The position numbers were made by a program, and so were the translations under genes. Positions 1 through 48,433 of a stretch of DNA of 48,433 bases are shown here, piece by piece. The first letter of the stretch is position 1. Every line of letters begins with the position of its first letter. The DNA comes from Bacillota bacterium (GTDB taxonomy: Bacteria > Bacillota > Sulfobacillia > UBA8153), in contig SLSY01000002.1 of assembly GCA_007130145.1 (NCBI GenBank), positions 1-48,433 of the forward strand. Reading direction: 5' to 3'. The notes beneath the pieces are model-generated. The model had not been told where the DNA came from. It ran no database searches and saw only the letters and a program-made list of their open reading frames with translations.

Positions 1-220
1 CTGTACTATATGGATTACTTCTTCGGAGAGATGGAAAATGGCATACCGGAGACGCTTGTTAGCTTCTCTGCTGCCTGCAACGAGTGTCCTACGGACCTGT
101 TGTTCATCAAATGGGAAGGTTTCAAGTATGGTCACATGGGAGTAAGCGAAGCTGGCGGACAGTCAACCGCAATACGCACAACGGCCGAATCCTCGAAAGA
201 TCCTATGCCTCCCTTCCCCC

Positions 221-547
221 ATGAAGGCTGCGCACCATAGAAAAGCAGTCTTGCCCCAAACTGGATCCCATCACGACCTGCTCTTGTTAGAGAGCAGCTT
301 CAATATGCAAGGGTGGGTTGGGCAGAAGCAAGAAAGAGATGTGCTACAGCCGTTCTTGGGCCTGGGTCAGCTCGAGGAGTTCATGGATACTCTCAATGAA
401 TACCTTAGCTGGTATAATGAGAGGCTCAAGAGTCCCTCGCAGTGGCCATTTCGAGTGACACAGAGCCCATAGGGAGTTCCCCCGGTTTGGTGGACACCAT
501 TGAGTGTGGTTTTTCAAGCACTCCCGTCGAGTTTCTCCTTGTACCAC
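221..547 (+). pseudogene. IS3-family transposase (OrfB) C-terminal remnant
   Basis: Translation contains 'EEFMDTLNEYLSWYNERLK', which resembles the C-terminal EF.. L..YI.WYN..R motif of IS3/IS150 transposases; interrupted by a stop and no intact ORF. Confidence 0.4.
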
Positions 548-553
548 CTTTCT

Positions 554-1240
554 TCATAGGCTTCCGCCAATGAGATAGCCCAGGGCGGAATGTCTCCGAT
601 GCCGGTTGTAGAACGCCTCGATATACTCAGAGATCGCGGTCTGCAGCTTTCCTCGGGTCCGCCAAGTGCCCCGATCCAGCAGCTCGGTCTGCAGGGTGGT
701 CAAGAACTCTCGGCGGTCGCGTATCCAAGGCATCGCCCACACTACCCATGGACCCTACAATACCCAACGCTTGCAGCTGTCTTTCCCCGGGCCAATGCGG
801 TATACTGGCTCCCGTGATCCGAGTGGTGAATGAGCCCTGGGCCCGGACGACGGGCGCGAATCGCCATGTTGGTTGCCTGCAATACCAACTCCCTTCGCGG
901 TCGTTCTCCCCTTCCCCAGCCAACTACCCGGCGGGAGAAGTACACCACCACCGCCAGGTATAGCCACCCTTCCCCCGTGGAATGCTGGGTCAGGTCCGCC
1001 ACCCATAATCGATTCGGAGCCCTACGGGTGAAGTCCCGTCCGACATGGTCCGGATAGGCGGTGCGTCGGGCATCCCGGCGCGTGCAACCCCGGCGCCGAC
1101 GGCGGTCCACTCCCGCCAGTCCGGCTTGCCGCGTCAGCCGGGCTACCCGCTTCTGGGAACAACACAAACCCTGCGCCAGGCGGAGTTCGGCCCGAATCCG
1201 CGCAGCTCCGTAGGTTCCCCGGCATCGATCTCATGTTACT
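554..1240 (-). pseudogene. Degenerate IS3-family transposase (OrfB / rve integrase core), frameshifted
   Basis: Minus-strand frames give 'APNRLWVADLTQHSTGEGWLYLAVVVYFSRRVVGW', 'LIHHSDHGSQYTAL' and 'FLTTLQTELLDRGTWRTRGKLQTAISEYIEAFYNRHRRHSALGYL', which are typical IS3 rve motifs, split across several frames. Confidence 0.75.
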
Positions 1241-1276
1241 AAATCAGAGAGAACCGGGAACTGCCGGCGATGGGAG

Positions 1277-1711
1277 TTGGTGGGGTGCCACTTTTACGAT
1301 CAAACCCGTATCAAGAACTTCTGGGAAGAAGCCAGCCGCCATGGGTGGAGTCATTGCCGGTTGGATGGGAACACGCTGGTGGTCATCAACATAGACCGGG
1401 CGTCGTGGATTCAAAAAAGGAGTAGCCTTCTTCCTGCATACGATCTACCAAGCCGATGTCTTTCATGTGAAGAAAGCGGTGCGGAGCAAGATTCGGAATC
1501 CGACGCAGCGGCAAGCAGCATCCTCCGCAGAGAACCAGCAGCCTCAAACGTTGGAGAGGATTCCAGGCAAGTGGCGGCCGAGCGAACCAGTTCAGACCCG
1601 ACGGAAGAGGCTGGAGGACTCAGCCTGGGACCTCGGTGCATATGTGGGCCAATTCGAGGTAATCGCTCGCCCTCCCGCGTCAACAGAAGCACCGAACGCA
1701 AGGCGCTTTAG
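1277..1711 (+). pseudogene. Probable ISLre2/UPF0236-like transposase fragment with a frameshift
   Basis: 'DGNTLVVINIDRASWIQK' in one frame continues as 'GVAFFLHTIYQADVFHVKKAVRSKI' in another, with an A-run (aaaaaa) at the frameshift; resembles the GDGA.WI...DrFH.. pattern of ISLre2 transposases. Confidence 0.45.
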
Positions 1712-2365
1712 GGCATAGCGGATTGTGCCTCAAGCTTTAAATGCTAGGGGAGTGGTGGGTACTCGAGGGTAGGATGGAGACCCATGCCTTCCTTATGGAG
1801 ATGTTGTACGTAGGGCGCCGCCGGGCGCAGGAGGAGGTATGGTCCATCATGTCCGGAGCTGGAGAGGTGTTTCCGGCTACGGTGATTTGCACTTCGCTCA
1901 TATCGGTTAACGAAGCCTCCGGCGTTCTGGCAGAGCCCCGTTTGCACTGTCTGCAGACGGCGGATCAATAAGGCGATACATGCTTGGTGCCTTCCTTCCC
2001 CAACAGCACCCCGCAATCTGCACCTGAATTGTCAGGGCGTCTTACCCCCCTAGAAGTTCGCATCTTCGTCTCTAACAGGTATTCTGCCAAGCGTTTGTGG
2101 CCCCCGGGGGCTCTGCCTCTGGCCATGGGTCACGATCCAAGGTGGTTTTGGGGTCTTCTCTTGATGCCCCATCTCGTTGCCGGCAAGCATGCTTGACACC
2201 CATATCCTCGGTATCCACGCAACGTCATTCTTGTTCGATTCTCACATAGCGACAATTGCACTAATGGATGCGACCATTACGGGCATCTCATCCTGGGTTC
2301 GCCGAGCACCTTTTGCCCCTCTAACCGGCGGCCTCTTGTCGACCCGTTGCCCCCCAGTTGATTGT

Positions 2366-2830
2366 TTAGAACATGTCCTTCTTAAAGCTCTCCCGCGCCC
2401 TCCTGCGGGCTTCATCGCCCGTTTCCTTGCCGGTGAGCACTTCACTCTTGGCGGGGCGGTGATCCTTTTGGCGCACGGGTATCGACTGCTCCCTTTCTTC
2501 ACGATAGTCACAGCAGGGGCAGTCAAATACCGTCCGGCTCCTCCCCTCCTCAGAGGAAGTGGGAGCGACAAGCACCTCGCTGGAAGTCTTTATGTAGTCC
2601 CTGCACTCAGGACACCGCAGACGGAAAAACACCCGCGAAAGGACTAGGAAGATGATTCCTCCCAGGATCAGCAAGCTGATGCGAGTAATATGAGGCGCAG
2701 GATTTAGCAGGGGCTCATTCTGAGCATGGAGGGTCTGGGCTGCTGCCCATGAAGGCAGGAGAACCAGAAGCAACAAGCACATTACCAGAATCGGAAGGAC
2801 GTGTCCGTCCCTCTTTCGGCTCACGGTCAT
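2366..2830 (-). CDS. Small hypothetical membrane/exported protein with cysteine pairs
   Basis: ORF with N-terminal hydrophobic segment (MTVSRKRDGHVLPILVMCLLLLVLLPSWAAA), a second TM segment and CPEC/CPCC motifs; ATG follows a GGTG-type RBS. Confidence 0.55.
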   Translation of the reverse strand: MTVSRKRDGHVLPILVMCLLLLVLLPSWAAAQTLHAQNEPLLNPAPHITRISLLILGGIIFLVLSRVFFRLRCPECRDYIKTSSEVLVAPTSSEEGRSRTVFDCPCCDYREEREQSIPVRQKDHRPAKSEVLTGKETGDEARRRARESFKKDMF

Positions 2831-2915
2831 CACCTCGATATCTGTGTTTGCAGCAGTTCCGGTCTTGGGTTTGAGAGAACAGAAGCAAAAAGCGGGAACC
2901 GTCTCCCGCACTCCT

Positions 2916-3010
<95 letters not shown>

Positions 3011-3085
3011 CTATGACCATTTTACATGCCCTATCATACCACAAGGTCTATACCGTATCAAGACCGTCCTTTGCTGGGAATTGCT

Positions 3086-3175
3086 TGGCGGAGGGGGTGG
3101 GATTCGAACCCACGGAGGGCGCAAACCCTCAACAGTTTTCAAGACTGCCGCAATCAACCGCTCTGCCACCCCTCC
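3086..3175 (-). tRNA. tRNA-Ser(UGA)
   Basis: Reverse complement GGAGGGGTGGCAGAGCGGTTGATTGCGGCAGTCTTGAAAACTG...GGGTTCGAATCCCACCCCCTCCGCCA; anticodon loop CTTGAAA, long variable arm, encoded CCA. Confidence 0.93.
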
Positions 3176-3233
3176 GGACCGTCTCAATGTACGCTGCCAT
3201 GATAGCACAATTGCATAGCTCACGCAATGTAAC

Positions 3234-4274
3234 TCAGGTCGCGAACACTTCTGTCATCTTTGATCGCGATGGTGCCGTAATCAGGCCTCGATCGGTAATC
3301 AGCGCCGTGATGTATTCAGCCGGGGTTACATCGAAGGCAGGGTTATAGACCTTGACCTCAGCGGGCGCCACAACCAGTGCGCCGACTTGGCGGACTTCGT
3401 CCGCCTGTCTCTGTTCAATCACGATCTCTTCGCCGCTGGCCAGTTCCATATCCACGGTGGAAGTAGGTGCTGCTACATAGAAAGGTATGTTATGTGCGCG
3501 GGCCAACACGGCCAAACCATAGGTTCCAATCTTATTGGCAACGTCACCATTGGCAGCGATACGATCGGCTCCAACGATAACCACATCGACCTTGCGTTGC
3601 TGCATCAAATGTCCCACCATGCCGTCGGTAACCAGTGTCACCGCTATACCGTCCTGCATCAGTTCCCAGGTGGTAAGACGCGCTCCCTGCAATAGCGGCC
3701 TTGTTTCCGACGCATAGACATGCAGGTTTCGACCCTTGGCATGGGCAGCACGAATCACGCCCAGGGCCGTTCCCCAACCCGAAGTAGCCAGAGCACCGGC
3801 GTTGCAGTGTGTGAGTATGTTGGCACCGTCGGCCACCAGCTCTTGACCGTGTTCTCCCATGGCCCGGTTCATGGCCAAATCCTCTTGCGCCATGCAGTAG
3901 GCCTCTTTCCAGAGGCGCTCCAGCAACTCCTCGCCCTGCTTGACCGCCTCGTTGGCAACACGCAACATGCGGCGGCAAGCCCAGGCCAAATTCACCGCAG
4001 TGGGCCTGGTTGCTTCCAGGTCTTTGGCCGCCTGCGCGAGAAAAGTTAGTCTATCCTCGCCAGGAGGCACCTGACGCACAGCTAAGACCATCCCATAAGC
4101 GGCAGCAATACCGATGGCAGGCGCCCCGCGCACGGCCAGCACGGAAATGGCATCGGCCACATCCTGGTAGGTGGTGCAAACCAGGTAGTTCTCTTTCCCG
4201 GGCAATAAGCGCTGATCCAACAGGAGCAATCGGTCCTCCCGCCATTGTATCGGCGTGGTAATGTGACTGTTCAT
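3234..4274 (-). CDS. mtnA: S-methyl-5-thioribose-1-phosphate isomerase
   Basis: 346 aa; 'VRGAPAIGIAAAYGM', 'LTHCNAGALAT', 'VVIVGADRIAANGDVANKIGTY' are typical of MtnA/eIF2B-like isomerases. Confidence 0.93.
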   Translation of the reverse strand: MNSHITTPIQWREDRLLLLDQRLLPGKENYLVCTTYQDVADAISVLAVRGAPAIGIAAAYGMVLAVRQVPPGEDRLTFLAQAAKDLEATRPTAVNLAWACRRMLRVANEAVKQGEELLERLWKEAYCMAQEDLAMNRAMGEHGQELVADGANILTHCNAGALATSGWGTALGVIRAAHAKGRNLHVYASETRPLLQGARLTTWELMQDGIAVTLVTDGMVGHLMQQRKVDVVIVGADRIAANGDVANKIGTYGLAVLARAHNIPFYVAAPTSTVDMELASGEEIVIEQRQADEVRQVGALVVAPAEVKVYNPAFDVTPAEYITALITDRGLITAPSRSKMTEVFAT

Positions 4275-5072
4275 CTACCTTGCCGCCTTTAGTATGCCGC
4301 TGCAATCGCAGTGGCGTTCCGCCGGCATCGTAGCAATGAGTTCCATCAGAAGCGAACGGAGTTTCTCGTTGTTATCCTGAAACACGCGAAGAACGTCTCC
4401 GTGGGTTACGGGAGTGATATCCTCTCTTCCCGCCAAACCGACATCGTAGTCGGTGATCAAGGAAATGTTGAGATAACACATGCCGCACTCCAGAGCCAAC
4501 ACCACTTCAGGATACTGGGTCATATTAATGACTTCCCACCCCTGCCCAGAGAACCAGCGGCTTTCCGACCGAGTAGAGAAGCGAGGTCCTTGAATGACCA
4601 CCACAGTCCCTCCGACCTTAACCGGAATGGCCAGTTTATCCGCAGCTAGCGCGGCCTGCTCCCGCATCTCCTGACAGTAGGGTTCTGCTGCGCTGATATG
4701 CGTGGTAATAGGTCCATCATAAAAGGTATCTTTACGACCGGACGTGCGGTCGACGAATTGATCGCACAACACAAACTGGCCGGGCTTGACGTCAGGGTGT
4801 AGGCTGCCAGCAGCACAGGGCCCGATCATGCGCTCCACACCGAGAGCCTTCATGGCCCAGACGTTGGCACGATAGTTGATCATGTGGGGCGGCAGTGAGT
4901 GATCTCGCCCATGGCGAGGGAGAAATGCTACCTTCTTGTCGGCTATAGTAGCGATAGCAATGGCATCGCTCGGTGCGCCGTAAGGCGTATCCAGCACGAC
5001 TTCCTTGACATCCTCAACCAGCTGATAAAACCCACTACCACCGAAAACACCGATTTGCGCTTGATCCTTCAT
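4275..5072 (-). CDS. mtnP: S-methyl-5'-thioadenosine phosphorylase
   Basis: 265 aa; 'IGVFGGSGFYQLVEDV', 'FLPRHGRDHSLPPHMINYRANVWAMKALGV', 'NMTQYPEVVLALECGMCYLNI' are typical of MTAP. Confidence 0.93.
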   Translation of the reverse strand: MKDQAQIGVFGGSGFYQLVEDVKEVVLDTPYGAPSDAIAIATIADKKVAFLPRHGRDHSLPPHMINYRANVWAMKALGVERMIGPCAAGSLHPDVKPGQFVLCDQFVDRTSGRKDTFYDGPITTHISAAEPYCQEMREQAALAADKLAIPVKVGGTVVVIQGPRFSTRSESRWFSGQGWEVINMTQYPEVVLALECGMCYLNISLITDYDVGLAGREDITPVTHGDVLRVFQDNNEKLRSLLMELIATMPAERHCDCSGILKAAR

Positions 5073-5094
5073 GATAAACCCCCATCCGTTGCTC

Positions 5095-6573
5095 CTATCC
5101 TTTGACGACGCCCAACGGCCTGAGCCTGGCCACTATACGGGAGATTCCGGCTTGTTCCACCGTCGTTACTACCGTATGTACATCCTTGTAAGCATCGGGT
5201 GCTTCTTCGGCCAGGGATGCCGCCGATCCGGCCCGGACAAAAATGCCGCGGCTGGCTAAATCCTTCTTTAACTGGCGACCATCAACCCTCTTTTTGGCGG
5301 CCGTGCGGCTCATCCGGCGACCCGCCCCATGGCAGGTGGAACCGAAGGTCTCTTCCATGGCTCGCTGCGTTCCCAAGAGGACGTAGGATGCCGTGCCCAT
5401 ATCACCGGGGACCAACACCGGCTGGCCCCATTCCCGGTACCGGGCAGGCACTTCGGGACGTCCGGGTCCAAAAGCACGGGTTGCACCCTTGCGATGTACG
5501 CAAAGGTCCTGCATCTCTCCATCGACAGTGTGTGTCTCTCGCTTGGCAATATTGTGGGCCACATCATAAACCAATTTCAGCCTGCATTCTCCCGCGCTTT
5601 GATGCAATGCCCGGGCTACAGCCTGTCTCACCCAGTGGGTCATGATCTGCCGGTTGGCCCAGGCATAATTGGCCGCGGCCGCCATGGCAGCAAAGTAATC
5701 TTGTCCTTCTTGACTCGCCAGAGGTGCACAGGCCAGCTGCCGGTCCGGGATCTTGATGTCGTACTTTTTCACCGCGCTCCCCATGACATTCAAAAAGTCC
5801 GAGCAGACCTGGTGACCCAACCCGCGCGAACCGGAATGAACCATGAAAACCACCTGATCGGGGAACAGATCCAGAGCGCGTGCACCCTTGTCATCAAACA
5901 CTTCATCCACGATACCCATTTCCAAGAAGTGATTCCCGGAACCAAGCGTGCCCTGTTGAGATAGACCTCGTTTGCGAGCCCGTTGGGAAAGAGCAGTCTC
6001 TTGCGCCCCTTCCATGCAGCCACCTTCCTCGCAGTATTCCAGGTCATCGGGCTCTCCGTATCCTTCTTCCACGGCCCAATGTGCACCCTTCTCTAGCACT
6101 CGCTTTAGCGCCGATGCATCCAAGCGCAATGGCCCGCGTGATCCCACGCCCGAGGGAATGCTGGTGTAGAGTTCGTTCACCACGGCTTCGGCATGCTTTG
6201 ACACCTCATCCTTGGTCAGATCCGAGCGCAGAAGCCGCACGCCACAGTTTATGTCATAGCCAATTCCGCCGGGAACGATAACGCCGTCCCGGGCATCGGT
6301 GGCAGCCACGCCACCAATGGAAAAGCCGTACCCATAGTGAATGTCGGGCATCGCCAGTGAGGCTTTTACGATCCCGGGCAGGCTCGCCACGTGGGCTACT
6401 TGTTCCGGGGCCTGGTCTTGCCGGAGGGCATCAAGCATGTCCTCATGGGCATAGATCAGCCCGGGCACGCGCATGAAGTCCCGGTACGTCTCCGGAATGC
6501 GCCACCGACATGTGCCTGCCGGTTCCAGTGGTCCGTGCCAACGTTGACTCATTCCTACCCCTCCTTCCGGCAT
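5095..6573 (-). CDS. rtcB: RNA-splicing ligase RtcB
   Basis: 492 aa; 'MPDIHYGYGFSIGGVAA', 'GGIGYDINCGVRLL', 'GTLGSGNHFLEMGIV', 'HSGSRGLGHQVCSDF', 'CHGAGRRMSR' match RtcB motifs. Confidence 0.95.
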   Translation of the reverse strand: MPEGGVGMSQRWHGPLEPAGTCRWRIPETYRDFMRVPGLIYAHEDMLDALRQDQAPEQVAHVASLPGIVKASLAMPDIHYGYGFSIGGVAATDARDGVIVPGGIGYDINCGVRLLRSDLTKDEVSKHAEAVVNELYTSIPSGVGSRGPLRLDASALKRVLEKGAHWAVEEGYGEPDDLEYCEEGGCMEGAQETALSQRARKRGLSQQGTLGSGNHFLEMGIVDEVFDDKGARALDLFPDQVVFMVHSGSRGLGHQVCSDFLNVMGSAVKKYDIKIPDRQLACAPLASQEGQDYFAAMAAAANYAWANRQIMTHWVRQAVARALHQSAGECRLKLVYDVAHNIAKRETHTVDGEMQDLCVHRKGATRAFGPGRPEVPARYREWGQPVLVPGDMGTASYVLLGTQRAMEETFGSTCHGAGRRMSRTAAKKRVDGRQLKKDLASRGIFVRAGSAASLAEEAPDAYKDVHTVVTTVEQAGISRIVARLRPLGVVKG

Positions 6574-6984
6574 CTAAAGGTCAAACACAACTTCAATCAG
6601 ATGGTCCTCCACCACCAAATCGTGATAGGTAGCCGCCTTGATCTCATAGGCGGGCGGCGTCTGGGCTTCTTGCCACTCCAGAATGAAGGTGAGGCCTCGG
6701 TCACTTACGGCGAGCACGTTTACCGCCGTAGGGTGGATGAGTTCTTCTTCGATCCAATAGAGCAGTTCATTGAGGAAATTCACGACCAGGCTCGCGCGGT
6801 CCCATGCCTCGACGGACAATGTTCGCCGGTTCTTCTCGCCTGCAGGTGCCGCATCATAGAGGATGTCAAATAAGCCCCCGGCCAGATGACGCAGGGTCAG
6901 CGCGAAGCTGTCTCCCCGCGCCCTGATCTTCACGTCTGCCGTGTGTTCCAGGAGTGTGTAATGGTCCCGGTCCGAATCAATCAC
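6574..6984 (-). CDS. Archease (RtcB cofactor)
   Basis: 136 aa; 'YTLLEHTADVKIRARG...' and 'EIKAATYHDLVVE' match the archease family; abuts rtcB. Confidence 0.9.
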   Translation of the reverse strand: MIDSDRDHYTLLEHTADVKIRARGDSFALTLRHLAGGLFDILYDAAPAGEKNRRTLSVEAWDRASLVVNFLNELLYWIEEELIHPTAVNVLAVSDRGLTFILEWQEAQTPPAYEIKAATYHDLVVEDHLIEVVFDL

Positions 6985-9403
6985 GTGCCTCTTCCTTCGC
7001 GGCCAGCGTCGCTACGGCTACCACTTCGTCCCCTTCATCCATGCGCATCACTCGCACCCCCTGAGTGGCACGATGTCGTACTCCCACGCCCGCCACAGGC
7101 TGGCGAATGATATTGCCCGAGACAGAGACCAACATAACTTCGTCATCATCGCACACCAGCCGCGCTCCCACTACATGACCGGTGCGTGGTGTCAGGCTAA
7201 TAGCCTTGATCCCCCGTCCGCCCCGGGACTGGCTACGGTATTCGCTGATGGGCGTGCGCTTCCCAATGCCTTTGTTGGTTACCACCAACAGGTCCTTGTC
7301 CTCCACGACCACGGCTGCACTCACGACCCTGTCATCGGGATCCAAGCGCATGCCAATGACGCCCCGAGCGGGACGACCCATGTTGCGCACCTGCTCTTCG
7401 GGGAAGCGAATCGATTGACCCTTTTGCGATACCAAGCTGATCTCGGCTTTGCCCTTGGTAAGATGTACGCTGACCAGCTCGTCGCCCTCGTCCAGACTGA
7501 TGGCCACCATACCCGAACGGCGAATCGCCGCAAATTGCTTCAGGTCGGTCTTCTTCACGATTCCCCGCTTGGTGGTGAAGAACAGGTTGGCGCCTTCCTC
7601 AAAATTCCTCACGGGAATGACGGCGTTGATTTCCTCTCCGACGTCCAACGGTATCAGGTTGATGGCAGCCGTACCCTTGGCATGGCGACCCGCTTCAGGT
7701 ATCTCATGCACCCGAATGCGATGGGTCCGACCCGTATTGGTGAAGAAGTACAGATAATGATGGGTCGTGGTGATGAATATATTCTCCACGAAGTCCTTAG
7801 CACGGGTACTGACGCCGACAATGCCGCGTCCGCCCCGTTTCTGGCTACGGTAGGTGCTAGTGGGCAGGCGCTTGAGGTAGTTCAGGTGTGTCATGGAAAT
7901 GACTACCTCTTCATCGGGGATCAAATCTTCCAGCTGAATCTCACCTTCTGCTTCCACGATGCGCGTCCTGCGCTCATCACCGTATCGTTCGCGAATATCC
8001 TTGAGTTCCTTGACTATGATGGCATAAACCATGCGCTCAGAAGCCAGTACAGCCCGGAGATACTCCATGGTCTCCCGCAACTGCTGATACTCGTTCTCCA
8101 CTTTGTCCCGTTCCAGTCCAGTAAGGCGCTGCAAGCGCATCTCCAATATGGCCTGGGCCTGAATCTCCGTCAGAGAAAACTCCTCCATCAGGCCTTGGCG
8201 GGCTTCGTCCACCGTTTGGGAAGCGCGAATCAAGGAGATGATCCGGTCCAAGTTGTCCAGAGCAATGCGCAGACCCTCCAGAATATGAGCGCGTGCTTCC
8301 GCTTTCTTCAGGTCGTAACGTGCCCGGCGAATGATGATTTCTTTTTGATATTCGAGATAATGATGGAGCATCTGCCGTAGCGTCAGGACGCGAGGCTGCC
8401 GATCCACCAGCGCCAGCATGATAACTCCGAACGTCTGTTGCAGGGGCGTGTGCTTGTACAATTGATTGAGCAACACATTGGGATTGACATCGCGCCGGAG
8501 TTCAATGACCAGTCGCACCCCTTGCCGATCCGACTCGTCTCTTAGATCCGTGATGCCCTCCACTTTCTTGTCGCGCGCCAGATCGGCGATGCGCTCCACC
8601 AGCCGCGCTTTATTGACCTGATATGGCATTTCCGTCACCACAATGCGCTGCCGGTTTCCCTCCATGGGTTCAATGCCAGCTACAGCTCGCATGGTGATAA
8701 TGCCGCGACCGGTGCGATACGCGTCTTCTATCCCGTCGCGGCCCACGATCAAGGCTCCGGTGGGGAAGTCTGGGCCCTTGATGGTCTGCAAGAGCTCATC
8801 ATCGGACAGGTCCGGGTTATCTATCATAAGCGATATGCCGTCAATGAGCTCCCTCAGGTTGTGAGGAGGGATCTTGGTGGCCATGCCTACGGCAATGCCC
8901 TCAGAACCGTTGGCCAAAAGATGGGGAAAACGGCTGGGCAGAACGTCGGGTTCTTCCAGAGTATCGTCGAAGTTGGGAGCAAAATCCACCGTTTCTTTCT
9001 CGATGTCCAGTAGCAGCTGGGTAGCCAGCGACGTTAGCCGGCACTCGGTATAACGCATGGCCGCGGCTGCGTCCCCGTCCATGGAGCCGAAGTTGCCGTG
9101 CCCGTCCACCAGCAGGTAGCGGACGTTGAAATCTTGTGCCAACCGGACCATAGCATCATAGACCGAGCGGTCGTTGTGCGGGTGGAATTTACCCAACACT
9201 TCACCGACAATACGCGCGCTCTTGCGGTGAGGCCGGTCCGGAAGCATATTGAGCTCATTCATGGCATAGAGGATCCGGCGCTGCACCGGTTTTAGACCAT
9301 CGCGAACATCGGGAAGAGCACGACTAAAGATGACGCTCATGGCATAGTCGATGTAAGAGCGCTGCATTTCCTCTTCGATGGGAATGGGGGTAATCTTACT
9401 CAA
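6977..9403 (-). CDS. gyrA: DNA gyrase subunit A
   Basis: 808 aa; '[32 protein letters not shown]', '[13 protein letters not shown]'. Confidence 0.97.
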
Positions 9404-9426
9404 GCCTTCACACCTCTTCTATAACC

Positions 9427-11361
<1,935 letters not shown>

Positions 11362-11379
11362 CTAAGGAGAACCTATGGT

Positions 11380-11634
11380 TTACTCCAACCAGCTATGATC
11401 TTGAATCCTTCGTCTCAAAGTAGCCGAGGATATGGGAGAAAGATATACGGAATGGGTGCTAAGAATCATGGATTTCATGTCTTCACCGTCGCCCACTCTG
11501 CGCAGATTCCTGTCCTCTTGAGCCCGTTTGATGAAGGCTTGATTGATCGGCAGGCGAGCAATATTCCGCAAATCGACAATGCAGAATATCTCTTCCAACG
11601 GTAAGCTGATATCACCGCCCACGTGCAAGTACAT
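11380..11634 (-). CDS. remB: RemB/DUF370 extracellular-matrix regulator-like protein
   Basis: 'MYLHVGGDISLPLEEIFCIVDLRN' N-terminus matches DUF370/RemB; located next to gyrB as in Bacillota. Start set at the internal Met. Confidence 0.75.
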   Translation of the reverse strand: MYLHVGGDISLPLEEIFCIVDLRNIARLPINQAFIKRAQEDRNLRRVGDGEDMKSMILSTHSVYLSPISSATLRRRIQDHSWLE

Positions 11635-11696
11635 ACCTTCCTCCTCCATAGCTTAACATGTTTGATTATATCATTAAATACACGAACATACAATCG

Positions 11697-12566
11697 CTAC
11701 CAGTTGGCGCCGTCCCTCGCTTGCGTCCGGTCGCCTCTCTTTCTATTCCTTGTGTGCGTCGTCACGGGAGGAAGATTCTCTGGCCTCGTACCGTGCTTCA
11801 GCATTAAGAGCATGCGTCTCACATGAGACCCCTGGGCCGGATCGGACCACTTGAGCCGGTTGGCAGCACTTTCCCATGTGGCCGCAATCACTTCCTTAAC
11901 AGCAGCGTACTCTTCTCGGGTCAGATCCTTCATCTCTTCTGAGGCCTCCGAGTAACTGTACCAGGGTACCTGCATAAGAAGCAACTTGAGTTTTTCCACG
12001 CGATGGGCTTGCTCTGTATCCCGGCAAATAAAACAGCTGCCTTTTGCCAGGGAAGGACACAGAGCACCACACTTCTTGCAGGATAGCCATCCTCTTTCCT
12101 TGTTCCACTCCTGCCGAGCTAAACCCTGGGCAACCATATGCTTCAGACGTTCCTTGAGAGCCGTATCCCTTACAGCGCTCGTGATGACATCGGCCCGGCG
12201 CTGATGATCGGCCCTGACGGCTATTCTCTGCCCTCTCCCCTTCTCCCTCTTGTCACGATGGAGCAATCCGGAAGGAGCTGTGCCCAATACGGTGCGAATG
12301 TCTTTGACCAAGCCCTGGCCAAATCTGCTTCGGATGCGAGAAAGCAACTCGTATTTGTGCAAGACGATCTGCTGGCCCCAGACCGGTGCGCTCACCTCCA
12401 CCCAGAGGACGCCATTGCGAACACGCACGGCAGCTGACCGAAGCGCCAGATCCTCACCAACCAAATCGTGCCAAGCGGCAATTACTTGCATTCTCTTGGC
12501 CTCTTTTTTCAGCCCCAAGCGGCCCAAAACACTGTTGACCGCACCGTCTATTCGTTCCAACTTCAC
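11697..12566 (-). CDS. DUF721 (DciA-like) protein with C-terminal zinc-finger-like extension
   Basis: N-terminus 'LGRLGLKKEAKRMQVIAAWHDLVGEDLALRSAAVRVRNGVLWVEVSAPVWGQQIVLHKYELLSRI' resembles DUF721; C-terminal 'CKKCGALCPSLAKGSCFIC'. Confidence 0.8.
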   Translation of the reverse strand: MKLERIDGAVNSVLGRLGLKKEAKRMQVIAAWHDLVGEDLALRSAAVRVRNGVLWVEVSAPVWGQQIVLHKYELLSRIRSRFGQGLVKDIRTVLGTAPSGLLHRDKREKGRGQRIAVRADHQRRADVITSAVRDTALKERLKHMVAQGLARQEWNKERGWLSCKKCGALCPSLAKGSCFICRDTEQAHRVEKLKLLLMQVPWYSYSEASEEMKDLTREEYAAVKEVIAATWESAANRLKWSDPAQGSHVRRMLLMLKHGTRPENLPPVTTHTRNRKRGDRTQARDGANW

Positions 12567-13663
12567 CGCACTCTCCTTGCAACTCCTTCTTCTACTTCGT
12601 AAAGATGAGCTTGATGCATAGCCGGTGAACCTGCCATGAGTTCTTTATCAGTACACGTAATGATGGTCTGATTTTCTGCTCCCAATACCGCCAGAAGGCG
12701 CTTTTGTCGGGAAGTATCCAGTTCAGAGAGGACATCGTCCAGAAGTAAGATGGGCATGACGCCTTCACGCTGACAAATCTTGTCTCTTACGGCGACTTTC
12801 AGGGCCAAAACCGCACAGCGCTGCTGACCCTGCGAGCCATGGCTTCTCAACTCAAGCCCGTCAATTTGCAGCGAAAGATCATCTCGGTGAGGGCCGACCA
12901 GGGATAGTCCCCTGGCCCGCTCCATGGGTCTTTTCTCCATAAGACGCGCGCGATATACGTCAGGGTCGGCCACAACCGACGGACGGTACGTCACAATCAT
13001 TTCTTCTGTGCCGTCACTCAGTTTCTGATGCATGGCCGCGGCAATGGGTGCTAGTTCCTCTATGATCTGGGCTCTTTGCGACACTAGATCGCAGCCGCTT
13101 TCCACCAATTGGCGGTCCCAGGATAGGAGCAGTTCATCGGGTATAGGTTGACCTATGTAGTCCTTCAAGACACGGTTTCGCTGACTCAAAGCGCGGTGAA
13201 AGCGATTGAGCAGCTTGCGATAGGCTCCAGAACCGAGAAAGACCTCTTCATCCAAGAAACGCCGCCGGACCGCCGGTGCCCCTTTGATCAGTTCCAGATC
13301 CTCTGGGGCAAACAAGACCACCTTTAGACCCGAAGTCACACCGCCCAAGCGATTCTTGTAGGTTCTTCCATCCACCCTGAGCCTCTTTCCCTTCTCAGGG
13401 TAATAGCCGGATTCGATTTGGTGGTTGACCTCGTTTCGTTCCAAACTCAGGTGGAGGGAAAATCCATCTTTTCCCCGGCGCACCAAATCTCTTTCCCCAG
13501 ACATGCGATGAGATTTTCCCACCGCCAGCAAATAGAGGGATTCTAGAACATTGGTCTTTCCTTGCGCGTTCCCCCCACTGAGAATGGTGATGTGGGACGA
13601 AAAGGAAAAGACCTGTCTGGCGTAGTTGCGGAAATTCTCCAGTCCGAGTTCTCGTATCCTCAT
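12563..13663 (-). CDS. recF: DNA replication and repair protein RecF
   Basis: 366 aa; 'LENFRNYARQVFSFSSHITILSGGNAQGKTNVLESLYLLAVGKSHR', 'LLLDDVLSELDTSRQ'. Confidence 0.95.
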   Translation of the reverse strand: MRIRELGLENFRNYARQVFSFSSHITILSGGNAQGKTNVLESLYLLAVGKSHRMSGERDLVRRGKDGFSLHLSLERNEVNHQIESGYYPEKGKRLRVDGRTYKNRLGGVTSGLKVVLFAPEDLELIKGAPAVRRRFLDEEVFLGSGAYRKLLNRFHRALSQRNRVLKDYIGQPIPDELLLSWDRQLVESGCDLVSQRAQIIEELAPIAAAMHQKLSDGTEEMIVTYRPSVVADPDVYRARLMEKRPMERARGLSLVGPHRDDLSLQIDGLELRSHGSQGQQRCAVLALKVAVRDKICQREGVMPILLLDDVLSELDTSRQKRLLAVLGAENQTIITCTDKELMAGSPAMHQAHLYEVEEGVARRVR

Positions 13664-14799
13664 ACAGCGCTTTCTTCACCCTCACTGCGCAAAGGCATAA
13701 TCACGTAGACAAAGTCCTCGCTATCAGGGAAGGTCAACGTCGCTGCCGATTCTTTACCGGTCAGATTCACCGCCACCGTCTCCTCCTCCATATGGCGCAA
13801 TCCTTCCTGAAGATACTTCACGTTGAAGTGAAGGTCCATGGCTTCTCCGGTGCAGTTGGCAGCAATCTCTTCTCTGGCCTCACCCAATTGCGGGGTCGAT
13901 GCGCTCACCAGTACGCCCTGATCTTGCATTTGTATACGGACGGTACGATCATCATCAGTAGAAACAAGCGACATCCGATCGGCTGCCTGCAAAAACTCCT
14001 CGGTATTGATGACCATGTGGGAAATGTATTTCTCTTCTGCCGGGATGAACTGGTCATAAGCTGGAAACTGCCCTTCCAATAAGCGGGCTGATATGGTTAA
14101 ATCACGCATGGTAAAGAAGGCATGGCTGTTGCACAGTTTTATCTCCACTTCCCTGTCTTCACTACCCATGCTGCGCATAACCTCATTGAGAATACGCGCC
14201 GGGATGACGCTGCGTTGGCCGTCCCCGCTGATACGTCCTTGCAACTTTATTCTTCTCACCACCAGCCGCGCATAATCCACGGCCGCCACCGTCAAAATCC
14301 TGTCTTCTAAAGCAAACAAAACACCGGCCAGAATGGGTCTGCGATCGCTTTGCGACGTAGCGAAGATGACCTGCATGATGATCTTCTTGAGGGTGTCACT
14401 GTTCATCGTCATACCCCACTCCTCCTTCTCCTCCGGAAGGGTGGGAAACTGCTCTGGTTCCACGCCGTGTATATCGAACGAAGATCGAGCGCCCCATGTC
14501 AGTTGCGCCTTGAAGTTGGTCATATCTACCGTGATATCAAGAGGAGCATTGGGAAGCCGGCGCACGGCTTCGGTGAGAATGCGGGCTGGAAGCACAATGG
14601 CACCTTCCTCTCTTACCTCTGCCTCCATGGTAAGAGAAACGCCGATCTCCAGATCTGTGGCAGCTAGATACAAAAGATTGGGTGCTGTTGCCCTAAGATA
14701 GATGCCATTGAGCACGGGCATTGAGGACTTACTGGCGGCCGCTCGGTGCACAACCTGTAAAGATTGCATGAATTGATCCTGATTGATACGAATGTCCAT
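13660..14799 (-). CDS. dnaN: DNA polymerase III beta sliding clamp
   Basis: 379 aa; 'MDIRINQDQFMQSLQVVHRAAASKSSMPVLNGIYLRA', C-terminal 'VMPLRS'. Confidence 0.95.
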   Translation of the reverse strand: MDIRINQDQFMQSLQVVHRAAASKSSMPVLNGIYLRATAPNLLYLAATDLEIGVSLTMEAEVREEGAIVLPARILTEAVRRLPNAPLDITVDMTNFKAQLTWGARSSFDIHGVEPEQFPTLPEEKEEWGMTMNSDTLKKIIMQVIFATSQSDRRPILAGVLFALEDRILTVAAVDYARLVVRRIKLQGRISGDGQRSVIPARILNEVMRSMGSEDREVEIKLCNSHAFFTMRDLTISARLLEGQFPAYDQFIPAEEKYISHMVINTEEFLQAADRMSLVSTDDDRTVRIQMQDQGVLVSASTPQLGEAREEIAANCTGEAMDLHFNVKYLQEGLRHMEEETVAVNLTGKESAATLTFPDSEDFVYVIMPLRSEGEESAV

Positions 14800-15034
14800 G
14801 TGATTTCCTCCCCGGGTCAGATTATCAACAGAGTATAGCTTCTTTGAACACTTATTGATTGAATTAGGAGTAGTAGAAGGACCTGTGAATTGTGTGGATT
14901 ACTGTCGAAACGCTGTAAGAAGGCGCTTTTACCCTGTGAGCTGAGGTGTGGATAAGGAGCCCTGTGCGGTGAAGGTTGTCCACAATCTCTCAAACTCACG
15001 ATCTATCCACGATCTTTCCACAGAGTTCTCCACC
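14800..15034. other. dnaA-dnaN intergenic DnaA-box cluster (part of bipartite oriC)
   Basis: TGTGGATAA at 14947-14955, TTGTCCACA at 14976-14984, CTATCCACG near 15003-15011, CTTTCCACA near 15014-15022. Confidence 0.7.
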
Positions 15035-16396
15035 CTACGACTGTCGCCCCATGATCTCTTTCTCCAAGGATTGCACAGTTTCATGCAAGGAGGGGTTCCC
15101 TTTTATCTCTTTGCTAATCTTTTCGCAGGCATGGATAACAGTGGTGTGGTCCCGGCCGCCAAACTCCTCGCCGACGCGCGGCAAAGAAAAGGAAGTCAAT
15201 TCCCGGCAAAGGTACATGGCCACATGACGAGGGAACGACAAAGCCCGGCTGCGCTTTTTGGCTTTGAGATCCTCCACCGTAAGCCCATAGTAGTCGGCGA
15301 CATGCTTTTGGATGAGTTCCAAGGAGATAACGCGCGGGCGTTGATCCGGCAAAATATCGCGTAAAGCTTCCTTGGCCAGATCCACATCGATGGGGCGTGA
15401 GGTCAAGGAAGAGTAGGCTACGACACGAATCAAAGAGCCTTCCAGTTCCCGAATGTTCGTCTCAATGCTAAGGGCCACATAACCAATGACTTCCTCGGGA
15501 ATGGAGAGGTGCTGAGACTCGGCCTTCTTCCTCAAGATGGCGATGCGAGTCTCCAAGTCCGGGGGCTGGATATCAGCGATAAGACCCCATTGAAAGCGGG
15601 TGCGCAACCGTTCCTCCAGGGTGGAGATCTCCTTTGGGGGACGGTCACTGGACAGTACGATCTGTTTAGCAGATTGGTGAAGAGCATCAAAGGTGTGAAA
15701 GAATTCTTCCTGCGTGCTCTCTTTGCCGCCCACAAATTGAACGTCGTCTAAAAGCAACACATCAATGTTGCGGTAGCGGTTACGAAAATCCACGGTGCGT
15801 CCGTCACGAATAGCCATAATCAGCTCATTGGTGAAGGTTTCCGACGAAACATAGACCACTTTGATGCTAGGATTATTAAGATAAAGACAATGGCCAATGG
15901 CTTGCATCAGATGGGTCTTCCCCAGCCCTACGCCCCCATAAATGAAAAGGGGATTGTACGCCTTGGCCGGGGCTTCGGACACTGCTTCACAGGCGGCATG
16001 GGCGAATCGGTTTGAGGTACCCACGACGAAGGTGTCGAAGGTGTAGCGGGGATTGAGGGTGGTGGGCGGTTGGGTCCAGCGTGCTTTCTTCCCCCCGTTG
16101 GGATGCTCTTTGACGGCGATGTCACCGGGGGATGCAGAGGTATCGACCTCCAGAATACTGAAGGCAATGCCCACCTTCTGTCCGGTTATGTAACGCAAAG
16201 TCTTACACAGCATGGGCACATAGCGAGTTTCAATCCAGTCCTTGGTGAATTGGTTGGGGACAGCAATGGTGAGTGTATTCCCGTCGAAGTCCAGCGGCTG
16301 GGTGTTCTTGAGCCAGGCCTCAAAACTAGGTTTAAGCAGCTCCTTCTCCATTGCCTCAAGAGTTTGATCCCAGATATGACCCAAATCTGCATCCAT
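15035..16396 (-). CDS. dnaA: Chromosomal replication initiator protein DnaA
   Basis: 'YTFDTFVVGTSNRFAHAACEAVSEAPAKAYNPLFIYGGVGLGKTHLMQAIGH', 'LLLDDVQFVGGKESTQEEFFHTFDALH', 'HVAMYLCRELTSFSLPRVGEEFGGRDHTTVIHAC'. Start uncertain (ORF extends to 16465). Confidence 0.96.
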   Translation of the reverse strand: MDADLGHIWDQTLEAMEKELLKPSFEAWLKNTQPLDFDGNTLTIAVPNQFTKDWIETRYVPMLCKTLRYITGQKVGIAFSILEVDTSASPGDIAVKEHPNGGKKARWTQPPTTLNPRYTFDTFVVGTSNRFAHAACEAVSEAPAKAYNPLFIYGGVGLGKTHLMQAIGHCLYLNNPSIKVVYVSSETFTNELIMAIRDGRTVDFRNRYRNIDVLLLDDVQFVGGKESTQEEFFHTFDALHQSAKQIVLSSDRPPKEISTLEERLRTRFQWGLIADIQPPDLETRIAILRKKAESQHLSIPEEVIGYVALSIETNIRELEGSLIRVVAYSSLTSRPIDVDLAKEALRDILPDQRPRVISLELIQKHVADYYGLTVEDLKAKKRSRALSFPRHVAMYLCRELTSFSLPRVGEEFGGRDHTTVIHACEKISKEIKGNPSLHETVQSLEKEIMGRQS

Positions 16397-16499
16397 AATG
16401 ACCGTACCATCCTCTCGAGGGATTGTAACCGTAGTCCTTCGCCCATTCAACTTCTGTATAAACAAAGGCCGTGCTAGCGACCCAAAAGGCGCTGTTCAG

Positions 16500-16680
16500 T
16501 AATCCAACAAGTCCTGTCTACGTGGGGTATGTATCTGTGTTGGTCTTCATAGACTTCTCACAAGTTATTCACAGGCTTATGCACAGACTGTGGATAAAGG
16601 CCAAGAAACGCCGGGAATGCCCGGCGATTCTCACAGTAACATGATAGCAAAGTTGGCGCCATTTGACAACGCACAAGTAT
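16500..16680. other. oriC: oriC region upstream of dnaA
   Basis: DnaA boxes TTATTCACA (16565-16573), TTATGCACA (16577-16585) and TGTGGATAA (16589-16597) between divergent dnaA and rpmH. Confidence 0.8.
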
Positions 16681-16905
16681 GTTCGCAAAAAACCCTCAAA
16701 CAAGCATGTAAGCAGGAATTAGAATGGCAGTAAGCTGGTCTTGTATTGAGAACTTAGTTCTAACCATTCGTCCCACGAGGGCGTCTTCCTGCACGGCCAG
16801 CCAGAAAAGAACCACCAAAGTTCACATTTCCTTAGCCATAAGGTCCAATGGTGCGGCGTAGCCGCAAGAGCAGCGTGTGAAACAGGGGCGATGCGTTGGC
16901 CTTCC

Positions 16906-16935
16906 TTGACACTCTCGCCGACAAAAGGATATAAT
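16906..16935 (+). promoter_or_regulatory. Sigma-A-type promoter for the rpmH operon
   Basis: TTGACA (16906-16911), 18 bp spacer, TATAAT (16930-16935), upstream of rpmH. Confidence 0.75.
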
Positions 16936-16970
16936 CCTAGTGATTCAATTCGACTTGGAGGCACAAATCC

Positions 16971-17105
16971 GTGAAGAGAACATATCAACCAAAAAATCGC
17001 AAAGCCAAGCGCGTCCATGGTTTCCGAGCCCGCATGCGTACTGCTGCCGGTCGTCGTCTGCTGAAGCGGCGCCGGGCCAAGGGACGCACGCGGCTCTCGG
17101 CGTGA
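16971..17105 (+). CDS. rpmH: 50S ribosomal protein L34
   Basis: GTG-started [47 protein letters not shown]; missing from the supplied ORF track because it is short. Confidence 0.96.
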
Positions 17106-17116
17106 TATATTAAGAA

Positions 17117-17458
17117 GTGTCCTTGCAGCGGCAGCAGCGTTTGACCTCTGCTAAAGCCATCTCACGTGTATATCGGGAGGGACACTCTCGGGCCAACCGG
17201 GTGCTGGTCCTTTATTGTCATTGGGGTGAGGGCAGCGCGCAAGCGGCTTTTTCCGTGTCCCGGCGCGTGGGCAATGCCGTTAAGAGGAATTTCGTCAGGC
17301 GGCGTCTCAAGGAAGCATATCGCAAACACGCTGCGATGATTACGCCGGGGGCCAAAGTGCTCATCATAGCCCGGGCGCGCGCGGCGGCTTCTACCTATGG
17401 TGAGACCGAAGCGGCGCTGGTTGATCTACTCTCGCGGAGCGGAGTGTTGGTGCGTTGA
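17117..17458 (+). CDS. rnpA: Ribonuclease P protein component
   Basis: 'FSVSRRVGNAVKRNFVRRRLKEAYR' RnpA signature; directly after rpmH. Confidence 0.93.
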   Translation: MSLQRQQRLTSAKAISRVYREGHSRANRVLVLYCHWGEGSAQAAFSVSRRVGNAVKRNFVRRRLKEAYRKHAAMITPGAKVLIIARARAAASTYGETEAALVDLLSRSGVLVR

Positions 17459-17664
17459 GGAAGATAGCGATGGGAATAATTCGACTCTATCAAGCGGTAG
17501 TTTCCCCTTTCTTCGGACCTTCCTGCCGGTTCATCCCCACGTGTTCGCATTACGCTCTGGAGGCGGTGGATCGCCATGGCACCCGGAGGGGCTTTTTGCT
17601 GTCTGTGCGCCGGATTTTGCGGTGTCATCCGTTTTCGCAAGGAGGATATGACCCCGTTCCTTGA
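17455..17664 (+). CDS. yidD: Membrane protein insertion efficiency factor YidD
   Basis: 'GIIRLYQAVVSPFFGPSCRFIPTCSHYALEAVDRHGTRRGFLLSVRRILRCHPF'. Confidence 0.93.
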   Translation: MRKIAMGIIRLYQAVVSPFFGPSCRFIPTCSHYALEAVDRHGTRRGFLLSVRRILRCHPFSQGGYDPVP

Positions 17665-17694
17665 GGAGGGGCACGAATAAAGGGAGGTCTTGCT

Positions 17695-18327
17695 GTGGGT
17701 TTTCTTTCGGACTTGATGCGAGAAGGGGTGCAGAGAGTATTCCTTGTCACGGGGAGTTATGGTGTGGCCATTATCATTGTCACGCTGATTATCCGCGCTG
17801 TGCTTCTGCCTTTTACTCTGGCTCAGACCCGCTCCACCCAGAAGATGAATGCTTTGCAACCAGAACAGCAGGCTCTGCAAAAGAAGTACAAAAATGACCC
17901 GCAGAGGCTCAATCAAGAGCAAATGGAGCTGTGGCGCCGGCACGGAGTGAACCCGCTCTCGGGTTGTCTGTTGCTTTTGATACAGTTTCCTTTCCTCATT
18001 GCATTCTTTCAGGCGCTGAACAACTTTGACGCACTCGCTGACGCAACATTCTTGGGCATTGTGCTGGGGTCTCCGGATCGAATCATTCTTCCGGTGTTGG
18101 CCGGTGTTACGACGTACTTTCAGGTTAAGGTCAGCACGCCCCCCGCGACGGGTAACCCGGGTACACAGGGAGCTATGCAGGTGGGCATGCCTCTTCTGAT
18201 TGGATGGATGTCCTCGCGGTTTCCGGCGGCGTTGGCTCTATACTGGATTACCAGCAATGTCTTCAGCGTGGCAGAACGTTACCTGGTACCCAGAAACACC
18301 CCTGCCAAGGAGGCAGATAGTAAATGA
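17695..18327 (+). CDS. yidC: Membrane protein insertase YidC/Oxa1/SpoIIIJ
   Basis: 'YGVAIIIVTLIIRAVLLPFTLAQTRSTQKMNALQPEQQALQKKYKND', 'GCLLLLIQFPFLIAFFQAL'. Confidence 0.93.
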   Translation: MGFLSDLMREGVQRVFLVTGSYGVAIIIVTLIIRAVLLPFTLAQTRSTQKMNALQPEQQALQKKYKNDPQRLNQEQMELWRRHGVNPLSGCLLLLIQFPFLIAFFQALNNFDALADATFLGIVLGSPDRIILPVLAGVTTYFQVKVSTPPATGNPGTQGAMQVGMPLLIGWMSSRFPAALALYWITSNVFSVAERYLVPRNTPAKEADSK

Positions 18328-19031
18328 CAATATCGGTGGAAAGACGCGGTAAGACGGTGGATGAAGCTCTCCATTTGGCGCTGGAGGAGCTGGGGGTTGA
18401 AAAGGAGCAATGTCAAATCACCATTCTGGAAGAGCCCAAATCTGGCTGGTTGGGTTTGATCGGCAGTCGCGAAGCATTGGTGCGCGTGGAGTATGAAGGA
18501 CCCGGGCCGGGGGTAGGTGAAAGAGAGGGAGTAAAAGCACGTAACACCGATGATAAGGATGACTCCTCTCCCCTACCGGTGCCAAGCAAGGTCGAGCATG
18601 TCCACGAGTTCTTGACCGATGTGCTCGGGCATATGGACATTGACGCCAGCGTGGATATAATTGAGGATAACGATGGTATCTATTGTGAGATTTCCGGAGA
18701 CGATGTGGGATCTCTGATTGGCAGGCGAGGCCAAACTCTGAGCGCTTTGCAGTACCTTACCAAACTGGTGACAGGGCGGCATCCTGAGGATCGCCGGCGT
18801 CTCAGCATCGATGTTGAGGGCTACCGCAAGCGGCGCGAAGAAAGACTGCGGTCCACGGTAAGACGTATGGCGGAGCAGGTGGCCAAAACCGGAAGCAGTG
18901 TGGAACTCGAGCCCATGGATGCCCATGAGCGCAAGGTCGTGCACATGGCCCTGCAGGACTATCCGGGCATCATGACCGAGAGTGAAGGATCCGATCCCTA
19001 CCGAAAGGTCGTCATATCGCCGGCCCCATGA
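18324..19031 (+). CDS. jag: Jag/KhpB RNA-binding protein (Jag_N-KH-R3H)
   Basis: N-terminal Jag_N-like segment, 'GSLIGRRGQTLSALQYLTKLV' (KH), 'LEPMDAHERKVVHMALQDYPGIMTESEGSDPYRKVVI' (R3H). Confidence 0.92.
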   Translation: MTISVERRGKTVDEALHLALEELGVEKEQCQITILEEPKSGWLGLIGSREALVRVEYEGPGPGVGEREGVKARNTDDKDDSSPLPVPSKVEHVHEFLTDVLGHMDIDASVDIIEDNDGIYCEISGDDVGSLIGRRGQTLSALQYLTKLVTGRHPEDRRRLSIDVEGYRKRREERLRSTVRRMAEQVAKTGSSVELEPMDAHERKVVHMALQDYPGIMTESEGSDPYRKVVISPAP

Positions 19032-19049
19032 GTAGGTGAGGTTAACCAC

Positions 19050-19083
19050 ACCCCCGGAAGCCTGACGCTACCGGGGGTTTTTT
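19050..19083 (+). terminator. Rho-independent terminator after jag
   Basis: ACCCCCGG - loop - CCGGGGGT followed by a T-run. Confidence 0.8.
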
Positions 19084-19093
19084 ATGGAGTGGA

Positions 19094-20482
19094 GTGGATA
19101 TGGAAGACACTATTGCCGCCATCGCTACAGCGACGGGAGAAGCGGCTATTGGGATTGTTCGCTTGAGTGGTTCGCAGGCTCGCCCCATCGCTCAGGAGGT
19201 GTTTCGTGCGGGCAAGACCAAGAAGCGAGTGCGTCTCAAGAGCCACCGGGTCTACTACGGCAGCATCGTTGATCCGGCCCGCGAGGAACCCTTGGACGAG
19301 GTGCTCTTGACCTATATGCAAGGGCCAAGGAGTTATACCCGCGAGGATGTAGTCGAGGTCAGTTGCCATGGTGGCCCGATGCCCTTGCGCAGGGTGTTGG
19401 GTGTGATGCTGAAGGCGGGCGCACGGTTGGCTCAACCCGGTGAGTTTACGCAGCGAGCTTTTCGTCATGGACGCATTGATCTGGCGCAAGCAGAAGCCGT
19501 GTGCGACATGATCCGGGCCCAGAGCGACGAAGCGGCGAACCTGGCGCTCCAACAGCTGGAAGGTACCCTCTCTCGGGAAATCACACAGCTGCGTCATCAG
19601 CTGCTAGGCTCTCTGGCCACCATTGAAGTGAGCATTGACTTTCCCGATGAAGACATAGATGGGCATGCTGGTCCGCCATTGGTAGACGATTTGACACGGA
19701 TGCGAGAACGGCTGCAAGCACTCCTTGCGCGAGCTGGTGAAGGCCGGATCATACGCGAGGGGATTCGGACTGCCATTGTCGGTAAGCCCAATGTCGGCAA
19801 ATCTTCCCTTCTCAATGCCCTTTTGGGTCAGGAACGAGCCATCGTGACACCCATTGCTGGCACCACCCGTGATCTCATCGAGGAGACGGTGGTGCAGGGC
19901 GGAGTCGCGTTGGTACTCACGGATACCGCGGGCATTCACCTGACCGAGGATGCGGTGGAACAGGAAGGGGTGGAGAGGGCGCGCCGGGCCTTGGAAAGCT
20001 CCCAACTGGTGTTGGTGGTGTTCGATGACAGCCAGGGATTGACTGAAGAAGACAAAAGCCTCTTGTCGATGATCGGTTCTAGGCGGGCTGTTGTCCTGTT
20101 GAACAAGAGCGATCTGGACATTAAGAAGGTAGACAGAGATTGGCTCAAGGCTCACGTGGACAATGTGCCCTGGTTGGAGATATCCGCCCGCACCGGGGAG
20201 GGCTTGGAGGAGCTTCAGCGTTTGATCGCCCAGCTGTTCTTGGGACGAAGCTACGAGAGTTCAGCGAGGCCACTGATTGCTTCTATGCGTCATGCACATT
20301 GCCTGGAGCGTGCCCATGACAGCCTGAAACAGGCTCTGGAGGCCTTGGGGCGCGAGGAAGTCGCCGACATCGTCTCCATTGACGTGCGTGAGGCCATTCA
20401 TGCGCTCGGAGAGATCACCGGAGACAGTCTGGAAGCTGACATTGTGGACAGGATCTTTCAGGATTTCTGTTTGGGAAAGTAG
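19094..20482 (+). CDS. mnmE: tRNA modification GTPase MnmE
   Basis: 'DTIAAIATATGEAAIGIVRLSG', 'GKPNVGKSSLLNALLGQERAIVTPIAGTTRDLIEE', C-terminal 'DRIFQDFCLGK'. Confidence 0.97.
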   Translation: MDMEDTIAAIATATGEAAIGIVRLSGSQARPIAQEVFRAGKTKKRVRLKSHRVYYGSIVDPAREEPLDEVLLTYMQGPRSYTREDVVEVSCHGGPMPLRRVLGVMLKAGARLAQPGEFTQRAFRHGRIDLAQAEAVCDMIRAQSDEAANLALQQLEGTLSREITQLRHQLLGSLATIEVSIDFPDEDIDGHAGPPLVDDLTRMRERLQALLARAGEGRIIREGIRTAIVGKPNVGKSSLLNALLGQERAIVTPIAGTTRDLIEETVVQGGVALVLTDTAGIHLTEDAVEQEGVERARRALESSQLVLVVFDDSQGLTEEDKSLLSMIGSRRAVVLLNKSDLDIKKVDRDWLKAHVDNVPWLEISARTGEGLEELQRLIAQLFLGRSYESSARPLIASMRHAHCLERAHDSLKQALEALGREEVADIVSIDVREAIHALGEITGDSLEADIVDRIFQDFCLGK

Positions 20483-22363
20483 GTGGAGGTTGTGGCTTCG
20501 TCAGACAAGACCTATGACGTGATTGTGGTAGGGACAGGCCATGCCGGCTGCGAAGCAGCCTTGGCCAGTGCCCGCATGGGTGCCAAGACACTGGCGTTGA
20601 CCTTGAATCTGGACAATATCGCGCTTATGCCGTGTAACCCAGCCATCGGGGGTCCGGGTAAGGGACACTTGGTGGCGGAGATACACGCTCTGGGTGGTGT
20701 CATGGGAGAAATTGCTGATGGTTCCGCCCTGCAGAGCCGCGTCTTGAATACAGGCAAGGGCCCGGCCGTTCAAGCCTTGCGCGTCCTCTGTGATAAACAT
20801 CGCTATCAACAGCTCATGCGCCGCCGTTTGGAGAATCAGCCCCTCCTTGACATCAAACAGGCTTTGGTCACGGAGATTCTCACGGATCATGGACGTGTGA
20901 CGGGTGTCCTCACGGCCACTGGCCTTTGCTATCGTTCCCATGCTGTTGTTTTGGCGACCGGAGTCTATCTGGAGGCACGGGTCATCACCGGGGAACATGC
21001 CCACCGCGCTGGACCCAACGGGCAGCTGGCGGCAGGGCATCTCGCCCGGCAGCTGGAAAGACTAGGCCTGCCCATGCGCCGTTTCAAGACCGGCACGTCT
21101 CCCCGGGTACATGCTGGCTCAGTGGACCTGGATAAGATGACGGTGCAGCCCGGTGAGCGCGAGCACCCCGGCTTTTCGGCCAGCTGGCGCCAAACCACGG
21201 CTCCGGCCGATTGCTATCTCACGTATACCACCGCCGAGACTCACGCTATCATCAATAGTAACCTGCACCGGGCTCCGCTTTATACCGGCAGTATTGAGGG
21301 AACAGGACCACGTTATTGCCCCTCCATCGAGGACAAGGTCGTGCGTTTTCACGACAAAGAGTCCCATCAGGTATTCCTGGAGCCGGAGGGAGAGTTTACC
21401 CAAGAGATGTACGTCCTGGGACTCTCCACCAGTCTTCCGGAGGAAGTTCAGCTGGCCATGCTCCACTCCATTCCCGGATGCGAACGGGCCAAAATCATGC
21501 GGCCGGGTTATGCCATTGAGTACGACTGTCTCGATCCACAGGAGATGACGCCTTCGCTGGAGTGTCGCTCGCGGGCGGGTCTTTACTGTGCTGGACAGAT
21601 CAACGGCAGTTCCGGCTACGAGGAGGCGGCCGCCCAAGGCTTGCTGGCCGGCATCAACGCCGTCCGCTCACTACGCGAAGAAGAGCCGGTGGTGCTCGGA
21701 CGTGATCAAGCCTATATAGGAGTGCTTATTGACGATCTCATCACCAAGGGAACAGATGAACCCTATCGTATGCTTACGGCCCGGGCAGAATACCGGCTAC
21801 TACTGCGTCAAGACAACGCGGATTACCGGCTGCTTCCTTTAGGCTTTCAATTGGGTCTGGTGGAGAAGGAGCGTTACGCTCAGTTTTGTTCAAAACGTGA
21901 TAAAGTAGACGATCTATTGCAGCGCTTGTCCAGCCGGCGACTGCGGGATAAAGAAAGCCTAGCCTTGGTAGAAGCCATGAAACAGGGGCGGGCCCATCCC
22001 GGCATGACCCTCGAAGAGGTGCTGCTGCGGCCCAATGTGTGCTGGGACGATATGCAGCGCATTGCCCCGGATCTTGTCGGAGTAGAGCGGGATGTTGCTT
22101 CTGAGGTTGTCTTTCGCGTCAAGTACCGGGGGTATCTTGAGAAGCAAGAGCGACAGGTAGAGCGGCTACGTAAACTGGAACACCGTAAGATACCGCAGGA
22201 CTTTGATTACGATGCCACCAAGAACCTGTCGTATGAGGCGCGGGAGAAACTCAAGCGACTGTGCCCGTCCACGGTGGGGCAGGCCAGTCGTATCAGCGGG
22301 GTCTCCCCCGCCGATGTGGCGATTCTTCTGGTCCAGCTGGACGCGAGAAACAAGCAATCATGA
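20483..22363 (+). CDS. mnmG: tRNA uridine 5-carboxymethylaminomethyl modification enzyme MnmG
   Basis: 'YDVIVVGTGHAGCEAALASARMG', 'CNPAIGGPGKGHLVAEIHALGG', 'AGQINGSSGYEEAAAQGL'. Confidence 0.97.
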   Translation: MEVVASSDKTYDVIVVGTGHAGCEAALASARMGAKTLALTLNLDNIALMPCNPAIGGPGKGHLVAEIHALGGVMGEIADGSALQSRVLNTGKGPAVQALRVLCDKHRYQQLMRRRLENQPLLDIKQALVTEILTDHGRVTGVLTATGLCYRSHAVVLATGVYLEARVITGEHAHRAGPNGQLAAGHLARQLERLGLPMRRFKTGTSPRVHAGSVDLDKMTVQPGEREHPGFSASWRQTTAPADCYLTYTTAETHAIINSNLHRAPLYTGSIEGTGPRYCPSIEDKVVRFHDKESHQVFLEPEGEFTQEMYVLGLSTSLPEEVQLAMLHSIPGCERAKIMRPGYAIEYDCLDPQEMTPSLECRSRAGLYCAGQINGSSGYEEAAAQGLLAGINAVRSLREEEPVVLGRDQAYIGVLIDDLITKGTDEPYRMLTARAEYRLLLRQDNADYRLLPLGFQLGLVEKERYAQFCSKRDKVDDLLQRLSSRRLRDKESLALVEAMKQGRAHPGMTLEEVLLRPNVCWDDMQRIAPDLVGVERDVASEVVFRVKYRGYLEKQERQVERLRKLEHRKIPQDFDYDATKNLSYEAREKLKRLCPSTVGQASRISGVSPADVAILLVQLDARNKQS

Positions 22364-23076
22364 AGCTCAAACGAGTAGAGAAGACGCTGGCCGGGTGGGG
22401 GCTTACTCTTTCCCGACAGCAACTGCAAAAGCTAGACCGCCTCATCTTCATCCTTGCCCAGCAAGGATTCCCGCACAGCTCCATCGCCCATGCTGAGGAG
22501 GCCGAAATCAAGCATGTCATTGACTCCTTGGCCTGCATGCGCATTTGGACCCCTCCCCCCCATGCGAGCCTTCTGGATGTAGGCTCAGGTTCCGGTTTTC
22601 CCGGGTTGGTGTTGAACGTTGCATGGCCCACCACGCGGGTGACGTTGCTGGATGCGGTGGGCAAGAAGATTGATCATCTTCGCGATATTTCCCGGGCATT
22701 AGAACTCGACGACGTGAGCACCGTTCACGCCCGTGCCGAAGATCTGGGCAGAGAATCATCTTACCGGGAGTCTTTCGATGCTGTCACGGCACGGGCGGTG
22801 GCAACGACCGCCGTGTTGGCTGAGCTGTGTCTTCCCCTGGTGCGGCTCGGCGGGGTGTGGTTGCTGATGAAGGGACCCTCCGGGCCACAAGAACTGGATG
22901 AAGCTCGCGGGGTCCTTGCTACGCTCGGGGGACAAGTCGAAGATGATATGTGTTTTGATCTGCCCTGCGAACAGGGTGTTCGGTACCTCGCTCGCATCCG
23001 TAAAGTTGACCATACCCCCACACGATATCCGCGCCGCGCGGGGAAGCCCCAAAAAAGACCCCTCGAATTGCCATAA
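22360..23076 (+). CDS. rsmG: 16S rRNA (guanine527-N7)-methyltransferase RsmG
   Basis: 'HVIDSLACMRI', 'LLDVGSGSGFPGLVLNVAWP', 'AVTARAVATTAVLAELCLPLVRLGGVWLLMKG'; ATGA overlap with the mnmG stop. Confidence 0.94.
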   Translation: MKLKRVEKTLAGWGLTLSRQQLQKLDRLIFILAQQGFPHSSIAHAEEAEIKHVIDSLACMRIWTPPPHASLLDVGSGSGFPGLVLNVAWPTTRVTLLDAVGKKIDHLRDISRALELDDVSTVHARAEDLGRESSYRESFDAVTARAVATTAVLAELCLPLVRLGGVWLLMKGPSGPQELDEARGVLATLGGQVEDDMCFDLPCEQGVRYLARIRKVDHTPTRYPRRAGKPQKRPLELP

Positions 23077-23088
23077 AAAGGAAGGAGA

Positions 23089-23106
23089 TCGAGGGAGTGC
23101 CCTCGA
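23089..23106. repeat. Inverted repeat upstream of noc
   Basis: TCGAGGGAGTGCCCTCGA, 7-bp arms; a similar GCGAGGGAGTGCCTCGAG occurs downstream of noc at about 24023-24040. Confidence 0.5.
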
Positions 23107-23133
23107 AGGATTACCATATTCTACCATAGGAGG

Positions 23134-23979
23134 GTGGCGCGGGTGCTACGAAGAGGGCAGATGCGCGGCAAACTCAAGAAAGAAAGCAGTTACACCGTGT
23201 TGAACTTAGCGGTTGAGTCCATCTTGTTTAATCCGTACCAACCACGCAAGACAGAAGTGGGCCGAGATATTGATGAGTTGGCCGCATCCATCCGGCAGCA
23301 CGGAGTGCTGCAACCGGTCGTGGTGCGAAGAGTGGGCCGGGGGTACGAATTGATAGCCGGTGAACGGCGGCTCAGGGCCTGCAAGCAGGCGGGCGCTAAA
23401 ACTATTCCTGCCATCGTTCGCTCGGTGGGCGATGAAGAGCTGGCCCTCTTGGCGTTGGTGGAGAACTTGCAGCGCCGGGGTTTGAACGTGCTTGATGAAG
23501 CGGAGGGATACCGTAGCCTCATGAGCAAGTTTGCGCTCACGCAGGAGGAAATTGCAGCACAAGTGGGAAAGAGCCAACCCACCATCGCCAACAAACTTCG
23601 ACTGCTCAAACTCCCTGGTGCCGTGCAGGAAGAACTGCGACGAGAGGCGCTAACCGAGCGGCATGCTCGTGCCTTGCTCAGATTACCTTGTGACAAGCAG
23701 CAGCTGGAGATCATGGAGACGGTGCTTGCTGGCAACCTCAATGTGGCTCAAACCGACGAACTGGTGGATGAGGTAACCAAGGAGGCTTCACCCCATCCCC
23801 CGGTCAAGCGACAGCGGGTACGTGTTTTCAAGGACCTGCGCATCTTCCTCAATTCGTTCCGTCAGGTAGTGGCGGCACTGAGGCGCACGGGGGTAGAGGC
23901 GGTCATGGAAGAGGATGAGGATGAACGTTGCTGGCGCATTCAAGTCAGTATCGCCAAGCCCGGCGAGAAAGGGGTCTAA
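23134..23979 (+). CDS. noc: Nucleoid occlusion protein Noc / ParB paralogue
   Basis: ParB-like 'NPYQPRKTEVGRDIDELAASIRQHGVLQPVVVRRVGRGYELIAGERRLRACKQAG' and HTH 'TQEEIAAQVGKSQPTIANKLRLLKL'; position between rsmG and soj as in B. subtilis. Start uncertain. Confidence 0.85.
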   Translation: MARVLRRGQMRGKLKKESSYTVLNLAVESILFNPYQPRKTEVGRDIDELAASIRQHGVLQPVVVRRVGRGYELIAGERRLRACKQAGAKTIPAIVRSVGDEELALLALVENLQRRGLNVLDEAEGYRSLMSKFALTQEEIAAQVGKSQPTIANKLRLLKLPGAVQEELRREALTERHARALLRLPCDKQQLEIMETVLAGNLNVAQTDELVDEVTKEASPHPPVKRQRVRVFKDLRIFLNSFRQVVAALRRTGVEAVMEEDEDERCWRIQVSIAKPGEKGV

Positions 23980-24022
23980 GAGGTATCCACATGGTGTAAG
24001 AGGCGTGGTCTTGATAGAAGAA

Positions 24023-24060
24023 GCGAGGGAGTGCCTCGAGCGAGGGCCCCTCGCTTTTTT
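24023..24060 (+). terminator. Terminator between noc and parA
   Basis: AGCGAGG-GCC-CCTCGCT followed by TTTTTT, preceded by an overlapping GCGAGGGAGTGCCTCGAG repeat. Confidence 0.65.
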
Positions 24061-24153
24061 GCTTTTTGAAAGTCTCTCAGGATAGAAAACAGGGAAGCAC
24101 GGCGACCTTGCCGAAAGAGCGAGGGAGTATGAAACAGTAGGAGGGAGGACGAA

Positions 24154-24198
24154 GTGGATAGAGTTATCGCCATTGTGAACCAAAAGGGCGGAGTAGGG
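24154..24198 (+). CDS. parA: Chromosome-partitioning ATPase ParA/Soj, exon 1 (15 codons)
   Basis: GTG GAT AGA GTT ATC GCC ATT GTG AAC CAA AAG GGC GGA GTA GGG = (M)DRVIAIVNQKGGVG, preceded by GGGAGGAC RBS; reading continues in frame at 25886 with KTTTAVNLAAALAEAG. Confidence 0.93.
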
Positions 24199-24736
24199 GT
24201 GCGTCCGAGATGGTTCGCGTTGCAGTGCCCTGAGGGGTCGCCGATGAGAGCGAGATCGGTGTGACTGTCCGGCTCCAGCTGCAGTCGAAAGGCTATTTTA
24301 GCAGCGAACATAGCATGCCGGAAGGGGGGGAGCCCAGCGCTTGCCCGCCTCTTTGCAGTCAAGGTACAGCATGGTGAAGGCCGGATTGCTTGAACTCTAG
24401 TTTCCCAGCCCAAACCGCCGGGAACACCCGAATGGATCGGGTGTTGGGAGTGGTCTGCGAGACAAGTCCCTGCTTGCCTCGTACGCTCTGACCCTCCTCA
24501 TACGCAGGATGATTGCGTGAGGGAAACGGACGGAGCACCTACACTGTACGGGAAGTCATTCTGTGCGCGAGCTAACCGGAGATTGCCTAACGTGGAGACG
24601 TTTCATCAAGGCAACGGAGTCCTCATAGTAGTCGGAGAGCGGGAAAGCCGCTTACAACCTGCTTGTGCAGGGCCCTCTGGGGCGGGCGAAGGAGGACAGG
24701 TCACCGGGTGACCCGAGAACTACGGAGGTATGCGAA

Positions 24737-25810
24737 ATGCAAAGAGCTGAAGTGGTCCTGGGGGCCCTGAGAAGAAATGCCGAGAAAGAAGGATTTGTGT
24801 TTTCCAGGGTCTACCGCTACCTTTACAACCCCGGGATGTACCGGGAAGGCGTTAGAGCGCGGGTGGATGAGTTGGGGGACCAGCTGAGAGCAGAGCGTTA
24901 CTATCCAGCAGGTAGAGAAGAAGACGCATGGGTAGAGGAGGCAGTGATGTGCCTGCTTGAAGCCATGTTCCCTCAAGAGCGCGACGATGCTGACACCAAT
25001 CGGTGGGCGCAGGTAAAGGCCTCACCAGAGTGTCGCTGGGCCTTGCGCTATGATATCGAAACTGCCTGCGATGGATGGCACGCTCTCTATCGCCTACTCG
25101 GCCCCCACCTGCAGGATGGGCGTTTTTGGGAGTTGCTGCACCGGTTTCACTTGTTTCAGGGCAAGGACGGGAGAGTGGCAAAGATGCTGAAGCGACTTGC
25201 CTGTGGGAGGCTGCAAGCGTCTATGCAGGCCATGCATCCTGCAACCAGGCGTTTCATCGAGGGGCATGAGGTCCTCTTTTTGGGACGTGTGGAGTCCAGC
25301 ATGAACCAGCAACGCGCTGCTATCGAGAACGTCGCCGGGGCCAGAGGAGTGGATGTCAAACTGGAGATCGCAGCGGATATCCGCCGGGGAAGCGTCCGGC
25401 TTGGCCCCTATGCGGTGAGAGCCGGCCGCCGGCGTTGCTTTCTCCTGATTCCGGGAGACTCCCTGCGGCGGTGGCGGCGGCCATTCACCTACCGCGGTCA
25501 TCCCGCTGCCCGCAACGATCGTTTGTACCTGACAGCCTCCAGGATTGTCCAGATCTACCGGCAAGAACTGACAGCATGGTTTCAGACATTCCGCGAGGCA
25601 GATAACCTGCGCGCAAGGCTGAGGGAGTTTCACTTCTATCATGGCCAAAGCCTTCTGAAGACCTTGGCCAAGAAGGATGGACTGTCTCTCAGGCAAGCAG
25701 CTGCCAAGTACCGGGTGCTTCAAGACCGTGATGAAGGTAGAGCGGGCCTTTCAGGGGGAGACCAGCACAGTTTCTATCCGTTACAGATTCGGCAGCTTTT
25801 CTCAGCGTGA
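24737..25810 (+). CDS. Group II intron-encoded protein, divergent RT/maturase lacking the YADD catalytic motif
   Basis: N-terminal 'VFSRVYRYLYNPGMY' (RT0-like), 'WALRYDIETACDGWHALYRLLGPHLQDGRFWELLHRF' (RT3/motif A-like), 'LLIPGDSLRRW...IVQIYRQELTAWFQTFREADNLRARLREFHFYHGQSLLKTLAKKDGLSLRQAAAKY' (thumb/X-like); ATG follows ACGGAGG; lies in intron domain IV. Confidence 0.75.
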   Translation: MQRAEVVLGALRRNAEKEGFVFSRVYRYLYNPGMYREGVRARVDELGDQLRAERYYPAGREEDAWVEEAVMCLLEAMFPQERDDADTNRWAQVKASPECRWALRYDIETACDGWHALYRLLGPHLQDGRFWELLHRFHLFQGKDGRVAKMLKRLACGRLQASMQAMHPATRRFIEGHEVLFLGRVESSMNQQRAAIENVAGARGVDVKLEIAADIRRGSVRLGPYAVRAGRRRCFLLIPGDSLRRWRRPFTYRGHPAARNDRLYLTASRIVQIYRQELTAWFQTFREADNLRARLREFHFYHGQSLLKTLAKKDGLSLRQAAAKYRVLQDRDEGRAGLSGGDQHSFYPLQIRQLFSA

Positions 25811-25815
25811 CGGGA

Positions 25816-25849
25816 GAGCCGGGTGCATTGAAAGGTGCATGCCCGGTTC
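25816..25849 (+). ncRNA. Group II intron domain V
   Basis: 34-nt hairpin GAGCCGGGTGCATTGAAAGGTGCATGCCCGGTTC, GAAA tetraloop, AGC triad near the base. Confidence 0.93.
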
Positions 25850-25885
25850 GGAGGGGGGTTGAGCGACCGCCTTGATCTACCCTAC

Positions 25886-26644
25886 AAAACGACGACAGCG
25901 GTCAATTTGGCAGCCGCTTTGGCTGAGGCTGGCAAGAGGGTCCTGGTGGTGGATATCGATCCGCAAGGCAATTCCACAAGTGGCCTGGGCCTGGATAAGC
26001 GCGAGATTACGCAGTGTATTTATGATGTACTCATCGAGGGTCTGCCGCTGACTCAAGTTGTGTGCAAGAGTGCTTCTGCCGGCGTTGATGTGGTGCCGGC
26101 GCGGCTGGATCTAGCTGGTGCCGAGGTTGAGTTGGTCTCCATGATAGCCCGGGAGAGCAAACTCAAAGGAGCGCTGGGAACGGTTGGTGGCCAGTATGAC
26201 TTTCTTCTCATCGACTGTCCCCCGTCTCTCGGCTTGCTTACGGTCAACGCACTCACAGCGGCCGACTCCATTTTGGTGCCCATCCAGTGCGAGTATTACG
26301 CCCTGGAGGGCTTGGGGCAGCTGATGAACACCATCAAACTCGTGCAGACACACCTAAATCCCCGGCTTGTTTTGGAAGGGGTGGTGCTGACGATGTTTGA
26401 TGGTCGTACCAATCTCGCCATGCAGGTTGTTGAGGAGGTAAGGCGCTTTTTCCGTGGAAAGGTATATGGCACGGTGATCCCGCGCAATGTCCGGCTGAGC
26501 GAGGCGCCCAGCTTCGGGCAACCCATCATTGCGTACGACGGGAAATCCAGGGGTGCCCAAGCATACCGGGAATTAGCAAGGGAGGTCCTGCAGCATGGCC
26601 AGGAAGGGGCTGGGCAAGGGGCTCAAAGCCCTGATGCCAGATGA
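25886..26644 (+). CDS. parA: ParA/Soj, exon 2 (completes an approximately 267-aa spliced protein)
   Basis: KTTTAVNLAAALAEAGKRVLVVDIDPQGNSTSGLG..., 'LLIDCPPSLGLLTVNAL', 'LSEAPSFGQPIIAYDGKSRGAQAYRELAREVL'. Confidence 0.95.
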   Translation, partial: KTTTAVNLAAALAEAGKRVLVVDIDPQGNSTSGLGLDKREITQCIYDVLIEGLPLTQVVCKSASAGVDVVPARLDLAGAEVELVSMIARESKLKGALGTVGGQYDFLLIDCPPSLGLLTVNALTAADSILVPIQCEYYALEGLGQLMNTIKLVQTHLNPRLVLEGVVLTMFDGRTNLAMQVVEEVRRFFRGKVYGTVIPRNVRLSEAPSFGQPIIAYDGKSRGAQAYRELAREVLQHGQEGAGQGAQSPDAR

Positions 26645-27431
26645 GGTAGAATCCAACCAAGCAGTTGGAGCCAGCGAACTTAATATTGAGGAGATACGAC
26701 CCAATCCCTACCAACCGCGGCAGCGCTTTGACGGAGAGGGCATGAGGGAACTGGTGGAATCCATCCGGCAACACGGTGTGGTACAACCTGTCCTGGTGCG
26801 CAGTGACGGTGACGGGTATCAAATCATAGCCGGGGAGAGACGTTGGCGGGCTGCGCAGCAGGCGGGACAGAAGCGCATCCCCGTTGTGGTGAAGGAATGC
26901 ACTGAACAAGAGATGATGGAGATAGCGTTGGTGGAGAACCTCCAGCGTGAGGATCTGAATGCGCTGGAGGAAGCCATGGCGTATCGCCGCTTGTTGGAAG
27001 AGTTCTCCTTGACCCAGGAACAAGTGGCGGAGCAAGTGGGGAAGAGCCGGTCGCAAGTGGCCAACACCTTGCGGCTTCTCCAGTTGCACCCCATGGTACA
27101 GGAGATGCTCGAGAAGGGAGACCTGTCACCAGGGCATGCAAGAACGCTCTTGGCCATAGGAGATGGATCAGCGCAGGTGAAAATGGCGCAGCGGGTGGCC
27201 CAAGAGGGCCTTAACGTTCGCCAACTGGAGAACCTCATTCGTTTGGGAGCGCGCCGGCCACCGGTGCGGAGGGTTCCGTCTCCCGATCTGCGGTATGTGC
27301 AAGACAGGATAGGAGAGGCCTTGGGCACGCAAGTTCAGATTACTGGAGAGAAGAAAGGGGTCATCAAGATTCGCTTCCATTCCCCCGAAGATTTGGAGCG
27401 GCTCATGGAGCTCTTGTTGGATGAAAACTAG
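26595..27431 (+). CDS. parB: Chromosome-partitioning protein ParB/Spo0J
   Basis: 278 aa; 'KGLGKGLKALMPD', 'IRPNPYQPRQRFDGEGMRELVESIRQHGVVQPVLVR', 'AGERRWRAAQQAG', 'ENLQREDLNALEEAMAYRRL'. Confidence 0.96.
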   Translation: MARKGLGKGLKALMPDEVESNQAVGASELNIEEIRPNPYQPRQRFDGEGMRELVESIRQHGVVQPVLVRSDGDGYQIIAGERRWRAAQQAGQKRIPVVVKECTEQEMMEIALVENLQREDLNALEEAMAYRRLLEEFSLTQEQVAEQVGKSRSQVANTLRLLQLHPMVQEMLEKGDLSPGHARTLLAIGDGSAQVKMAQRVAQEGLNVRQLENLIRLGARRPPVRRVPSPDLRYVQDRIGEALGTQVQITGEKKGVIKIRFHSPEDLERLMELLLDEN

Positions 27432-27435
27432 GCAA

Positions 27436-27451
27436 TGTTTCACGTGAAACA
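27436..27451. promoter_or_regulatory. parS: parS site
   Basis: Exact 16-bp palindrome TGTTTCACGTGAAACA immediately downstream of parB. Confidence 0.95.
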
Positions 27452-27468
27452 TCGGGCGGAGGAACATC

Positions 27469-28164
27469 GTGACCGGTACATTCATTAATGTAGCAGCTAT
27501 CTTATTAGGAACTGCGCTGGGCATGGGGCTGTTCGGGCCTTTGGCGCGCCGCCACCAGACGGTTGTGGTACAGGCGGTGGGTCTGGCCGTGATACTTATT
27601 GGCTTGCGGATGGCCCTGGGTGCAGAGCAATTGGTGATCATCATCATCTCTCTTGCTGCAGGGGCCGTGATCGGCGAAGAGTTAGCGTTGGAGGAACGCC
27701 TGCGACAGGCGGGCGCCTGGCTCAAGGAGCGTTTTGCTGGCGAAGGCGGGGACTTTGTTAACGGATTTATGACGTCTACGCTGGTCTATTGCGTGGGGGC
27801 CATGGCTATTATGGGTCCACTGCAGGATGGACTTACCGGGGAGTATGATATCCTGCTGGCAAAGTCAACCCTGGACGGCGTGACGTCCATCATCTTCGCT
27901 TCTACCATGGGCATAGGTGTGGCGTTCTCCATTATCCCTCTGTTTCTCTATCAGGGAAGCATCACTTTGCTCGCTCACTCTCTGGAACCATTGCTATCGC
28001 CGGCGGCCATTACTGATATGACAGCCACAGGGGGGCTCCTCATTGTTGCTATTGGTCTCAATCTCTTGGGCATCACCAAATTGAGGGTGGCCAATCTGCT
28101 CCCTGCTATCTTGCTGGCACCCCTTCTGGTGCTGGCCGTTGCCGCCATAAACCGGGCTATCTGA
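27469..28164 (+). CDS. DUF554 family integral membrane protein
   Basis: 231 aa hydrophobic protein; 'TGTFINVAAILLGTALGM', 'LVYCVGAMAIMGPLQDGL', 'LLAKSTLDGVTSIIFASTMGIGVAFS' typical of DUF554. Confidence 0.88.
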   Translation: MTGTFINVAAILLGTALGMGLFGPLARRHQTVVVQAVGLAVILIGLRMALGAEQLVIIIISLAAGAVIGEELALEERLRQAGAWLKERFAGEGGDFVNGFMTSTLVYCVGAMAIMGPLQDGLTGEYDILLAKSTLDGVTSIIFASTMGIGVAFSIIPLFLYQGSITLLAHSLEPLLSPAAITDMTATGGLLIVAIGLNLLGITKLRVANLLPAILLAPLLVLAVAAINRAI

Positions 28165-28187
28165 AGGCAAAGGAGGCGAAGGGACTC

Positions 28188-29297
28188 TTGGGGCGAAATA
28201 CTAGGCCTACCTGGGTGGAAGTTGATTTGCTGCAGTTTGCTTATAACCTTGAGGCCATAGCGGCCCATGTTGAGCCAGCCGAGATGATGCCCGTCGTCAA
28301 GGCCAACGCCTATGGCCATGGCGACGTGGAGCTCAGCCGCATCGCAATGGATCTTGGCTACCAAGCACTTGCCGTTGCCATCATAGATGAAGCGGTGATG
28401 CTGCGCCGGGGCGGAATCGCTGCGGACCTACTCGTGTTGGGGTATACCCCAGCTTGGCAGGTGGGTATTGCCCTTGAAGAGGACATTGCCCTGACGGTAA
28501 TCGACCAGGATATGCTGGGCGTTCTTCAAAGAGAAGCAGGAGATCGGGGGCTAGAGGCCCGCATCCACGTCAAGGTGGAGACAGGCATGAATCGCATTGG
28601 TGTGCGGCCCGGGCCGGATCTAGCGCGACTGCTCGAAGAGCTCAAGGGCCATACCCACATACGCATCGAGGGAGTCTTTACCCACTTTGCCGCCGCCGAT
28701 GAAGATCCCCAGTTTACCAAGGAACAGATAAAGCAATTTCGTTTGGCCTGGCAGATGGTAGAGGACGCAGGATTCACCGCTGTATGCCGCCATGCTGCCA
28801 ATAGTGCGGGCATACTTGACTTTCCCCAAGCGCATCTGGATATGGTGCGCCCGGGCCTGATCATGTATGGCTACTATCCTTCAGCTACTGTGGGCCGTCC
28901 GTTCACCGTGAGGCCTCCCTTGAGATGGCTTGCCCGCATGGTTCAGGTTAAGACCCTGCGCAAAGGGGATACGGTGGGCTATAATCGCACGTACCGGGCA
29001 GAATCAACGCGTACCGTCGCGTCTTTGCCCGTGGGGTATGCCGATGGTTATCCCCGCATCCTGTCCAATCGGGGCACAATCTACGTTGAGGGTCAGCCTG
29101 CGCCCGTGGTGGGGCGGGTGTGTATGGATCAACTCATGATTGACGTGACCGATCTTCCCGGGGCCAAGCCGGGGGCCATATGTTCACTACTGGGCCCAGA
29201 ACACGATGCAAGTGATATGGGGCGGTTAGCTCAAACCATCCCCCACGAGATACTGACGGGAATCAGCCCACGGGTTCCCCGCCTGTATCATCGTTAG
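28188..29297 (+). CDS. alr: Alanine racemase
   Basis: 'RPTWVEVDLLQFAYNLEAI...MPVVKANAYGHGDVE', 'VKVETGMNRIG', 'MVRPGLIMYGYYP', 'GRVCMDQLMIDVT'. Confidence 0.95.
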   Translation: MGRNTRPTWVEVDLLQFAYNLEAIAAHVEPAEMMPVVKANAYGHGDVELSRIAMDLGYQALAVAIIDEAVMLRRGGIAADLLVLGYTPAWQVGIALEEDIALTVIDQDMLGVLQREAGDRGLEARIHVKVETGMNRIGVRPGPDLARLLEELKGHTHIRIEGVFTHFAAADEDPQFTKEQIKQFRLAWQMVEDAGFTAVCRHAANSAGILDFPQAHLDMVRPGLIMYGYYPSATVGRPFTVRPPLRWLARMVQVKTLRKGDTVGYNRTYRAESTRTVASLPVGYADGYPRILSNRGTIYVEGQPAPVVGRVCMDQLMIDVTDLPGAKPGAICSLLGPEHDASDMGRLAQTIPHEILTGISPRVPRLYHR

Positions 29298-29398
29298 GGC
29301 CGTTCTGATGGGAATCGAGAGGTTGCCATGAGGCAGGATATGGGTCTTGTGTGCCGAAGCAAGCAAGAGTATTTGTGCTAATCGGAGGAAACTACCAC

Positions 29399-30361
29399 GT
29401 GTTCGGACGCAAAGGTAAAGTGAGAAGTGAAAAGAACGGATTATCGATCATCATCGTCCCGGCCTTGCGCACAACCCGGCAATGGCATGTCTCCAGCGGA
29501 GTCTTGCTCTTCATGGGCGTGGTGGCATTCCTGCTCCTCGTGGTGGCGGGTCTTTTTATCCATCACTATTTGGATGTTGCCGCCGATATTAGGGAGATAT
29601 ATCATCTGCGCGCCGCGAAACATCAGCAGGAAACACAGCTGCAAGAGCTGGACCGCTTGACCGACGAGTTGGCTGCCAGACTCCGTTACCTTGAGGTCGC
29701 CGACGAGCGCATACGAACGTTCTTGGAAGATGAAGACCTCCTTCCAGAGGGCCTGCCGTCGCGCAACGCCCTAGAGGACCCGCCTGTCGATCGCTTGTGG
29801 GCCGTGCAGACAGGGAGTCAAGCTATCGGCCCGACCGCACCCCGCGACTATCACCAACTGACGTCTGCCCTCGGGAAACTGTACGAGCGCTCAGCCGATG
29901 CAGAGCAAAGCTTGGACAACCTACACCGTGTCATCCTTCATGCGGCTGACTACTTCCGAGCGCGACCCACTATCTGGCCGGTCATTGGTCGCGTGAGTTC
30001 GGGCTTTGGCATGCGCCGTTCCCCTGTTACCGGAGCTTGGGCGTTCCATTACGGGATCGATATTGCTGCCAACTACGGCACCGAGATCCGGGCCACAGCC
30101 GATGGTGTGGTGGAATTTTCCGCATACAATGGACTCTACGGCAATTGCATCATCATCGACCACGGATACGGCCTCAAGACTCTTTATGCACACAATTGGC
30201 GCAATTTAGTGGAAGTAGATGATTGGGTGGAGCGTGGTGATGTCATCGCGCTGGTTGGTAGCACCGGCCGATCCACTGGTCCCCACCTGCATTATGAGGT
30301 ATGGGTGGACGGCGAGCGAAAGGACCCTTGGGAGTATCACTTATCCACGAGCCCTAGGTGA
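29399..30361 (+). CDS. M23 family metallopeptidase with N-terminal TM and coiled coil
   Basis: 'GRVSSGFGMRRSPVTGAWAFHYGIDIAANYGTEIRATADGVVEF', 'HGYGLKTLYAHN', 'STGPHLHYEVWVDG'. Start moved to GTG 29399 after GGAGG. Confidence 0.92.
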   Translation: MFGRKGKVRSEKNGLSIIIVPALRTTRQWHVSSGVLLFMGVVAFLLLVVAGLFIHHYLDVAADIREIYHLRAAKHQQETQLQELDRLTDELAARLRYLEVADERIRTFLEDEDLLPEGLPSRNALEDPPVDRLWAVQTGSQAIGPTAPRDYHQLTSALGKLYERSADAEQSLDNLHRVILHAADYFRARPTIWPVIGRVSSGFGMRRSPVTGAWAFHYGIDIAANYGTEIRATADGVVEFSAYNGLYGNCIIIDHGYGLKTLYAHNWRNLVEVDDWVERGDVIALVGSTGRSTGPHLHYEVWVDGERKDPWEYHLSTSPR

Positions 30362-30376
30362 GAGCAGTAGGGTCTC

Positions 30377-30880
30377 ATGACGAGGGGAGAGGTTGGCTTG
30401 TTTGGAAAGTCTCGTGAAATCCGGCCCGATCGCATTGATACGGTGATTGGTCGGGAGACCAAATGCAGTGGCACCATTGAAGTGAGCGGAGCCTTGCGGA
30501 TTGAAGGGCAGGTAGAAGGCACTGTCTGTGGGGAAGGAGATGTAACGGTTGGCGAAGCAGCTTCTGTTGAAGCCAACATACAGGGACGCAATATTACCAT
30601 CGCAGGACGGGTCAAGGGCAATGTGGAAGCGCGCGGGCGCTTGGAGCTAATGCCCACCGCTCATATGGAAGGGGACATCATGGTCGCCAAACTCATGATC
30701 TCTCCCGGCGCTCATTTTGCGGGCAAGAGCACCATGAAAGCCGAGGAGGATACCAGCTCTATCAAGAGAGCCGAAGAGAAGACCAACCGAAGCAAGGATA
30801 GCACCAAACTCACCTCCGAATCCAAGCCATCGGCAGCGACACCACCAGCATCGAATGCTAAGAACAAGAAGAACCAGTAA
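30377..30880 (+). CDS. Bactofilin (polymer-forming cytoskeletal protein)
   Basis: 'TVIGRETKCSGTIEVSGALRIEGQVEGTVCGEGDVTVGEAASVEANIQGRNITIAGRVKGNVEARGRLELMPTAHMEGDI' beta-helical repeats. Confidence 0.9.
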   Translation: MTRGEVGLFGKSREIRPDRIDTVIGRETKCSGTIEVSGALRIEGQVEGTVCGEGDVTVGEAASVEANIQGRNITIAGRVKGNVEARGRLELMPTAHMEGDIMVAKLMISPGAHFAGKSTMKAEEDTSSIKRAEEKTNRSKDSTKLTSESKPSAATPPASNAKNKKNQ

Positions 30881-30919
30881 GGCTTCAAGAACCTGCACAA
30901 TGGATGAGGAGTAAGGCCT

Positions 30920-31789
30920 GTGCCTGTCAAGGTAATTATCAATCCCATTGCTGGGGCTGGACGTGCTCTGAAAGCCTGGAGCAAGGTGGAAGACTATCTA
31001 ACTGGAAATGAATTTGCCTGCGATGCCGAGTTCACTCGTGCCAGGCGCCACGCTACCGAGATAGCGCAAGCGGCGGCAGAAGAAGGGTACGATACCATCA
31101 TCGTCATTGCGGGTGATGGCACTTTGCATGAAGTGGTCAACGGAATGGTGGGGACAGGGATTTCGCTGGGGGTTATTCCGGCGGGTCGCGGTAACGACTT
31201 GGCGCGGAGTCTGGGGATATCCACAGACCCGTTGGCGGCCGCTCGCACGTGTCTTCATGGGCACTTGACCCACATCGATCTGGGCAAAGCCAATGGCGAA
31301 TACTTCTTCAACGTGGCTGGCGTTGGTTTTGACGCCGAGGTCTGCCAACAGGTCAACCAGGGTCGCCTCTACGTAAACGGACCCCTCACATATGTCGTAT
31401 ATGTCCTCAAGATGTTGTGGTACTACCGACCGGTAGTTTGTCGCATTACCCTGGATGAGAAGACATGGGAGCAACCCGTGTTCTTACTGGTGGCGGGCAA
31501 TGGTCGGTATTTTGGCGGGGGGATGCTGGCCACACCCGGGGCAGATCTTTACGATGGTGTGTTTGAGGTGGTAATCGCTGGAGACGTGACTCGGCTTGAA
31601 GCTCTTCAGGCCCTCAGTCTGATCTACTCCGGAAAACATGTTCATCTCCCTAAGATCCAGACGTATCGAGCGCGCCGTGTGCGAGTGGAATCAGTGCATT
31701 CTCTCAATATAGAGGCGGACGGAGAAGTGATTGGTTGTGTGCCTCTTAGCATGGAGACCTTGCGCGCCGCCCTGCCCGTTTGGGTATAA
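30920..31789 (+). CDS. Diacylglycerol/lipid kinase family protein (YegS/DgkB-like)
   Basis: 'KVIINPIAGAGRA', 'IVIAGDGTLHEVVNGMVGTGISLGVIPAGRGNDLARSLGI'. Confidence 0.9.
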   Translation: MPVKVIINPIAGAGRALKAWSKVEDYLTGNEFACDAEFTRARRHATEIAQAAAEEGYDTIIVIAGDGTLHEVVNGMVGTGISLGVIPAGRGNDLARSLGISTDPLAAARTCLHGHLTHIDLGKANGEYFFNVAGVGFDAEVCQQVNQGRLYVNGPLTYVVYVLKMLWYYRPVVCRITLDEKTWEQPVFLLVAGNGRYFGGGMLATPGADLYDGVFEVVIAGDVTRLEALQALSLIYSGKHVHLPKIQTYRARRVRVESVHSLNIEADGEVIGCVPLSMETLRAALPVWV

Positions 31790-31815
31790 TGAGATATAGG
31801 GAGGAGGGAGACACG

Positions 31816-32478
31816 ATGAGAACGTTTTCCCACCGCCACGAGGCAGGAAAGCGTTTAGCTGACGAGTGCGCGCGCAGGTGCGAGGTAAGAGGTGAAGATC
31901 TACTCATTCTCGCGATTCCCCGTGGTGGGGTTGTCATTGGCTATGAAATGGTGCGCCGACTCAAAGGAGAACTGGATGTGATCATTCCCCGCAAAATTGG
32001 TGCTCCTTACCAACCGGAGCTGGCGGTGGGAGCGGTCACGGAAAACGGCACGCTGCTGGTAAATGAAGAGATGGTTTCACAGGGGACCGCAACGCGTGAA
32101 TATATCGAAGCCGAAGCCCAAAGGCAGTTGCAGGAAGTTCGGCGCCGGGGCCAGCTGTACCGGCAAGGCCGACAGCGCGCCTCCATGGCCGGACGCACAG
32201 TGATTGTGGTCGATGATGGGATCGCCACGGGATTCACTATGCAGGCCGCCCTGAAGAGTGTGCGCGAGGAAGGCCCCAAACACCTCCTGGTTGCAGTGCC
32301 GGTAGCACCGTCGCAATCGTTGGAGCCCCTAAGAGAGTGGGCAGATGATGTGATTTGTCTCCATACACCGTCGCTTTTCTATGCGGTAGGACAGTGGTAT
32401 GAGGACTTTGCCCAGGTTGAAGATGAGGACGTGCTCCGGCTGCTCAATGAGGTCGAGTGTGGTCGCAAGGCACCCTAA
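31816..32478 (+). CDS. Phosphoribosyltransferase family protein
   Basis: 'ILAIPRGGVVIGYEMVRRLKGELDVIIPRKIGAP', 'VIVVDDGIATGFTMQAALKSVR'. Confidence 0.88.
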   Translation: MRTFSHRHEAGKRLADECARRCEVRGEDLLILAIPRGGVVIGYEMVRRLKGELDVIIPRKIGAPYQPELAVGAVTENGTLLVNEEMVSQGTATREYIEAEAQRQLQEVRRRGQLYRQGRQRASMAGRTVIVVDDGIATGFTMQAALKSVREEGPKHLLVAVPVAPSQSLEPLREWADDVICLHTPSLFYAVGQWYEDFAQVEDEDVLRLLNEVECGRKAP

Positions 32479-33086
32479 ACGACAAATCGTGGTTGGCCTT
32501 CCCAGACCCCACCGAACACCTGGGCCAGACTGCCGGAAAGCACCCGGGCCATCTTGACCACCAAGTTCAAACGAGTATTTTGCAGTACCAGATATTCCAT
32601 AAAACCGCCCACATTCACCGTTCCGGTTAGATACAGGTCTCCCACAGCGGGCAGGGACTTGTTCACTCCTGCTCCCGGCCGTAAGGGGCCAACTCCCACA
32701 GACACCGTACCTACCTGGCTGGTTTGGCCCAGACACGCATCAACAGCGATGATTATGGGATTGGATCCGGTGGAGATTCTCTCTATCTCTTCTGTCAGAT
32801 TGCTGGCGTGAACAGGTTCTTCCAACGTGCCGCGAACCTCAGCGTCCATCCCAGGACACGAGGAGAGAAGACTCCCGGTTAAAGGACCTAGAGCGTCCCC
32901 CGTGGAACGGTCGGTGCCGATGCACAGGATGACCACTCGTCGGTGCGGATGATAACCCAGGTGTTCAAGAACACATCGTATGTGCTCAGCGATGCGGTGC
33001 GATGCCCCTATTTCTGAGCAAGCAATGCGAAAGGGAGATGCGGTCACGCCTTTACGGTCTGGAATTCTCATACAAGCCTCCCACAT
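32475..33086 (-). CDS. yyaC: Spore protease-like YyaC (DUF1256)
   Basis: 'VILCIGTDRSTGDALGPLTGSLL', 'NPIIIAVDACLGQTSQVGTVSVGVGPLRPGAGVNKSLPAVGDLYLTGTVNVGGFMEYLVLQNTRL'. Confidence 0.9.
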   Translation of the reverse strand: MWEACMRIPDRKGVTASPFRIACSEIGASHRIAEHIRCVLEHLGYHPHRRVVILCIGTDRSTGDALGPLTGSLLSSCPGMDAEVRGTLEEPVHASNLTEEIERISTGSNPIIIAVDACLGQTSQVGTVSVGVGPLRPGAGVNKSLPAVGDLYLTGTVNVGGFMEYLVLQNTRLNLVVKMARVLSGSLAQVFGGVWEGQPRFVV

Positions 33087-33219
33087 TCATTATGTGTATA
33101 TGGAGTATATGAAGCTCTGCGGTCGGCTATGCGCATGCACCAGACAGGATATGGCCTATTATGGGAGAATCAATCCACTATGAGCAGGACGTGCTCAATC
33201 GTGATGAGGGTGATGGATC

Positions 33220-34335
33220 TTGATGCGACCAAGACGACAACGTATCCAAGGGGAGAGAGTGACTGCAGCCAGAAACAAGTTTCCCGTAAAGACCGTCGGA
33301 TTTCTCTTGACCGCAGGGGTTCTCCTTCTGACCGTCGCCTGGCACTTTACCAGCGGTTATGCAGATGTTCGGCTCGTTATAGCCTGGGAGACGCCGGTGG
33401 ATGCGGTTAGCAAGCTGGCCATTGATCCCCAGGGGCAGAGTTTGCTTATTACCCAAGAAGGGAAGTTTCTTTCCATCAGCCCACAAGGAGGAATAACCCC
33501 CCTTCCTTCGCTGCCACTCCAGCAGGTGGTGGAATTAACTCCGTGGGGCGCTCTTGTGCAGCATGCCGATACATTGTTGCTCGCGGGCGCAGATGGAACC
33601 AGCGTCGAAGTGGCTGATTTTGCTCCCGAGGCCCACGTTTTCCCCACCCAAACGGGCTTTTTGTTGGCTCAGGCGGTGGCGGAACAGTGGACGGTGGGAG
33701 ATTCTTTGCAGCTCTGGCAAGGGGAAGAGGTCCAGCACTGGATTTGGGACGGGCGAGTGCTTCTCGACGCTGCTTCTTGGGGAGACGATTACGCCGGAGT
33801 CAGTCTGCGCACGAGTGAGGATGAGTTGACCGTAATGTTATGTCGGTTTACCCCGGAAGGGATCTCCTGGGAGCAAGAACTGGGCTCACAACTCCCCGTG
33901 GGTTTTGCCATTGTTCCCGGGCAGGCGCTCGTAGCCCTGGACCGCACGTTGGTAGCTTATGACGGGGAGGGAAATTTGCGCTGGACGTATCAAGCCGCCA
34001 CTCCCATTCTGTCTTTGGCGGCCGCCCGTCACGGCTCACTGGTAGTGGAAGAGGTGGGGTCCTTCAACCGTTACCGTTTCACTCACGTCGATCCCTGGGG
34101 AGAGAAGACATGGCAAACAACTCTGGGCGGTCAGCTGGACGATGTTCAAACCGGAGGTGGCTGGCACGCCTTGTTGCTCAATGGAAGATTGTGGCTTGTG
34201 GAGATTGCTGGCGGAAGAGTGCTGAAGACGCAAATCGTGGCCCACAAGATGGATATGGATAGCGAGGGACGATATCTCATCGCGGTGGGATCAGAGGGGA
34301 CGGTTATGCGGGTATTGCTCGATAGCATCCCCTAA
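33220..34335 (+). CDS. Membrane-anchored beta-propeller-like hypothetical protein
   Basis: Single N-terminal TM (TVGFLLTAGVLLLTVAWHF) followed by repeated beta-rich PQQ/WD-like segments (e.g. 'TLVAYDGEGNLRWTYQAATPILSLAA'). Confidence 0.6.
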   Translation: MMRPRRQRIQGERVTAARNKFPVKTVGFLLTAGVLLLTVAWHFTSGYADVRLVIAWETPVDAVSKLAIDPQGQSLLITQEGKFLSISPQGGITPLPSLPLQQVVELTPWGALVQHADTLLLAGADGTSVEVADFAPEAHVFPTQTGFLLAQAVAEQWTVGDSLQLWQGEEVQHWIWDGRVLLDAASWGDDYAGVSLRTSEDELTVMLCRFTPEGISWEQELGSQLPVGFAIVPGQALVALDRTLVAYDGEGNLRWTYQAATPILSLAAARHGSLVVEEVGSFNRYRFTHVDPWGEKTWQTTLGGQLDDVQTGGGWHALLLNGRLWLVEIAGGRVLKTQIVAHKMDMDSEGRYLIAVGSEGTVMRVLLDSIP

Positions 34336-34387
34336 TCCGGATATTAAAAGCAAAGAGTTGGTTGGCCCCGGGGAGGCTTGGTAAGGG

Positions 34388-34741
34388 GTGACGAAGAGAA
34401 CGTTGGGTATTCTTCTGTCAGGGGCAGTGACCATTGTTGTCATGGTGCACGTGGTGCGTTATCTCGATCAGCGCTCCTTGCCGCTTGTTGCCATGAGTCT
34501 GGGCGCATTCTGGACGGCTCGCGTGGCGAGTGCAGTTATGGAACGGGTGCTCTTTCCCTCCGTCTCGCTGATGTTTTATGAAGATGTCCTGCGCGATCTA
34601 ACCGTTTATACCATGTTGGCACTGGTGACCGCAGCGGCCATCTGGGTGAACCACTACGTAGTGGGTACAGATGTCAGCCCGCTGGGACCTGCTATCGCCA
34701 TCCATGTGCTGAGACTATTGTTTAGACGGGATTCAAGGTAA
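34388..34741 (+). CDS. Small hypothetical membrane protein
   Basis: 117 aa with several hydrophobic segments; coupled to the flanking ORFs. Confidence 0.6.
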   Translation: MTKRTLGILLSGAVTIVVMVHVVRYLDQRSLPLVAMSLGAFWTARVASAVMERVLFPSVSLMFYEDVLRDLTVYTMLALVTAAAIWVNHYVVGTDVSPLGPAIAIHVLRLLFRRDSR

Positions 34742-34770
34742 ACTTGTATTTGCAGGGGGAGGAACACATG

Positions 34771-35199
34771 GTTAAGACCAAAGATGATCTGCTCCAGATG
34801 ATCAAGGAGTGCGAATCATACCTTGATCTGTCCGAAGAGGTTGGTCATTTGGAAGAAGCGCTCTATGCCGGAGGCGATGTGGTGATTTGGATTACCTCCG
34901 ATCATTTGGGCAGCGACCAGGAGAGTTTGGGACGGATCTTGATGAAGGAACTGCTGATTTGTCTGGCAGAGATAGGGAGCAATCTGAAAGCGGTCATCCT
35001 TAGTAACCGGGCCGTGAAGCTGGAAGAAGATCCGGCCAACCATCAGGCACTGGAGCGCCTAGAGGAGCAGGGAGTAGCCCTTTTATACTGCTCTACCTCC
35101 GTGCACCGCTTGGCCATTGAACCAGAACTCGGTACTCGTGCCACCATGTTTCACTTATTGCAAGTGGCGTTGAGTGCCAAACGGCTCTTATCCCTATAA
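34771..35199 (+). CDS. YedF/DsrE-like protein (C-terminal domain only)
   Basis: 'DVVIWITSDHLGSDQESLGRILMKELLICLAEIGSNLKAVILSNRAVKLEEDPANHQALERLEEQGVALLYCSTSV' resembles the DsrE-like domain of selenium-metabolism YedF. Start at the internal ATG. Confidence 0.6.
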   Translation, partial: VKTKDDLLQMIKECESYLDLSEEVGHLEEALYAGGDVVIWITSDHLGSDQESLGRILMKELLICLAEIGSNLKAVILSNRAVKLEEDPANHQALERLEEQGVALLYCSTSVHRLAIEPELGTRATMFHLLQVALSAKRLLSL

Positions 35200-35225
35200 G
35201 AAGGAGGACGAAGGAGGACGAATGT

Positions 35226-36080
35226 ATGGAGTGGTTTGCGGATAACTTGACCATGGCAGTGCTTTGGAGTGCCATCGGGAGTTTGCTACGTATCGTACTC
35301 ATCTATATTCTAGCCCGCGTGGTTATAAAGGTGGTAAACCCCTTGGTCAAACGCACTCTTTCCCATGCCCGGGAAAACATAAGTGAGCGGCGGACCAAGA
35401 CTCTGGAGAGCTTGCTTCTTAGCGTGATCCGGTATGTGGTGGGATTTGCGGCGGTTCTTGCCGTATTGGGTGAACTGGGTGTGGATACCACGAGTGTTCT
35501 GGCTGGGGCCGGCATTGTCGGTCTGGCTATAGGCTTTGGCGCCCAGAACCTGGTGCGGGATGTGATCACAGGCTTCTTCTTTGTCTTCGAAGACCAATTT
35601 GCGGTGGGCGATTACGTTACAGCCGGCGGCGAGGGCGGGATCATCGAGGAAATGGGTCTTCGCGTGACCAAGATCCGGGACTTCTCTGGGACCCTGCACG
35701 TAATCCCCAATGGTACCGTGGGCAAGACCACCAATCATTCCCGGGGGAATATGCGTGCCATGGTGGATGTGTCCGTTGCTTATGAGGAGGACATCGAAAG
35801 GGTTCTGGAAGTGTTGGAGAGGGTGTCGCAAGAACTGGCCGAGACCAATGAAGACATCAAAGAAGGGCCTACGGTGCTGGGTCTGGCCAAACTAGGAGAT
35901 TCTGATATGGTATTCCGCGTGCTGTCCCGCGTTGAGCCCATGACGCAATGGGGCGTGGAACGGGAGATGCTCAAAGCCATTAAGCAGGCCTTCGATCGCG
36001 AAGGCATTGAGATTCCCTATCCTAGGCGCGTGCAGGTGCCTATTGCGGCCACCAAGATACGCGGGGACAGTGAAGCATGA
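35226..36080 (+). CDS. Small-conductance mechanosensitive channel (MscS family)
   Basis: 'VLAGAGIVGLAIGFGAQNLVRDVITGFFFVFEDQFAVGDYVTAGGEGGIIEEMGLRVTKIRDFSGTLHVIPNG'. Confidence 0.93.
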   Translation: MEWFADNLTMAVLWSAIGSLLRIVLIYILARVVIKVVNPLVKRTLSHARENISERRTKTLESLLLSVIRYVVGFAAVLAVLGELGVDTTSVLAGAGIVGLAIGFGAQNLVRDVITGFFFVFEDQFAVGDYVTAGGEGGIIEEMGLRVTKIRDFSGTLHVIPNGTVGKTTNHSRGNMRAMVDVSVAYEEDIERVLEVLERVSQELAETNEDIKEGPTVLGLAKLGDSDMVFRVLSRVEPMTQWGVEREMLKAIKQAFDREGIEIPYPRRVQVPIAATKIRGDSEA

Positions 36081-36271
36081 CCATACTTCGCATCGAGGTG
36101 GGGGATGTGGTACGCATGAAGAAGCCGCATCCCTGCGGGGGGCTGGAGTGGGAAGTGACCCGCACCGGCACCGACGTGGCCGCCGTCTGTCTTTGTTGCG
36201 GTCGGCGCGTCATGATGGGGCGCTCGCGCTTTGAGAAAGCCGTCAAAGAGTTTGTGAGCCCACAAGAGTGA
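36077..36271 (+). CDS. DUF951 domain protein
   Basis: 'VGDVVRMKKPHPCGGLEWEVTRTGTDVAAVCLCCGRRVMMGRSRFEKAVKEF'. Confidence 0.9.
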   Translation: MTILRIEVGDVVRMKKPHPCGGLEWEVTRTGTDVAAVCLCCGRRVMMGRSRFEKAVKEFVSPQE

Positions 36272-37398
36272 GTGGAGGGAAAAACGTGGCAGTATCCTGT
36301 GGAATTCTCGGGTTGCCCAACGTCGGTAAGACGACGTTGTTCAACGCCATGACTCAGACTACCCAGGGAGCAGCAGAAGCCTATCCTTTCACCACCATCG
36401 ATCCCAATCGGGGACGGGTGTTGCTAGAGGACGAACGCTTGGAGGTTATCGCTTCCATAATGAAGCCAGAGAACCAGATCTGTGCCGACTTCCCGGTGGT
36501 GGATATTGCCGGGTTGGTGCGCGGCGCCAGCCGGGGCGAGGGTTTGGGTAACCAGTTCTTGGCCCATGTTCGAGAGATGGATATGCTCATCCATGTGGTT
36601 CGTTGCTTCTTTGCTTCCCATGTGCCCCATGTGGAGGGCACCATTTCTCCCGTGCGAGATGTCGAGATCATTGACACCGAATTGTGCATGGCCGATCTGG
36701 AGGTCATTGAACGGCGCCGTCAGCGTTTGGCCCAGGAGGCTAAAGGGAAGACCCGAGCCGCCCGGGCCAATGAGAGAGAAGGAGAGATGCTCGATCGGTT
36801 TGAGGCCTGGCTGGATACGGGCACGCCTCTGCGCCGGCAGGATTTGTCCGCTGAGGAGGAGCAACTCGCTCGCGCCCTGGCGATGGTTAGTGCCAAGCCC
36901 GTTCTTTACGCGGCAAACCTTGATGAAGGGGATTTGCTGGAGCCATCGGACAATGAACACTACGCCAGTCTCTTGGAGCATGTCCGCCCCCAAGCATCTG
37001 AGGTGGTGCCGGTGAGCGCGCAGATATGCAGCGAATTGGCGGTGCTCACCCAGGAGGAGCGGGATATGTTCATGGAGGAACTGGGTTTGTCCCGCGAAGT
37101 GCTGGCAGAATTGAGCCAGGCGGTGTATCGCACGTTGTCACTTATCACCTATTTTACTGTCAACGAGAAAGAGGTGAGGGCACGTTCGCTCCGGGCAGGG
37201 GCAAGTGCCTTGGAGGCAGCCGGCCAGATCCATACCGACATGGCCCGTGGGTTCATTCGTGCGGAGGTAATCTCCACAGACCAACTGGCAGAGGCCCAAT
37301 CCATGACGGTGGCCCGGGAAAAGGGTTGGGTGAGATTGGAAGGCAAAGATTACCGGGTTCAGGACGGCGACATACTGTATATACGCTTCAATGTGTAG
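36268..37398 (+). CDS. ychF: Redox-regulated ATPase YchF (EngD)
   Basis: 'CGILGLPNVGKTTLFNAMTQ', 'VDIAGLVRGASRGEGLGNQFLAHVREMD', 'GFIRAEVIS', 'GKDYRVQDGDILYIRFNV'. Confidence 0.96.
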   Translation: MSGGKNVAVSCGILGLPNVGKTTLFNAMTQTTQGAAEAYPFTTIDPNRGRVLLEDERLEVIASIMKPENQICADFPVVDIAGLVRGASRGEGLGNQFLAHVREMDMLIHVVRCFFASHVPHVEGTISPVRDVEIIDTELCMADLEVIERRRQRLAQEAKGKTRAARANEREGEMLDRFEAWLDTGTPLRRQDLSAEEEQLARALAMVSAKPVLYAANLDEGDLLEPSDNEHYASLLEHVRPQASEVVPVSAQICSELAVLTQEERDMFMEELGLSREVLAELSQAVYRTLSLITYFTVNEKEVRARSLRAGASALEAAGQIHTDMARGFIRAEVISTDQLAEAQSMTVAREKGWVRLEGKDYRVQDGDILYIRFNV

Positions 37399-37411
37399 TG
37401 CTTCTTCTGCC

Positions 37412-37440
37412 TTGCGCCGCGGTGCTGGCAGTGCTATAAT
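37412..37440 (+). promoter_or_regulatory. Sigma-A-type promoter for rpsF-ssb-rpsR
   Basis: TTGCGC - 17 bp - TATAAT. Confidence 0.65.
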
Positions 37441-37503
37441 CGAGGAGCGAGTCACGCCGTGTGGCTCTGAGTTTGGGCAGGCCTCGTTGAGACTGTCTGC
37501 TAT

Positions 37504-37539
37504 GACTCCTGCTCCATGAGGAACATGGAGCCGCTAGTC
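37504..37539 (+). promoter_or_regulatory. Candidate S6:S18-binding ribosomal leader of rpsF
   Basis: GACT-CCTG-CTCCATG-AGGAA-CATGGAG-CCGCT-AGTC hairpin with a CCG in the internal loop, just before the rpsF SD. Confidence 0.55.
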
Positions 37540-37557
37540 CAAAGGAGGTGAATCTGA

Positions 37558-37848
37558 ATGCGCCACTACGAGATGATGTATATCCTGCGCCCTGATCTCG
37601 ATGAGGAAATGCTCAATGAAGTGATTGAGCGTTTTTCTTCTATCATCGAGGAATACGGCGGGGAGACGGTCAAACTCGATCGTTGGGGCAAGCGCAGGCT
37701 CGGTTACGAGATCAACGATTTGCACGAAGGATACTACGTGCTGGTTGACTTCCGTGGCGAAGTTGCACTGACCGACGAACTGTCGCGGCGAATGAGGTTG
37801 AGCGAGAGTGTGCTCCGCCACATGATCGTCAGTCAGGAAGAAGAGTAA
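37558..37848 (+). CDS. rpsF: 30S ribosomal protein S6
   Basis: 'MRHYEMMYILRPDLDEEMLNEVIERFSSIIEEYGGE', 'DRWGKRRLGYEINDLHEGYYVLVDFRGE'. Confidence 0.95.
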   Translation: MRHYEMMYILRPDLDEEMLNEVIERFSSIIEEYGGETVKLDRWGKRRLGYEINDLHEGYYVLVDFRGEVALTDELSRRMRLSESVLRHMIVSQEEE

Positions 37849-37890
37849 GCGGTGTCATACTGCCCGGTAAGGTGAAAGGCGGTTGGAAGA

Positions 37891-38259
37891 ATGATTAATC
37901 GTGTGGTGTTGACCGGGCGACTGACACGGGATCCGGAATTGCGCTATACTACGACTGGCAAAGCCGTGTGCAATTTCACTCTGGCCGTGGACAGGCGTTT
38001 TAGTGGGGGACAAGAGAGAGAGACGGACTTCATCCGCATTGTGACCTGGCAGAAGTTGGCCGAGACATGCGCCAACCATCTGAATAAGGGTCGCCTGACA
38101 GGGGTGGACGGCCGTTTGCAAATTCGAAGCTATGAGACGCAAGAGGGGCAAAGGCGTGAGGCCGCAGAAGTTGTGGCCGACAACGTGGTGTTCCTTGATC
38201 GTCCCTCGGGGTCCCGAGATCATAATGATAACCTCGATGATGAGGAAGTTCCCTTTTAG
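37891..38259 (+). CDS. ssb: Single-stranded DNA-binding protein
   Basis: '[35 protein letters not shown]', C-terminal 'DDEEVPF'. Confidence 0.96.
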
Positions 38260-38270
38260 GAGGATGGCTC

Positions 38271-38501
38271 ATGAGACGTGATCGCGGACGGAAACCGCGC
38301 CGACGGGTTTGCGGTTTTTGTGTGGATAAGGTCGACAAGGTGGACTACAAAGAGGCAAACAAGCTGCGCCGCTTCATCACCGAGCGGGGGAAGATTCTAC
38401 CCCGCCGCATTAGCGGCAACTGTGCGCGTCACCAGCGCCAATTGACGGTGGCCATCAAGAGGGCTCGTATCATGGCGTTGCTTCCCTTTACCATCGAATA
38501 G
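38271..38501 (+). CDS. rpsR: 30S ribosomal protein S18
   Basis: '[51 protein letters not shown]'. Confidence 0.96.
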
Positions 38502-38512
38502 ATTATGCGACG

Positions 38513-38557
38513 GACCGTCTCCCGCCAGAGGCCGGGAGACGGTCTTAGCTTTTTCCG
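38513..38557 (+). terminator. Rho-independent terminator after rpsR
   Basis: GACCGTCTCCCG-loop-CGGGAGACGGTC (12 bp) followed by ttagcttttt. Confidence 0.75.
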
Positions 38558-38610
38558 GGCTATATGCCGTTGATTTAGACGAGCGCTTTCATGCCTCGTG
38601 AGCGAGTCGA

Positions 38611-39681
38611 ATGGTAAAGATGGCATTTGTCGCGCTTTGTCCCTCGGGGCGAAGGAAACGTGTCAAGGACAACCGAATAGGTATGGGGCAGCGGAAAAGG
38701 GGTATTCTTGTGCAGCAACAGACCCACGTTCGCATACTGGCGCAGGGCGCGCTTTTGGCCGCGCTTACCGTAGTGATAGCGGTAGCAGGCTTTTTTATCC
38801 CTATGCTGGGTTTTGTAACGGCTTTTGTTTTGCCCTTGCCGGTAGTGGTCATGCAACTCCGGCATGGCCTGAGGGCGGCGGTGCTGGCAGCGGTGGCCAG
38901 TGGAGCCGTGTTGGTGATGCTCATTGGCCCGGTGGAGGGTATCTTGCTCTTTTCCTTTTACGGTATTATCGGCCTAACCTTTGGATTTGCTATGCGCCGG
39001 GATTATCAGGGAGTCTGGGCAGTGTTGGTGGGTTCCGGGGCCGTGGCGGTGGTGACAGTCATATCTTTGACCGCGACCTTCTTGATTGTGGGCCTGTCAC
39101 CGGTTGAGTTTTTCCGGCAAAGCCTGGGAGCTCTTGAGGCAGCCATGGAGATGTATGAGAATTGGGGAGTGGTTCAGCCCGATATGGCCCGGCAGATGAC
39201 AGCCATGATCGACGATGCCCTAGCCAACCTGCAATACATCATCCCCGGTTCGCTGTTGGCCGCATCGGCCATTGTGAGTTTTCTCTGCTACCAGGTAGCA
39301 CGGTCGGTACTCAGGCGTCTGGGACATATCGTCCGCCCGGTGCCGCCTTTTTCCACCTGGCAAGCACCGGATTATCTGGTGTTCGTTCCCATACTTGGCG
39401 TGCTTTCCGTAGCTACACAGGCCTTTCACGGGCAGGAGTTCTTGGTTGTGATTGGGGCCAACCTGGCCTGGATAGGTCAGCTATATTTCCTCATCCAGGG
39501 TCTGAGTGTGATGTCTTTTTACCTGAAGCGTTACCAGATGCCCGTGATCATACAGGTCTTGATGGGATGGATCATCGTGACCACCGGTTTTCTCCTGCAG
39601 GTTACCGTATTCGCGGCCATGTTTGATTCACTGCTCGACTTTCGAAGACTGAGGAGTCCAACAACGAGACGGGAGCAATAG
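38611..39681 (+). CDS. DUF2232 family membrane protein (YybS-like)
   Basis: Multi-TM protein located between rpsR and rplI; 'LAQGALLAALTVVIAVAGFFIPMLGFVTAFVLPLPVVVMQLRHG'. Confidence 0.8.
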   Translation: MVKMAFVALCPSGRRKRVKDNRIGMGQRKRGILVQQQTHVRILAQGALLAALTVVIAVAGFFIPMLGFVTAFVLPLPVVVMQLRHGLRAAVLAAVASGAVLVMLIGPVEGILLFSFYGIIGLTFGFAMRRDYQGVWAVLVGSGAVAVVTVISLTATFLIVGLSPVEFFRQSLGALEAAMEMYENWGVVQPDMARQMTAMIDDALANLQYIIPGSLLAASAIVSFLCYQVARSVLRRLGHIVRPVPPFSTWQAPDYLVFVPILGVLSVATQAFHGQEFLVVIGANLAWIGQLYFLIQGLSVMSFYLKRYQMPVIIQVLMGWIIVTTGFLLQVTVFAAMFDSLLDFRRLRSPTTRREQ

Positions 39682-39700
39682 GAGGGAGGAAGGCACATTC

Positions 39701-40171
39701 GTGCCGCAGCATACTATGAAGGTCATTTTGCTAGAGAAGGTACCAAGCCTTGGGGAAGCAGGAGAATTGGTTGAGGTGAAGGAGGGCTATGCCCGCAACT
39801 ATCTTTTCCCCCGGGGTTTGGCTCAGGAGGCGTCCAAGGGAAACCTGCGTTCATTGGAACAGACCCAGCGTACACGTCGTCACAAGCAAGACCGCTTGTT
39901 GCAAGAGGCCAAGCAAATCAAGGCCCAGCTGGAGGGTAAGCCCGTGGTGTTAGATGTGAAGGCGGGGGATACAGGACGACTTTTTGGTTCGGTGACGGGC
40001 AAGAACATTGCCGAAGCTGTCCGCAAGCAGTATAATATAAAGGTTGATAAAAAGAAGATTGAACTGGCCGAAAGCCTGCGAACCGTAGGTGAACATACAG
40101 TGGAGATTAAGCTGCATCCTGAAGTGACGGTGAGTATCGTCGTGGATGTCAGAGGAGAGGGGAGAGGATAA
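39701..40171 (+). CDS. rplI: 50S ribosomal protein L9
   Basis: 'MKVILLEKVPSLGEAGELVEVKEGYARNYLFPRGLAQEAS', 'GRLFGSVTGKNIAEAV'. Confidence 0.96.
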   Translation: MPQHTMKVILLEKVPSLGEAGELVEVKEGYARNYLFPRGLAQEASKGNLRSLEQTQRTRRHKQDRLLQEAKQIKAQLEGKPVVLDVKAGDTGRLFGSVTGKNIAEAVRKQYNIKVDKKKIELAESLRTVGEHTVEIKLHPEVTVSIVVDVRGEGRG

Positions 40172-42086
40172 CTACTTGAATCGGTTAACCAAAGACCAAA
40201 GAACAGTACTAGGCGGACGCTTCGACGGGGATGAGGCACTTCGCCGCCAGATAGCAGCTCTTTTTGGCCTCTTGGCCAGTATCTATGGTAGTGAGAGGCT
40301 GGTGTTGAAGGCGGGCAAATTAGGTGCCCTGCAGGAGATGCGTTCAGATCAATCCACCGAGCGCATATCTGCCTTGCAAAAACTCGTCTACGAGGATCCC
40401 ACGATAGCAAGTCCCGAGGAGGAAGACATACCTCGCATCATAGAAGAAATACAGGATGAGTTGGCCGATCTTCTGGCCCGCAAGTCGGTGGAAGAGACGA
40501 TTGAGAAGCGGATAGCCGAGAAGATGCAAGAGAAGCACGAGGAATATGTGCGCGACATCCGTTCGCAAGTATTGAAGGAAAACGGAACGGTAGAAAATGC
40601 CCAGACGCTTAGAAAGTATGCAGAGCTGGAGAAGCATGAGCATCAGAAGGTCGCTCGTTCGGTCCTACAGCATGTCAGGCCCAGCAGTCTCAAAGAGATC
40701 GTCGGGCAGGACAGCGCCGTTCGTTCCTTGCTGGCAAAATTGGCTTCGCCCTATCCACAGCACATCTTATTGTATGGTCCTCCCGGCACGGGCAAGACCA
40801 CGGCAGCGCGCTTGGTCCTTGAGCATGCCAAGGGGCTTCCGTCCACTCCGTATGCAAAGGATGCCAGCTTTGTGGAAGTGGATGGTACTACGTTGCGCTG
40901 GGACCCGCGCGAGGTTACCAATCCCTTGCTTGGTTCGGTGCATGATCCCATATATCAGGGAGCCCGGCGTGATCTGGCCGAGGGTGGCGTACCCGAACCC
41001 AAGTTGGGCCTTGTGAGCGAAGCCCATGGCGGTTTGCTCTTCATTGATGAGATCGGAGAGATGGATCCCCTGCTGCAGTCCAAATTGCTGAAGGTGCTGG
41101 AGGACAAGCGAGTCAGTTTTGACTCCTCCTACTATGATCCGGCTGATCCCCAGGTTCCCAAGTACATTAAACAGTTGTTCGAAAAAGGAGCACCCGCCGA
41201 TTTTGTGCTCATTGGTGCGACCACGCGCGACCCGGAAGACATCAGCCCGGCACTGCGTTCACGCTGCGCTGAGATCTATTTTGAGCCTCTGTCTGCCGAT
41301 AGTATTCGCCGCATCATCAAGCAAGCCGCGCGCCGGCTGCGCGTGAAGGTGGAACCGGCTGTATTGGAGCTGATGACCGAGTATGCTATGGAGGGTCGCA
41401 AGGCGGTAGGACTATTGGCCGATGCCTTCGGCCTTGCGTTATATGAGAATGAGGGCAAAAGGCCCGCCCGTAAGTTTCTGCAGCTGGAGGAACGCCATGT
41501 CAAACAGGCTATCCAGAGCAACCGGTTGATTCCCCATGCTCCCAGCCGTTCTTCGGAGGAGCCCGAGATCGGGAAATCCTTCGGCCTGGGTGTGCTGGGC
41601 TACATGGGTTCGGTACTGGAGATTGAAGCGATGGTATTCCCTGCTCGGGAGAAGGGCAAGGGGACCATTCGGTTCAACGAGGCAGCCGGCAGTATGGCCC
41701 GCGACTCGGTGTTCAACGCCGCCTCGGTCATTCGCAAATTGACCGGCCGCGACCTGGGAGACTACGATCTGCATATCAATGTGGTAGGCGGAGCTCGCGT
41801 GGATGGACCGTCTGCCGGATTGGCCATGCTTTTGGCCATGGTCAGTGCTTTGGAAGAATGGCCCTTGCGGCAGGATGTAGCCGTGACCGGTGAGGTATCG
41901 TTGCAGGGCAAGATCAAGTCCATCGGTGGCATTTACGAGAAGATCTACGGTGCCAAACAAGCTGGGATGAAGACAGTCATCGTGCCCGGCGAGAACGCAC
42001 GTGAAATTGCCGATCCGCCGGCCAATATAGAGATCGTAACGGCCGATAGTGTGGAGCAGGTACTGGCTTACGTGCGTGCCAAGTAA
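40146..42086 (+). CDS. Lon-family ATP-dependent protease (LonC-like)
   Basis: Walker A 'LLYGPPGTGKTTAARLVLEHAK', Walker B 'LLFIDEIGEMD', C-terminal Lon protease 'VDGPSAGLAMLLAM' and 'GGIYEKIYGAKQAGMKTVIVPGENA'. Start uncertain. Confidence 0.88.
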   Translation: MSEERGEDNYLNRLTKDQRTVLGGRFDGDEALRRQIAALFGLLASIYGSERLVLKAGKLGALQEMRSDQSTERISALQKLVYEDPTIASPEEEDIPRIIEEIQDELADLLARKSVEETIEKRIAEKMQEKHEEYVRDIRSQVLKENGTVENAQTLRKYAELEKHEHQKVARSVLQHVRPSSLKEIVGQDSAVRSLLAKLASPYPQHILLYGPPGTGKTTAARLVLEHAKGLPSTPYAKDASFVEVDGTTLRWDPREVTNPLLGSVHDPIYQGARRDLAEGGVPEPKLGLVSEAHGGLLFIDEIGEMDPLLQSKLLKVLEDKRVSFDSSYYDPADPQVPKYIKQLFEKGAPADFVLIGATTRDPEDISPALRSRCAEIYFEPLSADSIRRIIKQAARRLRVKVEPAVLELMTEYAMEGRKAVGLLADAFGLALYENEGKRPARKFLQLEERHVKQAIQSNRLIPHAPSRSSEEPEIGKSFGLGVLGYMGSVLEIEAMVFPAREKGKGTIRFNEAAGSMARDSVFNAASVIRKLTGRDLGDYDLHINVVGGARVDGPSAGLAMLLAMVSALEEWPLRQDVAVTGEVSLQGKIKSIGGIYEKIYGAKQAGMKTVIVPGENAREIADPPANIEIVTADSVEQVLAYVRAK

Positions 42087-42094
42087 CGTATAGA

Positions 42095-43441
42095 GTGTCC
42101 AGACCGGAGGGAATGACGATGGAATCAGGGCAGCGCCTGCCACCACAGAGCCTGGAAGCAGAACAATCGGTGCTGGGCTCCATGCTTATCGAACACCAGG
42201 CTATTCTCAAAGCCATGGAGATTCTGGTGCCTTCAGACTTCTATCGCGAACAGCATCGCACCATATTTGAAGCCATTATCAAACTGTCTGATCGTGGGGA
42301 AGCGGTGGATCTGGTCACCGTGAGCGAATACCTCAAGCAACAAGGACAGATGGAGGCAGTGGGCGGGATGTCTTACCTGGCCACTCTCTCCAACGTTGTA
42401 CCCACGGCAGCCAACGTTGAATATTATGCTAAGATTGTGCAAGAGAAGTCGATCTTGCGCTCTCTCATTCATGCCGGGACTGACATCGTCCGGCACGGCT
42501 ATGCGGGTAACGAGGAGATTGAATCGCTGCTGGACGCGGCCGAGCAGATCGTCTTTCAGATTGGTCAGCGTCGCTCCACCCAGGGGTTTAGTCCCATCAA
42601 GGAAGTCTTGATGGAGACGCTCACTCACATCGAGCATCTTTACTCCAACAAGGGGAGCGCGCTGGGTGTGGCTTGTGGGTTCGAGGATTTGGATCAAAAG
42701 ACATCAGGACTGCAAAAGTCCGATCTGATCATTCTGGCCGCCCGTCCTTCTATGGGAAAGACGGCTTTCTCTTTGAACATTGCTCGCAATGCGGCCATCG
42801 AGGGCCAGGTGCCAGTGGCGATCTTCAGTCTGGAGATGGCAAAGGAGCAGCTGGCGCAAAGGCTCCTGTGTTCGGAGGCATCCATCGACAGTCAGCGCCT
42901 GCGCACCGGCAATTTGGATGATGGGGATTGGCGCAGGCTCTCGGTAGCTCTCGGGCGGCTAGGAGAGGCCCCCATCTTCGTGGATGATACCCCAAGCATA
43001 TCAGTGATGGAACTCAGGGCCAAGGCACGGCGCATCAAAGGCGAGCACGGACTGGGGCTCATCATTGTGGACTATTTGCAGCTGATGCAAAATCGCGGCC
43101 GGGTTGAAAGCCGTCAGCAGGAGATTTCCGAGATTTCTCGCTCCTTGAAGGCGCTGGCTCGCGAGCTGAGCGTGCCGGTGTTGGCCCTTTCCCAGCTGAG
43201 CCGGGCGGTGGAACAGCGCACGGATCGCCGGCCGCTACTTTCCGACCTGCGGGAATCAGGCGCCATCGAGCAGGATGCGGATGTGGTCATGTTCTTGCAT
43301 CAGAATCCGGATTCGGCAGAACCTAATGTCTTGGAGGTTATTATTGCCAAGCAAAGAAACGGTCCTACGGGCTCGCTGAAGCTATTTTTTGCTCGCGATC
43401 ACCAGAAGTTTGAGAACCTTACGACTACGTATGAGGATTAG
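42095..43441 (+). CDS. dnaB: Replicative DNA helicase
   Basis: 'PPQSLEAEQSVLGSMLI', 'DLIILAARPSMGKTAFSLNIARNAA', 'GLGLIIVDYLQLMQ', 'LSDLRESGAIEQDADVVMFLHQ'. Confidence 0.96.
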   Translation: MSRPEGMTMESGQRLPPQSLEAEQSVLGSMLIEHQAILKAMEILVPSDFYREQHRTIFEAIIKLSDRGEAVDLVTVSEYLKQQGQMEAVGGMSYLATLSNVVPTAANVEYYAKIVQEKSILRSLIHAGTDIVRHGYAGNEEIESLLDAAEQIVFQIGQRRSTQGFSPIKEVLMETLTHIEHLYSNKGSALGVACGFEDLDQKTSGLQKSDLIILAARPSMGKTAFSLNIARNAAIEGQVPVAIFSLEMAKEQLAQRLLCSEASIDSQRLRTGNLDDGDWRRLSVALGRLGEAPIFVDDTPSISVMELRAKARRIKGEHGLGLIIVDYLQLMQNRGRVESRQQEISEISRSLKALARELSVPVLALSQLSRAVEQRTDRRPLLSDLRESGAIEQDADVVMFLHQNPDSAEPNVLEVIIAKQRNGPTGSLKLFFARDHQKFENLTTTYED

Positions 43442-43476
43442 CTAAACTGTGAGGGCCCCTTGAGGGAAGGTGGGTT

Positions 43477-44853
43477 TTGGTGAAGCAATATGATGTCATC
43501 ATCGTGGGAGCCGGCCCGGCCGGCATCTTCGCCGCATTGGAACTGGCCGACAACAGCGATTGCAGTGTCCTGCTGGTGGATAAAGGTGGACCGCTGGCAA
43601 AGCGCAAGTGTGTTATGCATACCGGCCAGGCGTGTGCCCGCTGTAGCCCTTGTGGGGTGCTGAGCGGATGGGGAGGCGCCGGAGCATTCAGCGATGGAAA
43701 ACTCACCCTCACCCCTGATTTTGGAGGCTTTCTCAACGACTATTTTGACGCAAGCGATCTCCGGCAAAAGATCCAGTGCGTGGATGAAGTCTATGTGCGC
43801 TATGGGGCCCAAGGGGGCCTCTACGCCGAGACCGCAGCCGAGATCAAAGACTTAGTGCGCTTAGCAGCAGCAGCCGGCCTGCAATTGGTACCGGCCAGTA
43901 TTCGCCACATGGGCACCGACAGGTGCCCCGCCATATTGCAGGGCATGTTCGATCATCTCGAACCACGCGTGGACATTCTCACCGCTACTGAGGTAGAAGA
44001 AATCTTGGCGACAGCAGGCCGCGTGACGGGCGTGCGTACCACAGCGGGGGAATACCGGGGAACGTATGTGATTTGCGCCCCCGGTCGCGAGGGGTCGGAG
44101 TGGTTCGCACAGCAGATCAAACAACTAGGCCTCTCTTTGTCTAACAATCCTGTGGATATCGGGGTAAGGATTGAACTGCCCGCTGTTATTCTGGATCATC
44201 TCACCGAACGGGTATATGAGCCGAAAATTCGTTACTACTCCCGGATGTTTGATGATCTGGTACGCACCTTTTGCGTGTGTCCCCGCGGGGAAGTGGTGGT
44301 GGAGAACAACCGTGGTGTGCTCACGGTAAATGGACATTCGTTCCGGGACCGTCAGACGGAGAACACCAATTTTGCTCTCTTGGTCAGCAAGACCTTCACT
44401 GAGCCTTTCACAGAGCCCATCGCGTATGGGAAGTATATTGCCAGCTTAGCCAACATGCTGGGGGATGGGGTGATGGTGCAGAGGCTAGGCGATCTTTTGG
44501 CCGGCCGCCGCTCCACGGTAAGGCGCCTGAATAAGGGCATGGTGCGCCCCAGTTTGAAAGGGGCAACACCGGGCGATTTGAGTTTGGTACTGCCCTATCG
44601 CCATTTGACCAACATTCTCGAGATGCTCGAGGCCTTGGATAAACTCGCCCCGGGAGTGTATTCGGGCCAGACCCTGCTCTACGGGGTGGAGGTAAAATTC
44701 TACTCCAGCCGTCCGCAGCTTTCAGCGGAATTGGAGACGAACATAGCCAATTTGTTTGCCATTGGCGATGGTGCCGGTGTCACCCGCAGCCTGGCTCAGG
44801 CCTCTGTGTCCGGTATGGTGGCGGCCAAGAGCATCATGAGTCGCTTGCGCTAA
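43477..44853 (+). CDS. NAD(P)/FAD-dependent oxidoreductase
   Basis: 'YDVIIVGAGPAGIFAALEL', 'CSPCGVLSGWGGAGAFSDGKLTLTPDFGG', C-terminal 'NLFAIGDGAGVTRSLAQASVSGMVAAKSI'. Confidence 0.88.
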   Translation: MVKQYDVIIVGAGPAGIFAALELADNSDCSVLLVDKGGPLAKRKCVMHTGQACARCSPCGVLSGWGGAGAFSDGKLTLTPDFGGFLNDYFDASDLRQKIQCVDEVYVRYGAQGGLYAETAAEIKDLVRLAAAAGLQLVPASIRHMGTDRCPAILQGMFDHLEPRVDILTATEVEEILATAGRVTGVRTTAGEYRGTYVICAPGREGSEWFAQQIKQLGLSLSNNPVDIGVRIELPAVILDHLTERVYEPKIRYYSRMFDDLVRTFCVCPRGEVVVENNRGVLTVNGHSFRDRQTENTNFALLVSKTFTEPFTEPIAYGKYIASLANMLGDGVMVQRLGDLLAGRRSTVRRLNKGMVRPSLKGATPGDLSLVLPYRHLTNILEMLEALDKLAPGVYSGQTLLYGVEVKFYSSRPQLSAELETNIANLFAIGDGAGVTRSLAQASVSGMVAAKSIMSRLR

Positions 44854-44888
44854 AGAAGTCAAATCACCATGCTAAGGAGGACAAGTGC

Positions 44889-46172
44889 ATGTCGGCAGTG
44901 GTTGTGATCGGGACGCAATGGGGAGACGAGGGGAAGGGTAAGATCACGGATTATCTGGCGAATCAAGCCGATGTGATCGTGCGCCATCAAGGCGGACCCA
45001 ATGCCGGGCATACCGTGGTGGTAGGAGAGCAGGAATACAAGCTGCACTTGGTGCCCTCGGGCATTTTCTGCCCCGGTAAGATGTGCGTCATTGGAAACGG
45101 GGTGGTCATTGATCCCGAGATCTTGGTGCGGGAACTCGATTATCTGAAGGATCTGGGCGTGGATGTGTCAAATTTGCGTCTTTCTCCCGGCGCCCATCTC
45201 ATATTCCCTTATCATGTCATACAAGATCGCCTGGATGAAGATCGCAAGGGGCTTTTACGGTTAGGGACGACCGGGCGTGGTGTCGGGCCGGCCTACATGG
45301 ATAAATTCGCCCGCATTGGTTTGCGATTAATGGATCTGTTGGACCCTGAGATATTCCGGTCGCTGTTTGTTCCGCTATGCGAGCACAAGAGTCATATGCT
45401 GGAGAAGGTTTATGGGGCCGAGCGTGTGGATGCCGACGCGCTGGTTGATCACTATTTATCCTATGGTGACCGCTTGCGGCCCTATGTTGCTGACACGGTG
45501 CGGTTGGTAAACGATGCGCTGGATGAAGGGCAGCACGTTCTCTTTGAAGGAGCACAGGGCACACTGCTGGACGTGGACCATGGTTCGTATCCGTATGTGA
45601 CCTCCTCCTACCCGACGGCGGGCGGAGCGTGCATTGGCGCCGGGGTCGGGCCAACCCGCATCGATCGTGTGATCGGTGTGGCCAAGGCTTATACCACACG
45701 AGTGGGTGATGGCCCACTACCCAGTGAACTGAAGGATGACATCGGTGAAGCCATACGGACCCGGGGACACGAATTCGGAACATCGACGGGACGCCCGCGG
45801 CGAGTGGGTTGGCTAGACACCGTCATTTTGCGTTACTCTGCCCGTGTCAACGGTCTTGGTGGCCTGGCTGTGACACGCTTAGATACCCTGGGTGGCTTTG
45901 ACCCGGTTAAGATCTGTACCGGATATCGTTACAAAGGAGAAAGAATCGCGGACTTCCCCTCCAGCATCACTGCATTGGCAGAGTGCGAGCCTATTCTTGA
46001 GGAGATGGAGGGTTGGGCTGCTGAGTTCCCGCCCGCCGAGACCGAGGCCGATCTTCCCAAGGCTTGTCGAGAATACCTCAAGCGAGTAGAAGAGCTGACC
46101 AACTGCCGTATTTCCATGGTGTCCATTGGACGGGAACGAACGCAGACACTGGCGCTTGAGCCGATCTTTTAG
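44889..46172 (+). CDS. purA: Adenylosuccinate synthetase
   Basis: 'MSAVVVIGTQWGDEGKGKITDYLANQADVIVRHQGGPNAGHTVV', 'FEGAQGTLLDVDHGSYPYVTSSYPTAGGA'. Confidence 0.97.
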   Translation: MSAVVVIGTQWGDEGKGKITDYLANQADVIVRHQGGPNAGHTVVVGEQEYKLHLVPSGIFCPGKMCVIGNGVVIDPEILVRELDYLKDLGVDVSNLRLSPGAHLIFPYHVIQDRLDEDRKGLLRLGTTGRGVGPAYMDKFARIGLRLMDLLDPEIFRSLFVPLCEHKSHMLEKVYGAERVDADALVDHYLSYGDRLRPYVADTVRLVNDALDEGQHVLFEGAQGTLLDVDHGSYPYVTSSYPTAGGACIGAGVGPTRIDRVIGVAKAYTTRVGDGPLPSELKDDIGEAIRTRGHEFGTSTGRPRRVGWLDTVILRYSARVNGLGGLAVTRLDTLGGFDPVKICTGYRYKGERIADFPSSITALAECEPILEEMEGWAAEFPPAETEADLPKACREYLKRVEELTNCRISMVSIGRERTQTLALEPIF

Positions 46173-46207
46173 CATCGCTACGGTGAGGTTCTGTTCGTAG
46201 CTTATAG

Positions 46208-46349
46208 GAACCAGGTGCCACAGGGATAAGAGAAGAGAGTCAAAGGGAAGACAGATCCCGGCGACGGTCGGGCCGGGCAATGAGAGTCCGTAAGGACAGA
46301 GAGTCTACTGGTTCTGTGCATAACGGCGCCGCCTCTAAAGAGGCGGCGC
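46208..46349 (+). ncRNA. Candidate structured non-coding RNA downstream of purA (family not recognised)
   Basis: Closing stem GAACCAG (46208-46214)/CTGGTTC (46308-46314), inner hairpins GGGAT/ATCCC, CCGGC/GCCGG, GTCC-GUAA-GGAC, then a perfect 11-bp hairpin GCGCCGCCTCT-AA-AGAGGCGGCGC (46326-46349). Confidence 0.45.
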
Positions 46350-46539
46350 TTCGCCTTGGAAACCATCCGGCCCTGAGGGGAGACGATGTCTTACGCGCTA
46401 CGATCTTCTAAGTGCTGGCAGGTGGTCAGGCGAAGGCCGGGCGCAGAACCACTCATGGTGACCGTGGCCGCGAGCCATGGCGATCTTGGGGTCCTCATGC
46501 TCAGGGAGGTACAGTCAGAGCGAAAATTACACGAAGAGT

Positions 46540-46568
46540 TTGAATAAAGGGTGTTTTCCTGGTATGAT
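46540..46568 (+). promoter_or_regulatory. Promoter upstream of M1-like peptidase
   Basis: TTGAAT - 17 bp - TATGAT. Confidence 0.55.
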
Positions 46569-46652
46569 CTAACAGGCGTACACGAGCCTTTGGTGGCGCG
46601 ATAGGGAGATCAGAAGATATGGAGTGGTTCTGCGGAGAGGAGTGGGTCGTAC

Positions 46653-48200
46653 GTGAGCACCAGACAGAGAGATAGAAGGCCGGTCGATTTCCTCGCGGAT
46701 TCCTTTTGGGCCCCGGCTGAGGCATTAAGGGCCCAATACAACCTGGACGTGGAGATACTGCCCGATGAGAATCGCCTGCGCGGGCAGGGTAGCATTCATC
46801 TGGTCAACCCCCTTGAGGAACCCATCAAGAAGCTAGCGCTAGAAGGCCCCCGCTATGGTCACGGTAGCTACTCGGTGCATACGGTGGGACTTGCCAAGAG
46901 CGAGCGACGCGACGAGCCGGTTCCCACGGTGTTGACGTTACCACGACCGCTCGAATCCGGGGAGACCGTTGTGCTCAAATTGGAATTTGAGACCAGGCTC
47001 ATGGTGGCGGATGAAGGAGTGATGTTGCTCTATCATTGGTATCCGCGTCTTTGGTGGGGTTACCCTACGGCAGATGCTTATCGCGTGAGCATACACAGTC
47101 CTCCGAGCTGGGAAGGGGTAGGAAGCGGTCAGCCCTGCGGCCAGTTCCAGTGGCAGGGTCAGGGTATGCGCACCTTTGGGGCCGCATTGGGGTCTGAGCT
47201 GGAAATACTACGGAAGAATGCGGGACTGACCCGAGTCGCGGCTCTTTCTCGCCGTACCAATCGAGCCGGTGCAGAGCGACTTCTTGAGATCGCATGTGAT
47301 GTGATCCATGTCTGTCGTGATGAGTTTGGCTTCTATCCCCATTCTCATCTGGCCATTACTCCCGGCTACGCCCACAGTGTGGGTGGATTTAACCTGGGAA
47401 CGGGTGTTATTTGCGTCCACAGTCAGCAGGACGTTGCCGCTCAGAGCGATCTTTACTGGCAATGGATCATGGCACACGAGATTGGTCATATGTATTGGGG
47501 GGAGCATATCCTCGAGAAGGGGTCTGATTTTTGGATGCTGGGCGGTCCAAATCACTATGCTGAAGCCCCCGGGTGGTTATGGATCGCCATGGGACTCTAT
47601 GTTGACTGGATGTACTTTCGCCGGCGCAATCTCTCGGCGGCAATGCACGATAAATTGCTGGATCACTACAGGGAGGGGATGCAAAGAGGGCATGACACGA
47701 CGGTGGAGCGTCCTTATGAGCAGCTGGAAGATCCCGGGTTTGACTATAATAATGTGGTGGTGCACGGGAAAGGATTTGCTTTTCTTATGGCTTTGGAAGG
47801 TCTTTTGGGCCAAGAGGCCTTCGGTCGCATATACCGTCGCTGCCTTCGTGAGTATGGGGGACGCCGGCTGGGGCCCGCGCAGTTTCAGCTCCAGTGTGAA
47901 CGCGAGACGGGACAGGATCTGGAGTGGTTCTTCAGCCAATGGCTGCGCTCAAGCCGGTATCCCGGGATGGACATTGACCGAGGGGAGGGCCAGGTTCAAG
48001 TTAAGCCTCGTGGAGGCATGTTGATGCCGGCGCACATAGAGGTGCAGTTTGACGGAGATAAAGTGCAATCAGGGCTCATCGAACGGGTGCCGGGGAATGC
48101 CGAGGTGATCTTGAAGGGTTCGGGAGTTCCCACAGACATTAGGATGGACCCTCCCGTGACTCATGTCGCATCGAGCGGGATGAAAAACGAAGAGGCATGA
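46653..48200 (+). CDS. M1-like (gluzincin) metallopeptidase, divergent
   Basis: 'IMAHEIGHMYWGEHI' HExxH motif, N-terminal beta-rich domain ('YNLDVEILPDENRLRGQGSIHLVNP'), C-terminal 'ETGQDLEWFFSQWLRSSRYPGMDI' as in M1 peptidases. Confidence 0.8.
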   Translation: MSTRQRDRRPVDFLADSFWAPAEALRAQYNLDVEILPDENRLRGQGSIHLVNPLEEPIKKLALEGPRYGHGSYSVHTVGLAKSERRDEPVPTVLTLPRPLESGETVVLKLEFETRLMVADEGVMLLYHWYPRLWWGYPTADAYRVSIHSPPSWEGVGSGQPCGQFQWQGQGMRTFGAALGSELEILRKNAGLTRVAALSRRTNRAGAERLLEIACDVIHVCRDEFGFYPHSHLAITPGYAHSVGGFNLGTGVICVHSQQDVAAQSDLYWQWIMAHEIGHMYWGEHILEKGSDFWMLGGPNHYAEAPGWLWIAMGLYVDWMYFRRRNLSAAMHDKLLDHYREGMQRGHDTTVERPYEQLEDPGFDYNNVVVHGKGFAFLMALEGLLGQEAFGRIYRRCLREYGGRRLGPAQFQLQCERETGQDLEWFFSQWLRSSRYPGMDIDRGEGQVQVKPRGGMLMPAHIEVQFDGDKVQSGLIERVPGNAEVILKGSGVPTDIRMDPPVTHVASSGMKNEEA

Positions 48201-48319
48201 CGTATCCGTCTCTTATCATGAGGTGAGAAACGAAGTGAGAGAGGACAGCGGGTGAGCTGCTCGGGGTGCACATCAAGCCATATACCTGCAGTGTTGGCTC
48301 GACATACAAGACCAAACCC

Positions 48320-48348
48320 TTGCAATCGCTCGGTGTGTGATTTATAAT
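48320..48348 (+). promoter_or_regulatory. Promoter of tRNA-Gly
   Basis: TTGCAA - 17 bp - TATAAT just upstream of the tRNA. Confidence 0.65.
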
Positions 48349-48358
48349 CAGAGAGCGG

Positions 48359-48433
48359 GCGAGAGTAGTTCAGCGGTAGAATATCGGCTTCCCAAGCCGA
48401 GGGTCGCGGGTTCGAATCCCGTCTCTCGCTCCA
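48359..48433 (+). tRNA. tRNA-Gly(CCC)
   Basis: GCGAGAGTAGTTCAGCGGTAGAATATCGGCTTCCCAAGCCGAGGGTCGCGGGTTCGAATCCCGTCTCTCGCTCCA; acceptor GCGAGAG/CTCTCGC, anticodon loop TTCCCAA, CCA encoded at the window edge. Confidence 0.95.

Follow-up and report, generated by a model that had tools for sequence, protein, structure and literature searches.

A group II intron within the Walker A motif of parA encodes a reduced ML-class protein, a probable splicing-only maturase

The parA (soj) gene in the window, the 48,433-nt stretch of Bacillota DNA analysed here, was interrupted after codon 15, within its Walker A motif (KGGVG|KTTT), by a group II intron whose 357-aa protein has lost the catalytic motifs of reverse transcriptase (RT) and the HNH endonuclease. 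We consider it probable (about 0.83) that the intron descends from an ML-class retroelement and is now fixed and immobile, and that its protein is a splicing-only maturase kept by selection. Motif losses, open reading frames and the selection seen in relatives supported the original prediction that retrohoming was lost while a presumed maturase activity was retained. The same prediction held the protein to be dedicated to parA; this is plausible in the window genome but did not stand as a general rule, since in other genomes related maturases are found in nrdJ introns.

The split parA gene and its intron

The gene order in the window was mnmE-mnmG-rsmG-noc-parA-parB. The features of the split gene, all on the + strand, were as follows.

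24154..24198, +: parA/soj 5' exon with a GTG start (VDRVIAIVNQKGGVG); joined to 25886 onwards it gives a complete ParA
24193..24198, +: IBS1, GTAGGG, the final six bases of the 5' exon; pairs with EBS1 and covaries over 17 introns
24199..25885, +: group II intron, 1687 nt, 5' GTGCG and 3' CTAC; from RF00029, exon joining and the same site in the sister genome (G001)
24468..24473, +: EBS1, CCCTGC, hairpin loop in domain I; complementary to IBS1, and in relatives the loop tracks their own IBS1
24724..24728, +: ribosome-binding site GGAGG of the maturase ORF; GAGGTNTGCG plus ATG is kept in 10 of 10 reduced maturases
24737..25810, +: reduced intron-encoded protein of 357 aa (putative maturase) within domain IV; homologous by profile to full-length ML proteins, open in the sister
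24737..24844, +: N-terminal region/RT0 (MQRAEVVLGALR...RVYRYLYNPGMY); 60% amino acid identity to the sister, lowest regional pN
25037..25072, +: motif A remnant (WALRYDIETACD); alignment to 58 ML proteins
25262..25273, +: GHEV in the YADD position, residues 176-179; same alignment
25529..25726, +: domain X (thumb); 7 of 12 conserved columns, relatives above the PF01348 cut-off
25814..25849, +: domain V; Rfam RF00029
25850..25885, +: domain VI with the probable branch-point A 25879; Rfam RF00029, bulged A as in relatives
25886..26644, +: parA/soj 3' exon (KTTTAVNLAAALAEAG...); Pfam AAA_31 at 3.1e-59, spliced frame

Joining 24154-24198 to 25886-26644 gave an uninterrupted 267-aa Soj/ParA with the KGGVGKTTT Walker A motif re-formed across the junction, and the unspliced frame met an early stop. 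The intron carried the D5-D6 elements (62.5 bits to RF00029), the GUGYG 5' end and the AY 3' end of a group II ribozyme, and its probable branch-point A was bulged seven bases before the 3' end, likewise in relatives. The sister genome, which belongs to a different genus and was the only other genome of the order compared, had an intron at the same parA site and phase with an open, equally RT-less ORF of 360 aa, and precise intron removal regenerated ParA in both genera. Soj-type ParA was single in each genome (runner-up match 27%), and the window's genome yielded no second soj. The split parA was flanked by two ParB-type genes, a noc-like gene (23134-23979) and parB (26595-27431).

Upstream of the ORF, 138 predicted pairs were common to the window and sister introns, having been predicted from the very two sequences compared, with 34 compensatory changes and none broken. 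Over 17 introns, 100 of the 102 EBS1-IBS1 pairs formed, and the Watson-Crick count was reached in 0 of 20,000 re-dealings; since EBS1 was chosen by complementarity, this result is supportive rather than independent, and the covariation is its stronger part. The final base of IBS1 in parA, at a glycine wobble position, was G, C, A or T, and the first base of EBS1 matched it (CCCTGC or CTCTAC; GCCTAC; TCCTAT; G-U pairing for T). The introns of nrdJ described below had their own EBS1, matching their own IBS1. Group II domain V was also matched on five other contigs of the window's genome, G000 (C258, C142, C129, C105 and C235; L024, L026, L028, L030 and L031), beside intron-protein fragments or none; these appear to be copies in decay, and several belong to a different class.

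Homology, motifs and predicted fold of the intron-encoded protein

An open 357-aa frame with a good ribosome-binding site had been noted and was borne out, running from ATG 24737 to the stop at 25808-25810 without an internal stop. Searched alone, the window protein matched none of RVT_1, GIIM, Intron_maturas2 or MatK_N in Pfam, and thus lacked the domain matches of the MatK family proper, matched nothing in NCBIfam, and gave only noise against the PDB; the homology claim therefore rests on profile comparison. The proposed domain search succeeded in relatives, where proteins of G447, G386 and G278 scored above the Intron_maturas2 (PF01348) cut-off, with no accompanying MatK_N match, and RVT_1 was found in none of those tested. 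A two-sequence profile of window and sister picked up full-length group II intron proteins collinearly, with an hhalign E-value of 4.8e-17 over 332 columns against four of them. With ten reduced members the E-value against full-length ML proteins fell to 5.4e-37, and a PDB search with this ten-member profile found LtrA at 2.6e-32. One full-length relative (L006) carried RVT_1, Intron_maturas2 and an AI2M-type HNH. These comparisons point to a shrunken member of the ML-class intron-encoded protein lineage, homologous along its length. Two scans of genome contigs returned the sister contig DMHJ01000136.1 only.

The protein was aligned to 58 full-length ML-type intron proteins, and the conserved columns that it retained were counted: RT0 5/16, RT1 1/12, RT2 1/16, motif A 7/17, RT4 2/15, RT5 0/8, domain X 7/12 and D/En 0/12. 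RT1, RT2, RT4, RT5, RT6 and D/En were thus deleted or unrecognisable, and parts of RT0 and domain X persisted. The replacement of YADD by GHEV was exact in this alignment (the sister reads LGSS), the motif B region contained no PQG, as had been noted from the missing PQGG, and the absence of an HNH endonuclease was confirmed by the empty D/En count. The likeness claimed at RT0/1, motif A and thumb/X stood in part, with RT0, motif A and X partly kept but RT1 nearly gone. Motif A retained its Asp, which is Glu/Ala in the sister. In domain X, SLLKTLAKK was kept (25649-25675) and the RGxxNYY core was lost, so that maturase activity may be weak or altered. The marks of a mobile retroelement, YADD and PQG together with the HNH typical of the ML class, were therefore lacking in the window protein.

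An AlphaFold2 (AF2) model from two sequences reached a pLDDT of 40.7 and was discarded. When RT relatives were added to the alignment, the resulting model (pLDDT 77.5, pTM 0.65) had as its best Foldseek match LtrA, the protein of the Ll.LtrB RNP (8h2h; E 1.4e-7). Its predicted fold is that of a group II intron reverse transcriptase, a result only partly independent because the alignment includes RT relatives. An unrelated fold, which would have told against the original prediction, did not emerge.

In LtrA-type proteins the intron RNA is held by the N-terminal/RT0 region together with thumb/X, and the RT and HNH parts serve mobility. Given this division of roles, the kept and lost parts of the window protein match those of a splicing-only maturase. 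We propose that an ML-class retroelement inserted into parA, became fixed and lost its mobility, its protein being reduced to the N-terminal/RT0 region and thumb/domain X, the two surfaces that would grip intron RNA. Domain IV of the parA transcript would be translated before splicing, and the resulting maturase would bind its own intron and stabilise the ribozyme fold, whereupon splicing would allow ParA to be made. RNA binding, splicing assistance and loss of mobility are what we infer for the window protein. Since the parA frame can be read only after excision and the genome yielded no other soj, selection would retain such a protein; with the Walker A motif split and soj present once, a splicing protein would be needed in the window genome.

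Selection on the protein and alternative readings

Between window and sister, identity was about 75% for ParA and about 32% for the maturase. The maturase pair gave pN 0.50 and pS 0.71, pN being lowest (0.23) at the N-terminus, and ParA gave pN 0.155, indicating weaker selection on the window protein than on ParA; dN/dS for this pair was dropped in favour of pN/pS because dS was saturated. Pairs of reduced relatives, where calculable, gave dN/dS of 0.13-0.34, values that are only rough because dS was high (1.25-2.5). Fifteen columns were invariant among the ten reduced maturases (M1, Q2, L8, R24, Y26, R27, Y35, D127, R129, Y274, S305, L306, T309, A311 and K313), mostly in RT0 and X. The ORF is therefore conserved in a second genus and under purifying selection in relatives, and the combination expected of a degenerate maturase, namely RT lost, domain X kept and the ORF under selection, was found, with selection calculable in the relatives only.

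The rapid divergence of the protein, its relaxed pN and the partial deletion of its RT domain would also suit a dying relic that is open by chance, in an intron whose ribozyme splices alone or via another factor, and an ORF-less parA intron does occur in five other genomes. We regard this neutral decay as unlikely, since the reduced ORFs were open in 10 of 10 cases, no stop was observed in window or sister against about 12 and about 9 expected in a random frame of the same composition, and relatives showed purifying dN/dS with constraint centred on RT0 and X. The random decay that the original prediction had named as contrary evidence was thus not what relatives displayed. Moreover, genuine relics bear stops: intron 2 of nrdJ in G244 holds a protein-start relic (EVCATQMAKTVLSIVEEK) interrupted by stops, and the other intron proteins of G000 and G001 are fragments or stop-bearing.

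A location in parA would permit control of ParA levels via splicing, and a fast-evolving protein could have acquired a new non-splicing role, for instance in regulating ParA expression; this is improbable, because the retained parts are the intron-RNA contacts of LtrA-type complexes and similar proteins sit in nrdJ introns. Mobility might still be served by RT provided in trans from another intron, as degenerate introns are mobilised in Thermosynechococcus (PMC2882425). We consider this very improbable, in that no intact RT was found in the genome, where RVT_1 and GIIM matches were short fragments or stop-bearing, the intron is single copy and occupies the identical site in both genera, and a search for a viral copy of the reduced form found none.

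Relatives across the phylum and known systems

We searched 399 genomes of the phylum, mostly drafts, with a KGGVG-then-GTGYG pattern and the two-sequence profile, and introns and ORFs were then extracted exactly. Pattern matches in G523 and G453 were rejected, since the frame upstream of the motif was not ParA. G447 had an intron at the same parA site encoding an RT-less 386-aa protein with YEEN replacing YADD. In G386 and G213, where the parA intron pattern was not seen, an intron interrupted nrdJ (class II ribonucleotide reductase, named from sequence) at CGEQ|PLLPY and encoded RT-less proteins of 386 and 385 aa. In family f55, whose five genomes are every sampled genome of its class, nrdJ was split at NSPTLM|NAG (L184, L186, L155, L185 and L187) by an intron encoding an RT-less maturase of 253-258 aa, the smallest encountered, so that nrdJ-borne forms ranged from 253 to 386 aa across the sample. 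One contig (G307) starts within the nrdJ intron. In a tree of reduced and full proteins the reduced ones fell on one side (91/92), with long branches that leave the number of origins unsettled by the tree.

In the same five f55 genomes, the Walker A site of parA held an ORF-less intron of 507-527 nt that folds into the six-domain form, its domain VI containing a bulged A, with 36 doubly changed pairs; as maturases lie in nrdJ introns where the parA intron is ORF-less, this maturase family is not confined to parA. Three of the five also had a second nrdJ intron that lacked an ORF (L185 at about 3572-4654; also L186 and L187), and in G244 and G206 this second intron carried broken maturase-start relics, the protein being lost and the intron remaining. 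Orthology of the f55 parA introns with the window intron was not accepted, since their RNA identity to it (41-46%) was no higher than that of nrdJ introns (47-50%), and the two may have inserted into this site independently.

Because the only such maturase in f55 lies in nrdJ, gene positions suggest action across genes in this class: we put at even odds that one nrdJ-intron maturase of about 255 aa splices the parA intron in trans, plus the second nrdJ intron in three genomes. If so, f55 would have a common splicing factor for essential bacterial genes, a step towards organelle- or spliceosome-like systems, and the maturase carried by parA in the window would represent this state acting in cis. 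One intron protein splices ORF-less introns in T. elongatus as well (TeI4), but in that case the helping protein is an RT, and the introns continue to spread (PMC2882425).

Full-length ML proteins such as LtrA of Ll.LtrB and L006 are the parent family, sharing RT0, the thumb/X order and the domain IV location, and differ in having active RT motifs, HNH and mobility. Splicing-only degenerate intron proteins are common in organelles. MatK, of the chloroplast trnK intron, has likewise lost the RT catalytic core and kept domain X in an essential, vertically inherited host gene, and it serves several introns, as is suspected of the nrdJ maturases; it differs in its organelle setting and IIA intron, and in that the window protein keeps RT0 and X and loses 1, 2, 4 and 5. 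MatK is alignable to RT 5-7 and not to 0-4 (PMC4424553). In bacteria, a 2015 review listed O.i.I2, in radC of Oceanobacillus iheyensis, as the sole known intron with a degenerate protein; compared by description only, it resembles the window intron in its ML class, its loss of YADD and other motifs, its open ORF and its housekeeping host gene (PMC4424553). It was a single case in radC, whereas the window intron is shared by two genera and has reduced relatives elsewhere in the phylum, in parA and in nrdJ, and a non-exhaustive literature search found no RT-less maturase intron of this type in either gene. The window system is thus MatK-like in its presumed working, of ML-class descent, and bacterial, in housekeeping genes. 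RT-less maturases span several families of the phylum in parA and nrdJ, some of them located in another gene than the intron that they may serve. Such a set would offer a bacterial system for studying how mobile introns become fixed and come to depend on a factor shared between them; the 253-aa nrdJ protein would be the smallest that may still work as a group II maturase.

Two further kinds of intron protein were observed. A full-length 605-aa protein in G508 (L151/L162), with YADD and an HNH-like end, has a start (EVCEMQNANTILSMLNQKSQ) resembling that of the reduced maturases and may be near their mobile ancestor. G154 (L182, 496-2879, + strand) and G446 (L183, - strand) had an intron at the same KGGVG|K parA site with proteins of another class, in which YADD reads YGGS or YGGF, with a GIIM match in G446; judged by these motifs, a dead-RT intron of a second type thus shares this parA codon boundary.
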